Below are positions 1 to 64,000 of a DNA stretch of 64,000 nucleotides, in pieces. The translations under genes and the position numbers were made by a program. Numbering within the stretch: position 1 is the stretch's first letter; every line of letters begins with the position of its first letter. The notes under the pieces are model-generated. The model had not been told where the DNA came from. It searched no databases and was given only the letters and a program-made list of their open reading frames with translations. Origin of the DNA: Myxococcus guangdongensis (lineage in GTDB: Bacteria; Myxococcota; Myxococcia; Myxococcales; Myxococcaceae); assembly GCF_024198255.1 (NCBI RefSeq), contig NZ_JAJVKW010000003.1:62001-126000 (forward strand), read 5' to 3'.

Positions 1-1062
<1,062 letters not shown>

Positions 1063-1066
<4 letters not shown>

Positions 1067-2817
1067 GGCAGGGGGACCGGGATGGGGTCGGTGTAGGACC
1101 AGCGGTCGATGACGCCGTCCGGGCCGAGCGAGCCGTTGAGGTTCCAGCCCCAGGCGAACACGGAGCCGTCCTCGCGCACGGCGATGACGTGGGTGGCGCC
1201 CATGCCCATGGCCGTCAGCGGCGTCAGCTTCTCGGAGGAGGCGCGCGCCTCCAGCTCGTTCGTCTCCTTGATGCCCACGCCCAGCTGGCCGTTGAAGTTC
1301 TGGCCCCAGCCCATGAGCGAGCCGTTCGCGCGGCGCGCGAAGCTGTAGTTGCCGTTGGCGAAGACGGCCGTCGCGTCGGTGACGCCCTTCACCTTCACCG
1401 GGGTGGCGCTCTCGCCGCCCGCGCTGAGCGCGCCCGTGCCCAGCTGGCCGCTGACGTCCAGGCCCCACGAGGACACGGTGCCGTCCTTGTGCACCGCGAG
1501 GATGTGGTCGCGGCCGTTGGCGATGTCCACCACGTCCGCGATTCCCGGCACCTGGTTGGGCAGCGGGTGGCTGACGGTGTCGACCACGCCCGTGCCCAGG
1601 TTGCCGTAGTCGTTGCGGCCCCACACCCAGACGGTGCCGTCGGCCTTGAGCGCCACCGAGTGCATGGAGCCGCCCAGCACCTTCACCACGTTCGTCAGGC
1701 CCTGCACCGGCATGGGGTAGCCACGCGCCACGGTGGTGCCGTCGCCCAGCTGGCCGTTGGCGTTGTTGCCGAAGCTCTGCACGGTGCCGTCCTCCATCAG
1801 GATGAGCACATGGCGGAAGCCGTTCGCCACGGACACCGCGCCCGTCAGGTTGGGAATCTTCGTCGCCACGTAGCGCGGGGTGATGTCGGGGATGCCCGGC
1901 GTCTCCCCCGAGGGCGGGGTGGACAGGCCCAGCTGGCTGTCGTTGTTCTCGCCCCAGGACCACACGCTGCCGTCGGCCGTCAGCGCCATGGCGAAGTTCT
2001 GGTTGAAGGCGATGGCCGTCGCGTTCTCCAGGCCCGGCACCGGCCGGGGCTGGGTCTGGTCCGTGCGCACGTCGTCACCCAGGCCCAGCTGGCCCCGGTT
2101 GTTGCGGCCCCACGTGTAGACCCGTCCGTCCTTGAGCGTGCCGCTGTGCAGGCCGCCGGCCGAGGCAATCTGGCCGAAGTGGAACGACACCGTCTGCTCC
2201 GCCTCGTTGCCCGCCGCGTCCCGGGCGTGCAGCACCACGGTGTTGCGGCCGGCGCGCGGCGTCACCTCGAAGGACACGGGCTCGCCCGCGGTGGCCGGCA
2301 GCGTGAGCGTCTGCGCCGCGCCGTCGTTGAGCGTGTACGTCAGCCCCGTCACCGCCACGTTGTCCGTGGCCACGAACTCCACGTGCATCCGGCGCACCGT
2401 GGTGGCCACGCCCTCGCGGGGCGAGCGCACCTCGACCACCGGCGCCTCGTCGAAGCGCAGCGCCAGCGTGCGCTCCGTGCGCGCGCCCGTCTGGTCCACC
2501 GCGGCCAGCAGGATTTCGTTGTCACCCTCCACCAGGGTGACTTCCAGCGTGAAGCTCGCGCTGGTGGGCGTGCTCGTCTGGAACTCCACCGCGCGGGGCT
2601 CGCCGCCGTTGAGCCGCGCCGTGAGCTCCGCGAGCTTGCCCGGCGCGCTCACCGAGCCCTGCAGCTTCACCACCGCGCTCTCGGCGCTGGCGCCGGAGAC
2701 GTGGGAGTGCAGCTGGACGTACGGCGCCACGGGGATGCCGGCCGTGGTCTCCACATCCGACCCACACGCCGCCAGCCACACGGCCGCCAGCGCGGGGATA
2801 CAGGCTCGGAACTTCAT
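1063..2817 (-). CDS. RCC1-repeat lipoprotein with N-terminal Ig-like region
   Basis: This 584-residue protein begins with a lipoprotein signal ending in LAAC (Cys18). Residues of about 30-210 look like beta-rich Ig-like or cadherin-like modules, with phrases such as DNVAVTGLTYTLNDG. From about 213 to the end there are seven RCC1-type repeats, each with a GxVxxWGxNxxGQLG core (for example GRVYTWGRNNRGQLGLGD), enough for a seven-bladed propeller. Such surface lipoproteins are frequent in myxobacteria; a protein-binding role is likely but no partner is known. It overlaps the downstream di-haem cytochrome gene by 4 bp, so the pair forms an operon, perhaps scaffold plus redox enzyme. The divergent cheY lies 393 bp away. 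The ATG start directly precedes the signal peptide. Confidence 0.88.
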
Positions 2818-3210
2818 CGGGACTCCTGGTTTGTTGGGTTTTGTTGAGATTGATTTGCAGAGTCAGAAAGTGCTGGGGCTCTTACCCCCCGAGCCTCGGG
2901 GCACGCAAGCGGCCGGCGGCTCAATTTGACGTTTGCTCCCGGGGATTTCCCGAGGGAGAAGCACCTGCCGGAAAGCCGGTGAAGTGCTTCAGCTTCCACG
3001 GGGTGGGGCTGAAGTCGGGGTACACGGGGCTGGGATCAGGAGAAGTTGGTGCCGCACGGGAAGCGTGAGACCTTCCGAGGGCTCGCACTGCCGGTGACTG
3101 TCCCAACGTACGATTGTCAGCCACTGGAAGGTGGCGGACGGGGGGCCTCGCCGTTCTCTTTCCAGCCCGAGAAATCGCTCTAGGTTCGCGGTCCGTCTTC
3201 AGGGGAATCC
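2818..3210. other. Intergenic region between divergent RCC1 lipoprotein and che operon
   Basis: These 393 bp separate divergently transcribed genes and must hold both promoters. The only structure I can point to is an inverted repeat CTTCAGC/GCTGAAG at 2987-2993 and 3008-3014, with a nested CCAC/GTGG. It could be an operator or a leader hairpin for the che operon. I could not assign a convincing -10/-35 pair, and no ORF here looks coding. Confidence 0.5.
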
Positions 3211-3588
3211 ATGGCAGAGGTGCTCGTCGTCGATGACAGCAAGGTGATGCGGGACATGGTGGTGGCCTGCCTGAGGCCCTATCCGGGGCTGAACTTCACC
3301 CATGCCTCGAGCGGGCTGGAGGCCATCGAGCGCTTGTCGCTGAGCCCGTACGACCTGCTGGTGCTGGACCTGAACATGCCGGACATCGGAGGCATCGAGG
3401 TGGTGGAGTTCGTGCGGGGGCAGGACAAGCTGCGCGCGCTGCCCATCATCATCGTGACCACGCGGGGTGACGAGGCGTCGCGCGCGAGGGCGCTGGAGGC
3501 GGGCGCCACCCGCTTCATGACCAAACCCTTCACCCCCGACGCCATCCTCGCGGAGGCGCGGGGGCTGCTGGAAGAGAAGCGGGCTTGA
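3211..3588 (+). CDS. cheY: CheY-type single-domain response regulator (Che7-like)
   Basis: A 125-residue stand-alone receiver. The acidic pocket is Asp8-Asp9, the phospho-acceptor is Asp53 in LVLDLNMPD, the conserved Thr is at 83/84 (IVTTRG), and the conserved Lys is Lys105 in TKPF. There is no output domain, so it should act by protein-protein contact. It opens the chemosensory operon and its stop codon overlaps the TTG start of cheA (TTGA). In the Che7 system of M. xanthus, as I recall it, CheY7 binds the HEAT-repeat protein Cpc7; an equivalent HEAT protein is encoded four genes downstream. The receiver assignment is certain; the Che7 equivalence is inferred from gene content. Confidence 0.95.
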   Translation: MAEVLVVDDSKVMRDMVVACLRPYPGLNFTHASSGLEAIERLSLSPYDLLVLDLNMPDIGGIEVVEFVRGQDKLRALPIIIVTTRGDEASRARALEAGATRFMTKPFTPDAILAEARGLLEEKRA

Positions 3589-5630
3589 CCGCTTCCGTGG
3601 ACCTCGCGGACTTCCTCCCCGCCTATCTGGCGGAGGTGGAGGAGCTGCTCGACTCGGCGCACCGCCACCTGCTCGCGGTGGAGGCCAGCGCGCGCCGTGG
3701 CGCGGCCCACCCCAAGGCCGTGCGGGAGCTGTTCCGCGCGCTGCACACCATCAAGGGCCTGTCCGCCATGGTGGACGTGGAGCCCATCGTCTCCATCTCC
3801 CACTGGATGGAGACGTCCTTGCGTCAGGCGGACCAGGCCGGCGGGCGGCTCCCCGAGGCCAGCGTGGAGCCGCTCATGGAGGGCCTGCGCGCGGTGGAGC
3901 AGCGCATGCGCCAGCTCGCCTCCGGCAAGCCCGCGGCCGCGGTGCCCTCGGGGCTGCTGGAGCGGCTGGAGGCGCTGGAGTCCTCGACGACGGCGCCGGG
4001 GACCTCGCGGCCCGTCGCGGCGGTGCTCGACGAGACGCTGGCGCTCGGCTCGAAGCTGACGCCCACCGAGCGCGAGCAGCTCACCGCCTCCGCGGGTGGC
4101 CGCCGCCCCGTGCGGGTGGACTTCATCCCTGGCGCCGAGCGCGCCGCCAAGGGCGTCACCATCAACAGCGTGCGCGAGCGGCTGGCGGCGCTGGGGGACC
4201 TGGTGAAGGTCGTCCCGCTGTCGGGGCCCGTGCCTGGGGGCGGCTCGCTCACCTTCGTGCTGCTCTTGAGCACCGAGGCCGCGGACGCAGTGCTGCTGGA
4301 TGCCGCCGGGGGCGAGCCCGCCCTGGTGCGCCCGCTGGCCGGCGAGCAGGCCCCGGCGCCCGTGCCCGCTGTGAGCACCCCGGCGCGGCTCGATGGAGAC
4401 CTGGACGAGGAGCCGGAGGAGACGCGGCGCGGGAGCGGCACCCTGCGGGTGGAGGTGTCCCGGCTGGACGAGGCGCTGGAGCGGCTGGCGGCGCTCGTCG
4501 TCAACCGCTCGCGGCTGCAGCGCGCGGTGGCGGACCTGACGGCGGCGGGCGCGCCCACGCGCGAGTTGCGCGCCATCCTCCAGGAGAATGCGCGCCAGCT
4601 GCGCGACATGCGCGCGGCCATCCTCCGGCTGCGCATGGTGCGCGTGGGGGATGTGCTGGAGCGGCTGCCCCTCCTGGTGCGCGGGCTGCGCCGGGCCACG
4701 GGCAAGGCGGTGCGGCTGGAGCTGGACGTGGGCGACGCGGAGCTGGACAAGGCGGTGGCGGACCGGCTGATGCCCGCGCTGGTGCACCTGGTGCGCAACG
4801 CGGTGGACCACGCGCTGGAGTCGCCCGAGGAGCGCCGCGCGGCGGGCAAGGCCCCGGAGGGGCTGGTGCGCCTGGCGTGTCATGCGCAGGCCAACGGCTT
4901 CGTGGAGCTGCTCGTGCGCGACGACGGGCGCGGCGTGGACGGGGCGGCGGTGGCGAAGCGCGCGGGCGCGCCGACGCCGCGCACGGAGGATGACGTGCTG
5001 GAGCTGCTCTGCCGGCCGGGCTTCTCCACGCGCGAGTCGGTCACCGCCACCAGCGGGCGCGGCATGGGCATGGACATCGTCCGGCGCATCGTCGTGGACC
5101 AGCTGGGCGGGGAGCTGCGCATGGAGACGCGGCCCGGTGTGGGCACCACGTTCCGGCTGCGCGTGCCGCTGACGATTACGCTGCTGGACGCCATCGTCTT
5201 CGAGTGCGCCGGCGGGCGCTACGCGGTGGCGGTGTCGTGCGTGGAGGAGCTCTTCGAGGTGGACGCCTCGCGCGTGGTGCGCCCCCCGGGCGGGCGGGGC
5301 GTGGCCCTGGTGGAGCGGCGGGGGCAGGCGGTGCCGCTCGTGTGGCTCGAGCGGCTCTTGGGGCAGGGGACGGCCGTCGCGGCGGACGCGGTGCCCGCGC
5401 GGGCGCTGTTGGTGCGTCAGCGCGGGGAGCTGGTGGCGTTCGGCGTGGGGCGGCTGCTCGGGCAGCAGGAAATCGTCCTGCGTCCGCTGGAGGACCCGTT
5501 GGTGAGGGTGCCCGGAGTGTCGGGCGCCACGGACCTGGGGGATGGCCAGCCCACGCTGGTGCTGGACCTGCCCACGCTCGGCGCGTCGCGCCGGTCGGGG
5601 GGCGGGGGACGAGAGGAGCGCGCGACATGA
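3585..5630 (+). CDS. cheA: Chemotaxis histidine kinase CheA
   Basis: 681 residues starting at a TTG that overlaps the cheY stop by 4 bp. Domains in order: HPt with phosphorylatable His54 in LHTIKG; a linker and spacer of about 100-285; the P3 dimerisation helices from about 287 (LRVEVSRLDEAL); the HATPase with N-box HLVRNAVDHALE, DDGRGVD and GRGMGMDIVR; and a C-terminal CheW-like P5 domain. It would autophosphorylate and pass phosphate from His54 to CheY and CheB. The P2 CheY-docking region is not obvious. The stop overlaps the cheW start (ATGA). No receiver is fused, unlike the CheA of the second operon in this window. Confidence 0.95.
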   Translation: MTASVDLADFLPAYLAEVEELLDSAHRHLLAVEASARRGAAHPKAVRELFRALHTIKGLSAMVDVEPIVSISHWMETSLRQADQAGGRLPEASVEPLMEGLRAVEQRMRQLASGKPAAAVPSGLLERLEALESSTTAPGTSRPVAAVLDETLALGSKLTPTEREQLTASAGGRRPVRVDFIPGAERAAKGVTINSVRERLAALGDLVKVVPLSGPVPGGGSLTFVLLLSTEAADAVLLDAAGGEPALVRPLAGEQAPAPVPAVSTPARLDGDLDEEPEETRRGSGTLRVEVSRLDEALERLAALVVNRSRLQRAVADLTAAGAPTRELRAILQENARQLRDMRAAILRLRMVRVGDVLERLPLLVRGLRRATGKAVRLELDVGDAELDKAVADRLMPALVHLVRNAVDHALESPEERRAAGKAPEGLVRLACHAQANGFVELLVRDDGRGVDGAAVAKRAGAPTPRTEDDVLELLCRPGFSTRESVTATSGRGMGMDIVRRIVVDQLGGELRMETRPGVGTTFRLRVPLTITLLDAIVFECAGGRYAVAVSCVEELFEVDASRVVRPPGGRGVALVERRGQAVPLVWLERLLGQGTAVAADAVPARALLVRQRGELVAFGVGRLLGQQEIVLRPLEDPLVRVPGVSGATDLGDGQPTLVLDLPTLGASRRSGGGGREERAT

Positions 5631-6073
5631 GCGTGCTGCATGTGGTGTTCAAGGTGGACGGCGCCGAGTACGTGCTGCCGGCGTCGAACGTCCTCCAGAT
5701 GGAGTCCTTCAACGGCGCCACGCCCGTGCCGGGCGCACCCGCGCACGTGGCGGGGCTGGTGCAGGTGCGCGGCCGGGTCATCCCGGTGGTGGACGCGCGG
5801 CGCCGCTTCGGGCTGCCGCCCGTGGAGCGCTCGCTGGACACGCGGGTGGTGGTGGGGCAGCTGGGCTCGCGGGTGGTGGGGCTGCTCGTCGACAGCGCGC
5901 GCGAGGTGCTGAAGGTGGACCCGGGCCTGTTCAAGCCGCCGCCGCCGCTCGTCACCGAGGGCGCGCAGGGTTTCGTGAAGGCCGTGGCGCAGGTGGGCCC
6001 GCGGCTGGTGATGCTCATCGATTTCCCCCGAGTCATCGGGGAGGAGACGCCGGATGGCGACGCAGGACACTAG
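5627..6073 (+). CDS. cheW: CheW adaptor
   Basis: 148 residues forming one CheW domain that couples the receptor to CheA. I chose the ATG at 5627 because it overlaps the cheA stop in an ATGA junction and follows GAGAGGAG; the open frame extends further upstream but only inside cheA. Recognisable CheW features are the opening [19 protein letters not shown] strand pair and [20 protein letters not shown] in the middle. The last 20 bp overlap the start of the receptor gene, indicating tight co-translation. Its sole partner receptor is probably the soluble one next door. Confidence 0.94.
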
Positions 6074-8594
6074 CGCCCCCCAGGGGCAGGACGACGCGCG
6101 GGGGCTGGCCGAGCGCCTGGCCCGGAGCCTTCGCGAGAGCACCACGCTGCTGCAGGAGCTGGAGGCCATGGCCACGCGCGTGGCCGGCACCGGCAACGAG
6201 CAGGCCGCCGGCTCCGAGCAGGTGCGCGCCGCCATCGAGGTGGTGGCGACGCACGTGGAGCAGACGGGGCTGGCGGTGCAGTCGCTCGTGCGCACGCAGC
6301 GCACGGTGAGCGACTCCTCGCGCCAGCTGCAGCAGGAGTCGGAGGCGACGGCGGGCTCGGTGGAGGAGGTGAGCGCGTCGGTGTCGAGCGTGCGCAAGGA
6401 CGCCGCCCACCTGTCGGCGGAGGCGGACACCACCGCGGCCACGCTGGAGCAGGTGTCGCGCTCGGTGAAGGGTGTCACCTCCAACGCCGAGGACCTGGCC
6501 GCCTCCAGCGAGCAGCTGCTCGCGTCCATGACGGAGATGAGCGCCACCGTCGCGGACCTGGTGACGCGCAACCAGTCCGGCGCGGCCTCCGCGGAGCAGG
6601 TGGGCGCCACCATCGAGGAGATGGCCAAGGGCATCTCCCGGCTCGCCTCGGACGCGCAGGTCGTCGGCGAGCGCACCACGCAGGTGGCGAACGCGGTAGG
6701 CGTGCTGGGCCGCTCGCTGGGAGAGGTGGCGCGTGACGCGACCTCCATGGCCTCCAGCGTGGAGGAGGTGGCGGCGACGTCGGAGGAGCTGGCGCGCAGC
6801 GTGCGCGGCGTGGCGGAGAGCGCGCGCGTGTTGGAGACGCATGCGACGTCCAACGCCTCCACCATGGAGGAGGTGGCCGCCAGCGTGGAGGAGGTGGCCG
6901 CCACCGCGGAGAAGAACGCCGCCGTGGTGGACGCCAACGCCTCCACCATCGAGGAGCTCGCGCGCTCGGCCCAGGCGGTGGCCAAGGCCGCCGAGGCCAT
7001 CAACGCCCAGGCCTCCTCCGGCGCCTCGGCCTCCACCCAGCTGGAGTCCTCCACGCGCCGGGTGGCGCAGATGATGGAGGAGGCTCGCGCCACCGCGGAC
7101 CGGGTGGGCACCCTGGCGCGCGAGGGCGGCGCCACCGTGGGGCGCTCCATCGCCGGCTTCGGCCGCATCCGCCAGTCCATCGTCGAGTCGTCGGGCGTGA
7201 TGAAGGAGATGGCCAAGCGCGCCGAGGAGATTGGCGACATCGTCCAGACCATCAACCTCATCGCCGACCGCACCAACCTCTTGTCGCTCAACGCGAGCAT
7301 CGAGGCGGCGCGCGCCGGGGAGCACGGCCGGGGCTTCGCGGTGGTGGCGGAGGAGATTCGCGCGCTGGCGGACCGGGCGGCGGCGGCCAGCTCGGACGTG
7401 GCGAAAATCGTGCGCGGGCTGCAGACGACGGCGCGCGAGGCGGCCACCGCCACCGGCGAGGGCATGCGCGCCTCGGACGAGGGTTCGGCGCTGGCCACCG
7501 AGGCCGAGCGCGCGCTGTCCACCATCCTCAAGGGCGTGGACGATTTGGGGCAGAACGTGCGCGAGGTGAGCCGCGCCACGGGCGAGCAGGTGCAGGCGGC
7601 GCAGGCGCTCGCGCAGGGCAACGTGCGCATGAGCGAGCAGGGGCGCCTCATCGCCACGTCCGCCACGGAGCAGGCCCAGGCGGCGCAGTCCCTGTCGCAG
7701 GGCGGCTCGGAGATGCGGCGCATGGCGCGCCAGACGATGCAGGCCTCCGGGGAGCAGGCGCGCGCGCTGCGCGACGTGGTGCGCGCCAACGGGCAGCTCG
7801 CGGAAATCTCCCAGAAGGTCTCTCGCGCGGTGCAGGAGCAGGCCGCGGCGTCCTCGGACATGTCCAAGGGCGCGGCGCAGATGCGCCAGCTGGTGCAGAC
7901 CGTCAGCAACGTGGTGGGGGCGCAGAGCAAGGAGGTCACCGGCGTGAGCGCCCTGGCGCAGGACATGGCCAGCACCACGCAGCGCACGCTGGCGGGCCTG
8001 TCCGAGCAGGCCAAGGCGGCGGCGGAGGTGACGCGGGCCATGGAGGTGACGCGCAAGGAGGTGGCCCAGTCCTCGCGCGGCATGGCGGAGCAGGCCCGGG
8101 CGCTCAAGCAGGCCGAGGCGGCCAGCCGGCAGGTGGCGCAGCTGGCGGGCTCGGTGACACGGGCCACCGACGAGCAGGCCCAGGCGCTCGTGGCGCTGGT
8201 GAAGGGCGCGGACGAGGTGCGCCGGGTGGCCAAGGGCACGGCACGCGCACTGGACGAGCAGGCGGAGGTGCTGGGCTCGCTGGCGGTGTCCGCGCAGCGG
8301 CAGGCCACCGGCATCGCCTCCGTGGCGCGCGCCAGCGCGGAGGCCACCCAGGTGACGGAGGGGCTGGCCCGGGGCGTGGAGGAGATGCGCACGCGGGCGC
8401 GGGAAATCACCGTCACCACCGCGCAGCAGGTCCGCGCCGCGGCGAGCAACGCGGCCGAGGTGCGCGAGGTGTCCACCCGGCTGGGGCAGCTGTCGCGGAT
8501 GCAGGCGGAGCAACTGGAGAGCCTGTCGCGAATGGGGGGCACGAAGCCTCCCGAGTCGACGGGCGCGGAGCTGGCGAGGGAGCGGCAGGCATGA
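6054..8594 (+). CDS. Sensorless cytoplasmic methyl-accepting protein, very long symmetric hairpin
   Basis: 846 residues, almost all Ala/Glu/Gln/Ser/Thr-rich heptads. I see no transmembrane segment, signal peptide, HAMP domain or globular sensor. The conserved receptor tip spans about 400-450 ([20 protein letters not shown], then [16 protein letters not shown]). The turn residue Glu423 lies at the exact midpoint, so the protein appears to be a single antiparallel coiled coil with two arms of about 400 residues. Phrases such as VEEVAAS recur in the N-terminal arm. Methylation sites probably lie in these arms and would be served by the cheR and cheB of the same operon. It overlaps cheW by 20 bp and the HEAT gene by ATGA. 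Signal input must come from bound partners or from the coil itself. Confidence 0.92.
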
Positions 8595-10966
8595 CGGCGA
8601 CGACGTCTTCGGCGGTGGGCGCCTCGCCCCTGTTCCTCTCCGCGGAGGACCGGGCGCAGGTGGACGCGGTGGAGCAGCTGGCGCGCGGCGGCCCGGACAA
8701 CCTGGCGCGGCTGGTGGCCGGGCTGGACACGCCGAGCTGGGCGGTGCGCCGCGCGGTCGTCGCGGCCCTGGCCCGGCTGGGCACCCAGGCGGTGCCGCCC
8801 CTGTGCGAGGTGCTCAGGAGCCGCCGCGACAGCGAGGCGCGGCTGGCCGCGGCGGTGGAGGCGCTGGTGGCCTCCACGGGCGCGGTGGAGGAGTCGCTCG
8901 AGGTGCTGGCGGACAACCCCATCGCGGCCATCGTCTGTGACGCCGCGCAGGTGCTGGGCCGCAGGCGCAGCCGGCGCTCGGTGCCGCTGCTCGCCCGGCT
9001 CACCGTGCACCCGGACGACAACGTCGCGGTGGCGGCCATCGAGGCGCTGGGCCGCATCGGCGGCGGCGCGGCGGTGGACGCGCTCCTGGCGGCGCTGGGC
9101 AGCGGCAACTTCTTCCGCATCTTCCCCGCCATCGACGTGCTGGGGCGCTGCGGCGACCCGACGGTGGTGCCCGCGCTGCTGGGCCTGCTCGCGGACCCCT
9201 TCTATTCGCTGGAGGCCGCGCGTGCCCTGGGGCGCACGGGCCAGGACGCCGCGGTGCCCGCGCTGGTGGGGCTCTTGCGCCGGGGCAACGACAGCCTGGT
9301 GCGCGTGGTGGCGGTGGCGCTGGTGGACATCCACGAGGCGCAGGTGCAGCGCTTCGGCGGCGCGCGCGCGGTGCAGGCGGCGCTGCGCTCCGGCGGGGAC
9401 TTGTCCGTGCTGGGCCGCAGGCTGGCGCAGGCCATCAGCAACGCGGACTCGGCGGAGCGGGCCTCGCTGGCGCGGCTGCTCGGCTGGGTGGGCGGGCAGG
9501 ACGCGGCGATGGGGCTCCTGCGCCTGTTGGACGCGCCGGACCCGACGGTGGCGCGCGCGGCGGCGGCGGCCCTGGCGGAGCTGGGCTCGGACGCGGACGA
9601 CCAGATCCTGCAGGCGCTGCGCGACGGGGACAGCGCCCGGCGCCGGGTGCTCTTGCCGCTGGTGGGGCGCCGCGTGGCGTCCGTGCCGGAGGTGCTGGTG
9701 TGCCTGGAGGACCGGGACGCGTCGGTGCGCGCCATGGCGGCGGACACGCTGTCGCGCATCGGCGACCCGTCCGCGGTGGGCGCGCTCTTCGAGCGCCTGG
9801 TGGACGACGACCCGCGCGTGGTGCAGGCGGCCACGGGCGCCATCCAGTCGCTGGGCAGCGACAGCACGGAGGCGCTGGCGCTGCAGGCGGCGCGCTCCCC
9901 GGACGCGCGGCTGCGCCGGGCGGCGCTGCGCATCATCTCCTACTTCGGCTATCCCCGAGGCCTGGAGGTGCTGCTGTCGGCCATGCGCGACTCGGACGAG
10001 CGGCTGCGCGACGCGGCCATCTACGGCCTGCCCTTCATCGAGGATCCGCGCGCGGTGGACGCGCTGCTGACGGCGGCCACACACGAGTCGGAGCGCACGC
10101 GCGCGGCGGCCATGCGCGCCTTGGGACAGACGCAGAAGGAGGCCCGCATCACCAGCCTGCTGCTGGGCGGCCTCAATGACCGCGACCCGTGGGTGCGCTA
10201 CTACGCGTGCCAGTCGCTGGGGAAGCTCAACGAGGAAGCCGCCGCGGACGCCATCGTCGCGCTGGCGGACGACGACGCGGGCCAGGTGCGCGTGGCGGTG
10301 GTGGACGCGCTGGCCCACATGCACACGGAGAGCGCCATGACGGCGCTCCGGCGCGCGGCGGCCAGCGCGGACGCGGACGTGCGGCGCGCGGCGCTGCTGG
10401 GCCTGGGCGTGGCGCGCCGTCAGGACGCGCTGCCGGTGCTCCTGGAGGCCGCCTCCTCCGAGGACGCGGCCACGCGGCTGGTGGCCCTGTCCGCGGTGGC
10501 CGAGTACGAGGCCCCGGAGACCTTGCCCGCGCTCCTGCGCGCCGCCAGTGACAGGGACGACAGCGTGCGCAGCGCGGCGGTGGGCTTCCTCGCCACGCGG
10601 CCGGGCATCCCGTCCACCCAGGCGCTGGTGTCGCTCTTGGGGGATTTGACGGTGCGCGAGCGGGTGGTGAGCGCGCTGGCCCTGCCCATGGAGGGGCGGC
10701 TGCCGGGGCTGCTCGCCGCGCTGGACGTGGCGGACGAGGTGACGGCGCCCCTGCTGGTGGCGGCGCTGGCGCGCATGCGCCGGGCGGACGCGCGCGCGGG
10801 CCTGCTCCAGGCGCTGGAGACGGCCAGCCCCGCCGGACGCCGCGCGGCGGTGCCCGCCGTGGGGGCGCTGGGCACGGTGGAGGCCCGCGACGCGCTGGAG
10901 CGCGCCTCCCTCCGCGACGACGACGAGGAAGTGCGGCGCGCCTGCCTCGTGGCACTGGGGCGGTGA
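8591..10966 (+). CDS. HEAT-repeat protein, Cpc7-like, chemosensory output partner
   Basis: 791 residues made of some two dozen HEAT or PBS-lyase-type helical repeats of about 30 residues, with recurrent phrases such as [25 protein letters not shown] and [10 protein letters not shown]. Such solenoids bind proteins; they share the fold with phycocyanobilin lyase subunits but there is no sign of a chromophore role. It starts inside the receptor stop codon (ATGA) and lies before cheR. In M. xanthus the Che7 cluster encodes a HEAT protein, Cpc7, reported to bind CheY7 and to link aggregation with sporulation; this gene matches by position and architecture. Equivalence is inference. No signal peptide or membrane segment is visible, so it is cytoplasmic. 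Confidence 0.88.
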
Positions 10967-10976
10967 CAAGGACGCC

Positions 10977-11801
10977 ATGCCCTCGTTGCCGATGTCTCCC
11001 CAGGTGTTCGCCATCCTCGCGGCGCTCATCGAGCAGCGAGCCGGGCTGCACTACTCGCCCGAGGACCGAGAGTTGATGGCGGACAAGGTGTCGGACCGCG
11101 CGCTGGAGGCGGGGTTCGACTCGCTGCTCGATTACTACTACTTCCTGCGCTACGACCCGGCGGGCTCCGAGGCGCTGGACGCGTTGGTGGACTCGCTGCT
11201 GGTCCACGAGACGTACTTCTTCCGCGAGGCGCAGCCCCTGCTGGTGCTCGTGGAGGACGTGCTGGTGCCCCAGGTGCGTCAGGGGCGCAAGCCCCGCGTC
11301 TGGTGCGCGGCGTGCTCCACCGGCGAGGAGCCCCTGACGCTGGCGATGATGCTGGCGGACCGGGGCGTGCTGTCCGGTGTGGAAATCGTCGCCAGCGACT
11401 TGAGCCCGCGGGCCCTGGAGCGCGCGCGCTCGGGGGACCACAACCTGCGCTCGCTGCGCGCCCTGCCACCGGGCGTGGAGGGCCGCTGGCTGGAGCGAGG
11501 CGTGGAGGGGCGCGTGCGGGTGAAGCCCGAGCTGGTGGACGCGGTGCAGTGGAAGCGCATCAACCTGGTGGACGAGGCCGCCGTGGCGCGGCTGGGCGCC
11601 TTCGACGCCATCCTCTGCCGCAACGTGCTCATCTACTTCCAGGACGACACGGCGCGCCGGGTGGTGGCGTCGCTGGCGAGCGTGCTCAAGCCCCGTGGCC
11701 AGCTGCTGGTGGGCACTTCCGAGTCGCTCATGCGCTTCGGCACCGCGCTCTCCTGCGAGGAGCGCCGGGGCGTCTTCTTCTACAACAAGGCGGACGCATG
11801 A
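10977..11801 (+). CDS. cheR: CheR receptor methyltransferase
   Basis: 274 residues, the usual size for a minimal CheR. The N-terminal helical domain contains HETYFFRE, and the SAM-binding motif is WCAACSTGEEPLTLAMML. The later motif CRNVLIYFQD and the C-terminal GTSESL are typical of the family. It would methylate glutamates on the soluble receptor encoded two genes upstream. There is no TPR extension or pentapeptide-binding insertion that I can point to, which fits a receptor without a C-terminal tether. It follows the HEAT gene by 10 bp and overlaps cheB at 11798-11801. Confidence 0.95.
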   Translation: MPSLPMSPQVFAILAALIEQRAGLHYSPEDRELMADKVSDRALEAGFDSLLDYYYFLRYDPAGSEALDALVDSLLVHETYFFREAQPLLVLVEDVLVPQVRQGRKPRVWCAACSTGEEPLTLAMMLADRGVLSGVEIVASDLSPRALERARSGDHNLRSLRALPPGVEGRWLERGVEGRVRVKPELVDAVQWKRINLVDEAAVARLGAFDAILCRNVLIYFQDDTARRVVASLASVLKPRGQLLVGTSESLMRFGTALSCEERRGVFFYNKADA

Positions 11802-12841
11802 TGACCCCAGCCCCCATCCGCGTGCTGGTGGTCGACGACTCGGCCTTCGCGCGCAAGGTGCTCAAGCAGGTGCTGTCGGGCGCCACGGACATCCAGGTGG
11901 TGGACACCGCCCGGGACGGCCTGGACGCGCTGGAGAAGGTGGCGGAGCTGTCGCCGGACGTGCTCACCCTGGACCTGGTGATGCCCAACCTGGACGGGCT
12001 GGGCGTGCTGCGCGCCCTGTCCTCCATGGAGCACGCGCCGCGCGTCGTCGTGGTCAGCAGCGCGGGCGAGGAGAGCGAGCTGGCGGTGTCCGCCCTCCAG
12101 AGCGGCGCGGTGGAGCTGGTGCACAAGCCCACCGCGCTGGCCACGGACCGGCTCTACGAGCTGGGCGCGGAGCTGGTGGAGAAGGTGCGAATCGCGGCCC
12201 GCGCCGCGCGGCGCCCCGTGGCCTCGCCCGGCCACCCCCTGTCCTCCGCGTCCCCGGACGCACTCGCGTCCGCCCGGCAGCTGGTGGTGGTGGGCACCTC
12301 CACCGGTGGCCCGCAGGCCCTGACGAAGCTGCTGTCGGAGCTGCCCGCGGACTTCCCCGCGCCCATGGCGCTCGCGCTGCACATCCCCCCCGGCTACACG
12401 GAGGCGGTGGCGCGGCGGCTGGACGCGCTGTGTCCGCTGGAGGTGCGCGAGGCGGAGGACGGCATGGAGCTGTTCCCCGGGCGCGTCGTGCTCGCCCGCG
12501 CCGGCCAGCACCTCAAACTGGAGCGCCACGGCGCGCTCAGCCTGGTGCGCCTGGACCGTCACCCCCTGCGCATGCCCCACCACCCCTCCGTGGACGTGCT
12601 CTTCCAGAGCGCCGCCCGCGTCTGGGGCAAGGACGCGGTGGGCGTGGTGCTCACCGGCATGGGGGAGGACGGCCGCGACGGCGCGCGCGCCATCCGCGAG
12701 GCGGGCGGCGTGGTGCTCACCGAGTCGGAGAGCTCCTGCGTCGTCTACGGCATGCCTCGCGCCGTCGACGAGGCGGGTTTGACCACCGCGAGCGCGCCCC
12801 TGAACGGCATGGTGCAACTCTTGCGCTCCCACTTGCGCTGA
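11798..12841 (+). CDS. cheB: CheB protein-glutamate methylesterase
   Basis: 347 residues starting at the ATG that overlaps the cheR stop (ATGA); a second ATG follows at once in the same frame. The receiver domain has the acidic pair VVDDS and phospho-acceptor Asp59 in TLDLVMPNLDG. The C-terminal methylesterase shows the catalytic triad: Ser168 in GTSTGGPQAL, His195 in LHIPPGY and Asp291 in TGMGEDG. It would remove methyl groups from the operon's receptor and compete with CheY for phosphate. It is the last gene before a 9-bp hairpin at 12862-12882. The open frame extends back into cheR, but that part is not coding. Confidence 0.95.
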   Translation: MMTPAPIRVLVVDDSAFARKVLKQVLSGATDIQVVDTARDGLDALEKVAELSPDVLTLDLVMPNLDGLGVLRALSSMEHAPRVVVVSSAGEESELAVSALQSGAVELVHKPTALATDRLYELGAELVEKVRIAARAARRPVASPGHPLSSASPDALASARQLVVVGTSTGGPQALTKLLSELPADFPAPMALALHIPPGYTEAVARRLDALCPLEVREAEDGMELFPGRVVLARAGQHLKLERHGALSLVRLDRHPLRMPHHPSVDVLFQSAARVWGKDAVGVVLTGMGEDGRDGARAIREAGGVVLTESESSCVVYGMPRAVDEAGLTTASAPLNGMVQLLRSHLR

Positions 12842-12861
12842 ATCCCGGGAAGCGCGGGTGG

Positions 12862-12882
12862 GGAGAGCGTCGCCCGCTCTCC
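12862..12882. terminator. Hairpin between cheB and the desaturase gene
   Basis: A perfect stem GGAGAGCG/CGCTCTCC with a 5-nt loop TCGCC lies 21 bp after the cheB stop. There is no T-run. It may end or weaken read-through from the che operon, so the desaturase gene could have its own promoter in the following 86 bp. Confidence 0.55.
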
Positions 12883-12968
12883 TACACGGCGAGAGGCAGA
12901 GGGAGGCCTCGCTGGAGGGCGAGCGATTGATTTGGGCCTTCACTGGGGCGTAGGGCACACTGCGCGCC

Positions 12969-13934
12969 ATGCTCCGTTACAGCGCCGACATCCGCACCCT
13001 CCTCTGGTGCCTGGCGATGCCCGTGGTGGCCCTCTCGATGTTCTGGGCCCCGTCGCTCATCCCGTACCTGTGCCCGCTGGCGTGCTACCTGGCGCTGTCG
13101 GCGGGTGTCATCGCCCACAACCACAACCACAGCCCCACCTTCCGCAACCGGAAGATGAACGAGGCGATGGGCATGTGGCTGTCGTTGTTCTACGGCTATC
13201 CGACCTTCGTCTGGATTCCGACGCACAACCTGAACCACCACAAGTTCGTGAACAAGGCGGGCGACGCCACCATCACCTGGCGCTACTCGAAGAAGCACAA
13301 CTTCCTCGTCGCCTTCCTCTTCCCCTTCGTCTCCACCTACTGGCAGCAGGAGCCGACCAAGGCCTTCATCGAGAAGGCGCGCGCGCGCAACCCGGCCCTG
13401 TTCCGCCAGATTGTCCTCCAGTACATCGTCTGGGGCGGCACCCACGCGGCGCTCGTCGCGCTGGCGATGTATCTGCACGGCATCGGTGGTGGCCTGCGCG
13501 TCTGGGTCTTCGCGTTCCTGATTCCGGCGTTCTTCTCGCTGTGGACCATCATGTTCTTCAACTACATCCAGCACGTCCACGCGGACCCCTGGAGCGAGCA
13601 CGACCACAGCCGCAGCTTCACCGGCCGCCTCATCAACTTCTTCCTCTTCAACAACGGGCTGCACGCGGTGCACCATGAGACGCCGGGGCTGCACTGGAGC
13701 CTGCTGCCGGAAGCGCACGCCAAGATTGCCGCCTCCATCGACCCGCAGCTCAAGCCGGTGAGCTTCTTCGGCTGGTGCTTCCGCTCCTATGTGCTGGCGC
13801 CCCTGTTCCCCCGCTTCGGCACCACCCAGGTCGGCCGCGCGCCCTATGACCCGCCCCAGGGCGGCGCCGTGGACGTGTCCTTCGGCGATGAGCTGCAGGC
13901 GGTGGACTCCGGGGTGAATGTCGCCCGCGTCTGA
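12969..13934 (+). CDS. Membrane fatty acid desaturase (Des7-like)
   Basis: 321 residues with four or so membrane segments and the three histidine boxes of the diiron membrane desaturases: H50-N-H52-N-H54 (AHNHNHS), H86-NLN-H90-H91 (HNLNHH), and H232-AV-H235-H236 (HAVHHE). It would insert a double bond into an acyl chain, or hydroxylate a related lipid, using electrons from a ferredoxin-like donor. It lies 127 bp after cheB behind a hairpin. The M. xanthus Che7 cluster also carries a desaturase, Des7, so a regulatory link between this chemosensory system and membrane lipids is plausible. Substrate and regiochemistry cannot be read from the sequence. Confidence 0.9.
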   Translation: MLRYSADIRTLLWCLAMPVVALSMFWAPSLIPYLCPLACYLALSAGVIAHNHNHSPTFRNRKMNEAMGMWLSLFYGYPTFVWIPTHNLNHHKFVNKAGDATITWRYSKKHNFLVAFLFPFVSTYWQQEPTKAFIEKARARNPALFRQIVLQYIVWGGTHAALVALAMYLHGIGGGLRVWVFAFLIPAFFSLWTIMFFNYIQHVHADPWSEHDHSRSFTGRLINFFLFNNGLHAVHHETPGLHWSLLPEAHAKIAASIDPQLKPVSFFGWCFRSYVLAPLFPRFGTTQVGRAPYDPPQGGAVDVSFGDELQAVDSGVNVARV

Positions 13935-13986
13935 CGTCGCCCGCACCGAAAGGTCGGGCTGATTCTCTCTGTCCTGTATTCCTCAT

Positions 13987-14013
13987 CTCTCCCTGGAATC
14001 CGACCAGGGGGAG
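13987..14013. terminator. Strong hairpin after the desaturase gene
   Basis: A 10-bp stem (CTCTCCCTGG with CCAGGGGGAG, one G-U pair) closes a 7-nt loop AATCCGA, 52 bp after the desaturase stop and 81 bp before the next start. There is no T-tract. It is probably the desaturase terminator, although a leader structure for the downstream PilZ gene is possible. Confidence 0.5.
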
Positions 14014-14094
14014 TATTCACCGTGTAGCTGTTTCCCATATCTCGCCAACAACGCGAGCGGCGGGGCCGGGGGGAACCAGACACGGAGAATCCGC

Positions 14095-15216
14095 ATGAGG
14101 ATGGCCTCAGGCCCTGTCCGGCCCGTCATCGGCGAGGCGCCCGGGGCGCCCCGTGTCCTGTGGGTGGGCGTGGTGGGCGAGGCGTGGCTGTGTTTGTCGC
14201 GCGCCGCCCGGGCGCTGGGGTGTGAGCCGGTGCAGGCGGCCATCGCGGGTGGAGTGGCCCATGAGCCCACCTCGCGAGCGCGGCCCCGGCTGGTGCTGGT
14301 CCACTGGCGGCAGGTGCGCGAGCGCGGCCCCGGGGGCCTGGGCGGGCTGAAGGCGCGCGTGGGCGCGTCCGGCGCGCCGCTGGTGCTGGTGGCCGAGCCG
14401 GAGACCCCCGCGGAGGTGCTGGAGGCGGCGGACGCCGAGGGCATCGAGGACTGTCTGGTGACGCCGGTGAGCGAGGCGGCCGTGCGCGCCCGGCTGTCCG
14501 CGCTGTTGGGCAAGAGCCCCGTGGCCCCTCCGAGCGAGCGCTACAGCCCGCGCGTGGTGCTGCTCGCGGGCGCGGGCGGCGCGCGCACGTGGACGGGGCT
14601 GGGCTCGCTGCTGGAGGCCTCTGGCCACCACCTGCTCTACAGCGCCACCGTGGAGGGCGCCGCCACGCGGGTGGAGGAGCACGGCGCCCGGCCCCACCTG
14701 CTCGTCGTCGCGGGCGACGGAGCCTGGGGTGGGGTGTGGGCCCGCGCGGGGGTCACGGCGCGCGCGCTCCTGGAGGGAGTGCCGTCCCTGTCGGTGACGC
14801 CCGCGGAGTGCGCGCGGGCGGGGGCGCTCCTGCCGCGCGTGCACACGCTCCTGGGCCGCGACGGCGCGTCGCTCCGGGTGGAGGAGCGGGTGCCCTTCTG
14901 CTGTCCGGTGGAGTTCGCGGAGGGCGAGAGCAAGGGCGCCGCGTGGACGTCGGGCGTGTCCTTCGCGATGAGCCCCGCGGGCCTCTTCGTGCGCACGCTG
15001 GTGCCGGCGCGGCCCGGCGCGGCGGTGACGCTGCGGCTGCACCTGCCCACCACGGGCGAGCGGCTGGAGTCCCATGGCGTGGTGGCGTGGGCCAACCCCT
15101 GCGCGCGGCGCGAGGGCCTGTGCGCGCCCCACGGCATGGGGGTGCGCTTCCTGGGCATGGGCCCTCCGCGCCTGATGCACCTGCGGCAGCTCTGCCAGGC
15201 CACGTCCCCCGCGTGA
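14095..15216 (+). CDS. Double pseudo-receiver protein with C-terminal PilZ-like domain
   Basis: 373 residues. Residues 20-138 and about 152-255 have the size and hydrophobic pattern of receiver domains, but the acceptor Asp is missing in both (LVLVHW with His70; LLVVAGDG with Ala206), so both are probably phosphorylation-independent. Residues of about 258-370 match the PilZ-type paralogous domain common in myxobacteria: R261VEER265 gives the RxxxR arginines, followed by AMSPAG at 291-296 where [D/N]xSxxG is expected (Asp/Asn replaced by Ala). It ends with a PHGMGVRFLGM strand. It may bind cyclic-di-GMP weakly or act as a scaffold. It sits 28 bp before a CheY-like gene, so the two are probably co-transcribed. 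Confidence 0.8.
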   Translation: MRMASGPVRPVIGEAPGAPRVLWVGVVGEAWLCLSRAARALGCEPVQAAIAGGVAHEPTSRARPRLVLVHWRQVRERGPGGLGGLKARVGASGAPLVLVAEPETPAEVLEAADAEGIEDCLVTPVSEAAVRARLSALLGKSPVAPPSERYSPRVVLLAGAGGARTWTGLGSLLEASGHHLLYSATVEGAATRVEEHGARPHLLVVAGDGAWGGVWARAGVTARALLEGVPSLSVTPAECARAGALLPRVHTLLGRDGASLRVEERVPFCCPVEFAEGESKGAAWTSGVSFAMSPAGLFVRTLVPARPGAAVTLRLHLPTTGERLESHGVVAWANPCARREGLCAPHGMGVRFLGMGPPRLMHLRQLCQATSPA

Positions 15217-15244
15217 GCACCCAGCTCCCCCTCCAGGAGGCGTC

Positions 15245-15637
15245 ATGCGGCGCAAGAAGGTCCTGCTGGTCGACGACTCGCACACGGTGTTGATGCTCCA
15301 CCAGATGATGATGGTGGAGCGCGGCTACGAGACGCTCATCGCCCGCGACGGGCTGGAGGCGCTGGCGCGCGTGGCGGTGGAGGCACCGGACCTGGTGGTG
15401 CTCGACATCCACATGCCGCACCTGGATGGCCTGCAGACCTGCCGCGCGCTGCGCGAGCGTGAGCCCACGCGCCACACGCCCATCATCCTGTGCAGCACGC
15501 GCATGGAGCCCGCGAGCGTGCAGGCGGGCTTCGACAGCGGCTGCACCGACTACCTCACCAAGCCCTTCGCGGGCTCGGAGCTGGCGGCGCTGCTCAACCG
15601 CTACCTGGGCTCGGAGCGCGGCACGCGCGGCGACTGA
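15245..15637 (+). CDS. Single-domain response regulator (CheY-like)
   Basis: 130 residues, receiver only. The acidic pair is Asp10-Asp11 in LLVDDS, the acceptor is Asp54 in VVLDIHMPH, Thr/Ser is in LCST at about 85, and the conserved Lys106 is in TKPF. A strong AGGAGG ribosome site precedes the ATG. It follows the pseudo-receiver/PilZ gene on the same strand and its last 37 bp overlap the 3' end of the convergent PAS histidine kinase, which is a candidate phosphodonor. Target unknown. Confidence 0.92.
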   Translation: MRRKKVLLVDDSHTVLMLHQMMMVERGYETLIARDGLEALARVAVEAPDLVVLDIHMPHLDGLQTCRALREREPTRHTPIILCSTRMEPASVQAGFDSGCTDYLTKPFAGSELAALLNRYLGSERGTRGD

Positions 15638-17121
15638 GCCTGGGGCCGGGCTGGCAGCGAGCGGCGCGGCAGCGTCACCGTGAAGGACGTGCCGTCGTCC
15701 TCGGTGGAGCTCACCTCGATGCCCCCGCCGTGCGCCTGGACGATTTCCCGGACGATGTAGAGCCCCAGCCCGTAGCTCATCTTCAGCGTGCGCGTCGTCT
15801 GCGGGCCGCTGCGGAAGGGCTCGAACAGGTGCGGCAAGAGGTGCGCGGGGATGGGCCGCCCGCCGTTGTGCACCTCCAGCACCACCTTGTTGCCGCGCGT
15901 GGCCCGGACCTCCATCCGCACCGGCGTGTCCGAGGGGCCGAACTTCAGCGCGTTCTCCAGCAGGTTGCTGGCCACCTGGCCCAGCCGGTCCGGGTCCCAC
16001 ATGCCCTGCGTGTTGCCCTTGTGCTCCACCTCGATGACGCGCTCGGGGTAGGCCACGCGGAACTCGTGCGCCACGCGCAGGGCCAAATCCTTGATGTCCA
16101 TGGGCCGGGGCTCAATCGCCACGCCGCCCATCAGCCGGGTGCGCGTGAAGTCGAGCAACAGGCGCGTGAGCCGCTCGATTCGCACCGCCGCGGTGGCGAT
16201 GCGCTGACTGGTGCGCCGGGCGTCCTCGGCGGTGCCGGACTCGGCCATGACGCGCGACCAGTTCATGATGGCGCCCAGGGGGCTCCTGATGTCGTGGCTG
16301 ACGATGCCCATCAGCTGCTCCTGGAACTCGGAGTGGCGGCGCGCCTCCTCCTCGGCCCACTTGCGCTGGGTGATGTCGCGGCTGATGCCGAACAGCCCCA
16401 CCACCTTGCCCTCGCCGTCGCGCAGCACGCCCTTGGTGCACAGCCACACGCGCGGGCCCTCCACACCCGGCTGCGCGTCCTCGTAGGTGACGGTGCGGCC
16501 GAAGGCGAGCACCTCCCTGTCGTTGGCGGCGTTGACGCGGGCGACCTCGGGCGCGAACAGCTCGTGGTCCGTGCGGCCCACCATCTGCTCCACCTCGTAG
16601 CCCACCGCGCGCGCGCCGGAGGCGTTGATGAGCTGGTAGCGGCCCTCCAAATCCTTCGTGTAGACGGAGTCCGTCGTCCCCTCGTGGATGGCGCGGAACA
16701 CCTCGCTCGCGCGGCGCAGCTCCTCCTTCGCGCGCTTCTCCCCGCTGATGTCCCGGCAGTGGACCAACAGGCCCCCGGGCACCACGCGCGCGCGCACGTC
16801 GAACGTCGAGTCCCGCTCCGGCCAGCCGTGCTCGAAGCGCGTGGCGGGCTGCTGGGTGGCGGGCTGCTCGAAGCGCAGGTGGCGGCGCAGCTCCAGCAGC
16901 TGGGGGCACGCGCGGCGCACGTCGTCGCCGACCGCGGCGGTGCCTTCCAACAGCTCCGCCATGCGCGGGCTCACGTAGGTGAAGCGCCAGCCGGCGTCGA
17001 GCGTGAAGAACGCATCCGGCAGACCCTCGAGGAGCGCATGCAGCGGTACGCCGGACGACGCCTCGGAGGGGAGGGTCGGGGCCGGGGAACGCGGGCGCTT
17101 CTTTGCGGGGGTGGAGGGCAT
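15601..17121 (-). CDS. Soluble PAS-domain sensor histidine kinase
   Basis: 506 residues without transmembrane segments. An N-terminal basic tail (1-20) is followed by two PAS-type domains: one from about 28 to 130 (LPDAFFTLDAGWRFTYVSPRM) and a second from about 138 to 258 (VYTKDLEGRYQLINASGARAVGYE, ending in ISRDITQRKWAEEE, a PAC signature). The kinase core has His276 in VSHDIRSPLG, then the N-box NLLENALKFG and a GLGLYIVREI motif. No receiver is fused. It is therefore a cytoplasmic sensor of small ligands or redox state. Its 3' end overlaps the convergent response regulator by 37 bp, so the pair may be mutually antisense. Confidence 0.92.
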   Translation of the reverse strand: MPSTPAKKRPRSPAPTLPSEASSGVPLHALLEGLPDAFFTLDAGWRFTYVSPRMAELLEGTAAVGDDVRRACPQLLELRRHLRFEQPATQQPATRFEHGWPERDSTFDVRARVVPGGLLVHCRDISGEKRAKEELRRASEVFRAIHEGTTDSVYTKDLEGRYQLINASGARAVGYEVEQMVGRTDHELFAPEVARVNAANDREVLAFGRTVTYEDAQPGVEGPRVWLCTKGVLRDGEGKVVGLFGISRDITQRKWAEEEARRHSEFQEQLMGIVSHDIRSPLGAIMNWSRVMAESGTAEDARRTSQRIATAAVRIERLTRLLLDFTRTRLMGGVAIEPRPMDIKDLALRVAHEFRVAYPERVIEVEHKGNTQGMWDPDRLGQVASNLLENALKFGPSDTPVRMEVRATRGNKVVLEVHNGGRPIPAHLLPHLFEPFRSGPQTTRTLKMSYGLGLYIVREIVQAHGGGIEVSSTEDDGTSFTVTLPRRSLPARPQAQSPRVPRSEPR

Positions 17122-17674
17122 GCGTCGTGGTTTTCGCGGGGGGAGCTGGAGGACGAGGAGAGAAGGAGGGGCCGTGTCAGGAAGGAGGACAGGCTGCCTC
17201 GGGATTCTCCGGGCTCCTCATCGAGAAGGTGCTCCGCGCAAGGGGGCGCCGTGGCGCGGCGCCCGTCCCCCGCGCACGGGGTGACGTCGTCAGCGCGTGG
17301 AGCCCCCGCGCTTCCGCGTGGGCCGAGGCACGGAAGGGGGCGAACTTGAGTGCTGCGGTGAGGCCGAAGCGCATCCGGGCAGAACCATACTCCGCTCCGT
17401 GTCTGGCGCGAGCGGCCCCCGCTGCTCCTTCCTCGCTCGGTGCGCTCCAGGTCCCTGCCTGCCGTTCCGAACGGCCGGTTCTTGCAGCGTGACTGCAATT
17501 CGGCCGGCCGGATGCGCCCAGGGTGAATGCGGGTTCAGATAACCTGGGAAACTGGGTGGGTCTTGGATGTGGCGTTTTCGTCTGGAGTCCGGAATCCCGG
17601 GGAGGTGGGGTTGCCCGGTCCGGACGTGGTGAGGGGCCCTGTCCAGGAGCCCCCGGCTCGCGGGGGCGGGCGGC
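17122..17674. other. Intergenic region upstream of PAS kinase, downstream of antiporter
   Basis: These 553 bp hold the promoter region of the PAS kinase (minus strand) and the 3' end of the antiporter gene. Apart from the hairpin at 17649-17667 I see no gene, repeat or recognisable regulatory site. Short open frames here have no ribosome sites and no family resemblance. Confidence 0.5.
17649..17667 (-). terminator. Hairpin just after the KefC-like antiporter gene
   Basis: Stem GCCCCCG/CGGGGGC with loop GCTCG lies 8 bp beyond the antiporter stop codon. There is no T-run, so this is a weak terminator call resting on position and stem strength. Confidence 0.35.
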
Positions 17675-19459
17675 TCAGGCGGACTTCTTCTGCTCGGCGT
17701 CGTCCTGTTCGAACAGGCGCTCCAGCTCCTTCCGGGCGCGGGCGGCGGCCTCCACCAGCCTGGCTTCGTCGCGGTGGAAGCGGGCCGTCTCGCGCAGGAG
17801 CTTCTCGTCGTGCTCTCTCAGGCGCTCCATGACGCGGTGGCTCTCGGAGAAGGTGAGCCCCATCGTCTGGAGGATGTCGCCGCCCAGCTCCATGCTGCCG
17901 GCGAAGGTCTCTCGCATGACGTGCTCGATGCCCAGGTCCAGCAACTGGTAGGCGTGCACGCGGTTCCTGGCGCGCGCGAAGATGACCAGGTGCGGGAAGT
18001 GCTCCTTCACCGTCTTCGCGGTGCGCAGGGAGGCCTCCATGTCGTCGATGGCGAGCACGAAGACGCGGGCCTTGTCGGCGCGGGCGGCGCGCAGCAGGTC
18101 CAGCCGGGACGCATCGCCGTAGAACACCTGGCTGCCGAAGCGCTTCATGAAGTCGATGTGCTCGGGGCTCGCGTCGATGGCGGTGAACCCGATGCGCTTG
18201 GCGCGCAGGAGCCGGCCCACCACCTGACCCACGCGGCCGAAGCCGGCGATGATGACGGGGTGGTCCTCCTCGGGCGCCACGTCGAACTCGCGCGTCTGGG
18301 CCTTCTTCTGGAAGCGGGGACGGACGTAGCGCTCGTAGGCCGCGTAGAGCACGGGCGTCGTGGCCATGGACAGGCCCACGACGACGACGAGCAGGTCCGC
18401 TTCGTGCGCGCTCATCACGTGGAAGGACACGGCGAGCGCGAAGAGGACGAAGGCGAACTCGCCGCCCTGGGAGATGACCACGCCCAGGCTGAGCGAGGGC
18501 TCGTTCTCCTTGAGGCTGAAGCGTCCCAGGCCGTAGAGCACCGCGCCCTTGAGGGCGACGAGGCCCAGGACGAGGGCGGTGATGAGCACGGGCTGCTCGA
18601 CGATGAGGCGCAGGTTCACGCTCATGCCCACGGCGATGAAGAACAGGCCGAGCAGCAGGCCCTTGAAGGGCTCGATGTCGGCCTCCAGCTCGTGGCGGTA
18701 CTCGGACTCGGACAGGAGCACGCCGGCGAGGAACGCGCCGAGCGCCATGGACAGGCCCACGGCGTTGAGCAGGGCGGCGGTGCCCACGACGACGAGCAGC
18801 GCGGTGGCGGTGAACAGCTCCTGGCTGTGGAACGAGGCCACGGCGCGGAAGAGGGGACGCAGGAGGAAGCGGCCTGAGAGCACCACGCCCGCGAGCACGG
18901 CCACCACCTTGAGGCCGGTGAGCCAGCCGGGCTCGGGGGACGTCGTGTTCGTGTGGCCCAGCAGGGGCAGCAGCGCGAGCAGCGGGATGACGGCCAGGTC
19001 CTGGAACAGGAGGATGCCGAAGGCCAGGCGTCCGTAGCCGGTGGTGAGCTGGTTGCGCTCGGCGAGCAACTGCAGGGCGAAGGCGGTGGAGGACAGCGAC
19101 AGGCCGAAGCCCGCGATGATGGACGCGCCGGGCGACAGGCCGAACAGCCAGCAGACGCCCGCGAGCAGGGCGCCGGTGACGAGCACCTGCGCGCCGCCCA
19201 CGCCGAAGACGGAGTGGCGCAGGCTCCACAGGCGCGAGGGCTGGAGCTCCAGGCCGATGACGAACAGCAGCAGGACCACGCCCAGCTCGGAGAAGTGGAG
19301 CACGTTCTCCACGTCGCCGATGAGCCTCGCGCCCGAAGGACCGATGACGGCGCCCGCGACGAGGTAGCCCAGCACCGAGCCCAAGCCGAGCCGCTTGAAC
19401 AGCGGGACGGACACCACCGCGGCCGCCAGGAACACCAGCGCCTGATGCAGGAAGGACAT
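17675..19459 (-). CDS. CPA2 monovalent cation:proton antiporter with RCK domain (KefB/KefC-like)
   Basis: 594 residues. I chose the ATG at 19459 because AGGAAG lies 7 bp upstream; an in-frame GTG at 19477 would add six residues. About 12 membrane segments fill residues 1-370, with FGLSLSSTAFALQLL and FQDLAVIPLLALLPLL typical of the CPA2 family. A cytosolic RCK/TrkA-N nucleotide-binding domain follows at about 395-510, with GFGRVGQVVG and an acidic residue at the end of the second strand (TAIDASPEH). The charged C-terminus is probably a coiled coil. It likely exchanges K+ or Na+ for H+ under NAD(H) control, in the inner membrane. A second, unrelated antiporter lies just upstream. Confidence 0.9.
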   Translation of the reverse strand: MSFLHQALVFLAAAVVSVPLFKRLGLGSVLGYLVAGAVIGPSGARLIGDVENVLHFSELGVVLLLFVIGLELQPSRLWSLRHSVFGVGGAQVLVTGALLAGVCWLFGLSPGASIIAGFGLSLSSTAFALQLLAERNQLTTGYGRLAFGILLFQDLAVIPLLALLPLLGHTNTTSPEPGWLTGLKVVAVLAGVVLSGRFLLRPLFRAVASFHSQELFTATALLVVVGTAALLNAVGLSMALGAFLAGVLLSESEYRHELEADIEPFKGLLLGLFFIAVGMSVNLRLIVEQPVLITALVLGLVALKGAVLYGLGRFSLKENEPSLSLGVVISQGGEFAFVLFALAVSFHVMSAHEADLLVVVVGLSMATTPVLYAAYERYVRPRFQKKAQTREFDVAPEEDHPVIIAGFGRVGQVVGRLLRAKRIGFTAIDASPEHIDFMKRFGSQVFYGDASRLDLLRAARADKARVFVLAIDDMEASLRTAKTVKEHFPHLVIFARARNRVHAYQLLDLGIEHVMRETFAGSMELGGDILQTMGLTFSESHRVMERLREHDEKLLRETARFHRDEARLVEAAARARKELERLFEQDDAEQKKSA

Positions 19460-19511
19460 GAAGCCGCTTCCTGTCACGGACGCCTGGGACGAGCAATCAC
19501 AGCCACGTCAC

Positions 19512-19543
19512 GCGCCGATGCTTCGAAGGCAAAGCATCGGCGC
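19512..19543 (-). terminator. 12-bp perfect hairpin between the two antiporter genes
   Basis: GCGCCGATGCTT (19512-19523) and AAGCATCGGCGC (19532-19543) form a perfect 12-bp stem with an 8-nt loop, 27 bp after the stop of the upstream antiporter and 53 bp before the start of the next. There is no T-tract. It probably separates transcription of the two genes. Confidence 0.65.
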
Positions 19544-19569
19544 CTCTGCGCGGGCCAGCCCTCGTGCGC

Positions 19570-21051
19570 CTACGCGTCCTCCTGCTGGCCGAAGAGCAGG
19601 CGCAGCAGCGGCAGGTCCTCCGCGTGGCCGAAGACATACACGTGGTCGCCGGGCTGGAACACGGTGTCGCCCTTGGGCGCGAGCAGCTCCTGCCCACGCA
19701 CCAGCAGCATCGCCGCCGAGCCCGGTGGGAAGGGCAGGTCCGCCAGCCGCTCGCCCGCCACCGCGGACGCCTTGTCGATGTAGAACGAGCTCAGCTCACC
19801 CTTGAGCAGCTGCGTGGACGCGATCTCCAGCACCGCCTGGGGCGGCTCGGGCACGTTGGCCGCGAGGCCCAGCTTCCTCGTCACCCACGGCACCGTGGCC
19901 CCGGGGATGAGCCCGTTCACCACCACGATGAAGAACACGATGTTGAAGATGTCCCGCGAGCCCGGCGCGTTCGCCAGCACGGGGAACGTCGCCAGGATGA
20001 TGGGCACCGCACCCCTCAACCCCACCCAGCCCGTGTAGACCATCTCCCCGAAGGGGAACCGGAACGGCAAGAGGCACAGGAACACCGCCAACGGCCGCGC
20101 CAGGAAGGCGAGCACCAACCCCAACCCCAACCCCTCCCACGCCACCTCCACCAGGTTTCGCGGATACACCAGCAACCCGAGCACCAGGAACATCAGCACC
20201 TGGGACAGCCACGCCAGCGCGTCGTGCACCCGCAGCAGGCCCGTGCGGTAGCGGATGGTCTCGTTGCCCAGCGCGATGCCCACCACGTACACCGCCAGGA
20301 AGCCGCTGCCGTGCAGCAGCGTGGGCAGGCCGAAGGACAACAGCGCCAGCGCCAGCGTCATCACCGGGTACAGCCCCGCCACGCGCAGCCGCAGGCGCTT
20401 GAGCAACAGCCTCGCGCCCAGGCCCATCGCGAGCCCCAGCCCCGCGCCCACCACCATCTGCACCACCGCCTCCACCGCCAGCTCCCACCCCGGCGCCTTG
20501 CCGCTCGCCAGCGTGTGCGTCAGGCCCGTGGTGAGGATGACGGCCATCGGGTCGTTCAACCCCGACTCCAACTCCAGGGTCGTGCCCACGCGCTGCTTCA
20601 GGTGCAGCCCGCTGCCGCGCAGCACGGAGAACACCGCCGCCGCGTCCGTGGACGACACGATGGCGCCGAGCAGCAACGCCTGCGTCCACCCGAAGCCGAA
20701 GAGGAAGTGCGCCGCCGCGCCCATCAACGCCGCCGTGGCCACCACCCCCACCGTCGCCAGCGCCGCCGCCGGACGCAGCGCGGAGCGGATGGCGGACAGC
20801 GGCGTGTTCAGGCCGCCGTCGAACAGGATGAGCACCAGCGCCACCGTGCCCAGCCGGAAGGCGAAGCCGTAGTTGTCGAAGGCGATGCCGCCCGGGCCGT
20901 CCGAGCCCGCCGCCATGCCCACGCCCAGGAACAGGAGCGCCACGGGGATGCCGAAGCGGCCGGAGGCCCGGCTGAACAAGACGCTGAGCGCCAGCAGCGC
21001 TCCGCAGACGGCGAGCAGGAACGCGGTGGGGAGCGGCTCCGTGGTGAGCAT
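19570..21051 (-). CDS. CPA1 cation:proton antiporter with TrkA-C domain (NhaP2/CvrA-like)
   Basis: 493 residues with about 12 membrane segments, then a cytosolic TrkA-C (RCK_C) domain at about 420-490 (FYIDKASAVAGERLADLPF, then GDTVFQPGDHVYVFG). The transport signatures include SSTDAAAVFSVL and ESGLNDPMAV, where the Asn-Asp pair is the ion-binding site of CPA1 exchangers. Family members exchange K+ or Na+ for protons and help control cell volume and pH. The gene follows the PAS-GAF kinase by only 35 bp on the same strand, so the kinase and transporter are probably co-transcribed. I see no clear ribosome site before the ATG. Confidence 0.9.
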   Translation of the reverse strand: MLTTEPLPTAFLLAVCGALLALSVLFSRASGRFGIPVALLFLGVGMAAGSDGPGGIAFDNYGFAFRLGTVALVLILFDGGLNTPLSAIRSALRPAAALATVGVVATAALMGAAAHFLFGFGWTQALLLGAIVSSTDAAAVFSVLRGSGLHLKQRVGTTLELESGLNDPMAVILTTGLTHTLASGKAPGWELAVEAVVQMVVGAGLGLAMGLGARLLLKRLRLRVAGLYPVMTLALALLSFGLPTLLHGSGFLAVYVVGIALGNETIRYRTGLLRVHDALAWLSQVLMFLVLGLLVYPRNLVEVAWEGLGLGLVLAFLARPLAVFLCLLPFRFPFGEMVYTGWVGLRGAVPIILATFPVLANAPGSRDIFNIVFFIVVVNGLIPGATVPWVTRKLGLAANVPEPPQAVLEIASTQLLKGELSSFYIDKASAVAGERLADLPFPPGSAAMLLVRGQELLAPKGDTVFQPGDHVYVFGHAEDLPLLRLLFGQQEDA

Positions 21052-21086
21052 GGACGGGCGAGGACTCTAGCCGTCCTCGCTCCGCT

Positions 21087-22787
21087 TCATGCGTCCAGTC
21101 GCGCGCGGGACGTGCCGGAGTGCGGCGCGGTGGACACGCCCGTCAGCGGCAGCGTGAAGGAGAAGGTGCTGCCCTCGCCCTTCGTGCTGCGCGCCTGGAT
21201 GTGCCCGCCGTGCGCCTCCACCAGTCCCTTGGCGATGGCCAGCCCCAGCCCCGTGCCCCGACTGGCCGCGTCGCGCGCCTGCCAGTACCGGTCGAAGATG
21301 TGCGGCAGCGCCTCCGGGTCGATGCCCGAGCCCGTGTCGCGCACGTGGATGCACACCTCGCCGTTGCGCACGGACACGCCCGCCTCCAAGTCTCCACCCG
21401 GCGGGGTGAACTTCACCGCGTTGCCCAAGAGGTTGCCCAGGACCTGGAGCACCCGCGTGCGGTCGCACTTCGCGCGCACGTCGTCCTCGGTGGAGCGCGT
21501 GTGCAGGTGCAGCCCCTTGGCCTCGGCCAGCGGCCGGATGGCGTCCATCGCCTCCGTGACGAGCGCCGTCACCGAGTGCTCGCCCAGCTCCAGCGGCAGT
21601 CCCCCCGCCTCCAGCCGTCCCCAGTCCAGCAGGTCCGAGATGAGCCGCGACATCCGGTCCGTCGCGTCCTGGATGCGCGTGGCCTGCTTGGCCACCATCT
21701 CCCCGCCCGGCCGCGCGCCCGGCCCGCGCAAGAGCAGCGCCGAGCCCAGCTGCACCACGCCCAGCGGGTTCTTCAGGTCGTGCGACACCACCGCGAGCAG
21801 GTCCTCGCGCGCCCGGGCCGCGCGGCGCGACTCGCCCACCAGCCGCGCGTTGTCGATGGCCAGGCTCGCGCGAAGGCACAGGTCCTCCGCCAGCGCCAGG
21901 TCATCCGGCCCGTACCGCCGGCCCGAACCCGAGGCGACGAAGGTCACCGCGCCCAGCGTGTTCCCGCGCGCGCGCAGCGGGATGATCATGTACGAGCGCG
22001 CCTGCAGCGTGCGCAGCAGCGCCGGGTGCGCGGGCTCGGCCGCCGCGGCGCGCAGCAGTGAATCCGTCACCGCCGGCACCAGCTCCGGCTCCCCGGTGCG
22101 CAGCACGCGCAACAGCCCCACCGGCGCGTCGTCGCGCCGCTCCATGCGCTGGGGCAGCGCCGCCGCGCGCTCCTGCTGCGTCGGGTCCAGGCACGCCACC
22201 GCCACGCGCGACACCCAGTTGCCCTGCTCCAGCGCGTCCACCAGACACCAGTCCGCCAGGTCCGGCACCGCCAGGTGCGCCAGCAGCGTGTACATGCCGT
22301 GCGGATCCGGCGGGTGGGTGAACAGCGTCGTCATCGCCTGGTAGAGGAACGAGCGTCGCCGCTCGGCCTGCTCCACCTCCGCGCGCGCCACCTGCTCCAG
22401 CTCCAGCGCGCGCGAGTACACCGCCTCCGCCTCCGTCAGCGGCCGCGCCGTCACCAGCACCAGGCCCTGCCCGCTCTCCGACGCGGGCAGCGGGGTGAGC
22501 ACCAGCGCGTGCCGCCGCAGGCCCGAGTCCATGGGCCAGGGCAGCTCCACCGTGACGCTGTCGCCCAGCGACGAGGCCCGCGCTCGCGCGGACTCCAGCC
22601 TCGCGGCGTCCTCGACAGGCAGGCCCAGCTCGCTCCAACTCCGACCCACCAGCCCCTCGGGGCCTTGGCCGAACGCCCGCGCGCCGGAGGCGCTCGTCGC
22701 GACGAGACGTCCCGCCGCGTCCAGGACGTAGGCCGGGTCGGGGAGCGCCATGAAGGCGGACACGAAGGAAGGCGGGGATGTGCTCAT
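21087..22787 (-). CDS. Soluble PAS-GAF sensor histidine kinase
   Basis: 566 residues from the ATG at 22787; an in-frame GTG at 22823 would add 12, and neither has a good ribosome site. A PAS-like domain (about 10-120, PDPAYVLDAAGRLVATS) leads into a short coiled coil (about 120-150) and a GAF domain (about 155-318, SYMIIPLRARGNTLGAVTFV). The kinase core has His336 in VSHDLKNPLG, an N-box NLLGNAVKF, DTGSGID and GTGLGLAIAKG. No membrane segment and no receiver are seen. It probably senses a cytosolic ligand. It lies 35 bp upstream of a cation antiporter gene and just downstream of the second che operon. Confidence 0.9.
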   Translation of the reverse strand: MSTSPPSFVSAFMALPDPAYVLDAAGRLVATSASGARAFGQGPEGLVGRSWSELGLPVEDAARLESARARASSLGDSVTVELPWPMDSGLRRHALVLTPLPASESGQGLVLVTARPLTEAEAVYSRALELEQVARAEVEQAERRRSFLYQAMTTLFTHPPDPHGMYTLLAHLAVPDLADWCLVDALEQGNWVSRVAVACLDPTQQERAAALPQRMERRDDAPVGLLRVLRTGEPELVPAVTDSLLRAAAAEPAHPALLRTLQARSYMIIPLRARGNTLGAVTFVASGSGRRYGPDDLALAEDLCLRASLAIDNARLVGESRRAARAREDLLAVVSHDLKNPLGVVQLGSALLLRGPGARPGGEMVAKQATRIQDATDRMSRLISDLLDWGRLEAGGLPLELGEHSVTALVTEAMDAIRPLAEAKGLHLHTRSTEDDVRAKCDRTRVLQVLGNLLGNAVKFTPPGGDLEAGVSVRNGEVCIHVRDTGSGIDPEALPHIFDRYWQARDAASRGTGLGLAIAKGLVEAHGGHIQARSTKGEGSTFSFTLPLTGVSTAPHSGTSRARLDA

Positions 22788-22888
22788 CGGAACGGAGGAT
22801 TGGACCTGACGGGATATTGACACCCCGTGACGCGAAGGCCATTCCTCCCTGCTCCGTCAGGCTCCAAGTTTCAAGAAGCGGATATTGT

Positions 22889-22909
22889 GGCTCACCCCGA
22901 CTGTGAGCC
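22889..22909 (-). terminator. Hairpin overlapping the cheB stop codon, end of second che operon
   Basis: GGCTCAC (22889-22895) and GTGAGCC (22903-22909) form a perfect 7-bp stem with a 7-nt loop that includes the stop region of cheB (stop at 22892-22894). It is a plausible end of the operon transcript, although without a T-tract. Confidence 0.45.
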
Positions 22910-23956
22910 TGCCCGGACGGCGAGCGTCAGTCGGGAGGGCAGGGAGGCCAGGGAGACGACCTCGTCCGCCAGCCCCGCCCCCACCACCACGCCCGGCATG
23001 CCGAAGACGACGGAGGACTCCTCGTCCTGCGCCAGCACCCGGCCCCCCGCCTCACGCAGCTCGCGGATGCCCTCCAGGCCGTCCTGGCCCATGCCCGTGA
23101 GCACCACCGCGAGCGACTCCGCGCCATGCGCCCTCGCCACCGAGCGGAACAGCCACGTCGCCGAGGGGCGGAAGCCGTTGACGGGCGCCGCCTTGGACAC
23201 CTGCGCGCGGCCGTCCTGGACGCCGAGGTGCCGGTCGTCCGGCGCCAGATAGACGTTGCCGGGCAGCAGCAGCTCCCCCTCCTCCGCCACCCGCACGGGC
23301 AGGGGCCCCGCCGTGGCCAGCCAGGACGCCAGGCCCGGACCGAAGCCGAGCGCGATGTGCTGCACCACCAGCACGGGCGCGGGGAAGTCCGAGGGCAGCT
23401 CCGACAGCAGCCGGAACAGCGCGGCCGGTCCTCCCGTCGACGCCGCCAGCGCCACCACCGCCGTGTGCGGCGGCTGCTTGCGGGGCGCGGGCGTGGCGGG
23501 GGGCGGCGGCACGGGCGCGGTGCCCCGGTCCGGCCAGCGGCGCACCACCTTCACCTCCGCCATGGCCTTCAAGGTGTCGCGCAGTCGACGGCTCTCCGCG
23601 TCGAAGTCCGGGGACTCGGGGCCCAGGGGCTTCTGGAGCACCGCGAGCGCGCCGGCGCGCAGCGCGGCCATGGACGTCTGGATGTCGCGCTCCACCAGCG
23701 TGGACACGACGACGACGGGGGTGGGCACCTCCGTCATGATTCGGCGCGTGGCCTCCAGCCCGTCCATGCGCGGCATCTGGATGTCCATCGTCACCAGGTG
23801 GGGCCGCAGCCGCTGGGCCAGCTCCACCGCCTCCATGCCGTCCTTCGCCTCGCCCACCACGCTCAGCGCCGGGTCGGCGCGGAGGATTTCCACCAGCAAT
23901 CGGCGGGCGGTGGGCGAGTCCTCGGCCACCACGATGCGCAACGGTTCAGTCCTCAT
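22892..23956 (-). CDS. cheB: CheB protein-glutamate methylesterase (WspF-like)
   Basis: 354 residues; the ATG at 23956 overlaps the stop of the upstream CheA hybrid (ATGA at 23953-23956). The open frame continues upstream within cheA but is not coding there. The receiver has AEDS and acceptor Asp58 in TMDIQMPRMDG; the linker of about 140-162 is proline-rich; the methylesterase triad is Ser173 in AASTGGPAAL, His200 in VVQHIALGF and Asp292 in TGMGQDG. It is the last gene of the operon and would demethylate the neighbouring membrane receptor. In Wsp systems the equivalent protein, WspF, damps output. Confidence 0.95.
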   Translation of the reverse strand: MRTEPLRIVVAEDSPTARRLLVEILRADPALSVVGEAKDGMEAVELAQRLRPHLVTMDIQMPRMDGLEATRRIMTEVPTPVVVVSTLVERDIQTSMAALRAGALAVLQKPLGPESPDFDAESRRLRDTLKAMAEVKVVRRWPDRGTAPVPPPPATPAPRKQPPHTAVVALAASTGGPAALFRLLSELPSDFPAPVLVVQHIALGFGPGLASWLATAGPLPVRVAEEGELLLPGNVYLAPDDRHLGVQDGRAQVSKAAPVNGFRPSATWLFRSVARAHGAESLAVVLTGMGQDGLEGIRELREAGGRVLAQDEESSVVFGMPGVVVGAGLADEVVSLASLPSRLTLAVRAGSQSG

Positions 23957-26307
23957 AGCAGTCGTCTCAGCGTCTCCAGCAGGCTCGTCGGGTCGAACGC
24001 GCTTTTCACAAGATAAGCACTGGCCCCCGCTTGAAGCCCGCGTGCTTTGTCCTCGGGCTTGCCCCGGGCGGTGACCAGCACCACCGGCAGTCGCGAGAAG
24101 CGGGGGGAGGCGCGCACGGCCTCGGTGAGCGCGATGCCGTCCATGCGCGGCATCTCCACGTCCAGGACCAGCGCCTCGGCGCCGACGGTCTGCAGGCGCT
24201 CCCAGGCCTCGGCCCCGTCCGCGCACGCCACCACGTCGTAGCCGGCGCCCTCCAGGATGCTCTGCTCGAGCGCGCGCGTGGTGGGCGAGTCGTCCGCCAG
24301 GAGGATTCGCCGCCGCGTCGCCCGGGCGGCCGGGGTGGGGAACAGCGCCGTGGAGGGACGACCCCCCGCGGCCCGCACGAGTGAGACGGGGTTGAGCAGC
24401 AGGGACAGCCGTCCGTCCGGCAGCACCGCCGCCGCCGACACGTGACGCGCGCGGCGCACGCGAGGACCCAGCGCGCGGACGAGGGCCTCCTGCTCGGCCA
24501 GCACCTCGTCCACCACCAGCGCGGCGCGCGCGGTGCCGGCCGCCAGCACCACCGCTCCCCGGCGCTGACGCGGAGGCCCGGGCGGCAGGCCCAGCACGTC
24601 GGACAGGGAGGCCAGGGGCACCAGCGCGTCCTCGGCCACCCACGTGGGGTGGCCCTCCACGTCGCGCACCTCCTCGGGCGCCAGCCGCACCAGTCGCGCC
24701 ACGCCCTCGCTGGCCAGGGCCAGCGTCTGTCCTCCGGTGGACACCAGCAGCACCCGCAGGGTGCTCAGCGTGAGGGGCACGTCGAGCGTGAAGCGCGCGC
24801 CCTTGCCGGGCTGCGTGGCCACCTCCACCGTGCCGCGCATCGTCTCCACCTGGGTGCGCACCACGTCCAGGCCCACGCCGCGCCCGGCGACCTCCGTCAC
24901 CCGCGACGTGGTGGACAGGCCCGGGTGGAAGGCGAGCCGCGCCGTGTCCGCGTCGTCCTCGGAGACCTCGAGTCCCCGCGCGATGGCGCGCTCGCGCAGC
25001 GCTCGCAGGTCCATGCCGCGTCCGTCGTCCTCCACCGTGACTTCCACGCGGCTGCCGCGAAGCCGCGCCGACAGCGTGACGAGCCCCTCCTCGGGCTTGC
25101 CCGCGCGCACGCGCTCCTCGGGGAACTCCAGGCCATGCGCCACGGCGTTGCGCACCAGGTGCAGCATCGGCTCGCGCAGGGACTGGAGCAGGGAGCGGTC
25201 CAGCTCCAGCGCGCCGCCCTGGATTTCCAGGCGGACCTTCTTGCCCTCGGAGCGGGCGACGTCGCGCGCGGCGCGCTCCAGGCCGCTGCAGCCCTCGACG
25301 AAGGGCAGGGTGCGCGCGCGGCGGACCTCGTCATCCATGCCGGTGGCCACGCCGCCGAGCGCGCGTTGGTCGGCGGCCAGCTCGCGCGCCACCCGCGCCA
25401 GCTCCGTCTCCGCGCGGCGCAGCGCCGCCTCACCGTCGGTGCCGCGCACGGCGTCGCGCACGCGGGAGAGCTCCTCGCGCACCGTCTCCAGCGTCTCGGC
25501 TCGGCCTTCCAGTCGCAGCGCGGCGACGCGCAGCTCCCCACTGCGCGACAACAGCGCGTCCAGCTTCTGCGCGGACACACGCACCGGAAGCGTCGTCTCC
25601 AGCACGGCGCCACCGGCCGAGGGCTCCGACGGCTCCGCGCCCGGGGCACGAGAGGACTCCGCGCCGCCGGCTCCTGGCGCGCGTGAACCTCCCCCGTCGC
25701 GAGAGGAGTCCTGTCCACCGGAGCCCGACGCGCGTGAACCTCCTCCGTCGCCAGAGGCCTCCGGGCCGCCTGCCCCCGGCGGGCGTGAAGCCCCCGCGTC
25801 GCGGGCGAAGTCCGGGCCGCTGGTGCCCCGATTCCCCGCGCTGCCCACGCTCCCGCTCGCCGTCGCGCGCGAGGTCCCCGACTCCACGGGACGCGCCGGT
25901 GCCGCCGCGGCCTGGGCCGCGCGCTCCAGGTCCGGCAGCAGCAACTCCAACGGAGAGCCCGTCAGCTCCTGCCGCGACGCCAGCCGCCGCCCCGCGTCGT
26001 CCAGCGCGTCCACGGCGGCGAAGCACAACTCATACATCTCCGGGCTCGCGGTGCGCCGGTCGCGCAAGGGCTCGAGCACCTCCTCCAGCCGGTGACAGGC
26101 CGTCTCCACCAGCAGCGCACTGGCCGCGCGCGCGGCGCCCTTCACGCTGTGCAGCGTGCGCAAGAGCGCCGACACCCGCTCGGTGGCGGGCGGTGTCCCC
26201 TGCTCCCGCTCCAACGCGAGCAAATCGCGGTTGAGCGACGTCACATGCCCCTCGAGCTCCTCGAGGAACGTGGCGAGCAACGCTTGTGCGAGCCTGTCGC
26301 GGTCCAT
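23953..26307 (-). CDS. cheA: Hybrid CheA kinase with C-terminal receiver (WspE/FrzE-like)
   Basis: 784 residues. Domains: HPt with His53 in LHSVKG; a Gly/Ser/Ala-rich low-complexity linker at about 145-225; P3 dimerisation; HATPase with HLVRNAVAHGLE, DDGRGMD and GRGVGLDVVR; a CheW-like P5; and a C-terminal receiver (about 665-784) with ADDS, Asp716 in LVLDVEMPRMDG and Lys768 in YLVKS. The fused receiver may be a phosphate sink or relay, as in FrzE and WspE. Its ATG shares the A with the receptor's stop (TGATG) and its stop overlaps cheB. No separate CheY is encoded in this operon, so the fused receiver or a distant regulator must carry the output. Confidence 0.95.
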   Translation of the reverse strand: MDRDRLAQALLATFLEELEGHVTSLNRDLLALEREQGTPPATERVSALLRTLHSVKGAARAASALLVETACHRLEEVLEPLRDRRTASPEMYELCFAAVDALDDAGRRLASRQELTGSPLELLLPDLERAAQAAAAPARPVESGTSRATASGSVGSAGNRGTSGPDFARDAGASRPPGAGGPEASGDGGGSRASGSGGQDSSRDGGGSRAPGAGGAESSRAPGAEPSEPSAGGAVLETTLPVRVSAQKLDALLSRSGELRVAALRLEGRAETLETVREELSRVRDAVRGTDGEAALRRAETELARVARELAADQRALGGVATGMDDEVRRARTLPFVEGCSGLERAARDVARSEGKKVRLEIQGGALELDRSLLQSLREPMLHLVRNAVAHGLEFPEERVRAGKPEEGLVTLSARLRGSRVEVTVEDDGRGMDLRALRERAIARGLEVSEDDADTARLAFHPGLSTTSRVTEVAGRGVGLDVVRTQVETMRGTVEVATQPGKGARFTLDVPLTLSTLRVLLVSTGGQTLALASEGVARLVRLAPEEVRDVEGHPTWVAEDALVPLASLSDVLGLPPGPPRQRRGAVVLAAGTARAALVVDEVLAEQEALVRALGPRVRRARHVSAAAVLPDGRLSLLLNPVSLVRAAGGRPSTALFPTPAARATRRRILLADDSPTTRALEQSILEGAGYDVVACADGAEAWERLQTVGAEALVLDVEMPRMDGIALTEAVRASPRFSRLPVVLVTARGKPEDKARGLQAGASAYLVKSAFDPTSLLETLRRLL

Positions 26308-27950
26308 CAGCGACCGTACTCTTCGAGCAGGCCCTTGAGCTTCTGGCCCATGCCGTTGATGTCCTGCATGGCCCGCTCCGTCTGACGCGACGACAGCAGG
26401 CCCTGCTGCGTGGCCTGGTTGACGTCATGCATGGCCTGTCGGATTTGCGCGATGCCCGTGGCCTGCTGGTTGGCGGACGCGGCGATCTGCGCGGCGGTGA
26501 GCGACGCCTGCGCGAGCAGGTCCGACAGCGTCTGGATGGTGGAGCCCGCCTCGGACACGATGCGGGTGGCCGTGGCCACGCTCTTGGTGCCCTCCTCGGT
26601 GGTCATCACCGCGCCGTGCGTGGCCTTCTGGATCTGCCCCAGAATCTGGCGCACCTGGCTGGTGGCCTTCTTGGACTGGTCCGCCAGCGCCTTCACCTCG
26701 GCGGCGACGACGGCGAAGCCCCGGCCGTTCTCCCCCGCGCGGCTGGCCTCGATGGAGGCGTTGAGCGCGAGCATGTGCGTCTGCTCGGAGATGTCGTTGA
26801 CGGTGGTGATGATGTCGCCGATGGCCTGCGCCTGCTCGGCGAGCGCGAGGATGCGCTGGGCGATGAACTCCACCTGCTCGCGCACCGTGCCCATGGAAGA
26901 GACGGCCTCCTCCACCGAGCGTCGACCCGAGCGGCCCACCTCCTCGGCGTGGCGCGCGGAGTCGCTGACGTTGCGCGCGCGGCCGGCGGCCTCCTCGGAC
27001 GTCTTGGTGATCTCCTCGATGGTGCTCACCGTCTCCGTCACCGCGCTGCCCTGTTCCTGGGCGCCGGCCACCTGCTCGGTGGTGCTGGCGAGAATCTGGG
27101 AGCTGGCGCCCGCGAGCTGATTGACGAACTCCGCCACGGTGCGCAGCGTGTGCTCGCGCTGCTCGGACTGCCGGGCGATCTGCGCCTCGGATTGCTGGCG
27201 GCGGTCGGCCATCTCGTTGAAGGCGCGCGCCAGCTCCGCCGTCTCGTCGCGGCCCTTGATGTCGATGCGCTGGGCCAGCTTCCCCGCGCCCAACTGCTCC
27301 ACGCCCAGCATCAGCCGGCGCAGCGGGACGGTGATGCTGCGGGTGATGACGTAGCTGCCCACGGAGACGATGAGCAATCCCAGCACGGCGCAGATGGCGA
27401 GCACCCACATGATCTGCCGCGCCGCTTCCCGGGCGGCCTCGGAGTGCTCGGTCCAGCGCTCCGACTCCTCGGCGAGCATCTCGCTGATGACGCCGCGCAC
27501 CTGGTCCATCAGCTCCTTGCCGCGGTGGCCCCGGACGATGGGCAGCGAGCCCTCCAGGCCCTTCTCCCGACGCTGACGGATGCCTTCCTCGAGCAGGGCC
27601 AGTCGCGCCGTGACCAGCGGCTCCAGGCGGACCATGCGGTTGCGCTGCTGGGGATAGGGGGCCATCGCGTCGCGCATCAGGTTGAGGTCCTGCTGCAGCG
27701 TGGCGAGCGCCTGTTGATAGGGCTCCAGGTACGGGTCCTCGCCGGTGAGCAGGAAGCCTCGCTGTCCTGTCTCCGCGTCGACCAGCAGCGCGCGCACCTC
27801 GCGCACCAGCTTGTAGTTCTCATGGACCTTGACCAGGCCCTCGGTGGTCTCGTTGAGCTGGCGGGCTCCCTGGAACGCGACGACGGCCAGGATGAGCAGC
27901 ACCAGCAATGAGAGTCCGAAGCCGACCGCGATGCGGTTCCCGATGTTCAT
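26307..27950 (-). CDS. Membrane chemoreceptor (MCP) with CHASE3-like periplasmic sensor
   Basis: 547 residues. TM1 is at about 9-28 ([14 protein letters not shown]) and TM2 at about 183-203 ([20 protein letters not shown]). Between them lies an all-helical periplasmic domain of about 155 residues with [20 protein letters not shown], the CHASE3 signature. A HAMP domain follows at about 204-257, then the signalling coiled coil whose tip reads [18 protein letters not shown] and [16 protein letters not shown]. There is no C-terminal pentapeptide tether for CheR. It overlaps the adjacent cheW by 4 bp and abuts cheA at TGATG. CHASE3 sensors are common in Wsp-type surface-sensing receptors, but the stimulus here is unknown. 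Confidence 0.95.
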
Positions 27951-28558
27951 ACGACTCCTTCGTCGGACAAATCGAACACGAGGCGACTGTCACTCAGCAG
28001 CGAGTCGCCCTCCAGCAAGAGAGTTCCGTCCCTGTCGGCGGCGAACACCAGACTGCCGGCGGTGTCCACGAGGCCCTCGGGGGTGGGCAGCAGGTCCAGG
28101 CTGGACACCTGGGCGACCTCCTGCACTTCCTCGGTTCGCACGCCCAGCTCGGCCCGGTGCGTGCCCACGACGAGCAGGGGCCCGGCGGCGTTCGACGGCG
28201 CGCGGCCGAAGAGCGGGGCCAGCTCGACGACGGGGAGCACCTCCCCGTGCAGCAGGGTGAGGCCGCGCAGCGCGGCGGGGGCGCCGGGCAGGGGGATGAC
28301 CTCCGCCGAGCGGACCACCTCGAGCACGAACCGGGACTCCAGGGCGTACGCCTGGCCGGAGGCGCGGAAGCGCACCATCTCGCGCAGGGTGCCTGGGGCG
28401 ATGTCCGGGGTGAGGGGGCGGCCGAGGGCGCGGGCGCGCTCGTCGAGCAGCGCGGCCTCTTCCTCGGGGGTGAGGTCGCCCTGGGCCTCGCGAGAGGCCT
28501 CGAGCTCGGCGAGCCGGGCGCGGACCACGGTCCAGTCGATGTTCTTGGAGTGAGGCAT
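27947..28558 (-). CDS. cheW: CheW adaptor with N-terminal extension (WspD-like)
   Basis: 203 residues, longer than the usual 140-170, because about 60 residues of charged helix ([15 protein letters not shown] to [10 protein letters not shown]) precede the CheW domain. The domain itself begins near 64 ([20 protein letters not shown]) and shows [20 protein letters not shown]. This extended type resembles WspD and similar second adaptors, and is also seen where a helix tethers the adaptor to its partner. Start and stop overlap both neighbours (TGATG with cheR; ATGA with the receptor gene). It and the other CheW of this operon may serve different receptor contacts. Confidence 0.92.
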
Positions 28559-30537
28559 CAGGAGCCTTCCATGCGGACGCGCTCGTCACGGGCGGCGCGC
28601 GCCAGCTCGCGTGCGCGCTCGCCCTCGGCGAGGGGCACGGCGGTGTCGGGGGGCAGGGCCTCGCAGAGCGTCTCGGCCTCGCGCAGGGCCTTCTGGGCGC
28701 CGGAGTGGTCGCCGAGTCGGCGCAGCACGCGTCCGAGGACGAGCCAGGCGACGGCGAGGGTGGGCTCCAGGTAGAGGGCCTGACGGACGGCGCGCTCGGC
28801 GTCGGGGAGGCGGCCCTGGCCGAGGAGGAGGAGGGCCTCGAGGTAGCGCAGGCCGGGCACCAACGGGTGGCGGGTGGCGGCCTCGGCGCTGACGTAGAGG
28901 GCGGCCTGGGCATCCAGGTTGGCGATGGCGCGCACGGCGGCGGTGGCGATGTCCGGGTCGGGGTCCAGGGCGCCCAACCGGGTCGCGGCCTCGCGCCATT
29001 CACCCCGCTCCAGCGCGCGGCGGGCGGCGGACAGCTCCGCGGGGGTGAGGACGCGCGCGTTGGCGCCACGAGGCGCGGAGCCCTGCGTGTTCGCACCCGC
29101 GACACCGGCCTCGTCCGCGGAGCCTGGCCCGCGCTGAGACGCGCCAGCAGCGCCCGTCCCACGGTTGCGCGCCCCGGCTTCGCCGGCCGCGTGTGAGGAG
29201 CCCGTCCCGCGCTGAAACGCGCCAGCAGGTTGCGTCAACGAGCCAGCATCGTTCGCGAAGCCCGGCCCACGGTTGAGCGCCCCGGCTTCGCTGGCCTCGT
29301 GCGAGGAGCCCGTGCCGCGATGAGCCGTGCCTGACGCCGCGCCCGCATCGTACGGAGCGCCCATCCCGCGATGAGCCGAGCCAGCCGTGCCTGACGGCGA
29401 GTTCGCATCGTACGGAGCGCCCATCCCGCGATGAGCCGAGCCAGCAGGGCCTGACGCCACGCCGGTATCGTGCGGAGAGCGAAGCGCGCCGGCAGCGCCC
29501 GCGTCGTGAGGAGTGCCCATCCCACGCTGGAACGCGCCGCCCTGTCCCGTGGCGCCCGCCTCGGGATGAAGGCCCGAACCAGGAACCCACGAGCCGCCTC
29601 CCGGATGCGACGGCCACGTCTCGTGCGGCGCTCGAGCCCCGTAACCATCATGCGGCGCCCCCGCCGCGTGCGCGCCGAACGGCGCCCCGTCGGGGACGGC
29701 CACGGTGGTGCCAGGCGGCAGCCGCCGATAGAACACCCCCCACTCGGTGAGGACGGGCTCCAGCGGAGCGAGTCCTCCGAGCGGCGGGTCCGAGGGACCG
29801 GTGAAGAGACACCCTCCCTCCGCGAGCGACGCATGGAGGCGGCGGGCCACGGCCTCGATGGTGGCGTCGTTGAAGTAGATGAGGACGTTGCGACAGAACA
29901 CGACATCCAGCCGCCAGATGCCGGAGTCGGGCGAGGGCCACGTGTCGAGCGCGAGGTTCAGGTAGCTGAAGCGCACGTGCTGTTTCACCTCGGGCGCCAG
30001 GATGTACTGGCGGCCCTCCGGGCGCAGGTGCGCGCGCATCCGCTCAGCCCAGGGGCCCCGCAGGGACCACTCGCCATAATGCGCGCGCCGCGCACGCGCG
30101 AGCGCCGTGCGCGACACATCCGTGGCGAGCACCGTCATGTGCTGACTCCAGCCCTCGTTCATCAGCAGGGCCGCCAGCGAGTACGGCTCCTCGCCGGACG
30201 AGCACGCCGCGCTCCACAGGCGCGCGCTGTAGTCCTGTCCATGGCGCTCGCGCAGGGTGGGGAGGACGACGCGGCGCAGGTGCTCGAAGTGCTCGGGGGT
30301 GCGGAAGAAGTACGTCTCACCGATGGTGAGCTCGGTGAGCAGGTCATCCATCGCGGCCGCGTCATCGGCGATGCGCAGGCGATAGGTCTCGAAGTCCCCG
30401 ACGCCCGCGCGAGCCATGGCGCGGCTGATGCCTTCCTCGGCGGACGCGGGGCAGGACGGCGGAGCGAGCCCCGCGCGCTCCTCGACGAGCGCGAGCACCG
30501 CGGGAAAGCCCGGATGGCTCCACGGCCCTTGCCTCAC
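28558..30537 (-). CDS. cheR: CheR methyltransferase with repetitive linker and TPR tail (WspC-like)
   Basis: 659 residues, more than twice a minimal CheR. The N-terminal 270 residues are the methyltransferase: GETYFFRTPEHF, WSAACSSGEEPYSLAALL and FCRNVLIYFND. Residues of about 275-480 form a low-complexity Gly/Ala/His/Ser linker with imperfect repeats around HRGMGAPYDA; at the DNA level a 41-bp segment recurs exactly with a 60-bp period (29344-29384 and 29404-29444). The C-terminus (about 490-640) has TPR-like helices (GLRYLEALLLLGQGRLPDAE, AWLVLGRVLRRLGDHSGAQK). TPR tails on CheR are typical of Wsp-type systems. Both ends overlap neighbouring genes. The linker may vary in length between strains. 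Confidence 0.93.
   Translation of the reverse strand: MRQGPWSHPGFPAVLALVEERAGLAPPSCPASAEEGISRAMARAGVGDFETYRLRIADDAAAMDDLLTELTIGETYFFRTPEHFEHLRRVVLPTLRERHGQDYSARLWSAACSSGEEPYSLAALLMNEGWSQHMTVLATDVSRTALARARRAHYGEWSLRGPWAERMRAHLRPEGRQYILAPEVKQHVRFSYLNLALDTWPSPDSGIWRLDVVFCRNVLIYFNDATIEAVARRLHASLAEGGCLFTGPSDPPLGGLAPLEPVLTEWGVFYRRLPPGTTVAVPDGAPFGAHAAGAPHDGYGARAPHETWPSHPGGGSWVPGSGLHPEAGATGQGGAFQRGMGTPHDAGAAGALRSPHDTGVASGPAGSAHRGMGAPYDANSPSGTAGSAHRGMGAPYDAGAASGTAHRGTGSSHEASEAGALNRGPGFANDAGSLTQPAGAFQRGTGSSHAAGEAGARNRGTGAAGASQRGPGSADEAGVAGANTQGSAPRGANARVLTPAELSAARRALERGEWREAATRLGALDPDPDIATAAVRAIANLDAQAALYVSAEAATRHPLVPGLRYLEALLLLGQGRLPDAERAVRQALYLEPTLAVAWLVLGRVLRRLGDHSGAQKALREAETLCEALPPDTAVPLAEGERARELARAARDERVRMEGS
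29344..29444. repeat. Exact 41-bp direct repeat, 60-bp period, inside cheR linker
   Basis: Two identical 41-bp copies at 29344-29384 and 29404-29444, spaced by 60 bp (20 codons), encode the HRGMGAPYDA repeats. Weaker copies flank them on both sides. In-frame period means slippage or recombination would lengthen or shorten the linker without a frameshift. Confidence 0.85.
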
Positions 30538-31007
30538 GCACGCTCCGTCGAGGAGGCGAGCGCCGCGTCCAGGGCCAGGGATTCGGCCTCGGAGAGGAAC
30601 CCCCGCAGGTCATGGACCAGGACCAGTCCGTCCTCCAGCTTGGCGGCGCCCGCGACGTAGCCGACGCCGGGCAGCTCGCGGGGCGTCTCGTCCCACTCGT
30701 CGGGGGCGACCACGCGCAGGCCCTCGGCGCGGTCCACGCGCAGGGCAACCTGTCGGGGGCCGGCCTGGGCGACGATGAGGTGGTCGAAGGCGGACAGGGG
30801 CCGGGCGGGGTGACGGAAGCGCCGGCGCAGGTCGAGCACGGGGAGCAGCTGACCGTGCAGGTTGAGCAGTCCCTCGACGACATCCGGCGCTTGGGGCAGG
30901 GGCGTCAGGCGCACGGCGCGCACCAGCTCACGCACGTCCTCGGTGGGGAGGCCGTAGCGTTGACCTGCCAGGGTGAACAGCAGCACCTCTCGCGGAGCGG
31001 ACACCAT
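30534..31007 (-). CDS. cheW: CheW adaptor, first gene of second che operon (WspB-like)
   Basis: 157 residues forming one CheW domain (VLLFTLAGQRYGLPTEDVRE, then GLLNLHGQLLPVLDLRRRF). I placed the start at the ATG at 31007, where family similarity begins; the frame is open 27 codons further but those codons have no CheW features. No good ribosome site is seen before this ATG, so the start is less sure than the family. The stop overlaps the cheR start (ATGA). The upstream side faces a divergent pseudouridine synthase, so the operon promoter should lie between 31008 and about 31190. Confidence 0.92.
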   Translation of the reverse strand: MVSAPREVLLFTLAGQRYGLPTEDVRELVRAVRLTPLPQAPDVVEGLLNLHGQLLPVLDLRRRFRHPARPLSAFDHLIVAQAGPRQVALRVDRAEGLRVVAPDEWDETPRELPGVGYVAGAAKLEDGLVLVHDLRGFLSEAESLALDAALASSTERA

Positions 31008-31190
31008 GCAAGGGAGGACATAGACGCTGGTTTGCGGGCTGTCGAACCCGGCGTGGGCCCCGCACGCCCTCTGTCCACCAGTCCTCACTGGCGCAAGTGC
31101 CGCGTGTCACCGGGCGTGACCCCCTGTCTCCCGGAGGAGTGCCGGCGAGCCGCCCGTCCACCGGGAAGGGCCCCCGGGAGCGCCGGACCT

Positions 31191-32657
31191 GTGAGAGCCT
31201 CCTTCGCGCATCCCGTGAGCGAGCCACCCCTGTCCCCGCGCTTCTTCGACGCCCCTCCGTCGCCTCGGGAGGTGCCGTCGCGTCTGCCCAGCCCCTTCGC
31301 GCCGGGGCCGCCCGGGGCGCTCGCCCGGAGGGCCGCTGGGCTGCTCCGTCAGCGCCTCGAAGCCGAGGCCCCTCGCTGGGAGTCACTGTGGCGTCCGGGC
31401 GGCGGAAAGATGTTCGGCGTCCTGGTCGTCTCCACGGGGGATGGTCCGCTGGGCTTCCTGAGCGCCTTCTCCGGGATGCTCGGGGGCAGCTGGGAGGTGG
31501 AGGGCTTCGCGCCGCCCCTCTTCGACCCGAGGGCGCGGGAGACCTTCCTGCCCGAGGGAGAAGCGGAGCTGGCCGAGCTGGGTCACCGCCTGCGCGAGCT
31601 CTCCCTGGACCACGAGCGCGCCGTCATGGCGTCGGGAGCCTCCGGCGCCGAGGCACGAGCGCTCGACGAGCGTCGGGACGCCCTGGCACATGCGCGCGCG
31701 GAGCGCTCACGGGCCCTGTGGCACCGGCTCACCTGGGACTACGACATCCCCAACGCGAGGGGGAACCGGGTCCCCCTCGCGAGCCTGTTCGACCCCCGCC
31801 CCGTTCCCGGAGGCGCGGGAGAGTGCGCGGCGCCGAAGCTCTTGGCCCAGGCCTATCGACAGGGCCTGAAGCCCCTGGCGCTCGCGGAGTTCTGGTGGGG
31901 CGCGGAACCCGAGGGCGGTGGCCGTGTCTCCGGGGCGTACTACCCGGCCTGTGACAGCAAGTGCCGCGCGGTCCTCGGGTACATGCTGGAGGGGCTCGAC
32001 GTGGACCCCGCGCCGCCGCCGGCCAGCGTGGGCGAGGTGAGGGTGGTGTACGAGGACGCGGAGTTGCTCGTGGTGGACAAGGACGCGGGGCTGCTCTCGG
32101 TGCCGGGGCGTCATGCGCCGAGCCGGGACTCCGTGCTCGTCCGCCTCCAGTCGCGCTTCCCCGAGCTGACCTCCGCGCACTTCATCCACGCCCTGGACGC
32201 GGAGGTCTCCGGCCTCCAACTGATGGCCCGGGACACCGGGACGCGGGCCGCGCTCCAGCGCCAGCTCGCGCGAGGTGAAGCGGAGCACCGCCACGTGGCC
32301 TGGGTCGAAGGAAGACTCCCGGGCCCGGAGGGCCGAATCGACCTGCCGCTGCGAGGCACCACCTCCGGCGCGCTCGAGTCCCTGGCGAGCCGGGCCCACG
32401 GCAAGCACGCGGTGACGGATTGGCGGGTCGTGGAAGCACAGGAGGGCCGCACGCGCGTGTGGCTCTGGCCCAGGACGCGCCACGCGTGGCAGCTGCGCAT
32501 CCACACCGCGCATCCCGAGGGGCTCGGCGCCCCCATCCTCGGAGACACCCGCTTCGGGAGCGAAGCCGGGCCCTGGCGACTGCACGCCGAGGGCCTCGTC
32601 TTCACGCATCCCCACACGGGGGCGCGTCACGACCTCCGTGTCCCGGCTCCCTTCTGA
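31191..32657 (+). CDS. RluA-family pseudouridine synthase with N-terminal extension
   Basis: 488 residues from a GTG at 31191 with GGGAG about 10 bp upstream; a GTG at 31215 is an alternative. Residues of about 1-270 form the extension seen in a long RluA subfamily, with ECAAPKLLAQAYRQGLKP, ALAEFWWGAEP and YYPACDSKC motifs. The synthase domain follows from about 285 (VVYEDAELLVVDKDAGLLSVPG). The catalytic motif, usually HRLDxxTSG, reads HALDAEVSG: Asp336 is kept but Arg is replaced by Ala334 and Thr by Val. It would isomerise uridine in rRNA or tRNA, target unknown; the altered motif may change activity. It is divergent from the che operon and followed by a hairpin. Confidence 0.85.
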   Translation: MRASFAHPVSEPPLSPRFFDAPPSPREVPSRLPSPFAPGPPGALARRAAGLLRQRLEAEAPRWESLWRPGGGKMFGVLVVSTGDGPLGFLSAFSGMLGGSWEVEGFAPPLFDPRARETFLPEGEAELAELGHRLRELSLDHERAVMASGASGAEARALDERRDALAHARAERSRALWHRLTWDYDIPNARGNRVPLASLFDPRPVPGGAGECAAPKLLAQAYRQGLKPLALAEFWWGAEPEGGGRVSGAYYPACDSKCRAVLGYMLEGLDVDPAPPPASVGEVRVVYEDAELLVVDKDAGLLSVPGRHAPSRDSVLVRLQSRFPELTSAHFIHALDAEVSGLQLMARDTGTRAALQRQLARGEAEHRHVAWVEGRLPGPEGRIDLPLRGTTSGALESLASRAHGKHAVTDWRVVEAQEGRTRVWLWPRTRHAWQLRIHTAHPEGLGAPILGDTRFGSEAGPWRLHAEGLVFTHPHTGARHDLRVPAPF

Positions 32658-32672
32658 CGGAGCAACACCTCA

Positions 32673-32702
32673 CGGCGAGGCCGGGCTGTGCGTGCCTCGT
32701 CG
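32673..32702 (+). terminator. Hairpin after the pseudouridine synthase gene
   Basis: CGGCGAGGC (32673-32681) pairs with GCCTCGTCG (32694-32702), one G-U pair, across a 12-nt loop, 15 bp after the stop codon. Likely terminator without a T-run. Confidence 0.5.
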
Positions 32703-32914
32703 CGGAGCCGTCCACGAGCGCCGGCGACGTCGCATTGTCGCCAGGAGGGAGGTGTCTGTCTTTGTGGATTCCGGGAGACCGACACCGGGCGGGGTGACGA
32801 GGGCCTGTCACGCCAGGCCGTCCCCGACGTGCGTGCGGGTGCGCGCGTCCCCAGCGTTACCCGGACCTGCACGCGGCGCGGCGGACGGCCGGGCCGCCTC
32901 GGAGGAGTCCGCTC

Positions 32915-34111
32915 ATGGCCAGCAATCGTGGCGTCGTCTATCTCGGTCCCGGCAAAGTCGAAGTGCGCTCCATCGACTACCCGAAGATGGTGAACCCGGA
33001 AGGGAAGTCCATCGAGCACGGGGTCATCCTGAAGGTGGTCACCACCAACATCTGCGGCTCGGACCAGCACATGGTTCGCGGCCGCACGACGGCGCCCAAG
33101 GGGCTGGTGCTCGGGCACGAAATCACCGGTGAAATCGTCGAGAAGGGCAAGGACGTCGAGTACCTCTCCGTGGGCGACCTCGTCACGGTGCCCTTCAACG
33201 TCGCCTGTGGCCGCTGCCGCACGTGCCGCGAGCAGCAGACGGGCGTGTGCCTCAACGTGAACAAGGGGCGCGCGGGCGGCGCCTACGGCTACGTGGACAT
33301 GGGCGGCTGGGTGGGCGGACAGGCCGAGTACGTCATGGTCCCCTACGCGGACTTCAACCTCATCCGCTTCCCCGACAAGGCGCAGGCGCTGGAGAAGATC
33401 CTCGACCTGACGATGTTGTCGGACATCCTGCCCACGGGCTTTCATGGCGCCGTCACCGCGGGCGTCGGCGTGGGCTCCACGGTGTACGTCGCGGGTGCGG
33501 GGCCGGTGGGGCTCGCGGCGGCGGCCTCGGCGCAGGTGCTGGGCGCGGCGGTGGTGATGGTGGGGGACATGAACGCGGACCGGCTCGCGCACGCGAAGTC
33601 CGTGGGCTTCGTGCCCATCGACCTGAAGAAGAGCGACAAGCTGGAGGACCTCATCGCCGCCGTCGTCAAGGAGCCGGAGGTGGACGCGTCCATCGACGCG
33701 GTGGGCTTCGAGGCCCACGGCCACGGCGCGCAGTCCTCGTCGGAGGCGCCCGCCACGGTGCTCAACTCGCTGATGGCGATCACGCGCGCGGCGGGGGCCA
33801 TCGGCATCCCCGGCCTCTACGTCACCGAGGACCCGGGCTCCAAGGACGAGTCGGCGCGCCAGGGCAACCTGCGCATGCGCTTCGGCCTGGGCTGGGCCAA
33901 GTCCCACCGCCTCTACACGGGGCAGACGCCGGTGCTGCGCTACAACCGCCAGCTCATGCAGGCCATCCTCCACGGCCGGCTGAACATCGCGAAGGTGGTC
34001 AACGCCACCGTCATCTCACTGGATGACGCGCCCCGGGGCTACCAGGAGTTCGACGCGGGCGTGGCGCGCAAGTTCGTCATCGACCCGCACGGGACGCTCA
34101 AGAAGAAGTAG
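32915..34111 (+). CDS. fdhA: Zinc-dependent formaldehyde dehydrogenase, glutathione-independent (FdhA-like)
   Basis: 398 residues, the same length as Pseudomonas putida formaldehyde dehydrogenase, which it closely resembles throughout. The catalytic zinc site includes Cys47 (NICGSDQH) and His68-Glu69 (LGHEI); the structural zinc cysteines are Cys98, Cys101, Cys104 and Cys112. The Rossmann motif is AGAGPVGLAAA at about 190-200. The enzyme oxidises formaldehyde to formate with tightly bound NAD and needs no glutathione; some members are dismutases. A clear GGAGGAG ribosome site precedes the ATG. It stands alone, between hairpin terminators, so a separate promoter in 32703-32914 is likely. A detoxification role is inferred. 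Confidence 0.93.
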   Translation: MASNRGVVYLGPGKVEVRSIDYPKMVNPEGKSIEHGVILKVVTTNICGSDQHMVRGRTTAPKGLVLGHEITGEIVEKGKDVEYLSVGDLVTVPFNVACGRCRTCREQQTGVCLNVNKGRAGGAYGYVDMGGWVGGQAEYVMVPYADFNLIRFPDKAQALEKILDLTMLSDILPTGFHGAVTAGVGVGSTVYVAGAGPVGLAAAASAQVLGAAVVMVGDMNADRLAHAKSVGFVPIDLKKSDKLEDLIAAVVKEPEVDASIDAVGFEAHGHGAQSSSEAPATVLNSLMAITRAAGAIGIPGLYVTEDPGSKDESARQGNLRMRFGLGWAKSHRLYTGQTPVLRYNRQLMQAILHGRLNIAKVVNATVISLDDAPRGYQEFDAGVARKFVIDPHGTLKKK

Positions 34112-34125
34112 GCCCGGAGCCGACG

Positions 34126-34160
34126 CCACCGCGCCCGACACACCTGGACGGGCGCGGTGG
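34126..34160. terminator. Strong bidirectional hairpin between convergent genes
   Basis: CCACCGCGCCCG (34126-34137) and CGGGCGCGGTGG (34149-34160) form a perfect 12-bp stem with an 11-nt loop. It lies 15 bp after fdhA and 10 bp after the stop of the convergent Cys-rich lipoprotein gene, so it can serve both. Confidence 0.75.
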
Positions 34161-34170
34161 TGGTGACGGA

Positions 34171-34668
34171 CTACCCTTGCGGAACCTGCGGGCAGACGGA
34201 CGGGTCCAACTGACAGCCGGGCACGCAGTCCACGAAGCACCATGAGGCCTCGCCGAACTCACACAGGCCATTGCCACACGTGTTGCCGCAGTCGGCCGGG
34301 CAGCTGACGGGGCCCTCACCACCGTTGCAGACGCCATCGCCGCACCACGGGGTCGGCATGGCGCAGTCCTGCGGGCACGTCACCCACGTCTCTCCACCGT
34401 TGCAGATGCCATCGGTGCAGTACGGCGCCACCGCGCAGTCGTCGGGGCAGTTGGAGACGTTCTCCCCGTTGGCGCCGTCACAGAAGCCGTCGCCACAGAT
34501 GAAGTGGCACGGCAGACACGAGCCGCCACCCGCGGAGCCACACGGACACGAGTCTCCCAGCGCGGACGCGGACGCCTCCGTCGTCTCCGGCGCGGCCTCC
34601 GTGGTGCCACATGCGGCGAAGAACCCCAGCGACAACCCCGCCACGAGAACCAGCAGATGCGACTTCAT
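34171..34668 (-). CDS. Cys-rich repeat lipoprotein
   Basis: 165 residues. The ATG at 34668 has AAGGAG six bases upstream and opens a lipoprotein signal ending in FFAAC (Cys20); the frame is open further upstream but without such a signal. A Thr/Glu/Ala linker follows, then from about 45 to the end four to five repeats of a cysteine module of the form CGDGxCNGGExxxxCPxDC (for example CGDGVCNGGEGPVSCPADC). Acidic and glycine residues between the cysteines suggest disulfide-linked, possibly calcium-binding loops; such modules recur in myxobacterial surface proteins. Function unknown. It is divergent from a metzincin protease lipoprotein gene, and two short inverted repeats lie in the shared upstream region. 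Confidence 0.85.
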   Translation of the reverse strand: MKSHLLVLVAGLSLGFFAACGTTEAAPETTEASASALGDSCPCGSAGGGSCLPCHFICGDGFCDGANGENVSNCPDDCAVAPYCTDGICNGGETWVTCPQDCAMPTPWCGDGVCNGGEGPVSCPADCGNTCGNGLCEFGEASWCFVDCVPGCQLDPSVCPQVPQG

Positions 34669-34694
34669 CGGTGACTCCTTTGAAAGGGAAACCC

Positions 34695-34751
34695 GGATGC
34701 TAGTGCATCCCAGACGCGATGTGACGCGCCCGTGGCGAAAGGATTTTTCGC
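34695..34751. promoter_or_regulatory. Two short inverted repeats in the divergent upstream region
   Basis: GGATGC-TAGT-GCATCC at 34695-34710 and GCGAAA-GGATT-TTTCGC at 34735-34751 lie between the Cys-rich lipoprotein gene (minus) and the metzincin gene (plus). Both are perfect 6-bp palindromes with short spacers and could be operators. No regulator is known; this is a structural observation. Confidence 0.35.
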
Positions 34752-34904
34752 GAGGGTCCGCCCAAGCAGGGCTTATCGGCGGCGCGTGACGCCCGCAGCC
34801 ACGGTGTCTCGATGGTTGCCAGTGTGTGCGGGCGCGGGGCACAAGGCGCGTGGCGGCGCTCCTCGGGCGATGGCCGTCCGGATGCGCCGTTCGTCGGAGG
34901 GCAG

Positions 34905-36929
34905 ATGTCCCGCACGTGGTGGAGCATGGTGGCGGCCGTGGGTTTCATGGCCTGTGGCACGCAGGAGCCCGTCCCGGAGGCGCCGGAGCCGGTGTCCCGC
35001 GAGCAGGCGTGGGAGGGTGAGCTGGAGGTCCGGGTGGTGGACGCGCCTTCGCTCGAGCACGCGTATCAGGAGTACTTCCTGGTCGCCGGCCGCGAGCGTC
35101 GTCCGGTGGTGTTCGCGGACGCGGCGCCGAAGGGGCTGGTGAGCGGGCAGCGGGTGAAGCTGCGAGGGCGCGCCTCGGACGGTGCGCTCGTGGCGCACGC
35201 GGTGGAGGTGGACACGGAGCACCGCTCCGCGAGCGTCACCCCGGCCTGTGGTGTCACCGGCGTGCAGCGCAGCCTGGTCATCCTGGCGGAGTTCCCGGGC
35301 CAGCCCACGCCGTCGCTCCCGCTGTCCACCGTGGAGCAGGCGTTCTTCTCCACCACGCGCCGCTCGCTCGCGGGCTACTGGAGCGAGGTCTCCGAGGGGC
35401 GCACCACGACGACGGGCCATGTCGTGGGCTGGTACACGCTGGACCGCGCGTACTCGTGCTCGGAGACGAACGAGATGCGGGACGCGGCGATCGCGGCGGT
35501 GGGCGACGACGTGGACTTCACCGCGTATGACCGCATCTTCGTCATCCACCCGCGTCCGCTCTCGGGCTGTTTCTACGGAGGGCTCGCCACGCTGTCGTGC
35601 GGTCAGGTCTCGACGCCGTCGGGCACCGTGACGGCCTCCACCGCGTGGCTGGTCGCGGAGTCCATGGACACGTACGACCGCGCCGTGCACCTCATCACCC
35701 ACGAGGCAGGACACAACCTGTCACTCAACCACTCGCAGTCACGCGACTTCGGCGCGGAGCCGCTGGGATGGTTGAACACGCTGGGCACCCTGGACGAGTA
35801 CGGGGATTTGTTCTCGACGATGGGCCGCTGGAACCTGGGGCACTACGCGGCGCCGCACAAGGCGCGCATCGGCTGGCTGGACGCGTCCGCGGTGACGCAG
35901 GTGGACGGCGTGGGTGGCACCTTCACGCTCGCGCCGGTGCTGTCCTCCACCGGGGTGAAGGCGCTCAAGGTGCGTCGGGGCCAGGGCAGTGACGCGTGGC
36001 TGTGGCTGGAGTACCGCCAGCCGACGGGCGGCTACGAGCCGACGCTGCCCGCGCAGGTGTTCGGCGGCGCGCTCGTCCACTACCAGGATGGGGACACGCG
36101 GGATGGGACGCACCTGTTGGACTTCACGCCGGGGACGGCGTCCTGGAGCGACCCGGCGCTGCTGCCGGGCATCACCTGGGAGGACCCGTACAGCAACCTG
36201 TCGCTGCGCGTGGTGTCCGCGACGCCCGCCGGGCTCACCGTGCAGGTCCAGTACCGTCAGGCCCCCTGCATCCGCGCGGCGCCCGAGGTCGAGGTGACAC
36301 CGTTCGAGCCGACCGTCTACCCGGGCGCGCGTCCCGAGGTGGAGGTGTTCATCGTCAACCGGGACAGCCCGGCCTGCGGCCCCAGCACCTTCCAGCTCGC
36401 GTCCATCATCCCCACGGGTTGGGGCGCGGACCCGCTCTCCCCGCAGCGCTCCATCGCCGCGTCTGGCTCGGTGGCGCTGACGCTCCAGCTCTACACGCCG
36501 TATTCGATGACGCCGGGCACGTACACCACGGGCGTGGACGTGACCCGCTCCGGCCACACCGTGCGCGGCACCGCCACCATCGATGTCCTCGCGTCCTGTG
36601 TGACGGCCGCGCCCACGCTGACGCTCTCCCCGACGACGGTGACGGCGGCGCCCGGCTCGCTGGTGACGTGGACCGTGTCCGTGGCGAATCACGACTCCCC
36701 GTCGTGCAATTGGGTCTGGTACGACTTCTGGAACAACGACACCACGGGCTGGGACACCGAGTTCTCCGAGTGGGGCGTGAACCTCGCGCCGGGCGGTGAC
36801 TTCACCTTCACGATGACGAAGCGCATCCCGATGAGCGCCCGGGGCTCCCACACGGTGGGCCTGGAGCTCTTCCAGGACGAGGTGGGGACCGTGGGCACGG
36901 CGACCGCCACGGTGAACGTCGTCCCCTAG
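34905..36929 (+). CDS. Metzincin-type zinc metalloprotease lipoprotein (M11-like)
   Basis: 674 residues. I chose the ATG at 34905: GGAGG lies four bases upstream and it opens a lipoprotein signal ending in GFMAC (Cys17). After an N-terminal OB-like region (about 40-110) comes the protease, with the zinc motif HEAGHNLSLNH (His266, Glu267, His270, His276), as in gametolysin-type M11 metzincins, and preceding RSLAGYWSEVSEGR and YDRIFVIHPRP segments typical of them. Beyond about 470 are two NEW3/CARDB-like beta modules (TPFEPTVYPGARPEVEVFIV; TLTLSPTTVTAAPG) probably for surface binding. Likely an outer-membrane or secreted protease in predation or matrix turnover; this role is inferred. Confidence 0.88.
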   Translation: MSRTWWSMVAAVGFMACGTQEPVPEAPEPVSREQAWEGELEVRVVDAPSLEHAYQEYFLVAGRERRPVVFADAAPKGLVSGQRVKLRGRASDGALVAHAVEVDTEHRSASVTPACGVTGVQRSLVILAEFPGQPTPSLPLSTVEQAFFSTTRRSLAGYWSEVSEGRTTTTGHVVGWYTLDRAYSCSETNEMRDAAIAAVGDDVDFTAYDRIFVIHPRPLSGCFYGGLATLSCGQVSTPSGTVTASTAWLVAESMDTYDRAVHLITHEAGHNLSLNHSQSRDFGAEPLGWLNTLGTLDEYGDLFSTMGRWNLGHYAAPHKARIGWLDASAVTQVDGVGGTFTLAPVLSSTGVKALKVRRGQGSDAWLWLEYRQPTGGYEPTLPAQVFGGALVHYQDGDTRDGTHLLDFTPGTASWSDPALLPGITWEDPYSNLSLRVVSATPAGLTVQVQYRQAPCIRAAPEVEVTPFEPTVYPGARPEVEVFIVNRDSPACGPSTFQLASIIPTGWGADPLSPQRSIAASGSVALTLQLYTPYSMTPGTYTTGVDVTRSGHTVRGTATIDVLASCVTAAPTLTLSPTTVTAAPGSLVTWTVSVANHDSPSCNWVWYDFWNNDTTGWDTEFSEWGVNLAPGGDFTFTMTKRIPMSARGSHTVGLELFQDEVGTVGTATATVNVVP

Positions 36930-37086
36930 CGTGAAGCAGGGGAGGGGCGTCGTGGTCCGAGGCTCTCCTCCCTCGCGTGCGGACAGGCGACCCGTCGTCC
37001 GCGCGCAGGCCCCCGGGTCGCCGCACCGGGCCGCCCGCTTCGAGCCTGTGCAGCTTTCCCTCACACCCCACGGAAGGGAACCCGCC

Positions 37087-37590
37087 ATGTCCCAGAAGCT
37101 CCAGCGCATCACCCAGTGCCTCTGGTTCCAGAGCCACGAGCAGACGGAGGCCGCCGTCGCGCTCTACACGTCCGTCTTCCCCCACTCGCGTGTCATCACG
37201 CGGACGAAGTACACGGAGCAGAGCTCGGGGCCGAGCGGTCAACCGCCCGGCGCGGTGATGACCGTCCTCTTCGCGCTCGACGGCCAGGAACTGCTCGCGC
37301 TCAACGGCGGGCCGCACTTCAAGTTCAACGAGGCGATGTCGCTCATCGTCAACTGCGAGAGCCAGGCGGAGGTGGACCACTACTGGGCCCGGCTGTCCGA
37401 GGGCGGCGACGAGAAGGCCCAGCAGTGCGGCTGGCTGAAGGACCGCTTCGGCGTGTCGTGGCAGGTGGTGCCCACCGAGCTGACCCAGCTGCTGGCCAAC
37501 TCACCTCCCGAGAAGGGCGCCCGGGTGACGGCGGCCTTGTTCAAGATGAAGAAGCTGGACCTGGACGCCCTGCGTCGCGCCGCCGGCTGA
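37087..37590 (+). CDS. PhnB-like VOC-fold protein (glyoxalase superfamily)
   Basis: 167 residues from the ATG at 37087, which follows GGAAGGG; the frame is open upstream but without similarity. The protein opens with ITQCLWFQSHEQTEAAVALYTSVFP and has GGPHFKFNEAMSLIVNCESQAEVDHYW and GWLKDRFGVSWQVVPTEL, the hallmarks of the PhnB/3-demethylubiquinone methyltransferase-like VOC family. Despite that database name, these are not methyltransferases; most are small dimeric metal-binding or ligand-binding proteins of unknown substrate. It is a free-standing gene between the metzincin and a small lipoprotein. Confidence 0.9.
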   Translation: MSQKLQRITQCLWFQSHEQTEAAVALYTSVFPHSRVITRTKYTEQSSGPSGQPPGAVMTVLFALDGQELLALNGGPHFKFNEAMSLIVNCESQAEVDHYWARLSEGGDEKAQQCGWLKDRFGVSWQVVPTELTQLLANSPPEKGARVTAALFKMKKLDLDALRRAAG

Positions 37591-37744
37591 CCCGTTCGCC
37601 AGGGCCCGCGGTGTCTCCCGGCTTCGTGAGACACCGCGCACGAGAGTCCTGGATGACTCAGTTTCTCGACGATGTCTCGTTTTGCTGGTTGGTGTTAGGG
37701 TATCGCCACCGGGGCGGAAGACAGACCCGGTGGAGGATACACAC

Positions 37745-38023
37745 GTGCGGAGCAGGAACATCCTGGGTGCGTTGCTGATGGCGGCGGGCTTCATGGTGGG
37801 CTGTGGCGGAGCGGAGCCGCTCGAGGAGACGCAGGCGGAGCTCGACACGCGCGAGGACGCGCTGCCCTTCTGCGGAAACCAGTCCTACTGGATTGATTAC
37901 TACTCCGACGCCACGCTGACGAAGATGGTCGGCTACATGAGCTGTTCCTGCTACGAGACGGCGTGGATTGGCGGCCGGCGCACGGCGTTCGCCGTGACCG
38001 AGTTCTCCAACACCTGCGGCTGA
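37745..38023 (+). CDS. Small lipoprotein, possibly DUF6289-like
   Basis: 92 residues from a GTG at 37745 with GGAGG eight bases upstream. The lipoprotein signal ends in FMVGC (Cys20). The mature part is only about 70 residues and has four cysteines; its YYSDATLTKMVGYMSCSC core and closing Cys-Gly resemble the small DUF6289-type proteins frequent in myxobacteria. Function unknown; probably anchored to a membrane facing the periplasm or surface. It is convergent with another small Cys-containing secreted protein, separated by a strong hairpin. Confidence 0.75.
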   Translation: MRSRNILGALLMAAGFMVGCGGAEPLEETQAELDTREDALPFCGNQSYWIDYYSDATLTKMVGYMSCSCYETAWIGGRRTAFAVTEFSNTCG

Positions 38024-38045
38024 CCCGTCTGAGTGCTGGAGGTGT

Positions 38046-38077
38046 CCGCCCGGTGCTCATGACGGAGCGCCGGGCGG
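38046..38077. terminator. Bidirectional hairpin between two small secreted-protein genes
   Basis: CCGCCCGG (38046-38053) pairs with CCGGGCGG (38070-38077), and inside GCTC pairs with GAGC around a 6-nt loop, giving a 13-bp stem with one wobble. It lies 22 bp after one stop codon and 10 bp from the other. Confidence 0.75.
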
Positions 38078-38087
38078 TCCCCCTCGC

Positions 38088-38384
38088 TCACGGACAGATG
38101 TTGTAGCAACTGCCCGCGTTGCGGGCCCTGCACTCGAGGGTGCTGGAGCAGGACGAGCAATCCCACGAGCAGTAGCCGAGCGCCCCCGAGGGCTCCTGGA
38201 CGAACAGGGACGGCTCGACGTCCTGGGCGCCCGACATGAGCCGCTGCTGACGCGCGGCCTCACACGCGGCCGAGTCCGGCGCGCGCTCGGCCCCAGGCCC
38301 CTCCTCCTGCGAGAGGGTGGTGACGACCATTCCCACGGCGACGGTCAACGCCAACACGAACCCCGAGGCGGGCTTCAGCATCAT
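38088..38384 (-). CDS. Small secreted or membrane-anchored Cys-rich protein
   Basis: 98 residues from the ATG at 38384, which has AAGGAG six bases upstream; a second ATG follows at once. Residues of about 6-24 are hydrophobic (FVLALTVAVGMVVTTL), a signal peptide or anchor. The last 30 residues hold six cysteines (GYCSWDCSSCSSTLEC and SCYNIC), suggesting a compact disulfide-bonded domain. No family recognised. Similar short Cys-tailed proteins occur in clusters in myxobacterial genomes; this one faces another small lipoprotein across a terminator. Confidence 0.7.
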   Translation of the reverse strand: MMLKPASGFVLALTVAVGMVVTTLSQEEGPGAERAPDSAACEAARQQRLMSGAQDVEPSLFVQEPSGALGYCSWDCSSCSSTLECRARNAGSCYNICP

Positions 38385-38511
38385 GCGCGGCTCCTTGGTG
38401 GAGGGACTCGGCACATGATGCCGACGTCTCCCGCGTTGCCCGCATGCGTCACCGCGCAGGCCTGTGTTGTGCTGAACAGCGCTCGATGGACGCGGCCGTT
38501 CCGCCCCGTGC

Positions 38512-41490
38512 TCACGGCGCGCTCTTCGCTCCGCGCTTCGAGGCCTGGCGCTGCTGGATGCTCCGGCGCAGCTTGGCGATGAGCACCTCGGGGCTGGCGG
38601 AGCGCACGATGACGTCGTCGGCCCCGGCCTCCAGGCCCGCGGTGAAGACGACGGGGTCGTCCTTGTCGACGATGAGGAAGATGGGCAGGTCCTCGGTGGC
38701 GGGCGCCTTGCGCAGCGTCTGGAGCAACGCGTGGAGGTCTCCGTCCGGCAGCGGGTCCGCGAGCACCGCCGCGTGCGCTCCGGCGGCCAGCGCCTTCTCC
38801 ACCTCCGCCCGGGTCCGCGCGCGCACCGTGGCCATGCCCTCCGCCATCAGGCGAATCTGGAGCGTCAGCGCGTTGGTGCCGTCCGTCTCCGCCACCACGA
38901 CGCGGAACGCCGCCTTGTCCGTCTGCGCGTTCGACTCCAGCTCCGCGGTGAGCGCCTCCAGCGCGGGCGCGGGGAGCCGCGGGTCCTGACGCAGCGCCTG
39001 GAGCGCCTGGGCCGCGCGCGCCGGGGGCGCCTGGGGGTTCTGGACCTCCTGGATGAAGCGCGCCGCGCACAGCAGGGCCCCGGCGGTGCGGCTCGCGGGA
39101 GGCGTGCGGTCCTCGCCCTCCGGCAACACGGAGACGAGCAGCTCGTTCACCTCCGGCATCCCGCTGCCCACGAGCGCCAGCACCCGGGCGCGCGAGGGCA
39201 GCGCGAAGCGACGTGGCTCCTCCAGCCGCGCGGCCAGGGACAGGGCGCTGGCCGCCGTGGTGACCAGGACCTCCTCCACGCGCCCCGCGCCCATCCGCGC
39301 CGCCAGCCGCCGCGCCAGCTTCGTCAGGGCGGGCGCCAGCGTCGCGCTGCCGCCCAGCATCGACAGCACCCCGTCGAGCAGTCGCGCCTGGACCTCGCCC
39401 AGCTTCGCCAGCGGGCCGCCCTCGCCCGTCAGCGCCGCGCTGTATGAGGGCAACAGGCGCACCTCGACCTTGGGGTGCGCGGCGCGCAGCTTCTGCGCCA
39501 GCGCTCCCGGCTCCGCCACGGTGTCCTCGAGCACCAGCACCAGGTCATAGCCCCCGAGCGCCAGCGCGCGAGGCGCGTCCGCCGCGGGGCTGGTGGCCGC
39601 CGCGAGTCCCTGGGACAGGAGCAGCTTCACCGCGGCCTCGCGCGGCTCGGAGGGCTCGGCCACCACCAGCACCATGCGCGCGCGCACGTCGCTCTTCACG
39701 GGCGTGGCGCGGCTGACGGGCTCGGCGGGCGCGGGCGTGGGCACGGGGCCCTCCAGCGTCTGCCCGTCGAGCACGCGGCGTCCGGTGAACTGCTCCGCGA
39801 ACTGGAGCACCCGGGTGTCGCGCTCCTTCGCCTCGGCGGGCTCCTCCAGGGCGATGGGCGAGCGGTCCCGCACCTTGGGGACCTCGTTGTCATAGAAGCG
39901 GAGGATGGCCTTGCGGATGGCCTGCTCGGAGGCGAACAGCCCCTGCACGGCCACCACGCCCGCCTTGAACTTCAGGTTGTTGGTGACCTCCACGTCGCGC
40001 GGGTCCAGCACCGCGCAGGTGAGCTCGCGGCCCTTGAGTGAGACGGGCAGGGCGCACAGCCGGTCGCACAGCTCGCGCGGCACCAGGCGCAACAGCTCCT
40101 CCGGCACCGGCATCGTCATCAGCTGCTGCTCGGTGATGTGCGGCAGCCCGAACTGCTCGGACAGCGCGAGCACGAGGTTGTCGGGCTCCAGCCAGCGCTC
40201 GTGGAGGAGCACCTGGCCCAGCCTGCCGCCGCGCTTCTTCTGGATGGTGAGCGCCTCGTTCAGGATGTGCGGCGTCACCATGCCGCGCGTCAGCAGGATG
40301 GCGCCCAGCTGTTGCCGTGCCCGGACGACGCGGGTGCCGAGCATCGGGGGCGAGCCCATGCGCGTGGCCGGCTCGGCGCCCTGCGCGGGCTGGCGGACCA
40401 CGGACGTGGCCTGCGGGCCCGAGGGCGGCGGCGTCACCGGACGCAGCGTGGGCGGCGTGAGCGCGGCGGGCGCGGGACGGCGTGCCTCCCGGGGCGGAGG
40501 AGGCGGCGTCCTCACGCGGGCGAGGTCCTCGTCCACCAGGCGAATCTCCTCGCCCGGCGCGCCGGCCAGGTCCGCGAGCGGCGAGCGCCACTCCGGGAGC
40601 GCGCGGGCGAAGAGGCTGGCGATGTCGGCGGCGCCCACGCGCAGCCGATGGTCGAAGAGGAAGCTCTGGATGCCCTCGGAGAACTCGCGGGCGGCGGGGC
40701 AGCGCGCGTCCGGGTTGGCGGCCAGCGCGCGCAGGAGCAGGTCCCACAGCGGCGCGGGCACGCCCGGCAGCGGCTCCAGGGCGCGCTCGTCGAAGCTGCC
40801 CAGCGCGTGGATGATTTGCGGCGTGCTGCCCTCGAAGAGCCGCTTGCCCGCGAGCATCTCGTAGAGCATGAGCCCCAGCAGGAAGATGTCGCTGCGCTGG
40901 TTCACGGGGCGGCCGTGCACCTGCTCGGGGGAGAGGTAGTTGATCTTCCCCTTGAGGATGCCGGCCTGCGTCTCCTGGCGCTCCTCGTCGGCCACCTTGG
41001 CGATGCCGAAGTCGGCCAGCTTCACGCCGCCGTTGCTGGCCACCATGACGTTGGCGGGGTTGATGTCGCGGTGGATGATGTCGAGCGGAACGCCGGACGG
41101 GTCCGTGCGGCCATGGGCATACGCCAGGCCATCCGCCACCTGCTGGGCGATGAAGCATATCTCCCGCAGGCCCAGGGGCACCTGTCGCTTGCGCGCCGCC
41201 TTGAGCAGCGCGCTCAGGTTCTCCCCGTCCACGAACTCCATCACCATGTAGTACTGGCCCGCGCTCGTGCCCAGGTCCAGCACCTGCAAGACATTGCCGT
41301 GCTGCAGCGTGACGGAGAGCTTGGCCTCGCGCAGGAACAGCTCCACGAAGGAGGTGTCCTGCACGAACGAGGGCAGGATGCGCTTCACGGCGACAGGCTT
41401 CTCGAAGCCCTCCGCGCCCACCACCTTGCCGAGATAGACCTCGGCCATGCCTCCCGCGGCGAGCTTCTTGACGATCCGGTAGGTCCCCAC
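38512..41490 (-). CDS. Hanks-type Ser/Thr kinase fused to MshEN-like and two receiver-like domains
   Basis: 992 residues from a GTG at 41490, chosen because GGAG lies just upstream and the kinase fold starts at once; the frame is open upstream without similarity. Kinase domain (1-285): glycine loop AAGGMAEVYLG, Lys36 in VAVK, catalytic HRDINPANV (Asp142, Asn147) and DFG at 160-162. A proline-rich linker (325-385) is followed by a MshEN/GspE_N-like domain (about 391-500) made of two 24-residue motifs at 394-417 and 423-446 with a 5-residue spacer, the arrangement of MshE-type cyclic-di-GMP binders; the first has Gln for Arg and the second Arg for Gly. Two receiver-like domains end the protein (about 600-700 and 850-985). 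No membrane segment. Unusual architecture; inputs inferred. Confidence 0.9.
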   Translation of the reverse strand: MGTYRIVKKLAAGGMAEVYLGKVVGAEGFEKPVAVKRILPSFVQDTSFVELFLREAKLSVTLQHGNVLQVLDLGTSAGQYYMVMEFVDGENLSALLKAARKRQVPLGLREICFIAQQVADGLAYAHGRTDPSGVPLDIIHRDINPANVMVASNGGVKLADFGIAKVADEERQETQAGILKGKINYLSPEQVHGRPVNQRSDIFLLGLMLYEMLAGKRLFEGSTPQIIHALGSFDERALEPLPGVPAPLWDLLLRALAANPDARCPAAREFSEGIQSFLFDHRLRVGAADIASLFARALPEWRSPLADLAGAPGEEIRLVDEDLARVRTPPPPPREARRPAPAALTPPTLRPVTPPPSGPQATSVVRQPAQGAEPATRMGSPPMLGTRVVRARQQLGAILLTRGMVTPHILNEALTIQKKRGGRLGQVLLHERWLEPDNLVLALSEQFGLPHITEQQLMTMPVPEELLRLVPRELCDRLCALPVSLKGRELTCAVLDPRDVEVTNNLKFKAGVVAVQGLFASEQAIRKAILRFYDNEVPKVRDRSPIALEEPAEAKERDTRVLQFAEQFTGRRVLDGQTLEGPVPTPAPAEPVSRATPVKSDVRARMVLVVAEPSEPREAAVKLLLSQGLAAATSPAADAPRALALGGYDLVLVLEDTVAEPGALAQKLRAAHPKVEVRLLPSYSAALTGEGGPLAKLGEVQARLLDGVLSMLGGSATLAPALTKLARRLAARMGAGRVEEVLVTTAASALSLAARLEEPRRFALPSRARVLALVGSGMPEVNELLVSVLPEGEDRTPPASRTAGALLCAARFIQEVQNPQAPPARAAQALQALRQDPRLPAPALEALTAELESNAQTDKAAFRVVVAETDGTNALTLQIRLMAEGMATVRARTRAEVEKALAAGAHAAVLADPLPDGDLHALLQTLRKAPATEDLPIFLIVDKDDPVVFTAGLEAGADDVIVRSASPEVLIAKLRRSIQQRQASKRGAKSAP

Positions 41491-41615
41491 GCTGTCTCCG
41501 GAAGTTGCAATGGCAGTGCAAGTGTTCCGAAGAGAGGAAAGGCCATATTCCGGCAGGCGTATGGGGGCCCCCGCCGAAAAGCTGTCGGACTGTCCGCTGG
41601 TCGACCTTTGGGGGT

Positions 41616-42461
41616 CTAGGGGTGTCTGGTATTGGAAGACGCGGTCGGTTGACGGATGCCGACGGTGAGGTAGGCATTGAAAGCGACAACCTGTGCTCCA
41701 GGACCCAGGTCCTCGGTGACCTTGTGGATCACCGCACTCTCGATGTCTGGCCATTTGTCGGCCAGGGCGCGGCGGGCGAGGGCGATGGGGGCGGCGGCGC
41801 GCATCATGGAGTCCACCATGGCGGCGGTGGATGGGTAGTGGGCGGGGACGGCGACCTTGTGGACCTGGACGTCGTCGAAGCCGGCGGCGCCCATCTCCTG
41901 CTGGCAGGTGTCCGGGTCGGACAGGGGCATGACGCCGCCGCGGGGGGCGCCCTGGCCGGGGAGCTGTTCGGCGAAGCGCTGGTAGACCAGGTTCATGGCG
42001 GGGGAGTGCTCCATGGGTTGCCAGCTGGAGACGACGGCGCGGCCGCCGGGGCGCAGCACGCGATACAGCTCGCGGAAGCCTCGGGGGCGGTCGGGGAAGA
42101 ACATGAGGCCGAAGAGGGAGAAGGCGGCGTCGAAGGTCTGTTCGGACAGCTCCAGGGCCATGCCGTCGCCGACCTGGGCGTCGATGTCGAGGTTGGCGGC
42201 GGTGGCGCGCTCACGCAGGGCGGCGAGCATCTTGGGGGCGAAGTCGATGGCGGTGACGCGCAGGCCCTGACGGGCGGCGAGCAGGGAGAGGGTGCCGGGT
42301 CCGGCGGCGACGTCCAGGACGTGGGCGCCGGGGGTGGCGGCCACGCGGGTCAGCGCGTCCTTCGCGAAGTGCTCGAACACGGGGAGCAGCTCGCGCACGT
42401 AGTCGGGGGCGACGAGGTTCCAGGGTTCGGGCACGGCGAGCGGCGAAGCGGTCGACGACAT
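41616..42461 (-). CDS. Class I SAM-dependent methyltransferase
   Basis: 281 residues from the ATG at 42461, with GGAGG nine bases upstream; the open frame extends 13 codons further without similarity. Motif I is VLDVAAGPGTLS, followed by the acidic end of strand 2 (VTAIDFAPKML) and the post-motif FDAAFSLFGLMFF. It belongs to the Methyltransf_11/UbiE-like small-molecule methyltransferases. The substrate is not evident. It lies 125 bp upstream of the Ser/Thr kinase gene on the same strand, with no terminator-like hairpin between, so co-transcription is possible. Confidence 0.88.
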   Translation of the reverse strand: MSSTASPLAVPEPWNLVAPDYVRELLPVFEHFAKDALTRVAATPGAHVLDVAAGPGTLSLLAARQGLRVTAIDFAPKMLAALRERATAANLDIDAQVGDGMALELSEQTFDAAFSLFGLMFFPDRPRGFRELYRVLRPGGRAVVSSWQPMEHSPAMNLVYQRFAEQLPGQGAPRGGVMPLSDPDTCQQEMGAAGFDDVQVHKVAVPAHYPSTAAMVDSMMRAAAPIALARRALADKWPDIESAVIHKVTEDLGPGAQVVAFNAYLTVGIRQPTASSNTRHP

Positions 42462-42690
42462 GGTGCGGGCCTCCAGGAAGGGGCGCGGATTCCACCCCAA
42501 ACGGAGCGCGAGCGGGAGACGAAATGCGCCCGGTCACCGCGTGGGCGGAAGCAGTGACTCGAGCCACCCCAGGCCCCAGCAGGAATGTCACTGGAGGCCA
42601 TGCGACTGCGATGGGGTGGCTGTTGCTCGCGCGCTCTTCTGGGGCCTGGCGTGGTGGGCCGTGGTGTCCCTGGGCGCGCGGCTGCTGCGG

Positions 42691-42715
42691 CCCAGGGCGA
42701 GCATTGCTGCCTGGG
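42691..42715 (-). terminator. Hairpin after the peptidase-like hydrolase gene
   Basis: CCCAGG (42691-42696) pairs with CCTGGG (42710-42715), and AGC with GCT inside, around an ATT loop. It lies 10 bp past the hydrolase stop. Likely terminator, no T-run. Confidence 0.5.
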
Positions 42716-42724
42716 ACGTCGCGC

Positions 42725-44209
42725 TCAGGGCGTCGCCGGAGCGGCGCTCTGGCCGAAGTCCGCGCCGCGCAGCTTCGTCACGCAGTCCAGGGGCAGGGGG
42801 GCGTCGGGCGCGCGCAGGAAGGCGAGCGTGACTTCTCCGCCGCAGCGATTGAAGGACGCGCCGTGGCTCTGTCCCCGCATCTCGACATAGCGCGCGTGCG
42901 GCATCGACTCGAGCAGCTGGCGCCCCCAGTCCGGAGGCGTGTCCGGGTCGAACTCGCCGGCGAACACCAGCGTGGGGACGTCGCTCTTCACCGGCGTGTT
43001 CTCCTCGGCGGCAGCGCGCGCCACGTTCCAGACGCGGCAGGTCTCCAGCGAAGCGGTGCCCTGGTCCATCCCCCCGAGCCCCAACGCGGGCGACCGCTGC
43101 GCGGCGATGCGCTGGGCGTCCTCGAACGGAAGCTCCTCCGCGCACCAGACCGACAGCCGCAACCCCCACGTCATCGTCGAGGGCCCCAGGTTGTCCTCCA
43201 CCAGCGGCGTCAGCTCCGAGTAATCCCCCGCCGCCGCCCGCGAGATGATGCGAGGCACCAGCGCGATGCGCCCCGGGTCGTGCAGCGCCGCGTCGATGGC
43301 CCGGACGACCTCCGCGCCCCGGACCTCCACCGGCTTGCCCTCCGTCTTCGCCGGGTTCAGCACCAGGGGCAGAGGCTTCCGGTCCGCCGCCGCGACGAGC
43401 TGGGCGAAGCGCTTGCGCAGCTCCGGGTGCGCGGCGCCACACTCCCGGTCGAGGGCGCAGCCGTCGAACACCAAGTCGAGCACGCGCTGGAAGTTCGCGG
43501 CGGAGACCTCGTCGAAGTTCACCTCGGGAGGCAGCACCGAATCGAGGATGAGCGAGCGCACCGTCCCGGGATGGCGGCGTGCCACCGTGAGCATCAGCCG
43601 CGTGCCGTAGGAGAGGCCCTGCAGGTTCATCGTCTTGTAGCCGAACACCTGTCGGAGCGCGTCGATGTCATCCGCGGTGGCGGCCGTGGTGTAGCCATCC
43701 AGGTCCACGCCCTCGGAGACCCACTTCGCGCGGCAGCGCCCGGCCTCCTTCGTCAGCGCCTCCTGTGCCTTCTGTCCGCGCAGCCGGCCCGCGGCAATCT
43801 CGCCCTTGAGTGTGTTGATGCCCGGGCACTCGAGCGCGGGCTGCGCCATCTTCCCGCCACGAGCCTCGAGGACCAGGAAGTCGCGCTCGTCGAGCAGCGG
43901 GTTGCGCTTGCCGGAGCGCATCCCGGCGGTGGCGCTGACGCCCGGTCCACCGGGCATGAAGAGCATGGGGTCCGGGGCCGGCTTCTGGGCGCGGCTTCGC
44001 AGGCGCATCGCCGGGAGCTTGATGAGGCGGCTGTCCGCCTTCTGTCGATTCTCCGGGACGACGAGCAGGCCGCAGTCGATGGCCTCGTCGGACGCGACGG
44101 TGGAGGGGCAGGGCGTCGGCTCGAAGCGGGGGACCGCTTCCGTGGGGGAGGCGTACGCGGAGAATCCGAGGAACAGCCCCGTCACGAGGCCGAAGAAGCG
44201 CGAGGACAT
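42725..44209 (-). CDS. Secreted alpha/beta hydrolase, tripeptidyl/prolyl aminopeptidase-like (S33)
   Basis: 494 residues from the ATG at 44209. An N-terminal signal peptide of about 20 residues ends at AYA-S. The fold begins with a FMPGGPGVSATAG oxyanion-hole loop; the nucleophile is Ser200 in GLSYGTRL; the acid is the first Asp in GEFDPDTPPDWG; and the base is His in GQSHG near 465. The C-terminal TAP-like region with paired cysteines follows. Such enzymes release N-terminal di- or tripeptides or hydrolyse esters outside the cell. The LysR regulator gene is divergent 65 bp away and may control it. The ribosome site is weak. Confidence 0.88.
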   Translation of the reverse strand: MSSRFFGLVTGLFLGFSAYASPTEAVPRFEPTPCPSTVASDEAIDCGLLVVPENRQKADSRLIKLPAMRLRSRAQKPAPDPMLFMPGGPGVSATAGMRSGKRNPLLDERDFLVLEARGGKMAQPALECPGINTLKGEIAAGRLRGQKAQEALTKEAGRCRAKWVSEGVDLDGYTTAATADDIDALRQVFGYKTMNLQGLSYGTRLMLTVARRHPGTVRSLILDSVLPPEVNFDEVSAANFQRVLDLVFDGCALDRECGAAHPELRKRFAQLVAAADRKPLPLVLNPAKTEGKPVEVRGAEVVRAIDAALHDPGRIALVPRIISRAAAGDYSELTPLVEDNLGPSTMTWGLRLSVWCAEELPFEDAQRIAAQRSPALGLGGMDQGTASLETCRVWNVARAAAEENTPVKSDVPTLVFAGEFDPDTPPDWGRQLLESMPHARYVEMRGQSHGASFNRCGGEVTLAFLRAPDAPLPLDCVTKLRGADFGQSAAPATP

Positions 44210-44255
44210 GGGGAACTCTAGACCCGGTGCTCGAAGCGGCGTCCAATACGGAAAA

Positions 44256-44268
44256 ATCACCCTGTGAT
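44256..44268. promoter_or_regulatory. Palindrome between hydrolase and LysR genes, candidate LysR box
   Basis: ATCAC-CCT-GTGAT is a perfect inverted repeat in the 65 bp between divergent starts, 7 bp ahead of the regulator start I prefer. LysR regulators commonly bind such dyads in the shared promoter. Its position also argues against starting the regulator at the upstream GTG at 44227. Confidence 0.45.
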
Positions 44269-44274
44269 AACGAA

Positions 44275-45183
44275 GTGAAATCACCTCCCCTCGACACCCG
44301 TCGCCTCAGTTGTTTCATCGCCGTCGCGGAGACGCTGCACTTCCGCAAGGCCGCCGAGCGCCTCCACCTCGCGCAGCCGGCGCTCAGTCAGCAGATTCGC
44401 CGGCTGGAGGAGGAACTCGGCTGTCAGCTGCTGCGCCGGGACCGGCGGCGCGTGGAGCTGACCCCCGCGGGACAGGCCTTGCTGGAGGCGGGGCGGCGCG
44501 CGCTCGTGCACCTCTCCCACGCGACGGAGGCGGCGCAGCGCACGGCGGCGGGGCAGCAGACGCTCTTGCGCGTCGGCTTCCTGAGCCCGGCGTCGTTCTC
44601 GCTCGTGCCCGAGGTGCTTCGTCGCTTGCGCGCCGAGCACCCCGAGGTCCACCTGATGCTGCGCGAGGCGGACAGCACGACGTTGCTGGAGGAGGTGCGG
44701 TTGGGAGGGCTCGACGTGGCTTTCGTGCGAGGGCCCGTCACGGCGTCGGGGGTGCGCATCGACACGCTCCGCCGCGAGCCGCTGGTCGTCGTGTTGCCCT
44801 CGGGGCATCGGCTGGCGCGCAAGGCGCGGGTGCCGTTGGAGCAGCTCGCCGATGAACCGTTCATCGGCTTTCCGCGTGACACGGCGCCCTCGCTGCATGA
44901 CGCGGTGACGGGGATGTGCCTGGAGGCGGGCTTCACGCCGACCTTCGTGACGGAAGCGGGGGAGTGGTTCACCATCGTCAGTCTGGTCGCCGCGGGGCTC
45001 GGCTGCGCCCTGTTACCGGAGTCCGTGCGAACCTTCACGCGCGAGGGCTCTGTCTATCGCGCCATCGCTGGACACGCGCGTCACGTGGAGCTCGCCATCG
45101 CGAGAGGCCCCACGCCACCGGGCCCCTCCCTGCGCGCCTGTCTGCGAATCGTCTCCACGTTGACGTCCGTGGACCTGCGCTGA
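44275..45183 (+). CDS. LysR-family transcriptional regulator
   Basis: 302 residues from a GTG at 44275; a GTG at 44227 would put the intergenic palindrome inside the gene, so I prefer the shorter form. The N-terminal winged helix is classic: LSCFIAVAETLHFRKAAERL, then AQPALSQQIRRLEEELGCQL. The effector domain spans about 90-300 (LRVGFLSPASFSLVPEVLRR). It is divergent from the secreted hydrolase and most likely regulates that gene and itself in response to a small effector, as is usual in the family. The inferred target is not proven. Confidence 0.93.
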   Translation: MKSPPLDTRRLSCFIAVAETLHFRKAAERLHLAQPALSQQIRRLEEELGCQLLRRDRRRVELTPAGQALLEAGRRALVHLSHATEAAQRTAAGQQTLLRVGFLSPASFSLVPEVLRRLRAEHPEVHLMLREADSTTLLEEVRLGGLDVAFVRGPVTASGVRIDTLRREPLVVVLPSGHRLARKARVPLEQLADEPFIGFPRDTAPSLHDAVTGMCLEAGFTPTFVTEAGEWFTIVSLVAAGLGCALLPESVRTFTREGSVYRAIAGHARHVELAIARGPTPPGPSLRACLRIVSTLTSVDLR

Positions 45184-45266
45184 GTCGCGCTGCCCGGGAC
45201 GCTCGACTTGGGCCCCACGCGTGCTTGGCATTACGGTGCGTGAGCAAGGATGTCCGCGAGGGTTGA

Positions 45267-46775
45267 ATGCGTTCTGGCGTTTGGATTCTAGGCATCGTCC
45301 TCGTCGCCACGGGCTGCGCCGGGGGCGACGCGTCTTCTCGCAGGGGAACATTCCAGCAACGCGCCGGGACGGCGGGAGACGCGTGGTCGGATGCGCGCGA
45401 GGGCAAGAGGGGTGAGGACTCCTCTCTGGGAAATCCCCGCGCGCGAGGGGCGCGGCAGGATGCATTCGACACCTTGTTGGGAAGTGCTGGGCTGGATGAG
45501 CGGGACGCGCTGCCAATCGCGGGGAATTCTCTCACGTCCAGGCATGCCACCCGGCTCCTGAAAACACTTCTGGAGAAGGACGTAACGCTGGGGCAGTTCC
45601 CGGCCCGTGTGGCGCTGGGCTTCGTGCTGCGGGAGGTGCTGACCACGGGCGAGGTGTCGCGGACGGGATTGGTGCGCCGGGTGGAGCGCTTCAAACACGT
45701 GGCTGTGCTCCGGCCAGATGGGTGCCTGGCATGGGTGCGCACCGGGCGGACGCAGCAACGGGTGGCGCCAGTCGAGTGGAGGGACGGCGCCTTCCGTGCG
45801 CACGGCTTCGAGTTGGGTCGTTTCTACGACGGGAGCACGGGTGTCTTCAGATTGCTCGACAATGGGTTGAGGGAAGAGAACGGCTTCCCGCTGGCGGATG
45901 TCCACGACGATGCGGATGTCATCAGTCGGACCCTGGATGGGGCTCAAGAGGCGTTCGTGGGGCTGGCCCTCGCGGTGGGGAAGTTCTTCTCGACGTCACC
46001 AGCCGACAACCTCACGGCACTCCGTCAGATGCCGGCCGCCGTGGTGGCGCTGCTGGAGTCATCGCCCGAGTACCTGGAGCGCTTCCGGTACATGACGCGA
46101 GGCGAGCAGGTGCAGGCCGTCTCCAAGCTGACGACGAACCTCGTCGCGACGTGGGGGACGGTGTCAGCGGCGACGCGCACGTTGCAGGGGACAGCGGTCG
46201 CCACGGCGGAGGTGCCAGTGCTCGCGTTGTCCGCCGACGGCGTGGTCGCCATGCGAATCGTGGCGGTTCCCGTGGGGCGTGCGGCGACCGTGCTGAGTGG
46301 AGGCCCTGGCGCGGCCATCATCCTTCGACGTGCGGGCCCGGAGTCGAGGCAAGGAGGTCCCTCCGAGGAGCCCGGTCAGTGGGGCCCCTCCCGGGAATCC
46401 ATGTCTCCCGGGGCGCGGAGCTACCAGGAACAAATCACGGGCCACTCGGCGGACGAGGCATACTGGGTCGGAGGGGTTGGCAGGGACAGTGGTGGAGTGA
46501 AGTTCGACGGGTACGACGGGCAAGTGCTGTTGGAGGCGAAGGGCCCGGGCTATGCGAACAAGTTCCTCGATGATCTCAAGCCGAAGGTCTGGTTCGAGAA
46601 TTCGGGAGCAAAGGCCCTCGTCGAGCAGGCACAGAGACAGTTGGCCAGGGCTCCGGAGGGGGTTCCGATTCGATGGCACATCGCGGAGCGGAAGACCGCG
46701 GAAGCGATAAGAGGCTTGTTGAACGGCAAAGGTATCACGGAGATTGAGGTTGTGTTTACTCCGCCGTTGCATTGA
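45267..46775 (+). CDS. Lipoprotein toxin with C-terminal Tox-REase-5 nuclease domain (SitA-like candidate)
   Basis: 502 residues; ATG at 45267 after GAGGG. A lipoprotein signal ends in VATGC (Cys17). A long central region (about 60-340) has no recognised domain. The C-terminal 118 residues (385-502) match the restriction-endonuclease-fold toxin 5 type: KFDG with Asp414, then LLEAKG with Glu423 and Lys425, giving a D-X8-E-X-K nuclease core, and a closing IEVVFTPP strand. The next gene is an Imm52-like immunity gene 11 bp away. Lipid-anchored polymorphic toxins of this kind (SitA) are passed between myxobacterial cells by outer-membrane exchange; that route is inferred from the lipobox. A short IS3 fragment follows the pair. 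Confidence 0.85.
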   Translation: MRSGVWILGIVLVATGCAGGDASSRRGTFQQRAGTAGDAWSDAREGKRGEDSSLGNPRARGARQDAFDTLLGSAGLDERDALPIAGNSLTSRHATRLLKTLLEKDVTLGQFPARVALGFVLREVLTTGEVSRTGLVRRVERFKHVAVLRPDGCLAWVRTGRTQQRVAPVEWRDGAFRAHGFELGRFYDGSTGVFRLLDNGLREENGFPLADVHDDADVISRTLDGAQEAFVGLALAVGKFFSTSPADNLTALRQMPAAVVALLESSPEYLERFRYMTRGEQVQAVSKLTTNLVATWGTVSAATRTLQGTAVATAEVPVLALSADGVVAMRIVAVPVGRAATVLSGGPGAAIILRRAGPESRQGGPSEEPGQWGPSRESMSPGARSYQEQITGHSADEAYWVGGVGRDSGGVKFDGYDGQVLLEAKGPGYANKFLDDLKPKVWFENSGAKALVEQAQRQLARAPEGVPIRWHIAERKTAEAIRGLLNGKGITEIEVVFTPPLH

Positions 46776-46786
46776 GGAAGCAGTCC

Positions 46787-47503
46787 ATGAGTGAGAGCTA
46801 CTATGCGGGCGCATACTGGGGGGCACGGGCGGAGTCGGCGGAGCAGTGCGCCGCGAGGGCGGAGATATTCCTCAGCACCCTGGCCTCCGCCGATGCATCG
46901 TTCTCGCACTGGTTCCGGCAAGGAAAATCGCGCAAGGATGCCTTGAAGCATCCCATCGAAATCAGCCGAGCCGCGCTGGAGCAAATCATCCGTCGTGGCA
47001 AGGACCGCGTCGTTGAGGAACTCGGGTTTCGTTTCAGCGCCTGGAACGGCGCGAGCGCCGATGACGAAGCGGTGAGCATCGACGCGACGTGCGGTGGCCA
47101 CTCCAAGAGGGTGGGCAATTTTTGTTTCCTCCAACTGCCCCACGGCGGGCCGAGCGCGGAGCGGCTCTTGACGGCGCGGAGTCTGGAGGTGCTCGTCAGG
47201 GCCATGGCCATGGCCTGGGAGCCCGATTCGGCCGTCGCGACCTCAGCGACTCATCGGGACACGGTGACCTCGACCCCCAAGCCAGGCACCTTCGTCGGGT
47301 GGGTGACGTACTTCGCGCGTCATCTGGGCGAGGTGCCGCCGCTTCCTGCTCCCGTGCGCATCGAGCCCGTCGAAGACAAGGGCACGCTCGTCGTGCTGAC
47401 CCCGGAGAGATTCACGGCCAGCAATCCGGCGCATGTGGCGTTGGCCGAGCAGGTCCGCGAGCTGTGGGTCCGAGCGGGGTTGTTGAAGCCGCTCCAGCGG
47501 TAG
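46787..47503 (+). CDS. Imm52-family immunity protein
   Basis: 238 residues; the ATG at 46787 has GAGGAA nine bases upstream, so I prefer it to the in-frame TTG at 46772. The N-terminus YYAGAYWGARAESAEQCAAR and the later SHWFRQGKSRKDAL are hallmarks of the Imm52 family, which typically sits right after Tox-REase-5 toxins. No signal peptide is seen, so it should act in the cytoplasm, binding and blocking the nuclease. It is 11 bp downstream of the toxin gene on the same strand and certainly co-transcribed. Specificity to the adjacent toxin is inferred from the pairing. Confidence 0.88.
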   Translation: MSESYYAGAYWGARAESAEQCAARAEIFLSTLASADASFSHWFRQGKSRKDALKHPIEISRAALEQIIRRGKDRVVEELGFRFSAWNGASADDEAVSIDATCGGHSKRVGNFCFLQLPHGGPSAERLLTARSLEVLVRAMAMAWEPDSAVATSATHRDTVTSTPKPGTFVGWVTYFARHLGEVPPLPAPVRIEPVEDKGTLVVLTPERFTASNPAHVALAEQVRELWVRAGLLKPLQR

Positions 47504-47957
47504 CCGTAGTGAGCTTGCCCCGGCTCCGTGGACAGCGTGGTGATGTTGCCTGGGCTCCCGGTGAGGCGAGCCGCTCACACTCCACCGGGCTCACGTAGCC
47601 CCGCGAGGAGTGGTTGCAGAAGACCCCGATGTACTCGAAGAGCGCGGAGCGGGCCTGCTCTCTCGTAGCGAGGTCCGCGTCATGAACGAGCTCCATCTTC
47701 ACGGTGCTGAAGAAGCTCTCCGTCACGGCGAGCGGTTTTCGGGAGTTCGAATTCGAAGGTGAGCATGGATGCGCGTCCGGCCTGGACCAACGCACATCCG
47801 CGCTGTCGGTTCCCGTCGACGTGCAATCATCCATCGTGGCCGTCGGCGCGAGCCCAAAATAGTTGCCTAGGAAATCAATTGAAGCTACCTCTTCAGCGGT
47901 GGGCTGGCTCGTCTCAAGCAAGCGAGTCACGCGACACTCAGGGGAGGACAGAAGGCG
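47504..47957. other. Gap after immunity gene, largely IS remnant
   Basis: The 454 bp between the immunity gene and the DUF1398 gene contain the IS3 remnant (47562-47741) and about 215 bp of lower-GC sequence without a recognisable gene. That tract has more A and T than the surroundings and may hold the promoter for the next two genes or the rest of a decayed insertion. Confidence 0.5.
47562..47741 (-). pseudogene. IS3-family transposase (OrfB) C-terminal remnant
   Basis: On the minus strand about 60 codons read AVTESFFSTVKMELVHDA then an EYIGVFCN and GYVSPVE stretch, the C-terminal part of IS3-group OrfB including the catalytic Glu of ESFFSTVK. Four or so residues normally present between N and HSS (RQRR-like) are missing, and neither the rest of the integrase core nor inverted repeats are found. 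It is a dead fragment, 59 bp beyond the immunity gene, marking past insertion or rearrangement next to the toxin locus. Confidence 0.8.
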
Positions 47958-48359
47958 ATGACCGAGCCATTGACCACGACCGCGCAAGAGTGCCTGGACG
48001 CGGCGTACGAAGGCACGATGGACTTTCCCGCCATCGTCCGAGCCCTGATGGATGCGGGGTTCGAGGGGTACGAGGTCGACTATCGACGAGGTACCTCGAC
48101 GTACTTCACTGCCAGCGGCGAGCACGTGGAATTGACCTTGCCGAGGTCGGACACGCCCATCGCCGCGAAGTTCAACACGAACGAGGTCGAGCAAGCTGTC
48201 CGTGAGGCGCAGCGCAAGGCGCCCGGCTACACGTACGCTGGCTTCTGCGCGAAGGTGAAGGCCGCGGGCTGCGCGGGGTACATGGTTTCCTTTCTGGGCA
48301 GACGCGTCGTCTACTTCGGCCGCACGGCGGAAACGCATGTCGAGCACTTCCCCAGATAA
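47958..48359 (+). CDS. DUF1398 family protein
   Basis: 133 residues with the DUF1398 pattern: TMDFPAIVRALMDAGFEGYEVDYRRG, then TYFTASGEHV, and a C-terminal YAGFCAKVKAAGCAGYMVSF. The family (Escherichia coli YbcV is a member) is often annotated phage-envelope-like but has no established function. The last 23 bp overlap the MarR regulator gene, so the two form a unit. No signal peptide or membrane segment. Confidence 0.85.
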   Translation: MTEPLTTTAQECLDAAYEGTMDFPAIVRALMDAGFEGYEVDYRRGTSTYFTASGEHVELTLPRSDTPIAAKFNTNEVEQAVREAQRKAPGYTYAGFCAKVKAAGCAGYMVSFLGRRVVYFGRTAETHVEHFPR

Positions 48360-48864
48360 GATTCCGCGCGCTGGCGAGCGTGGGGAAGGGTCGGTCCGGA
48401 GGACGTCGGAACACGACGAGGTCAGTACACTCGAAACCCATCTCGGCTACTGGCTCCGTGCCGTGTCGAACCATGTGTCGCATGCCTTCAAAGCCAAGGT
48501 GGAGCGGCAGGACGTCACGGTCGCGGAGTGGGTCGTGCTGCGAGCCCTGTTCGATGGTGACGGAATCAAACCCAGTGAGCTCGCGGTAAAGCTCGGACTG
48601 ACGCGTGGCGCGATCTCCAAGCTCGTGGACCGGCTGGTGGCGAAGGAGCTGGTGTCGGTCCGCAGCGACGTTCGTGATGGTCGCGCTCAGCGACTCACCC
48701 TGAGGGCCTCCGGGCGGCGTCTCGTGCCGAAGCTCGCGGCATTGGCCGACGAGAATGATGCCGAGTGCTTCGGGCAGCTCAACCCAGAGCAGCGAGCGTT
48801 TCTGCTCGCGACACTCAAGGGGCTCGTCGAGCACCTCGGGCTCCAGGGAGCGCCTGTCGACTGA
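48337..48864 (+). CDS. MarR-family transcriptional regulator
   Basis: 175 residues; the ATG at 48337 lies inside the end of the DUF1398 gene. The winged helix is clear: VTVAEWVVLRALFDGDGIKPSELAVKLGLTRGAISKLVDRL, with the basic wing VRSDVRDGRAQRLTL. MarR proteins dimerise and repress promoters until a phenolic or oxidant ligand binds. Natural targets would be its own operon and perhaps the convergent quinone reductase gene. The N-terminal 25 residues are charged and may be dispensable. Effector unknown. Confidence 0.92.
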   Translation: MSSTSPDKIPRAGERGEGSVRRTSEHDEVSTLETHLGYWLRAVSNHVSHAFKAKVERQDVTVAEWVVLRALFDGDGIKPSELAVKLGLTRGAISKLVDRLVAKELVSVRSDVRDGRAQRLTLRASGRRLVPKLAALADENDAECFGQLNPEQRAFLLATLKGLVEHLGLQGAPVD

Positions 48865-48914
48865 TGGCAGGAGGCCGTGCGCGGGAGCACGAAGAATGGG
48901 ACGTCTCTCGCAAC

Positions 48915-48948
48915 GAGGAGTCTCCGGGCTCACGTCCGGGGACTCCTC
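48915..48948. terminator. Bidirectional hairpin between MarR and quinone reductase genes
   Basis: GAGGAGTC (48915-48922) pairs with GACTCCTC (48941-48948), extended inside by T-G and CCGG/CCGG around an 8-nt loop: a 13-bp stem with one wobble. It sits between convergent genes, 51 bp from one stop and 19 bp from the other. Confidence 0.75.
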
Positions 48949-48966
48949 CGCGGCCGAGCCGAGAGC

Positions 48967-49872
48967 TCAGTTGACGAGCAGCACCTTGCCCGTGCCGCCC
49001 TTCTCCGCGTGCTTCTGGGCATCCTTCGCCTCAGCCATCTTGAACGTCTTGCCAATGGGGATGGTCAACTCACCCCTGGCCACGCTCTCTCCCAGTTGCG
49101 CGAGCCGGCGTCCATCCGGGTGCGAGAAGAAGCTGCTCACCTGGAGGCCCTTCTCCTTCGCCCCCTTCGGCTCCCCCACCACGCTGCACACCCGCCCGCC
49201 ACGCTTCACCTTGTCCAACACCGCCGCCACGGCCTCGCCACCCACCGTGTCCGCCACGCCGTCCAGCGTCGGCAGCTTCGCGACGTCGCTTGCATCATCC
49301 AGCGCGACCACCCCGTCCGCGCCGAGCTTCCGGGCCTCCTCCACCTGTGTGGCTCGCACGCCCGCCCAGACCTTCACCCCCCGCGCCTTCGCCGCGAACA
49401 GGGCCGCGCGCCCCACCGCGCCCACCGCGCCGGTGACGAGCACCGTGGTCCCCTGGGCCGGCTTCAGCTGCTCCTCAATCAACTGCACGCCCGTCAGCGT
49501 CACCAGCGGGAGCGCGGCGGCGTCCTTCAGCTCCAGCGAGTCCGGCACCTGGGCCCAGACCTCCTCGGGGGCGACCACCGTCTCCGCATAGCCCGAGGAC
49601 ACCAGTCCCATCACCCGGTCGCCCTTCTTGAAGCCCTTCACGCTCTGCCCCACCTCGACGACCTCTCCGGAGACGTCCCGCCCGAGGATGGCGGGGAACG
49701 TCACCGGCATCAGCTCCTTCATGTCGCCTCGACGAATCTTCCAGTCGACCGGGTTGATGCTCGCGGCGATGACGCGCACCTTCACGTCTCCTGGACCCAT
49801 CTTCGGCTCAGGCATCTCCGACACGACGAGGTTGTCCGCATCTCCATAGGCCTTCAGCACGACGGCTTTCAT
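48967..49872 (-). CDS. Zinc-free quinone oxidoreductase-like MDR dehydrogenase
   Basis: 301 residues from the ATG at 49872 (GGGAG six bases upstream). The opening MKAVVLKAYGDADNLVVSEMPEP and the GRDVSGEVVEVG, GYAETVVAPEE and VLVTGAVGAVGRAALFAAKARG motifs place it in the quinone reductase branch of medium-chain dehydrogenases. The cysteines of zinc-binding family members are absent. It would use NADPH to reduce quinones or enones. Convergent with MarR; oxidant-responsive control by that protein is possible but not shown. Confidence 0.9.
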   Translation of the reverse strand: MKAVVLKAYGDADNLVVSEMPEPKMGPGDVKVRVIAASINPVDWKIRRGDMKELMPVTFPAILGRDVSGEVVEVGQSVKGFKKGDRVMGLVSSGYAETVVAPEEVWAQVPDSLELKDAAALPLVTLTGVQLIEEQLKPAQGTTVLVTGAVGAVGRAALFAAKARGVKVWAGVRATQVEEARKLGADGVVALDDASDVAKLPTLDGVADTVGGEAVAAVLDKVKRGGRVCSVVGEPKGAKEKGLQVSSFFSHPDGRRLAQLGESVARGELTIPIGKTFKMAEAKDAQKHAEKGGTGKVLLVN

Positions 49873-50091
49873 GGGTGTCTCCCAGGATGAAGTGGCTCGA
49901 AGCGCTCCAACGACGGACCAACGATAAGTACCGACGGAGGGAGTGCCATCGTTCGCGGGCGCCTGACTCCCTGCCTCCCCCCTGGCGAGGACTCCGGGAG
50001 GCAACAGGGACGCCAGGCGACGCAGCAACTCCAACCTGGTGAAGAGGAGGTACGTGGTGCCGTCCGGCGGCGGTTGCTTCATCCAATGGGG

Positions 50092-51534
50092 TCAGCGGAC
50101 GTAGCACTGCGTGCCATCGACGGCACCGTCGAAGTTGGTGTCCATGAAGACGCAGCTGCCGCGCCTGACGGCCAGATTCGAACGGCCGTCCCCGTCCCAA
50201 TCGCCAACGAGGTACTGGTCTTCGCCGGCGCCATTGCCGTAGCACTGCGTGGAGTCTGTGGCACCGTCGAAGTTGGTGTCCATGAAGACGCAATGGCCCC
50301 GCCTGACAGCCAGGTTCGACCGGCCATCCCCGTCCCAGTCGCCAACGAGATACTGGTCTTCGCTGGCGCCATTGCCGTAGCACTGGGTGTTGTCTGTGAC
50401 ACCGTCGAAGTTGGTGTCCATGAGGACGCAATTGCCCCGCCTGACAGCCAGGTTCGACCGGCCATCCCCATCCCAATCACCAACGAGATACTGGTCTTCG
50501 CTGGCGCCATTGCCGTAGCACTGGGTGAGGTCGACCGCGCCGTCAAAGTTGGTATCCATGTGGACACAGTTGCCGCGCCTGACGGCCAGGTTCGACCGGC
50601 CGTCTCCGTCCCAATCGCCCGCGAGGTACTGGTCTTCGCTCGCGCCGTCGCCGTAGCACTGCGTGGAGTCTGTGACACCGTCGAAGTTGGTGTCCATGGA
50701 GACGCAATTGCCGACGCGCGTCGCCAGGTTTGACCGCCCGTCGTCCTCCCAGTCGCCGACGAGGTACGCATTGGGGGGATACAAGGCCTTCAGCGCGGTG
50801 AGGTCCGAGCTGGTCCACTCGCCCGTCTCGGTCGCGCGGAAGCAGGAGTTCATGATGGAGCCGCCGACAATCGCCGTGGTTGGCGTGCCCGGAATGTGAA
50901 TCACGCCGACGCCGGCTTCGCCCTCGTCGCCGCCATTGCCGCAACTGATGCCGCGGTTGTAGTAGTCCGAATGGCGGAGCCCGAGGGTGTGGCCGATTTC
51001 GTGTGTGATGACGTGCTCGATGACATCGACGCCGTACTGGCTGAGCTGTCCACCGATGGTGATTTGCCCATACGGAAGGCCGTTCGATGGGAACCCAGCG
51101 ACTCCGCCATTTCCGTTCGGATCGATCACGGCATTGATGGTGAAATTGCAGTTGGCGTTCGGCCCTCGTCCCACGACGAACGTGAGCGGGAGTTCGTCGT
51201 AGTTCTGGATGGCGAGATCGAGCGCCGTGCTGAACACGCCGGTGAACGTCGAGCCGTTGATGCAGATCTTCGACAGCGATCTGCTGACGAGATTGGTGGT
51301 CCGGTACTGCTCGTCGGAGGTGCCGCCGGCCTCAATCATCTCGCGCGACGCCGCCAGGGACACCTCGGCGTCACGCCCCACGTAGACCCTCCCTTCGACG
51401 ACCATGATGTCGGCGGCGGGGAAGCCCGCCTTGACCAGGTTGCCGACGATCTCCTGCGACTCATGAGGAGGCTCGGCGCACCCGAGCATGAGGGCCGCGC
51501 ATCCCGCTGCCAATACAATACCTCTCGCAATCAT
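50092..51534 (-). CDS. HEXXH metalloprotease lipoprotein (M57-like) with five C-terminal tandem repeats
   Basis: 480 residues from the ATG at 51534, which has AAGGAG five bases upstream. A lipoprotein-type signal ends in LMLGC (Cys19). The catalytic domain has HEIGHTLGLRH (His178, Glu179, His182, His188), the elongated zinc motif of M57 and other metzincin-like peptidases, and a downstream IMNSCF Met-turn candidate. From about 260 to the end there are five 46-residue repeats of FG-GAP/VCBS type, each with GDWDGDGRSNLAVRRG and CVxMDTNFDG; Asp/Asn-rich loops suggest calcium binding. At the DNA level these are 138-bp repeats (see separate entry). Probably a surface-anchored protease; substrate unknown. 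Confidence 0.9.
   Translation of the reverse strand: MIARGIVLAAGCAALMLGCAEPPHESQEIVGNLVKAGFPAADIMVVEGRVYVGRDAEVSLAASREMIEAGGTSDEQYRTTNLVSRSLSKICINGSTFTGVFSTALDLAIQNYDELPLTFVVGRGPNANCNFTINAVIDPNGNGGVAGFPSNGLPYGQITIGGQLSQYGVDVIEHVITHEIGHTLGLRHSDYYNRGISCGNGGDEGEAGVGVIHIPGTPTTAIVGGSIMNSCFRATETGEWTSSDLTALKALYPPNAYLVGDWEDDGRSNLATRVGNCVSMDTNFDGVTDSTQCYGDGASEDQYLAGDWDGDGRSNLAVRRGNCVHMDTNFDGAVDLTQCYGNGASEDQYLVGDWDGDGRSNLAVRRGNCVLMDTNFDGVTDNTQCYGNGASEDQYLVGDWDGDGRSNLAVRRGHCVFMDTNFDGATDSTQCYGNGAGEDQYLVGDWDGDGRSNLAVRRGSCVFMDTNFDGAVDGTQCYVR
50101..50781. repeat. Five near-identical 138-bp tandem repeats
   Basis: Units start at about 50101, 50239, 50377, 50515 and 50653, exactly 138 bp (46 codons) apart, with very few differences, many synonymous. 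They encode the C-terminal modules of the metalloprotease lipoprotein. Recent duplication or gene conversion is likely. Confidence 0.9.
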
Positions 51535-51869
51535 GGAGACTCCTTGCATGCTCTGCTCCCCCGCATGTGAGGTGGGGGGACTCTACGGGCACTCCCGTCT
51601 ATCTTTCCTCTGAGTATCCCCTGCCTCGGGGAGGTGCTCTTGGACCTCCCAACCCTGGCGCCTGTGGCGCTCCCGGCTGCGGGACCGAGCGGGGTTGTTG
51701 AAGAGTGAGCGCCCGAATCCAGGAGAGCGTTGTGCGAGGCCCCGCGGCCGCCTCCTCACCATCCACGGCGCTCGACTCGGCCCGGCTGACTCGTCACTGT
51801 ACGCGGCGCCTGGCGGCCTGGGGCCGGACCGTCGTGGCGCGCCAGTCCCTCGGCCGCGAAGGAGTCATC
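51535..51869. other. Divergent intergenic region, contains one hairpin
   Basis: 335 bp between the metalloprotease gene (minus) and the aldo/keto reductase gene (plus). GGGAGGT (51629-51635) and ACCTCCC (51644-51650) form a perfect 7-bp stem with an 8-nt loop. Otherwise I see no gene and no clear promoter motif. The reading frame of the reductase is open across much of it, but without similarity or ribosome site. Confidence 0.45.
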
Positions 51870-52841
51870 ATGCAGTACACGAACCTGGGTCGCTCGGGGC
51901 TCTCCGTCAGCCGGCTGTGTCTGGGCACGATGAACTTCGGCTGGAACACCGAGGAGCCGGAGTCCCACGCCATCATGGACACCGCGCTGGAGCGCGGCAT
52001 CAACTTCTTCGACACCGCCAACGTCTACGGCTTCGGCGACAACAAGGGCCGCACCGAGCAGGTCATCGGCAACTGGTTCGCCCAGGGCGGACGGCGCCGC
52101 GAGCGCACCGTGCTCGCCACCAAGGTCTACGGCCCCATGGGCGACTGGCCCAACGAGGGCAAGCTGTCCGCCCTCAACATCCGCCGCGCCCTCGACGCCA
52201 GCCTCAAGCGGCTGCGCACCGACTACATCGACCTGTACCAGTTCCACCACGTCGACCGCGCCACGCCGTGGGAGGAAATCTGGCAGGCCCTCGAGGTCGC
52301 CGTCACCCAGGGCAAGGTGCTCTACGTCGGCAGCAGCAACTTCGCCGGCTGGCACATCGCCCAGGCCCAGGCCGCCGCCGCCAGGCGCGACTTCCTGGGT
52401 CTCATCAGCGAGCAATCCCTCTACAACCTGCTGGCGCGCACCGTGGAACTCGAGGTGCTCCCCGCCGCCCGCCACTACGGCCTGGGCGTGCTGCCCTGGT
52501 CCCCCCTCCACGGCGGCCTCCTCGGCGGCGTGCTCAAGAAGGAGCGCGAAGGCAAGCGCCGCCTGGAGGGCCGCGCCCGGGAGGCCCTCCAGAAGAACCA
52601 GGAGAAGATTGAACGCTACGAGGCCCTCGCCGCCGAGCTCGGCCACGAGCCCGGAGACGTCGCCCTCGCGTGGCTGCTCCACCAGCCCGCCGTCACCGCG
52701 CCCATCATCGGACCGCGCGTGGCGGGCCAGCTCGACGCCGCCCTGCGCGCGCTCGACGTGAAGCTCGACGAGAAGGCCCTGGCCCGGCTGGACGAAATCT
52801 TCCCGGGCCACCGCCCCGCGCCCGAGGACTACGCCTGGTAA
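51870..52841 (+). CDS. Aldo/keto reductase
   Basis: 323 residues from the ATG at 51870, preceded by AAGGAG. The start MQYTNLGRSGLSVSRLCLGT and the FFDTANVYGFGDNKGRTEQVIG segment (catalytic Asp and Tyr) are typical, with ATKVYGPMG holding the Lys and YIDLYQFHHVD the His. The C-terminus GPRVAGQLDAALRALDVKLD binds NADP. It resembles the YajO/Tas-like, K+-channel beta-like subgroup. It reduces carbonyls; natural substrate unknown. The gene ends 4 bp from the convergent SDR gene, with no terminator space. Confidence 0.92.
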   Translation: MQYTNLGRSGLSVSRLCLGTMNFGWNTEEPESHAIMDTALERGINFFDTANVYGFGDNKGRTEQVIGNWFAQGGRRRERTVLATKVYGPMGDWPNEGKLSALNIRRALDASLKRLRTDYIDLYQFHHVDRATPWEEIWQALEVAVTQGKVLYVGSSNFAGWHIAQAQAAAARRDFLGLISEQSLYNLLARTVELEVLPAARHYGLGVLPWSPLHGGLLGGVLKKEREGKRRLEGRAREALQKNQEKIERYEALAAELGHEPGDVALAWLLHQPAVTAPIIGPRVAGQLDAALRALDVKLDEKALARLDEIFPGHRPAPEDYAW

Positions 52842-52845
52842 GGCC

Positions 52846-53574
52846 TCACACCGCCGTCCAGCCGCCGTCGACGTCCAGCACCATGCCGGTCGCATAGGCA
52901 CACGTCGCCAGGAAGTACGCCGCGTCGGCCATGTCCCGGGGAGCGCCCGCGCGCTTCATCGGGACCTGGGCCGCGAGCGTGTCCAGGAAGGCCCCCGCCT
53001 GCGTGGCCGGCATGCCCCAGTCGAGGGCCGTGTCCTTCGTGAGCCCGGGTGACAGCACATTCACCCGGAGCCCCCGGGGCGCCAGCTCCACCGCGAGCGA
53101 GCGCCCCATGGCGTTGATGCCCCCACACAGCCCCGCCCCGCCCGCGTAGTTCGCCAGCGCCGCGTGCCCGGCGATGCCCGAACACAACAGGATGGCGCCG
53201 CCCTCGCGCATCTTCGGCACCGCGTGACGCACCGCGGAGAGCTGCCCGAAGAAGCGGTCCTTGAACAGCGCCTCCCAGGCGCTCATCGGCACCGTCTCCA
53301 CCGGACCGAACACCGCGCTGCCCGCGCACGTCACCAGCAGGTCCACCCGAGGCACCGAGTCCATCAGCCGCACCACCTGGGCCTCGTCTCCCACGTCCGT
53401 CACCACGCCGCGCGCGCCATGGCCAATCCGGCCCACCGCCTCGTCCAGGCGCCCCTGACGCCGGCTGGCGATGACGACCTCGGCGCCCTCGCTCGCGAAG
53501 CGCTCGGCGATGGCCAGCCCGATGCCCGTGGCACCACCCGTGATGACCGCGATTCGTCCATCCAATGCACCCAT
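52846..53574 (-). CDS. SDR-family oxidoreductase lacking the catalytic lysine
   Basis: 242 residues from the ATG at 53574, which has GAGGAGG upstream. The cofactor loop ITGGATGIG is at 11-19, TCAG replaces NNAG at 82-85, Ser132 and Tyr143 are present, but the Lys expected four residues after Tyr is Ala147 (YAGGA). The C-terminus GMVLDVDGGW is the standard SDR end. A divergent SDR subgroup without this Lys exists, so the gene may be active or may bind rather than reduce. The open frame extends far upstream but is not coding there. Confidence 0.85.
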   Translation of the reverse strand: MGALDGRIAVITGGATGIGLAIAERFASEGAEVVIASRRQGRLDEAVGRIGHGARGVVTDVGDEAQVVRLMDSVPRVDLLVTCAGSAVFGPVETVPMSAWEALFKDRFFGQLSAVRHAVPKMREGGAILLCSGIAGHAALANYAGGAGLCGGINAMGRSLAVELAPRGLRVNVLSPGLTKDTALDWGMPATQAGAFLDTLAAQVPMKRAGAPRDMADAAYFLATCAYATGMVLDVDGGWTAV

Positions 53575-53772
53575 GGTCCGCCTCCTCGTGTCTGGGGTTC
53601 CAACCGCTGACGGCATACGGCGCGACGGCGCGAGGCTGGCGCTCACAATCCCATGCGCCACCTGGCGTCCACGTGTGTCCTGGAGTCGAACTAGACAGTC
53701 CAGACAGCCGTGGGGCAAGGTCGAGTTCCCCTCCGAGGGTGGGCCCACCCTCCTTGCGCCGGAGTACACACC

Positions 53773-54024
53773 ATGCGTCGCTTTGTCGTGTTGGTTTCGC
53801 TGCTGGGGCTGTCCGCGTGCGGTGGGGCTGTCGAAGCACAGCCGCCCGAGTCCCCCGCACAGGCGGAGCAGGGCCTCTGCTCGGGGGATGCCTGGGCATG
53901 CTTCTGTGCGCAGTACACGGACGTGTACACCTGCAATGACGCCGTGTCGTCCAATGGCTGGCGTTGTTATTGGGAGCCGTCCACGGCCATCGCCAAGACG
54001 CGGTGTCTGCCGACCTACGAGTGA
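53773..54024 (+). CDS. Small Cys-containing lipoprotein
   Basis: 83 residues; ATG at 53773 with GGAG upstream. The signal ends in GLSAC (Cys16). The mature protein is about 65 residues with five further cysteines (GLCSGDAWACFCAQY, YTCND, WRCYWE, TRCLP). No family recognised. It is the third small Cys-rich exported protein in this window. The convergent CHASE kinase gene ends 8 bp away, with no hairpin between. Confidence 0.7.
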   Translation: MRRFVVLVSLLGLSACGGAVEAQPPESPAQAEQGLCSGDAWACFCAQYTDVYTCNDAVSSNGWRCYWEPSTAIAKTRCLPTYE

Positions 54025-54031
54025 GCGGACG

Positions 54032-55810
54032 TCAGGGGTTGTCCCTGAGGGGCGGCCCGGCGCGAGGCAGGTGGACGATGAAGGTGGTGCCCTCGCCCGG
54101 GTGGCTCTCCAGGAAGATGCGCCCCCCGTGGGCCTCCACGAGCTGGCGGGTGATGAACAACCCCAATCCCAGCCCGCCATAGTGACGGCTGGACACCGCG
54201 CGCTCGAAGCGGTCGAAGACGCGCGCGGCGTCCTCGGGGGCGATGCCGATGCCCCTGTCCCGCACCTCCACGCGCGCCAGCTCCACGTCGCCCAGCACGC
54301 GCACGTCCACCGGCGCGCCGTGCCCGTACTTGAGCGCGTTGGACATCAGGTTGGTGAGGACCTGCTCCAACCGCAGCCGGTCCCACCGGCCCGTCATCGG
54401 CTCGGGCGCGTCCACCTCCAGCCGCACGCCCGCGGACTGGGCCTCCATCTCGAAGCGGCGCGCGAGCTCCCGCACCAGCTCCCCCAGCTCCACGTCTTCC
54501 AGTTGCAGCTCCATCCGCCCGCTCGACAGGCGCGCCACGTCCAGCAGGCTGTCCACCAGCTTGGTGAGCCGGGTGGTCTGCCGCTCGCACGTCTCCACCC
54601 CGCGCTCCAGCCGCTCCGTGTCCAGCGGCCCCGGCTGCCTCAGCTGACGGAAGAGCAGCTGCAGCTGGAGCTTGAGCGAGGTGATGGGCGTGCGCAGCTC
54701 ATGCGCGGCCACGCTGAGGAACTCGTCGCGCACGCGCACCGCGGCCTGGGCTTCATCGGCCAGACGGCGGTGCTCGGCGCTGGCCTGCTCCGCGTGCGCC
54801 CGCGCGTTCACCTGTGAGCGGGTGACGAGAAAGAGCAGCAGCGACATCAGCAGGCCGCCGCCCGCCACGGTGGTGGGGTGGCTGGAGCGCGTGCCCGTCA
54901 TGAAGGCCTCGCGGGTGTTGAACACCAGCGTCCACGGCACCCCGGCCACCTGCACGGTGAGCCGCTGTTGCAGTCCGCCCGCGTCGGGCGCGCCGGGCAG
55001 CGAGCTGTAGAGCCTGGCCGGCTCGCTCACGGTGGCGCCGTCGTAGAGGGTCAGGTCGATGGTGGACTGGAAGCCCGGGAAGCGCAGGCCCTCCACGAAG
55101 TCCTTCATGCGGAAGGCGCCGAAGACGAAGCCCTCGAGCCGCTCGCCGCGGGCCTGGGGCGTGGTGGGCTCCACCATCCCCGCGTAGAGCGGGACGTAGA
55201 TGACGAAGCCCTCCTGTCCCGCCTGGCCCGCGGGCTCGGAGACCAGCTGCACCTTGCCCGTGGCCGTGGGCAGGCCGCTTCGCATCGCGCGCTCCAGCGC
55301 CACCCTGCGCGCGGGCTCGGACAGGACGTCGAACCCGAGCACCCGGATGTTGTTTACGTCGAACGGCTCCACCAGGTCGACGACGGCGTGATGGGCGCGG
55401 GCTTGCTCGGGCCACACCCGGTACGCGGAGAAGCCCTCCGCGCGCATCCGGGCCTCATGCCGTGGCAGCTCGTCCTGGCGCAGCCACCGCGCCAGGCCGA
55501 TGGCCTGGATGCCGGGGTAGCGCTGGCGCACCTCCAGGCTCTCCGTGTACGCGCGGAACTCGCGCCGCTCCACCGCCTCGCTGCCGGTGAAGACGCCGCG
55601 CGTGCCCAGGAGCATGGCCTGGTAGACATCCAGACGCTGCTGGAGGGCCACGGAGCCATCCTGGGTGGCGTCCTCGAAGAGCTGCTCCCGGCGCAGGTCC
55701 ACCCCTCGCTGGATGTACGTCGTCGCCCCCGCCGTGATGAGCAGGCCCATCAGCAGGGCGAGGAGGGCGGCCGCGTTGCGGCGCACGTGGGAGGCGAGGG
55801 AGGTCGACAC
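54032..55810 (-). CDS. Membrane sensor histidine kinase with CHASE domain
   Basis: 592 residues from a GTG at 55810, with GGAGGA five bases upstream; the open frame starts 23 codons earlier without a ribosome site. TM1 (about 13-33) and TM2 (about 312-330) flank a periplasmic CHASE domain (about 75-235; FRAYTESLEVRQRYPGIQAI, WPEQARAHHAVVDLVEPFD). A coiled coil leads to the kinase core with His370 in VAAHELRTPITSLKL, N-box NLMSNALKYG, DRGIGIAP and GLGLGLFITR. CHASE domains bind small ligands such as cytokinin-like molecules in some organisms. No cognate regulator is adjacent; the carotenoid desaturase gene is divergent. Confidence 0.92.
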   Translation of the reverse strand: MSTSLASHVRRNAAALLALLMGLLITAGATTYIQRGVDLRREQLFEDATQDGSVALQQRLDVYQAMLLGTRGVFTGSEAVERREFRAYTESLEVRQRYPGIQAIGLARWLRQDELPRHEARMRAEGFSAYRVWPEQARAHHAVVDLVEPFDVNNIRVLGFDVLSEPARRVALERAMRSGLPTATGKVQLVSEPAGQAGQEGFVIYVPLYAGMVEPTTPQARGERLEGFVFGAFRMKDFVEGLRFPGFQSTIDLTLYDGATVSEPARLYSSLPGAPDAGGLQQRLTVQVAGVPWTLVFNTREAFMTGTRSSHPTTVAGGGLLMSLLLFLVTRSQVNARAHAEQASAEHRRLADEAQAAVRVRDEFLSVAAHELRTPITSLKLQLQLLFRQLRQPGPLDTERLERGVETCERQTTRLTKLVDSLLDVARLSSGRMELQLEDVELGELVRELARRFEMEAQSAGVRLEVDAPEPMTGRWDRLRLEQVLTNLMSNALKYGHGAPVDVRVLGDVELARVEVRDRGIGIAPEDAARVFDRFERAVSSRHYGGLGLGLFITRQLVEAHGGRIFLESHPGEGTTFIVHLPRAGPPLRDNP

Positions 55811-55914
55811 GAGTGTCCTCCAGGAGAAACGCCCGGGCCCGAAACACAATCCCCGTCCAGCCGTCCGCGTGAGCGACACTGCAACGGCTGCTCGCTCGGG
55901 GCATTCTAGGAGCC

Positions 55915-57492
55915 ATGGTGCGTCACGTCATCGTCGTGGGAGCAGGACCGGGCGGGCTGTCCGCCGCCATCAACCTGGCCGGGCAGGGCTTTCGCGTCAC
56001 CGTGGTGGAGAAGGACCCGGTGCCCGGAGGCCGGATGAAGGGGCTCACGCTTGGAGACCAAGGTGAGTACACGGTCGACACGGGACCCTCCATCCTCCAG
56101 CTCCCTGGGGTGCTGGAGCGAATCTTCGAGCGCTCCGGACGTCGGCTGTCGGACTACGTGAAGCTCATCCCGCTGGACGTCAACACGCGGCTGCACTTCT
56201 GGGATGGCTCCCAGCTGGACACCTGCCGGGACGCCGCTCGGATGGAGGCGGAGGTGGCGCGCTTCGGTCCCCAGACGGTGGAGGGCCTGAGGCGCTGGCT
56301 CGCCGAGGGGAAGGAGAAGTACGCCATCGCGTACGAGAAGTTCATCTGCACGCACGCGGGCAGCCTCGCGTACTACGCGCCCTGGCGGCTGGCCTCCACG
56401 CTGCGCTTCAAGCCCTGGCAGACGCTCTACAAGCACCTGGACTCGTTCTTCCACGACGACCGGCTGACGTACGCGCTGGCGTACCCGTCGAAGTACCTGG
56501 GCCTGCACCCGACGACGTGCTCGTCGGTGTTCAGCGTGATTCCCTTCATCGAGCTGGCGTTCGGCGTGTGGCACGTGGACGGGGGCTTCCGGGAGCTGGC
56601 GCGCGGGATGATGCGGTGCGCGCAGGACCTGGGGGCCACGTTCCGGATGGGCGCGCCCGTCAAGCGCGTGCGCGTGGAGGCGGGGCGCGTGGCGGGCGTG
56701 GAGCTGGAGGGCGGCGAGGTGCTGGAGGCGGACGCGGTGGTGCTGAACGCGGATTTGCCCTACGCGGCGACGAAGCTGTTGTCGGCCGAGGCGCGCGAGG
56801 GCTCGCGGCTGACGGACGCGGCGCTGGAGAAGGCGAAGTATTCGTGCAGCACGTTCATGGCGTACTACGGCTTGGACAAGCGCTACGACGCGCTGCCGCA
56901 CCACCTCATCTATCTCTCGGAGTCGGCGCGGCGCACGGACCGCGACGCGCTGGAGGACCGGGAGCTGGACGTGGATGACCCGCCCTTCTACGTGTGCAAC
57001 GCGTCGGTGACGGACCCGAAGGGCGCGCCGGAGGGGCACTCGACGCTCTATGTGTTGGTGCCCACGCCGAACACGGCGCGGCCGGTGGATTGGGCGAAGA
57101 CGGAGGCGACGCTGCGCGAGCGAATCCCCGCGATGCTGGAGAAGGTGGGGCTGAAGGGCGTGCGTGAGCACATCCGCGCGGAGCGCTACTTCACGGCGGA
57201 GACGTGGCGGGACGAGTTCAACGTGTTCCGGGGCGCGGTCTTCAATCTCTCGCACACGTGGATGCAGTTGGGGCCGCTGCGGCCGAGGGTGAAGAGCCCG
57301 GACGTGGAGGGGCTGTACTGGGTGGGCGGAGGCACGCACCCGGGCAGCGGACTGCTCACCATCATGGAGAGCGCGAACATCGCGGCGGACTACCTGACGC
57401 GCGAGGCGGGCAAGGGGCCGCTGCCGGGCTGGCCGTACGTGCCCCCGCTGGAGGATGAGGCCCAGGCCGTGCCCCAGGCGCGCGCGGGCTGA
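55915..57492 (+). CDS. crtI: CrtI-type phytoene desaturase
   Basis: 525 residues. The FAD-binding Rossmann motif is VVGAGPGGLSAA at 8-19, followed by VVEKDPVPGGRMKG and DTGPSILQLPGVLERIF, the bacterial CrtI signature; the C-terminus has YWVGGGTHPGSGLLTIMESA. It introduces double bonds into phytoene on the way to coloured carotenoids. In M. xanthus carotenoid genes are light-induced and one desaturase gene, carC, stands apart from the carBA operon; this lone gene, with no other carotenoid genes nearby, could be its counterpart, but I cannot confirm that or see a known promoter. A long inverted repeat lies just downstream. Confidence 0.9.
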   Translation: MVRHVIVVGAGPGGLSAAINLAGQGFRVTVVEKDPVPGGRMKGLTLGDQGEYTVDTGPSILQLPGVLERIFERSGRRLSDYVKLIPLDVNTRLHFWDGSQLDTCRDAARMEAEVARFGPQTVEGLRRWLAEGKEKYAIAYEKFICTHAGSLAYYAPWRLASTLRFKPWQTLYKHLDSFFHDDRLTYALAYPSKYLGLHPTTCSSVFSVIPFIELAFGVWHVDGGFRELARGMMRCAQDLGATFRMGAPVKRVRVEAGRVAGVELEGGEVLEADAVVLNADLPYAATKLLSAEAREGSRLTDAALEKAKYSCSTFMAYYGLDKRYDALPHHLIYLSESARRTDRDALEDRELDVDDPPFYVCNASVTDPKGAPEGHSTLYVLVPTPNTARPVDWAKTEATLRERIPAMLEKVGLKGVREHIRAERYFTAETWRDEFNVFRGAVFNLSHTWMQLGPLRPRVKSPDVEGLYWVGGGTHPGSGLLTIMESANIAADYLTREAGKGPLPGWPYVPPLEDEAQAVPQARAG

Positions 57493-57532
57493 CGCGGTGG
57501 GGTTGGGGCCGGAGGCTGCGCACACGCGAGGC

Positions 57533-57592
57533 GGGCCTCGGTGTCGCCGATGTCGCGTGGATGCGCGCGTCGCGCTCGAAGCACCGAGGCCC
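57533..57592. terminator. 11-bp inverted repeat with long loop after crtI
   Basis: GGGCCTCGGTG (57533-57543) and CACCGAGGCCC (57582-57592) are perfect inverted copies around a 38-nt loop, 41 bp after the crtI stop. The size of the loop is unusual for a terminator; a protein-binding or cruciform role is possible. Confidence 0.45.
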
Positions 57593-57744
57593 ACCTGTCG
57601 AACACGAGGCACGGCCGTAGGCCCGTTGCCGATGGGCACTGCGATGCGTCACTCCGATGCCGCGCGGGTTGTGCCTCCTCCCCAGCCATGCAGGCCGAGC
57701 GGCCCCGCTCGCAACGAAGCCTCACGGATGCGAAGCTGTCACCC

Positions 57745-58596
57745 ATGCCGTTCTTCATCCCATTCGCGGTGGGAGGCCTGGTGCTGACGGCGCTGGGGCT
57801 CGGTGCGAAGAAGATCTGGGACCAGGGCCGCCTCGTCGAGTCCCCCGCGCTCGCCCAGGCCCGTGAGCGACACGCCGCCGCGCTCGGCGCGCTCAAGTCC
57901 GCCCGGCTGCGCGTGCGCGCGGGCCTCACCGCCTACGGCGAGCGTCAGGCCCGGGCCCGCGCGGAGGTCGTCGAGCCCCTGCGCGGGCTGCTCGCGCGGC
58001 TGGAGCGCTGGGAGCACGCGAAGCGGGAGGACGTGCTCCCGCCCGAGGCCATCGCGGCCCTCGCGGCGCTGCCCTCCGAGCCCGTCTCCCGCGCCGCGCG
58101 CCGCGCGTGGCCCCTGTTGGGCGCGGGTGCACCCATGGCACCCGGTTGGGAGCCCGTGCTCTCGTGGATGGAGCGAGGCTGGCTGCAGGAGGACGCGGCC
58201 CCGGTGGTGCTCGATGGTGTCTGCCTGTTCGAGGCCGCGGCGCCGTGGGCCACGAGCACCCCCGAGGACACCGACGAGGCCCGCGTGCGCCAGCTGGACA
58301 CCTGCGCCGCGACGCTCCGCCAGGCCACGGACTTCCTCGACGCCCTGCTCGCGCGGCTCACCACCCTGGAGGCCCGCGTGGGCGCGCTCCAGTCGAGGGC
58401 CGAGGTCCAGCTGGCGTACCTGGACGCGGCGAGCTTCGAGCAGGACGGCCCCGAGCCCCGTGAGCGGCTGGGCCGCCTGGGCCTGCTCGTGGGTCGGCTG
58501 GTGGTGCTGCTGCGCGCCCCGGTGCTGGGACCCGACGGGCGACTCGAACCCGAGCCGCCCGTGTCTCCCGAGGAAGCCGCGCTCGCTCAGACGTAG
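57745..58596 (+). CDS. Hypothetical membrane-anchored protein
   Basis: 283 residues from the ATG at 57745. An N-terminal hydrophobic segment (FFIPFAVGGLVLTALGLGAKK, about 3-20) is followed by a mostly helical, Arg/Ala/Leu/Glu-rich cytoplasmic or periplasmic part with two long heptad-like stretches (about 30-110 and 185-260). No family recognised. The ribosome site is poor, so the start is uncertain. Its last 10 bp overlap the 3' end of the convergent chemoreceptor. The two arms of coiled coil suggest a structural or scaffold role, but this is only a guess. Confidence 0.65.
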   Translation: MPFFIPFAVGGLVLTALGLGAKKIWDQGRLVESPALAQARERHAAALGALKSARLRVRAGLTAYGERQARARAEVVEPLRGLLARLERWEHAKREDVLPPEAIAALAALPSEPVSRAARRAWPLLGAGAPMAPGWEPVLSWMERGWLQEDAAPVVLDGVCLFEAAAPWATSTPEDTDEARVRQLDTCAATLRQATDFLDALLARLTTLEARVGALQSRAEVQLAYLDAASFEQDGPEPRERLGRLGLLVGRLVVLLRAPVLGPDGRLEPEPPVSPEEAALAQT

Positions 58597-60362
58597 CGCT
58601 GCGCCAGCTGTGACACCTGTCCCGTGGCGTGGGTGACGGCGACGGCCGCCTGCTGCGTGGTGTCCAGGTGGCGCAGCGTGTCCGTGGTCAGCTCATCCAG
58701 CTCGCGCACGGCGGCGAACAGCTGGTCCACACCCTGGTGCTGCTGGGCCACGGCCTCGGCGATCTGCCGCACCGCGGACGCGGACTCGCGCGACAGCGTG
58801 GCCAGCTCGCGCAGCCGCTCGCCGCTGGTGCGCAGGGGCGCCAGCGCCGTCTCCACGCCCGCCGCGCTCCGGTCCGTCATCTCCGTGGCCTGGGTGGCCG
58901 CCGAGGCCATCGTCTCCAACAGCCCGCGCACCTGGTTCGTCGCCTGGACGGACTGGTCCGCCAGCTCGCGCATCTGCCGCGCCACCACGCCGAAGCCCTT
59001 GCCGTGCTCACCCGCGCGCGTGGCCTCGATGGCCGCGTTGATGGCCAGCATGTGCGACTGGTCCGCCAGCGCCTTCACCACCTCCGACACGCGGCCGACC
59101 TCCCGCGCGCGCTGCTCCAGGTCCTGCATCTGCCCGTGCAGCCCGTCGGCGATGTCGCGGATGGAGGCGAGGCCCTTCTCGGTGCCCTGCAGCGACTCCT
59201 CGCCCAGCCGGCCCACCGCGGCGGCGCGCTCGGCCACCTGGAGGATGCTGGTGGCGCGCGAGGCCGCCACGTGTGACGCCTGCTGAATCTCCTGCGCCGT
59301 GGCGCGCGCCTGGTGCAGCGCCGCCGCCTGTCGCGACAGCGTCTGGTTCTGCTGGTTGCTCGCCTCCGACAGCCGCGTGCCCGCCTGCGCCAGGTCCCCC
59401 GCCGACGTGCGCAGCGAGCGCGGCAGCTCCTGCAGCCGCTGGTAGAGCTGCCACGTGGTCGCGGCCAGGTCGCCCAGCTCGTCCGTGGACACCCACCGCG
59501 GCGGCGCCGCGCGGCCCTCCACCAGCGCCTCCAGCGACGCGCCCACCGCGCGCGAGCCCTTCGCCAGTCGCCGCGCCGCCCACGCCGCGGTGAGGATGGA
59601 GCCCAGCGCCGCGTAGCCACCGAACATGATGACCGGCAGCACCAGGTCCCGCTGCAGCGGCGCCACCGTGGCGCGCACCTGCTCCACCGACGCGGCCTGC
59701 CCCTTCGACTCGATGCTCTTCGCCAGCGCCCCCAGCTCCCGCTCGATGCGCAGGTTCAGCGTGACGACGCTCGTCAGACACGTCACGAGCAGCGCGGACA
59801 CGACGGTGGCGGGCAGCAGCCACAATTGCCGGGGCGCGAACCCCTCTCCCGCGGGCCGAGCGCTGGGCGCCTTGCGGTAGGCCTCCAGCACCGTGGGCAT
59901 CAGCACCTGCTCATAGAGCATGTACAAAAGCGGGCTGCTGAACAGCCCCGCGCTCATCGACACCGCCACGCCCACCGGCACCACCGACATCGGCCGGTCC
60001 AACAGGAACGCCACGCCTCCGTTGAACAGCACCCCGCCGATGAACCACGACACCATCGACTCGCCGAACGCCAGCTGCGACGGGATGCGGATCAACCGCT
60101 CCACCCGCAGGCGCCCCTCGGTCGCCATGGCCCGCTTCAACAGCCACGGAATCACAACCACCGGCTGCACCACCGCGCACAGCCCCAGCACCAGCGGCGT
60201 GATGACTCCCAGGAGGATGCGCGTCGCCTTCGGCCCCTCCAGTGACAGCAATTGCATGTCCACGTACAGGGCCGGGCAGAAGGCCACCGTCGTGATGAGG
60301 GACCGCAACAGGTACATCCGCCGGAACAGCGCGCCAGGGGTCGGAAGCGGAGGAGTGGACAT
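58587..60362 (-). CDS. Six-TM methyl-accepting chemoreceptor (orphan)
   Basis: 591 residues from the ATG at 60362. About six membrane segments occupy residues 15-265 (LITTVAFCPALYV, VITPLVLGLCAVVQPVVV, SWFIGGVLFNGGVAFLL, VVPVGVAVSMSAGLF, LLPATVVSALLVTCL, PVIMFGGYAALGSI), instead of the usual two-TM sensor. A HAMP-like segment (about 270-320) leads to the signalling coil whose tip is LADQSHMLAINAAIEATRAG with GKGFGVVARQMRELAD. No che genes are adjacent, so it may join one of the two che systems in this window or a distant one. The N-terminal membrane module recalls that of some myxobacterial adenylate cyclases; ligand unknown. Confidence 0.9.
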   Translation of the reverse strand: MSTPPLPTPGALFRRMYLLRSLITTVAFCPALYVDMQLLSLEGPKATRILLGVITPLVLGLCAVVQPVVVIPWLLKRAMATEGRLRVERLIRIPSQLAFGESMVSWFIGGVLFNGGVAFLLDRPMSVVPVGVAVSMSAGLFSSPLLYMLYEQVLMPTVLEAYRKAPSARPAGEGFAPRQLWLLPATVVSALLVTCLTSVVTLNLRIERELGALAKSIESKGQAASVEQVRATVAPLQRDLVLPVIMFGGYAALGSILTAAWAARRLAKGSRAVGASLEALVEGRAAPPRWVSTDELGDLAATTWQLYQRLQELPRSLRTSAGDLAQAGTRLSEASNQQNQTLSRQAAALHQARATAQEIQQASHVAASRATSILQVAERAAAVGRLGEESLQGTEKGLASIRDIADGLHGQMQDLEQRAREVGRVSEVVKALADQSHMLAINAAIEATRAGEHGKGFGVVARQMRELADQSVQATNQVRGLLETMASAATQATEMTDRSAAGVETALAPLRTSGERLRELATLSRESASAVRQIAEAVAQQHQGVDQLFAAVRELDELTTDTLRHLDTTQQAAVAVTHATGQVSQLAQRYV

Positions 60363-60697
60363 CGGGAAGCAGTGACTCCGGGGTGGCAGTGACCTCAGCG
60401 TGCGGGGAGGCGCGCCTTGCGTCAATGTCCCGTTTCAGCAGGGGGGAAGGATTCCAACCAGAGAGCGTCTTGGGCTCCCCCATTCCACTGGCCCCAAGGC
60501 ACCTCCGCAAGTCCGGGAATGCGCTTCCCTCGCCTGAATGTTTGGGTATTTTCCTTGAATTGCGGGGCTGCTTCTGGAAGGGGCCGACCCTCGCCACCCG
60601 AGCAGGCGGGCGGCCTGGCCCTCCTGCATGACTCCAGGGCCATGCCCACACTCACTCCACAACGGCTCTCAAGAGCTCACAGCCACAGGAGAGTGAC
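60363..60697. other. Divergent intergenic region upstream of csbD and the six-TM receptor
   Basis: 335 bp separating the chemoreceptor gene (minus) and csbD (plus). It must hold both promoters. It contains an AT-richer stretch around 60540-60560, but I find no dyad or -10/-35 pair I would defend. Confidence 0.4.
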
Positions 60698-60889
60698 ATG
60701 GGTGAGTTGATCGACAAGGCCAAGGGCAAGATCAAGGAGACCGTGGGCGCGGCCACCGGCGACCGTTCGCTGGAGGCCGAGGGCAAGGTCGACACGGCCA
60801 AGGGCCACGCGAAGGAGAAGCTCGAGGACGCCAAGCGCGCCGTTCGGGACGCGGTGGACGACAACAAGCCGCGCCGCGACGAGCCCTGA
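60698..60889 (+). CDS. CsbD-family stress protein
   Basis: 63 residues, highly charged and hydrophilic, with the CsbD pattern: MGELIDKAKGKIKETVGAATG, then AEGKVDTAKGHAKEKLEDAK. CsbD proteins are small, abundant, stress-induced in many bacteria (under SigB in Bacillus subtilis); the molecular role is unknown. A good ribosome site (CAGGAGAG) precedes the ATG. A strong imperfect hairpin follows. It neighbours a universal stress protein, which supports a general-stress setting. Confidence 0.92.
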   Translation: MGELIDKAKGKIKETVGAATGDRSLEAEGKVDTAKGHAKEKLEDAKRAVRDAVDDNKPRRDEP

Positions 60890-60914
60890 TTCCCGCGGAT
60901 ACAGGCACCAGCAC

Positions 60915-60956
60915 ACGGCCGGGTCGCGGGGCGCACTCCTCGCGGCCCGTCGCCGT
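60915..60956. terminator. Bidirectional imperfect hairpin between csbD and small ORF
   Basis: Outer arms ACGGC/GCCGT (60915-60919 and 60952-60956) and inner GGGTCGCG/CGCGGCCC (one G-U) enclose a loop region, 26 bp after csbD and 3 bp from the convergent small ORF stop. Confidence 0.5.
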
Positions 60957-60958
60957 GG

Positions 60959-61117
60959 CTAGCGCTTCACCTCGGGCGGACACGCCACCTCGAGGAACGT
61001 CGTGGTCTTCCCGCTGAGCATCACCCACAAGCAGCGCAGCACACAGCCCGCGCCGAACTCTCGGTAGATGAGACCCAGATTGGTGACCACCTCTCTTCCG
61101 GTGATGACGCCGCGCAT
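60959..61117 (-). CDS. Small uncharacterised protein, 52 residues
   Basis: The ATG at 61117 has GGGGAGGA four or five bases upstream, a strong ribosome site, and opens a 52-residue frame with a MRGVITGREVVTNLGLIYRE start and a CVLRCLWVMLSGKTTTF core. The amino-acid use looks real rather than shadow (few Arg/Pro runs), and the gene ends right at a bidirectional hairpin. The two cysteines and amphipathic helix suggest a small membrane-associated or metal-linked protein. No family recognised. The open frame extends upstream as a low-quality Arg-rich stretch, which I reject. Confidence 0.55.
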   Translation of the reverse strand: MRGVITGREVVTNLGLIYREFGAGCVLRCLWVMLSGKTTTFLEVACPPEVKR

Positions 61118-61974
61118 TGGTCCTCCCCCTTCTTCAGCTTCCCGTCCGTCCCGCCACCACCCACCGCGCTGTCGTCGGAGCCCTTCTGCAAAGCGCTGGC
61201 CGCTCCCCTCGCGGCCCGCTGGAGACGCTCTGTTGCTCCGCGAACGTGCCAAGCGCGCCAATCTCCGTGCAGGAATGCCCGCGCGAAACTCCCGTGTGGA
61301 ATACGGACGTGGCGCGTCTGGAGTTTTTTCAGGGGGACACCCCACGGTGTGATGAGGCCGTCCGCCCCCACTCCGCCCGGCCCCGCGGGACAGGAGTCGT
61401 GCTCCACCCTCACCCAAGGCCGAGCCGTGTGGCGCTGGCCGTCACGCGCGAAGCCGAGCCGTGTGGCGCTGGCCGTCACGCGCGAAGCCGAGCCGTGTGG
61501 CGCTGGCCGTCACGCGCGAGGTCGAGTCGTGGTGATGTCCGTCACGCGCCAGGTCGAGCCCGTGTGGCGCTGGCCCTGACGCGCGAGACCGAGTCGTGGC
61601 GCTGTCCGTCACCCGTGAGGCCGAGCCCGTGTGGCGCTGTCCGTCACGCACGAGGCCGAGCCGTGTGGCGCTGTCCGTCACGCGTGGTGCGCCACGGCTC
61701 GGGCCGCCGGACGCGGCATTCGTGAGTCAGGGCGCGCGAGGACGGGAGGGCTTCCTCGCACGCTCGTGCACGCGGCGTCCCCGGGGCGAGGGTGGCATCC
61801 CGGCGCCGTGGTCTGAATCTTCCAGGTGAGGGCCTCACGGGGCCTGGCCGCGAGGAGCGGCGGACCGGCGGGCAATGGCTCGCACAGGTCCGTGTCGGAC
61901 GCATGGGATGGCGTGTCACGTCCCCACGGCGTCGGGCGCTGAAGCAGCAAGGCCATTGAAAGGAGGGTCTCGTG
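61118..61974. other. Long gene-poor region with tandem repeats
   Basis: 857 bp without a credible gene. The left part (61118-61418) shows no structure I can name. The middle carries the tandem repeats at 61419-61689. The right part (61690-61974) leads into the universal stress protein gene and must hold its promoter; the only site I can defend there is AGGAGGG before the start. Confidence 0.5.
61419..61689. repeat. About eight tandem repeats of 32-35 bp
   Basis: Units begin near 61419, 61453, 61487, 61521, 61553, 61588, 61620 and 61655. The first three are essentially identical at 34 bp; later ones diverge and vary from 32 to 35 bp. Each contains GCCGAGCCGTGTGGCGCTG followed by a GTCACGCGCGA-type segment. 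No spacers of independent sequence separate them, so this is not a CRISPR array. The changing period rules out a conserved protein repeat. Confidence 0.9.
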
Positions 61975-62907
61975 ATGAGGCAGCATGTGCTGACCCGTTT
62001 GGATATTCCGTTGCTGCAGCCGGGGACCTTCCGGGGCCCCAGGGGGCTGACGCGCCTGGTGGTGGCGACGGACTTCTCGCTGCGCTCCGAGCTGGCCCTG
62101 GCCCGGGCGCTGCGACTGCCGTTGGGTCAGGGCGCCACCTTCACGCTGCTGCACGCGGGGCCGGTGGTGGAGGGCTCGCCCGGAGGCGCGGTGCTCGGCG
62201 GCAGCTGTCTGCGCAAGGCCGTGCACGCGGCGTGTCGCAGGCTGCGCCACCGGCCGGACGTGACGGTGCGCGAGGAGCTGCGCCAGGGCGACACGCTGGA
62301 CGCGGTGGCGACGGTGGCGCGCGAGCAGGGCGCCCAGCTGGTGGTGCTGGGCGGCGAGCGGGTGTTGACGCCGGGACGGTCGCTGGGGGAGGGCTCGGTG
62401 GTGCGGCGCACGCTGCGTCGGCTGGACACGTCGATGCTGGCGGTGCTGCCCCACCCGGCCAGGCCCTACGAAAACCCCCTGGTCGCGGTGGACTTCACGC
62501 GTGAGTCCCGGCGGGCGCTGGAGCTGACGATGCGGCTGTGTCCCCTGACGCCGGTGTCGGTGCTGCACGTGGTGGACACGCGCGAGGAGGAGGCGGCGCT
62601 GCGGGCCGGGGGCGCGCCGCCGGAGCGCCTGTTGATGCTCCTCCACGAGCGTGAGGTCGCCGCGCGCCTGGAGCTCGCCCGCTTCCTGGCGCCCTATCGG
62701 GAGACGGGGTGTGAGCTGGAGGCCCGGCTGCGCTCCGGGGAGCCGGGCGAGGCGCTCCTGGCGCACGCGACCGAGCTGGGCTCGGACCTGCTGGTGGTGG
62801 CGGGCACGAAGGTGGGCGAGGGGGAGGTGTCGTTGGCGGAGCGGGTGCTGGCGCAATCCTCGTGCGACGTGCTGGTGTCCCGGCACGAGCAGCCCGTGAT
62901 GGGGTGA
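61975..62907 (+). CDS. Tandem-domain universal stress protein
   Basis: 310 residues; a GTG at 61972 precedes the ATG at 61975, and AGGAGGG eight bases upstream fits the ATG better. Two UspA domains: the first at about 28-155 (LVVATDFSLRSELALARAL, ending in RRLDTSMLAVLP) and the second at about 165-305 (NPLVAVDFTRESRRALELT, ending in LVVAGTKVGEGEVSLAERVLAQSSCDVLV). The ATP-binding GxxGS-type loop is imperfect in both (GEGSV; GEVSL), so nucleotide binding is doubtful. Near csbD, suggesting a stress locus. Double-domain USPs often act as monomers. Confidence 0.9.
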   Translation: MRQHVLTRLDIPLLQPGTFRGPRGLTRLVVATDFSLRSELALARALRLPLGQGATFTLLHAGPVVEGSPGGAVLGGSCLRKAVHAACRRLRHRPDVTVREELRQGDTLDAVATVAREQGAQLVVLGGERVLTPGRSLGEGSVVRRTLRRLDTSMLAVLPHPARPYENPLVAVDFTRESRRALELTMRLCPLTPVSVLHVVDTREEEAALRAGGAPPERLLMLLHEREVAARLELARFLAPYRETGCELEARLRSGEPGEALLAHATELGSDLLVVAGTKVGEGEVSLAERVLAQSSCDVLVSRHEQPVMG

Positions 62908-62958
62908 GGCGCGGCTCTTTCGAGCGGATGTCGGGTGAGCACGTTATGAACGGGGGGC

Positions 62959-64000
62959 GTGTCTGCCCGTCCACTCGAGTCCACCCTCCCCGCGAAGAGC
63001 TCCCTCAAGGAGCGGCTGAAGAGCGCCGGAAGCCTGTTCCGTCAGCTCCCCGGGACGTTCCGCATCTTCTGGCAGGCCAGCCCCCAGGGCGCCATCGTGC
63101 TCGGGGTGTTGACGCTGGTGGCGGCGGTGTTGCCGGCGGCCATCGCCTGGGTGGGCAAGCTGATTGTGGACGCGGTGGTGGCGGCGGCGCAGGGCTCCGC
63201 CGATGAGCACTCGCGCGTCTACGGATTGGTGGGGCTGGAGTTCGCGTTGATGCTGGGCTCCGGGGTGGTGGAGCGCGGGCTGACGCTGACGCGGGAGCTG
63301 TTGCGCGCGAACCTGGGCAACCTGCTCAACGAGCGCATCCTCCGGAAGGCGCTGGAGCTGGAGCTGCGGCACTTCGAGGACTCGGAGACATACGACAAGA
63401 TGCAGAACGCCCGGCGCGAGGCGAGCAGTCGCCCGCTGTCGCTGGTGATGCAGGCGTTCTCCATCGTCCGCAACGCGATAACGCTCTCCACGTTCGCGGC
63501 GCTGCTGATTGCGCTGTCGCCGTGGAGCGTGGTGGTGCTGGTGGCGGCGTCGATTCCGGCGTTCATCGCGGAGGCGCGGCTGGCGATGGCGGGCTTCCGG
63601 CTGTACTCGTGGCGCGCGCCGGAGGGGCGCAAGCTCAACTACCTGGAGTGGATCCTCACGCGGGACAGCCACGTGAAGGAGGTGAAGCTCTTCGGGTTGG
63701 GGGATTTGGTGTTGGGGCGCTACCGGGACCTGTTCCGCAAGTTCTTCGCGGAGGACCGGGCGCTGGCCTTCAGGCGGATGGGGTGGGGGTTGGGGTTGGG
63801 GTTGTTGTCGCTGGCGGCGTTCTACGGCTGCTACCTGTTCGTCGCGGGGCGCGCGGCGGACGGGGCCATCAGCGTGGGTGACATGGTGTTGTACCTGGGG
63901 GTGTTCCGTCAGGGGCAGGCGGCGTTCCAGGGCATCCTGACGAGCGTGGGCTCCATGTACGAGGACGCGCTCTTCATGAGCAACCTCTTCATGTACCTGG
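62959..64000 (+). CDS. ABC exporter (permease/ATPase fusion), partial, N-terminal part only
   Basis: The gene runs off the right edge; 347 codons are present, all of them from the transmembrane half. I read a GTG start at 62959. Membrane helices include IVLGVLTLVAAVLPAAIAW and LSLAAFYGCYLFVAG; the cytosolic loop motif HFEDSETYDKMQNARREAS is the coupling-helix region of bacterial ABC exporters with the ABC_membrane domain. The ATPase part lies beyond the window. Such half-transporters export lipids, peptides or drugs. The start could be slightly different, as the region just upstream has only a G-run for a ribosome site. Confidence 0.88.
   Translation, partial: MSARPLESTLPAKSSLKERLKSAGSLFRQLPGTFRIFWQASPQGAIVLGVLTLVAAVLPAAIAWVGKLIVDAVVAAAQGSADEHSRVYGLVGLEFALMLGSGVVERGLTLTRELLRANLGNLLNERILRKALELELRHFEDSETYDKMQNARREASSRPLSLVMQAFSIVRNAITLSTFAALLIALSPWSVVVLVAASIPAFIAEARLAMAGFRLYSWRAPEGRKLNYLEWILTRDSHVKEVKLFGLGDLVLGRYRDLFRKFFAEDRALAFRRMGWGLGLGLLSLAAFYGCYLFVAGRAADGAISVGDMVLYLGVFRQGQAAFQGILTSVGSMYEDALFMSNLFMYL

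What the first reader, a model, noticed from the sequence alone, without database searches (positions are those of the whole stretch)
38512..41490. Ser/Thr kinase fused to a MshEN-like cyclic-di-GMP domain and two receiver-like domains
The 24-5-24 residue layout of MshEN cyclic-di-GMP binders lies directly after the kinase linker. Two motif positions are changed (Gln394 for Arg; Gly replaced by Arg in the second motif). A soluble kinase that reads a second messenger and also carries receiver-like domains would merge three signalling types in one chain.
Basis: partly seen in the sequence, partly recalled or inferred. Interest (0 to 1): 0.65.

Follow-up and report, generated by a model that had tools for sequence, protein, structure and literature searches.

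The report
Myxobacterial kinase with second-messenger sensor domain
[quoted passage not shown] such kinase fusions were already reported in general terms, but this conserved family would let one test whether the messenger switches a Ser/Thr kinase directly.

Summary
Window 38512-41490 (minus strand, GTG start, 992 aa) encodes an intact-looking Ser/Thr kinase, a proline-rich linker, an MshEN domain and two receiver-like regions. The 24-5-24 motif scores 48.4 bits against a curated c-di-GMP-motif cut-off of 38. The eight positions lost in the non-binder XpsE stay consensus-like. Published work shows that MshEN binding can do without Arg at motif position 1, so binding is likely but unproven.

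Two corrections. First, the receivers look like pseudo-receivers: 0 of 18 orthologues have Asp in the acceptor column of either. Its predicted fold matches HD-GYP phosphodiesterases best (DvhD, Z 13.4), but it has no histidine; sequence tests do not support the link.

I found 18 full-length orthologues in 101 genomes, all in one family. Another family of the phylum has kinase-MshEN-receiver proteins, three of four with an intact receiver Asp.

Kinase-MshEN fusions were already listed in 2016 (PMC5013675). This is a new variant of a known kind: most likely a c-di-GMP-gated kinase with a pseudo-sensor tail.

The parts
38512..41490 (-). whole gene, 992 aa, GTG start, stop included
   Evidence: start codon at the aligned place in 18 of 18 orthologues
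41496..41499 (-). GGAG, possible ribosome-binding site
   Evidence: sequence read; a guess from sequence only
40696..41481 (-). Ser/Thr protein kinase domain (residues 4-265), RD type; Lys36, Glu55, His140-Arg141-Asp142, Asn147, Asp160-Phe-Gly all present
   Evidence: Pfam Pkinase 128.4 bits; residues kept in 18 of 18 full-length orthologues
40240..40311 (-). MshEN motif I (residues 394-417); position 1 is Gln instead of Arg
   Evidence: NF053729 48.4 bits over the 53 residues; residue table
40225..40239 (-). five-residue spacer KKRGG
40153..40224 (-). MshEN motif II (residues 423-446); turn Gly replaced by Arg432
   Evidence: R in 10, G in 7, K in 1 of 18 orthologues
39883..40152 (-). C-terminal half of the MshEN domain (residues 447-536)
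   Evidence: Pfam PF05157 59.3 bits, cut-off 23.1
39421..39681 (-). truncated pseudo-receiver 1 (residues 604-690), four beta-alpha units, Leu654 in the acceptor column
   Evidence: predicted secondary structure; alignment to three receivers of the same genome; column counts
38935..39399 (-). all-helical domain (residues 698-852), probably a degenerate HD-GYP fold, no histidine
   Evidence: model pLDDT 92.2; best PDB matches HD-GYP/HD domains; His count
38569..38901 (-). pseudo-receiver 2 (residues 864-974), full receiver fold, Ala911 in the acceptor column
   Evidence: Response_reg 20.4 bits, below cut-off; Z 20.7, rmsd 1.3 over 120 residues to 8fk2_A

Best explanation
A soluble RD-type Ser/Thr kinase whose activity is most likely set by c-di-GMP binding to its MshEN domain. 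c-di-GMP would sit between the two 24-residue motifs, reorient the MshEN halves and, through the linker and a dimer-forming pseudo-sensor tail (truncated receiver, pseudo-HD-GYP, pseudo-receiver), change how two kinase domains meet and phosphorylate each other and their targets. Shown here: the architecture, intact kinase residues, conserved MshEN motif, absence of Asp from the receiver acceptor columns and of histidines from the HD-GYP-like domain, and conservation across a bacterial family. Inferred: ligand binding, dimerisation, direction of regulation and targets.
For: Kinase residues intact in 18 of 18 orthologues. NF053729 over its cut-off, and matched at E up to 0.001 by 18 of 18 members of alignment A2. 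Both motif Gln, both third-position Gly and first-motif Gly403 invariant in 18 of 18; the motif leucine positions are Leu, Ile or Val. dN/dS of the 53-residue motif against six same-genus orthologues is 0.16-0.45 (five at or under 0.23), near the kinase (0.07-0.24); the linkers are at 0.32-1.15. MshEN binding without Arg at position 1 is published: PilF GSPII-B has Lys and Leu there and binds at 6 nM (PMC11731258, passages). The genome has 14 GGDEF matches over the cut-off. A catalytically dead HD-GYP that binds c-di-GMP, which makes the isolated domain dimerise, is published for DvhD (PMC13090378, section 10 read).
Against: Gln at motif I position 1 lies outside the published R/K/L set and outside the relaxed search pattern [RKPN]. 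MshE R9A lost 83% of binding and did not complement (PMC4624772, passages), although Wang et al. put the affinity change at no more than fivefold. Ser at position 1 of motif II abolished binding in an engineered PilF GSPII-A construct, and a perfect motif alone did not restore it (PMC12002112, passages). Arg432 replaces a Gly said to be required for the turn. For one same-genus orthologue (L049) the motif dN/dS is 0.45, near its first linker (0.47); against L010 of another genus it is 0.35, kinase 0.26. I saw no binding or kinase data for this family. The gene's neighbours were kept in only one of ten orthologous loci.
Confidence: 0.5

Rival explanations
1. The MshEN domain is a c-di-GMP-independent scaffold: the fold is kept for dimerisation or partner binding, and the ligand is no longer bound in this genus because of Q394 and R432.
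For: Both changes depart from the published consensus; R9A data; GSPII-A of PilF keeps the fold but does not bind. The neighbouring signalling domains have lost their active residues.
Against: Motif constraint close to that of the kinase in five of six same-genus comparisons; Gln417/446 and Gly396/425 are invariant in 18 of 18; orthologues of other genera have Arg (5 of 18) or Lys (6 of 18) at 394 and 7 of 18 have Gly at 432; the curated c-di-GMP model passes.
Confidence: 0.3
2. The kinase is regulated mainly by the C-terminal tail, for example by dimerisation through the pseudo-receivers or by protein partners, and MshEN only tunes or localises it, for instance through the type IV pilus machinery.
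For: REC1 and REC2 are strongly constrained against six same-genus orthologues (dN/dS 0-0.23 and 0.18-0.30) although apparently unable to accept phosphate.
Against: The MshEN motif is about equally constrained. The receivers are the parts missing from paralogues (both in L022-L024, REC1 in L025-L027), while MshEN is kept in all six.
Confidence: 0.15
3. A receiver still accepts phosphate on an Asp near the canonical place (Asp912 in REC2, one residue after the acceptor column; or Asp656 in REC1, two residues after it), so that the protein truly joins a two-component input.
For: Asp656 is kept in 17 of 18 orthologues and Asp912 in 7 of 18 (in the 12 rows and the loci the latter are the same-genus ones). 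Kinase-MshEN-receiver proteins of family f12 have an in-place Asp with Thr and Lys in 3 of the 4 confirmed by Pfam.
Against: The acceptor column holds Ala 13, Glu 4, Ser 1 in REC2 and Leu 11, Ala 6, Glu 1 in REC1 of 18, and in the model the third strand of each ends at that residue. In REC2 the Thr column is Thr in 1 of 18 and the Lys column is Arg 12 and Tyr 6.
Confidence: 0.05

Closest known systems
MshEN domain (PF05157; NCBIfam NF053729), as in V. cholerae MshE, T. thermophilus PilF GSPII-B and PilB
   Same: 53-residue 24-5-24 motif, both Gln, third-position Gly and hydrophobic positions, followed by the C-terminal half
   Different: fused behind a Ser/Thr kinase instead of before an ATPase; Gln at motif I position 1 and Arg at the motif II turn
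Ser/Thr kinase-MshEN fusions named in Wang et al. 2016 (PMC5013675, section 12 read)
   Same: same pairing of kinase and MshEN
   Different: the passages and sections I read name no such protein, and the supplement could not be read here, so I cannot say whether this family is in it
Kinase-MshEN-receiver-DUF4388 proteins of family f12 (L111, L118, L129, L136)
   Same: same order of kinase, MshEN and receiver; L118 is 31% identical over 562 residues and 35% over the receiver
   Different: receiver over the Pfam cut-off, Asp kept in 3 of 4; DUF4388. Kinase tree neither shows nor rejects one origin (p-AU 0.653)
M. xanthus Pkn1, Ser/Thr kinase with C-terminal PilZ (PMC8844925, passages)
   Same: Ser/Thr kinase joined to a c-di-GMP-type domain in a myxobacterium
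   Different: PilZ, not MshEN; that paper says its PilZ lacks the conserved binding motifs
DvhD HD-GYP receptor (PMC13090378, passages and section 10)
   Same: HD-GYP fold without the metal residues; best structural match of the helical domain (Z 13.4, 3.4 A, 152 residues)
   Different: linked to a periplasmic domain through membrane helices; sequence relation not significant; ligand residues not mapped here

Membership tests
Bacterial Ser/Thr (Hanks-type) protein kinase | kinase domain over the curated cut-off with Lys, HRD Asp and DFG Asp | tested here: met
   128.4 bits against 31.7; residues in 18 of 18 orthologues
Bacterial Ser/Thr (Hanks-type) protein kinase | measured kinase activity | not testable with these tools
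   needs protein
MshEN domain | PF05157 over cut-off | tested here: met
   59.3 bits against 23.1
MshEN domain | c-di-GMP motif model NF053729 over cut-off | tested here: met
   48.4 bits against 38
MshEN domain | strict 24-residue consensus in both motifs (R/K/L at position 1, Gly at position 10) | tested here: not met
   Q394 and R432; consensus from PMC5013675 and PMC11731258. This bears on ligand binding, not on the fold
MshEN domain | binding of c-di-GMP | not testable with these tools
   needs ITC or DRaCALA
Response regulator receiver (REC2) | receiver fold | tested here: met
   predicted model, Z 20.7, rmsd 1.3 over 120
Response regulator receiver (REC2) | phosphoacceptor Asp | tested here: not met
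   Ala here; Asp in 0 of 18
Response regulator receiver (REC2) | Pfam gathering score | tested here: not met
   20.4 against 30.2; of three orthologues scanned, L017 and L020 pass with 31.9 and 45.4, L010 does not with 20.6
Response regulator receiver (REC1) | complete fold and acceptor Asp | tested here: not met
   four strands only in the model; Asp in 0 of 18 in the acceptor column
HD-GYP domain (residues 698-852) | HD-GYP/HD fold | tested here: inconclusive
   top 12 VIA rows are HD or HD-GYP domains, best Z 13.4, but Foldseek best E is 9e-3 and helical folds can reach such Z by chance
HD-GYP domain (residues 698-852) | HD dyad and metal-binding histidines | tested here: not met
   no histidine here, 0-4 in 27 members
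HD-GYP domain (residues 698-852) | sequence similarity to HD-GYP | tested here: not met
   no HD family in the Pfam scan of 27 members; none in the PDB profile search; hhalign against one HD_5 protein 0.2% (a weak test)

The most novel reading that the evidence does not exclude
A Ser/Thr kinase gated by c-di-GMP at two sites: the MshEN pocket and a catalytically dead HD-GYP-fold domain kept as a second cyclic-dinucleotide sensor or ligand-driven dimeriser, as in DvhD, with the receivers reduced to dimer spacers. It would be a direct c-di-GMP-to-Ser/Thr-phosphorylation relay.
Probability: 0.12. Interest if true: 0.75.

Novelty: new variant of a known kind. Interest (0 to 1): 0.4.

Why it matters
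Genomes of this myxobacterial group carry about 100 Ser/Thr kinases each (PMC7694542, passages), and M. xanthus uses c-di-GMP in motility and development (PMC8316039 and PMC8844925, abstracts as listed). The listings of my searches of the held open library showed no Ser/Thr kinase proven to be switched by c-di-GMP. This family is a soluble candidate with natural orthologues that differ at the two disputed motif positions, so the question can be tested directly. It also shows receiver and HD-GYP-like modules kept under constraint after losing their active residues.

Tried and rejected
Sequence routes to the helical domain: no HD family in the Pfam scan of 27 members, no HD-GYP in the PDB profile search, hhalign against the genome's own MshEN-HD_5 protein at 0.2% (alignment against a single sequence). 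Only the structural comparison pointed to HD-GYP, so I mark that assignment inconclusive.

Genomic context: I tested eight neighbouring ORFs, none checked as genes and one (37083-37590) read out of frame by mistake. Six matched in G083; none matched in the other nine orthologous loci. Four same-genus loci share other neighbours among themselves. No partner gene emerged. No sigma-70-like promoter or terminator was found by consensus.

The search for related loci in genome contigs found no relative. The genome searches scored at most 26 or 16 candidates per genome, so absences there are soft.

One or two origins of the kinase-MshEN-receiver order: the quick kinase tree gives two clades in an unresolved set; holding them together is not rejected (p-AU 0.653). 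The background was 29 of the 93 other kinase matches of the window's own genome and none from other genomes, so this is weak.

Rejected: active HD-GYP phosphodiesterase (no histidine); receivers with a canonical acceptor; plain GspE_N without contacts.
Full report
Observation. The minus-strand ORF ends at 38512. The mechanical ORF start is ATG 41754, inside an upstream ORF that I read by eye as a methyltransferase, but the likely start is GTG 41490: a GGAG precedes it, and ATG or GTG stands at the aligned place in 18 of 18 orthologues. The protein has 992 residues. Pfam gives Pkinase 128.4 bits, MshEN 59.3 bits (cut-off 23.1) and a weak Response_reg of 20.4 bits (cut-off 30.2). NCBIfam's c-di-GMP motif model matches residues 394-446 end to end at 48.4 bits, cut-off 38. 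By sequence the nearest solved MshEN domains are PilF, PilB and MshE (5htl, E 2.6e-6).

Motif detail. Across 18 full-length orthologues, Gly396, Leu399, Gly403, Leu414, Gln417, Gly425, Leu428, Glu445 and Gln446 are invariant. Position 394 is Q in 7 (all same-genus), K in 6 and R in 5; position 432 is R in 10, G in 7 and K in 1. The XpsE positions that Wang et al. list as lost in a non-binder (G11, I19, L29, R38, G40, L54, L58, Q61) correspond here to G396, M404, L414, R423, G425, L439, L443 and Q446, all consensus-like (my mapping by motif position). By the same paper's relaxed pattern, motif I fails at position 1 and motif II at position 10, so a pattern search of that kind should miss this protein (my reading of the pattern, not run). 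PilF GSPII-B, with Lys and Leu at the two first positions, binds at 6 nM, and the authors extend the consensus to R/K/L (PMC11731258, passages). I saw no test of Gln. R9A in MshE is harmful (PMC4624772, passages), and Ser at the second motif's first position is not tolerated in an engineered PilF GSPII-A construct (PMC12002112, passages). Arg or Lys at the motif II turn also occurs in other MshEN proteins of this genome, for instance L061, L062 and L063.

Constraint. Nei-Gojobori dN/dS against six same-genus orthologues: kinase 0.07-0.24, 53-residue motif 0.16-0.45 (five of six at or under 0.23), MshEN C-terminal half 0.34-0.62, linkers 0.32-1.15, REC1 0-0.23, helical domain 0.25-0.44, REC2 0.18-0.30. 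Against L010 of another genus: kinase 0.26, motif 0.35, MshEN C-terminal half 0.55, REC1 0.47, REC2 0.50, helical domain 0.71, linkers 0.91-0.94. The motif has only 53 codons, so single values are noisy. The pattern says that the ligand half of MshEN and both pseudo-receivers are maintained, not decaying.

Receivers. In an alignment of 12 orthologues with three receivers of the same genome, the acceptor column of REC2 is Ala here. Over 18 orthologues it holds Ala 13, Glu 4, Ser 1, and in REC1 Leu 11, Ala 6, Glu 1; no Asp in either. Against a simple reading, an Asp lies one residue later in REC2 in 7 of 18 and two residues later in REC1 in 17 of 18; I think they are not acceptors, because the predicted third strand ends at the column I used. 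The AlphaFold model of residues 602-992 (12 sequences, mean pLDDT 78.7) gives REC2 a full receiver fold, Z 20.7 and rmsd 1.3 over 120 residues to 8fk2_A. REC1 has four beta-alpha units and then runs into a helix; among the 50 VIA rows it was covered only in those with the double-receiver protein PleD, at rmsd above 15, so its fold is less secure.

Helical domain. Residues 698-852, modelled alone with 27 sequences, reach pLDDT 92.2. The top 12 VIA rows are all HD or HD-GYP domains (for 5z7c that label is recalled), led by DvhD at Z 13.4, 3.4 A over 152 residues, 15% identity. Foldseek's best E-value is only 9e-3, and sequence tests found nothing. The domain has no histidine here and 0-4 in the 27 members; one Glu, at the place where a by-eye comparison puts the HD dyad, is invariant in 27 of 27. 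I read it as a degenerate HD-GYP fold that cannot be a metal-dependent phosphodiesterase. DvhD shows that such a domain can be a c-di-GMP receptor and dimeriser (PMC13090378, section 10). Whether this one binds anything is unknown.

Distribution. together examined 101 distinct genomes (49 and 77, overlapping). 18 hold the full-length protein (match spanning at least 595 of 615 query positions), all in family code f1: 7 of 20 in the window's genus, none in the 26 genomes outside f1. In the own genome there are 17 MshEN matches over the cut-off. Of the other 16, none has a kinase by Pfam (L051 was cut at its far end). The kinase query had 94 matches there, itself included.

Relatives. Shorter paralogues keep kinase, MshEN and helical domain but lack both receivers (L022-L024) or REC1 (L025-L027, whose 5' ends were cut). 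L030 has lost motif I and most of motif II. L028 and L029 are pseudokinases (HRG for HRD, DTG for DFG) with the helical domain and no MshEN (domain losses partly read by eye). Outside f1, after a phylum search in which 74 of 77 genomes had an MshEN match, I read 19 ORFs of my choice, mostly long ones, from 18 regions; 2 had kinase motifs. A second search with the L118 MshEN-receiver stretch hit 10 of 146 genomes at 13 places. Kinase motifs were visible in 5 of these 13; the other 8 ran off the 5' end of the stretch held. Four of the five are kinase-MshEN-receiver-DUF4388 by Pfam, with Asp in three and Glu in one; the fifth (L137) has no receiver match. G086 has the reverse order, MshEN before kinase (L050). 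The f1 kinases form one clade and the f12 kinases another; one common origin is neither shown nor rejected. A plausible history, which is inference, is an ancestral kinase-MshEN-receiver protein whose receiver decayed in f1.

Mechanism. The most likely mechanism is c-di-GMP binding to MshEN, altering the arrangement of a dimer held by the tail and so kinase autophosphorylation. Shown: parts and conservation. Inferred: everything dynamic. The genome can probably make the ligand: 14 GGDEF matches over the cut-off, activity not tested. I put binding at about 0.65 and regulation of the kinase by c-di-GMP at about 0.5.

Known or new. Wang et al. 2016 state that MshEN is found with REC, HD-GYP and Ser/Thr kinase domains, and count 22 MshEN-encoding genes in M. 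xanthus (section 12). A 2022 paper counts 17 MshEN proteins there (PMC8844925, passages). Pkn1, a kinase with a PilZ domain, is the nearest studied protein I met (same paper). The listings of my paper searches showed no experiment on a kinase-MshEN protein. The library is open-access only and supplements could not be read. Verdict: new variant of a known kind, moderate interest, directly testable.

Noticed in passing
L066:1180-2763 (own genome, C12:303179-304762): A 528-aa protein with four MshEN-like 24-residue stretches (three by pattern, one by eye; two pairs), a receiver (86.9 bits, Asp in place by eye) and an adenylate/guanylate cyclase domain (85.9 bits): another candidate that joins c-di-GMP, receiver and cyclase.
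   Followed up: partly
L028:538-2058 and L029:454-2031: Pseudokinases (catalytic Lys, HRD Asp and DFG Phe replaced) fused to the same helical HD-GYP-like domain, without MshEN or receivers.
   Followed up: partly
L030:457-1887: Paralogue in G014 with kinase and the second half of MshEN but without motif I and most of motif II, a natural loss of the ligand site.
   Followed up: no
L058:871-2823: Own-genome MshEN fused to an HD_5 (HD-GYP) domain, 88.3 bits, and DUF4388; keeps HD in YLHDLGK.
   Followed up: no
window 34812-36929: Plus-strand protein with HEAGHNLSLNH, by eye perhaps a secreted zinc metalloprotease; matched beside the kinase gene in G083 and not in nine other loci.
   Followed up: no
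L050:685-3066: In G086, MshEN lies before an intact-looking kinase, after a repeat-like N-terminus (by eye, no Pfam match): a different arrangement of kinase and MshEN.
   Followed up: partly
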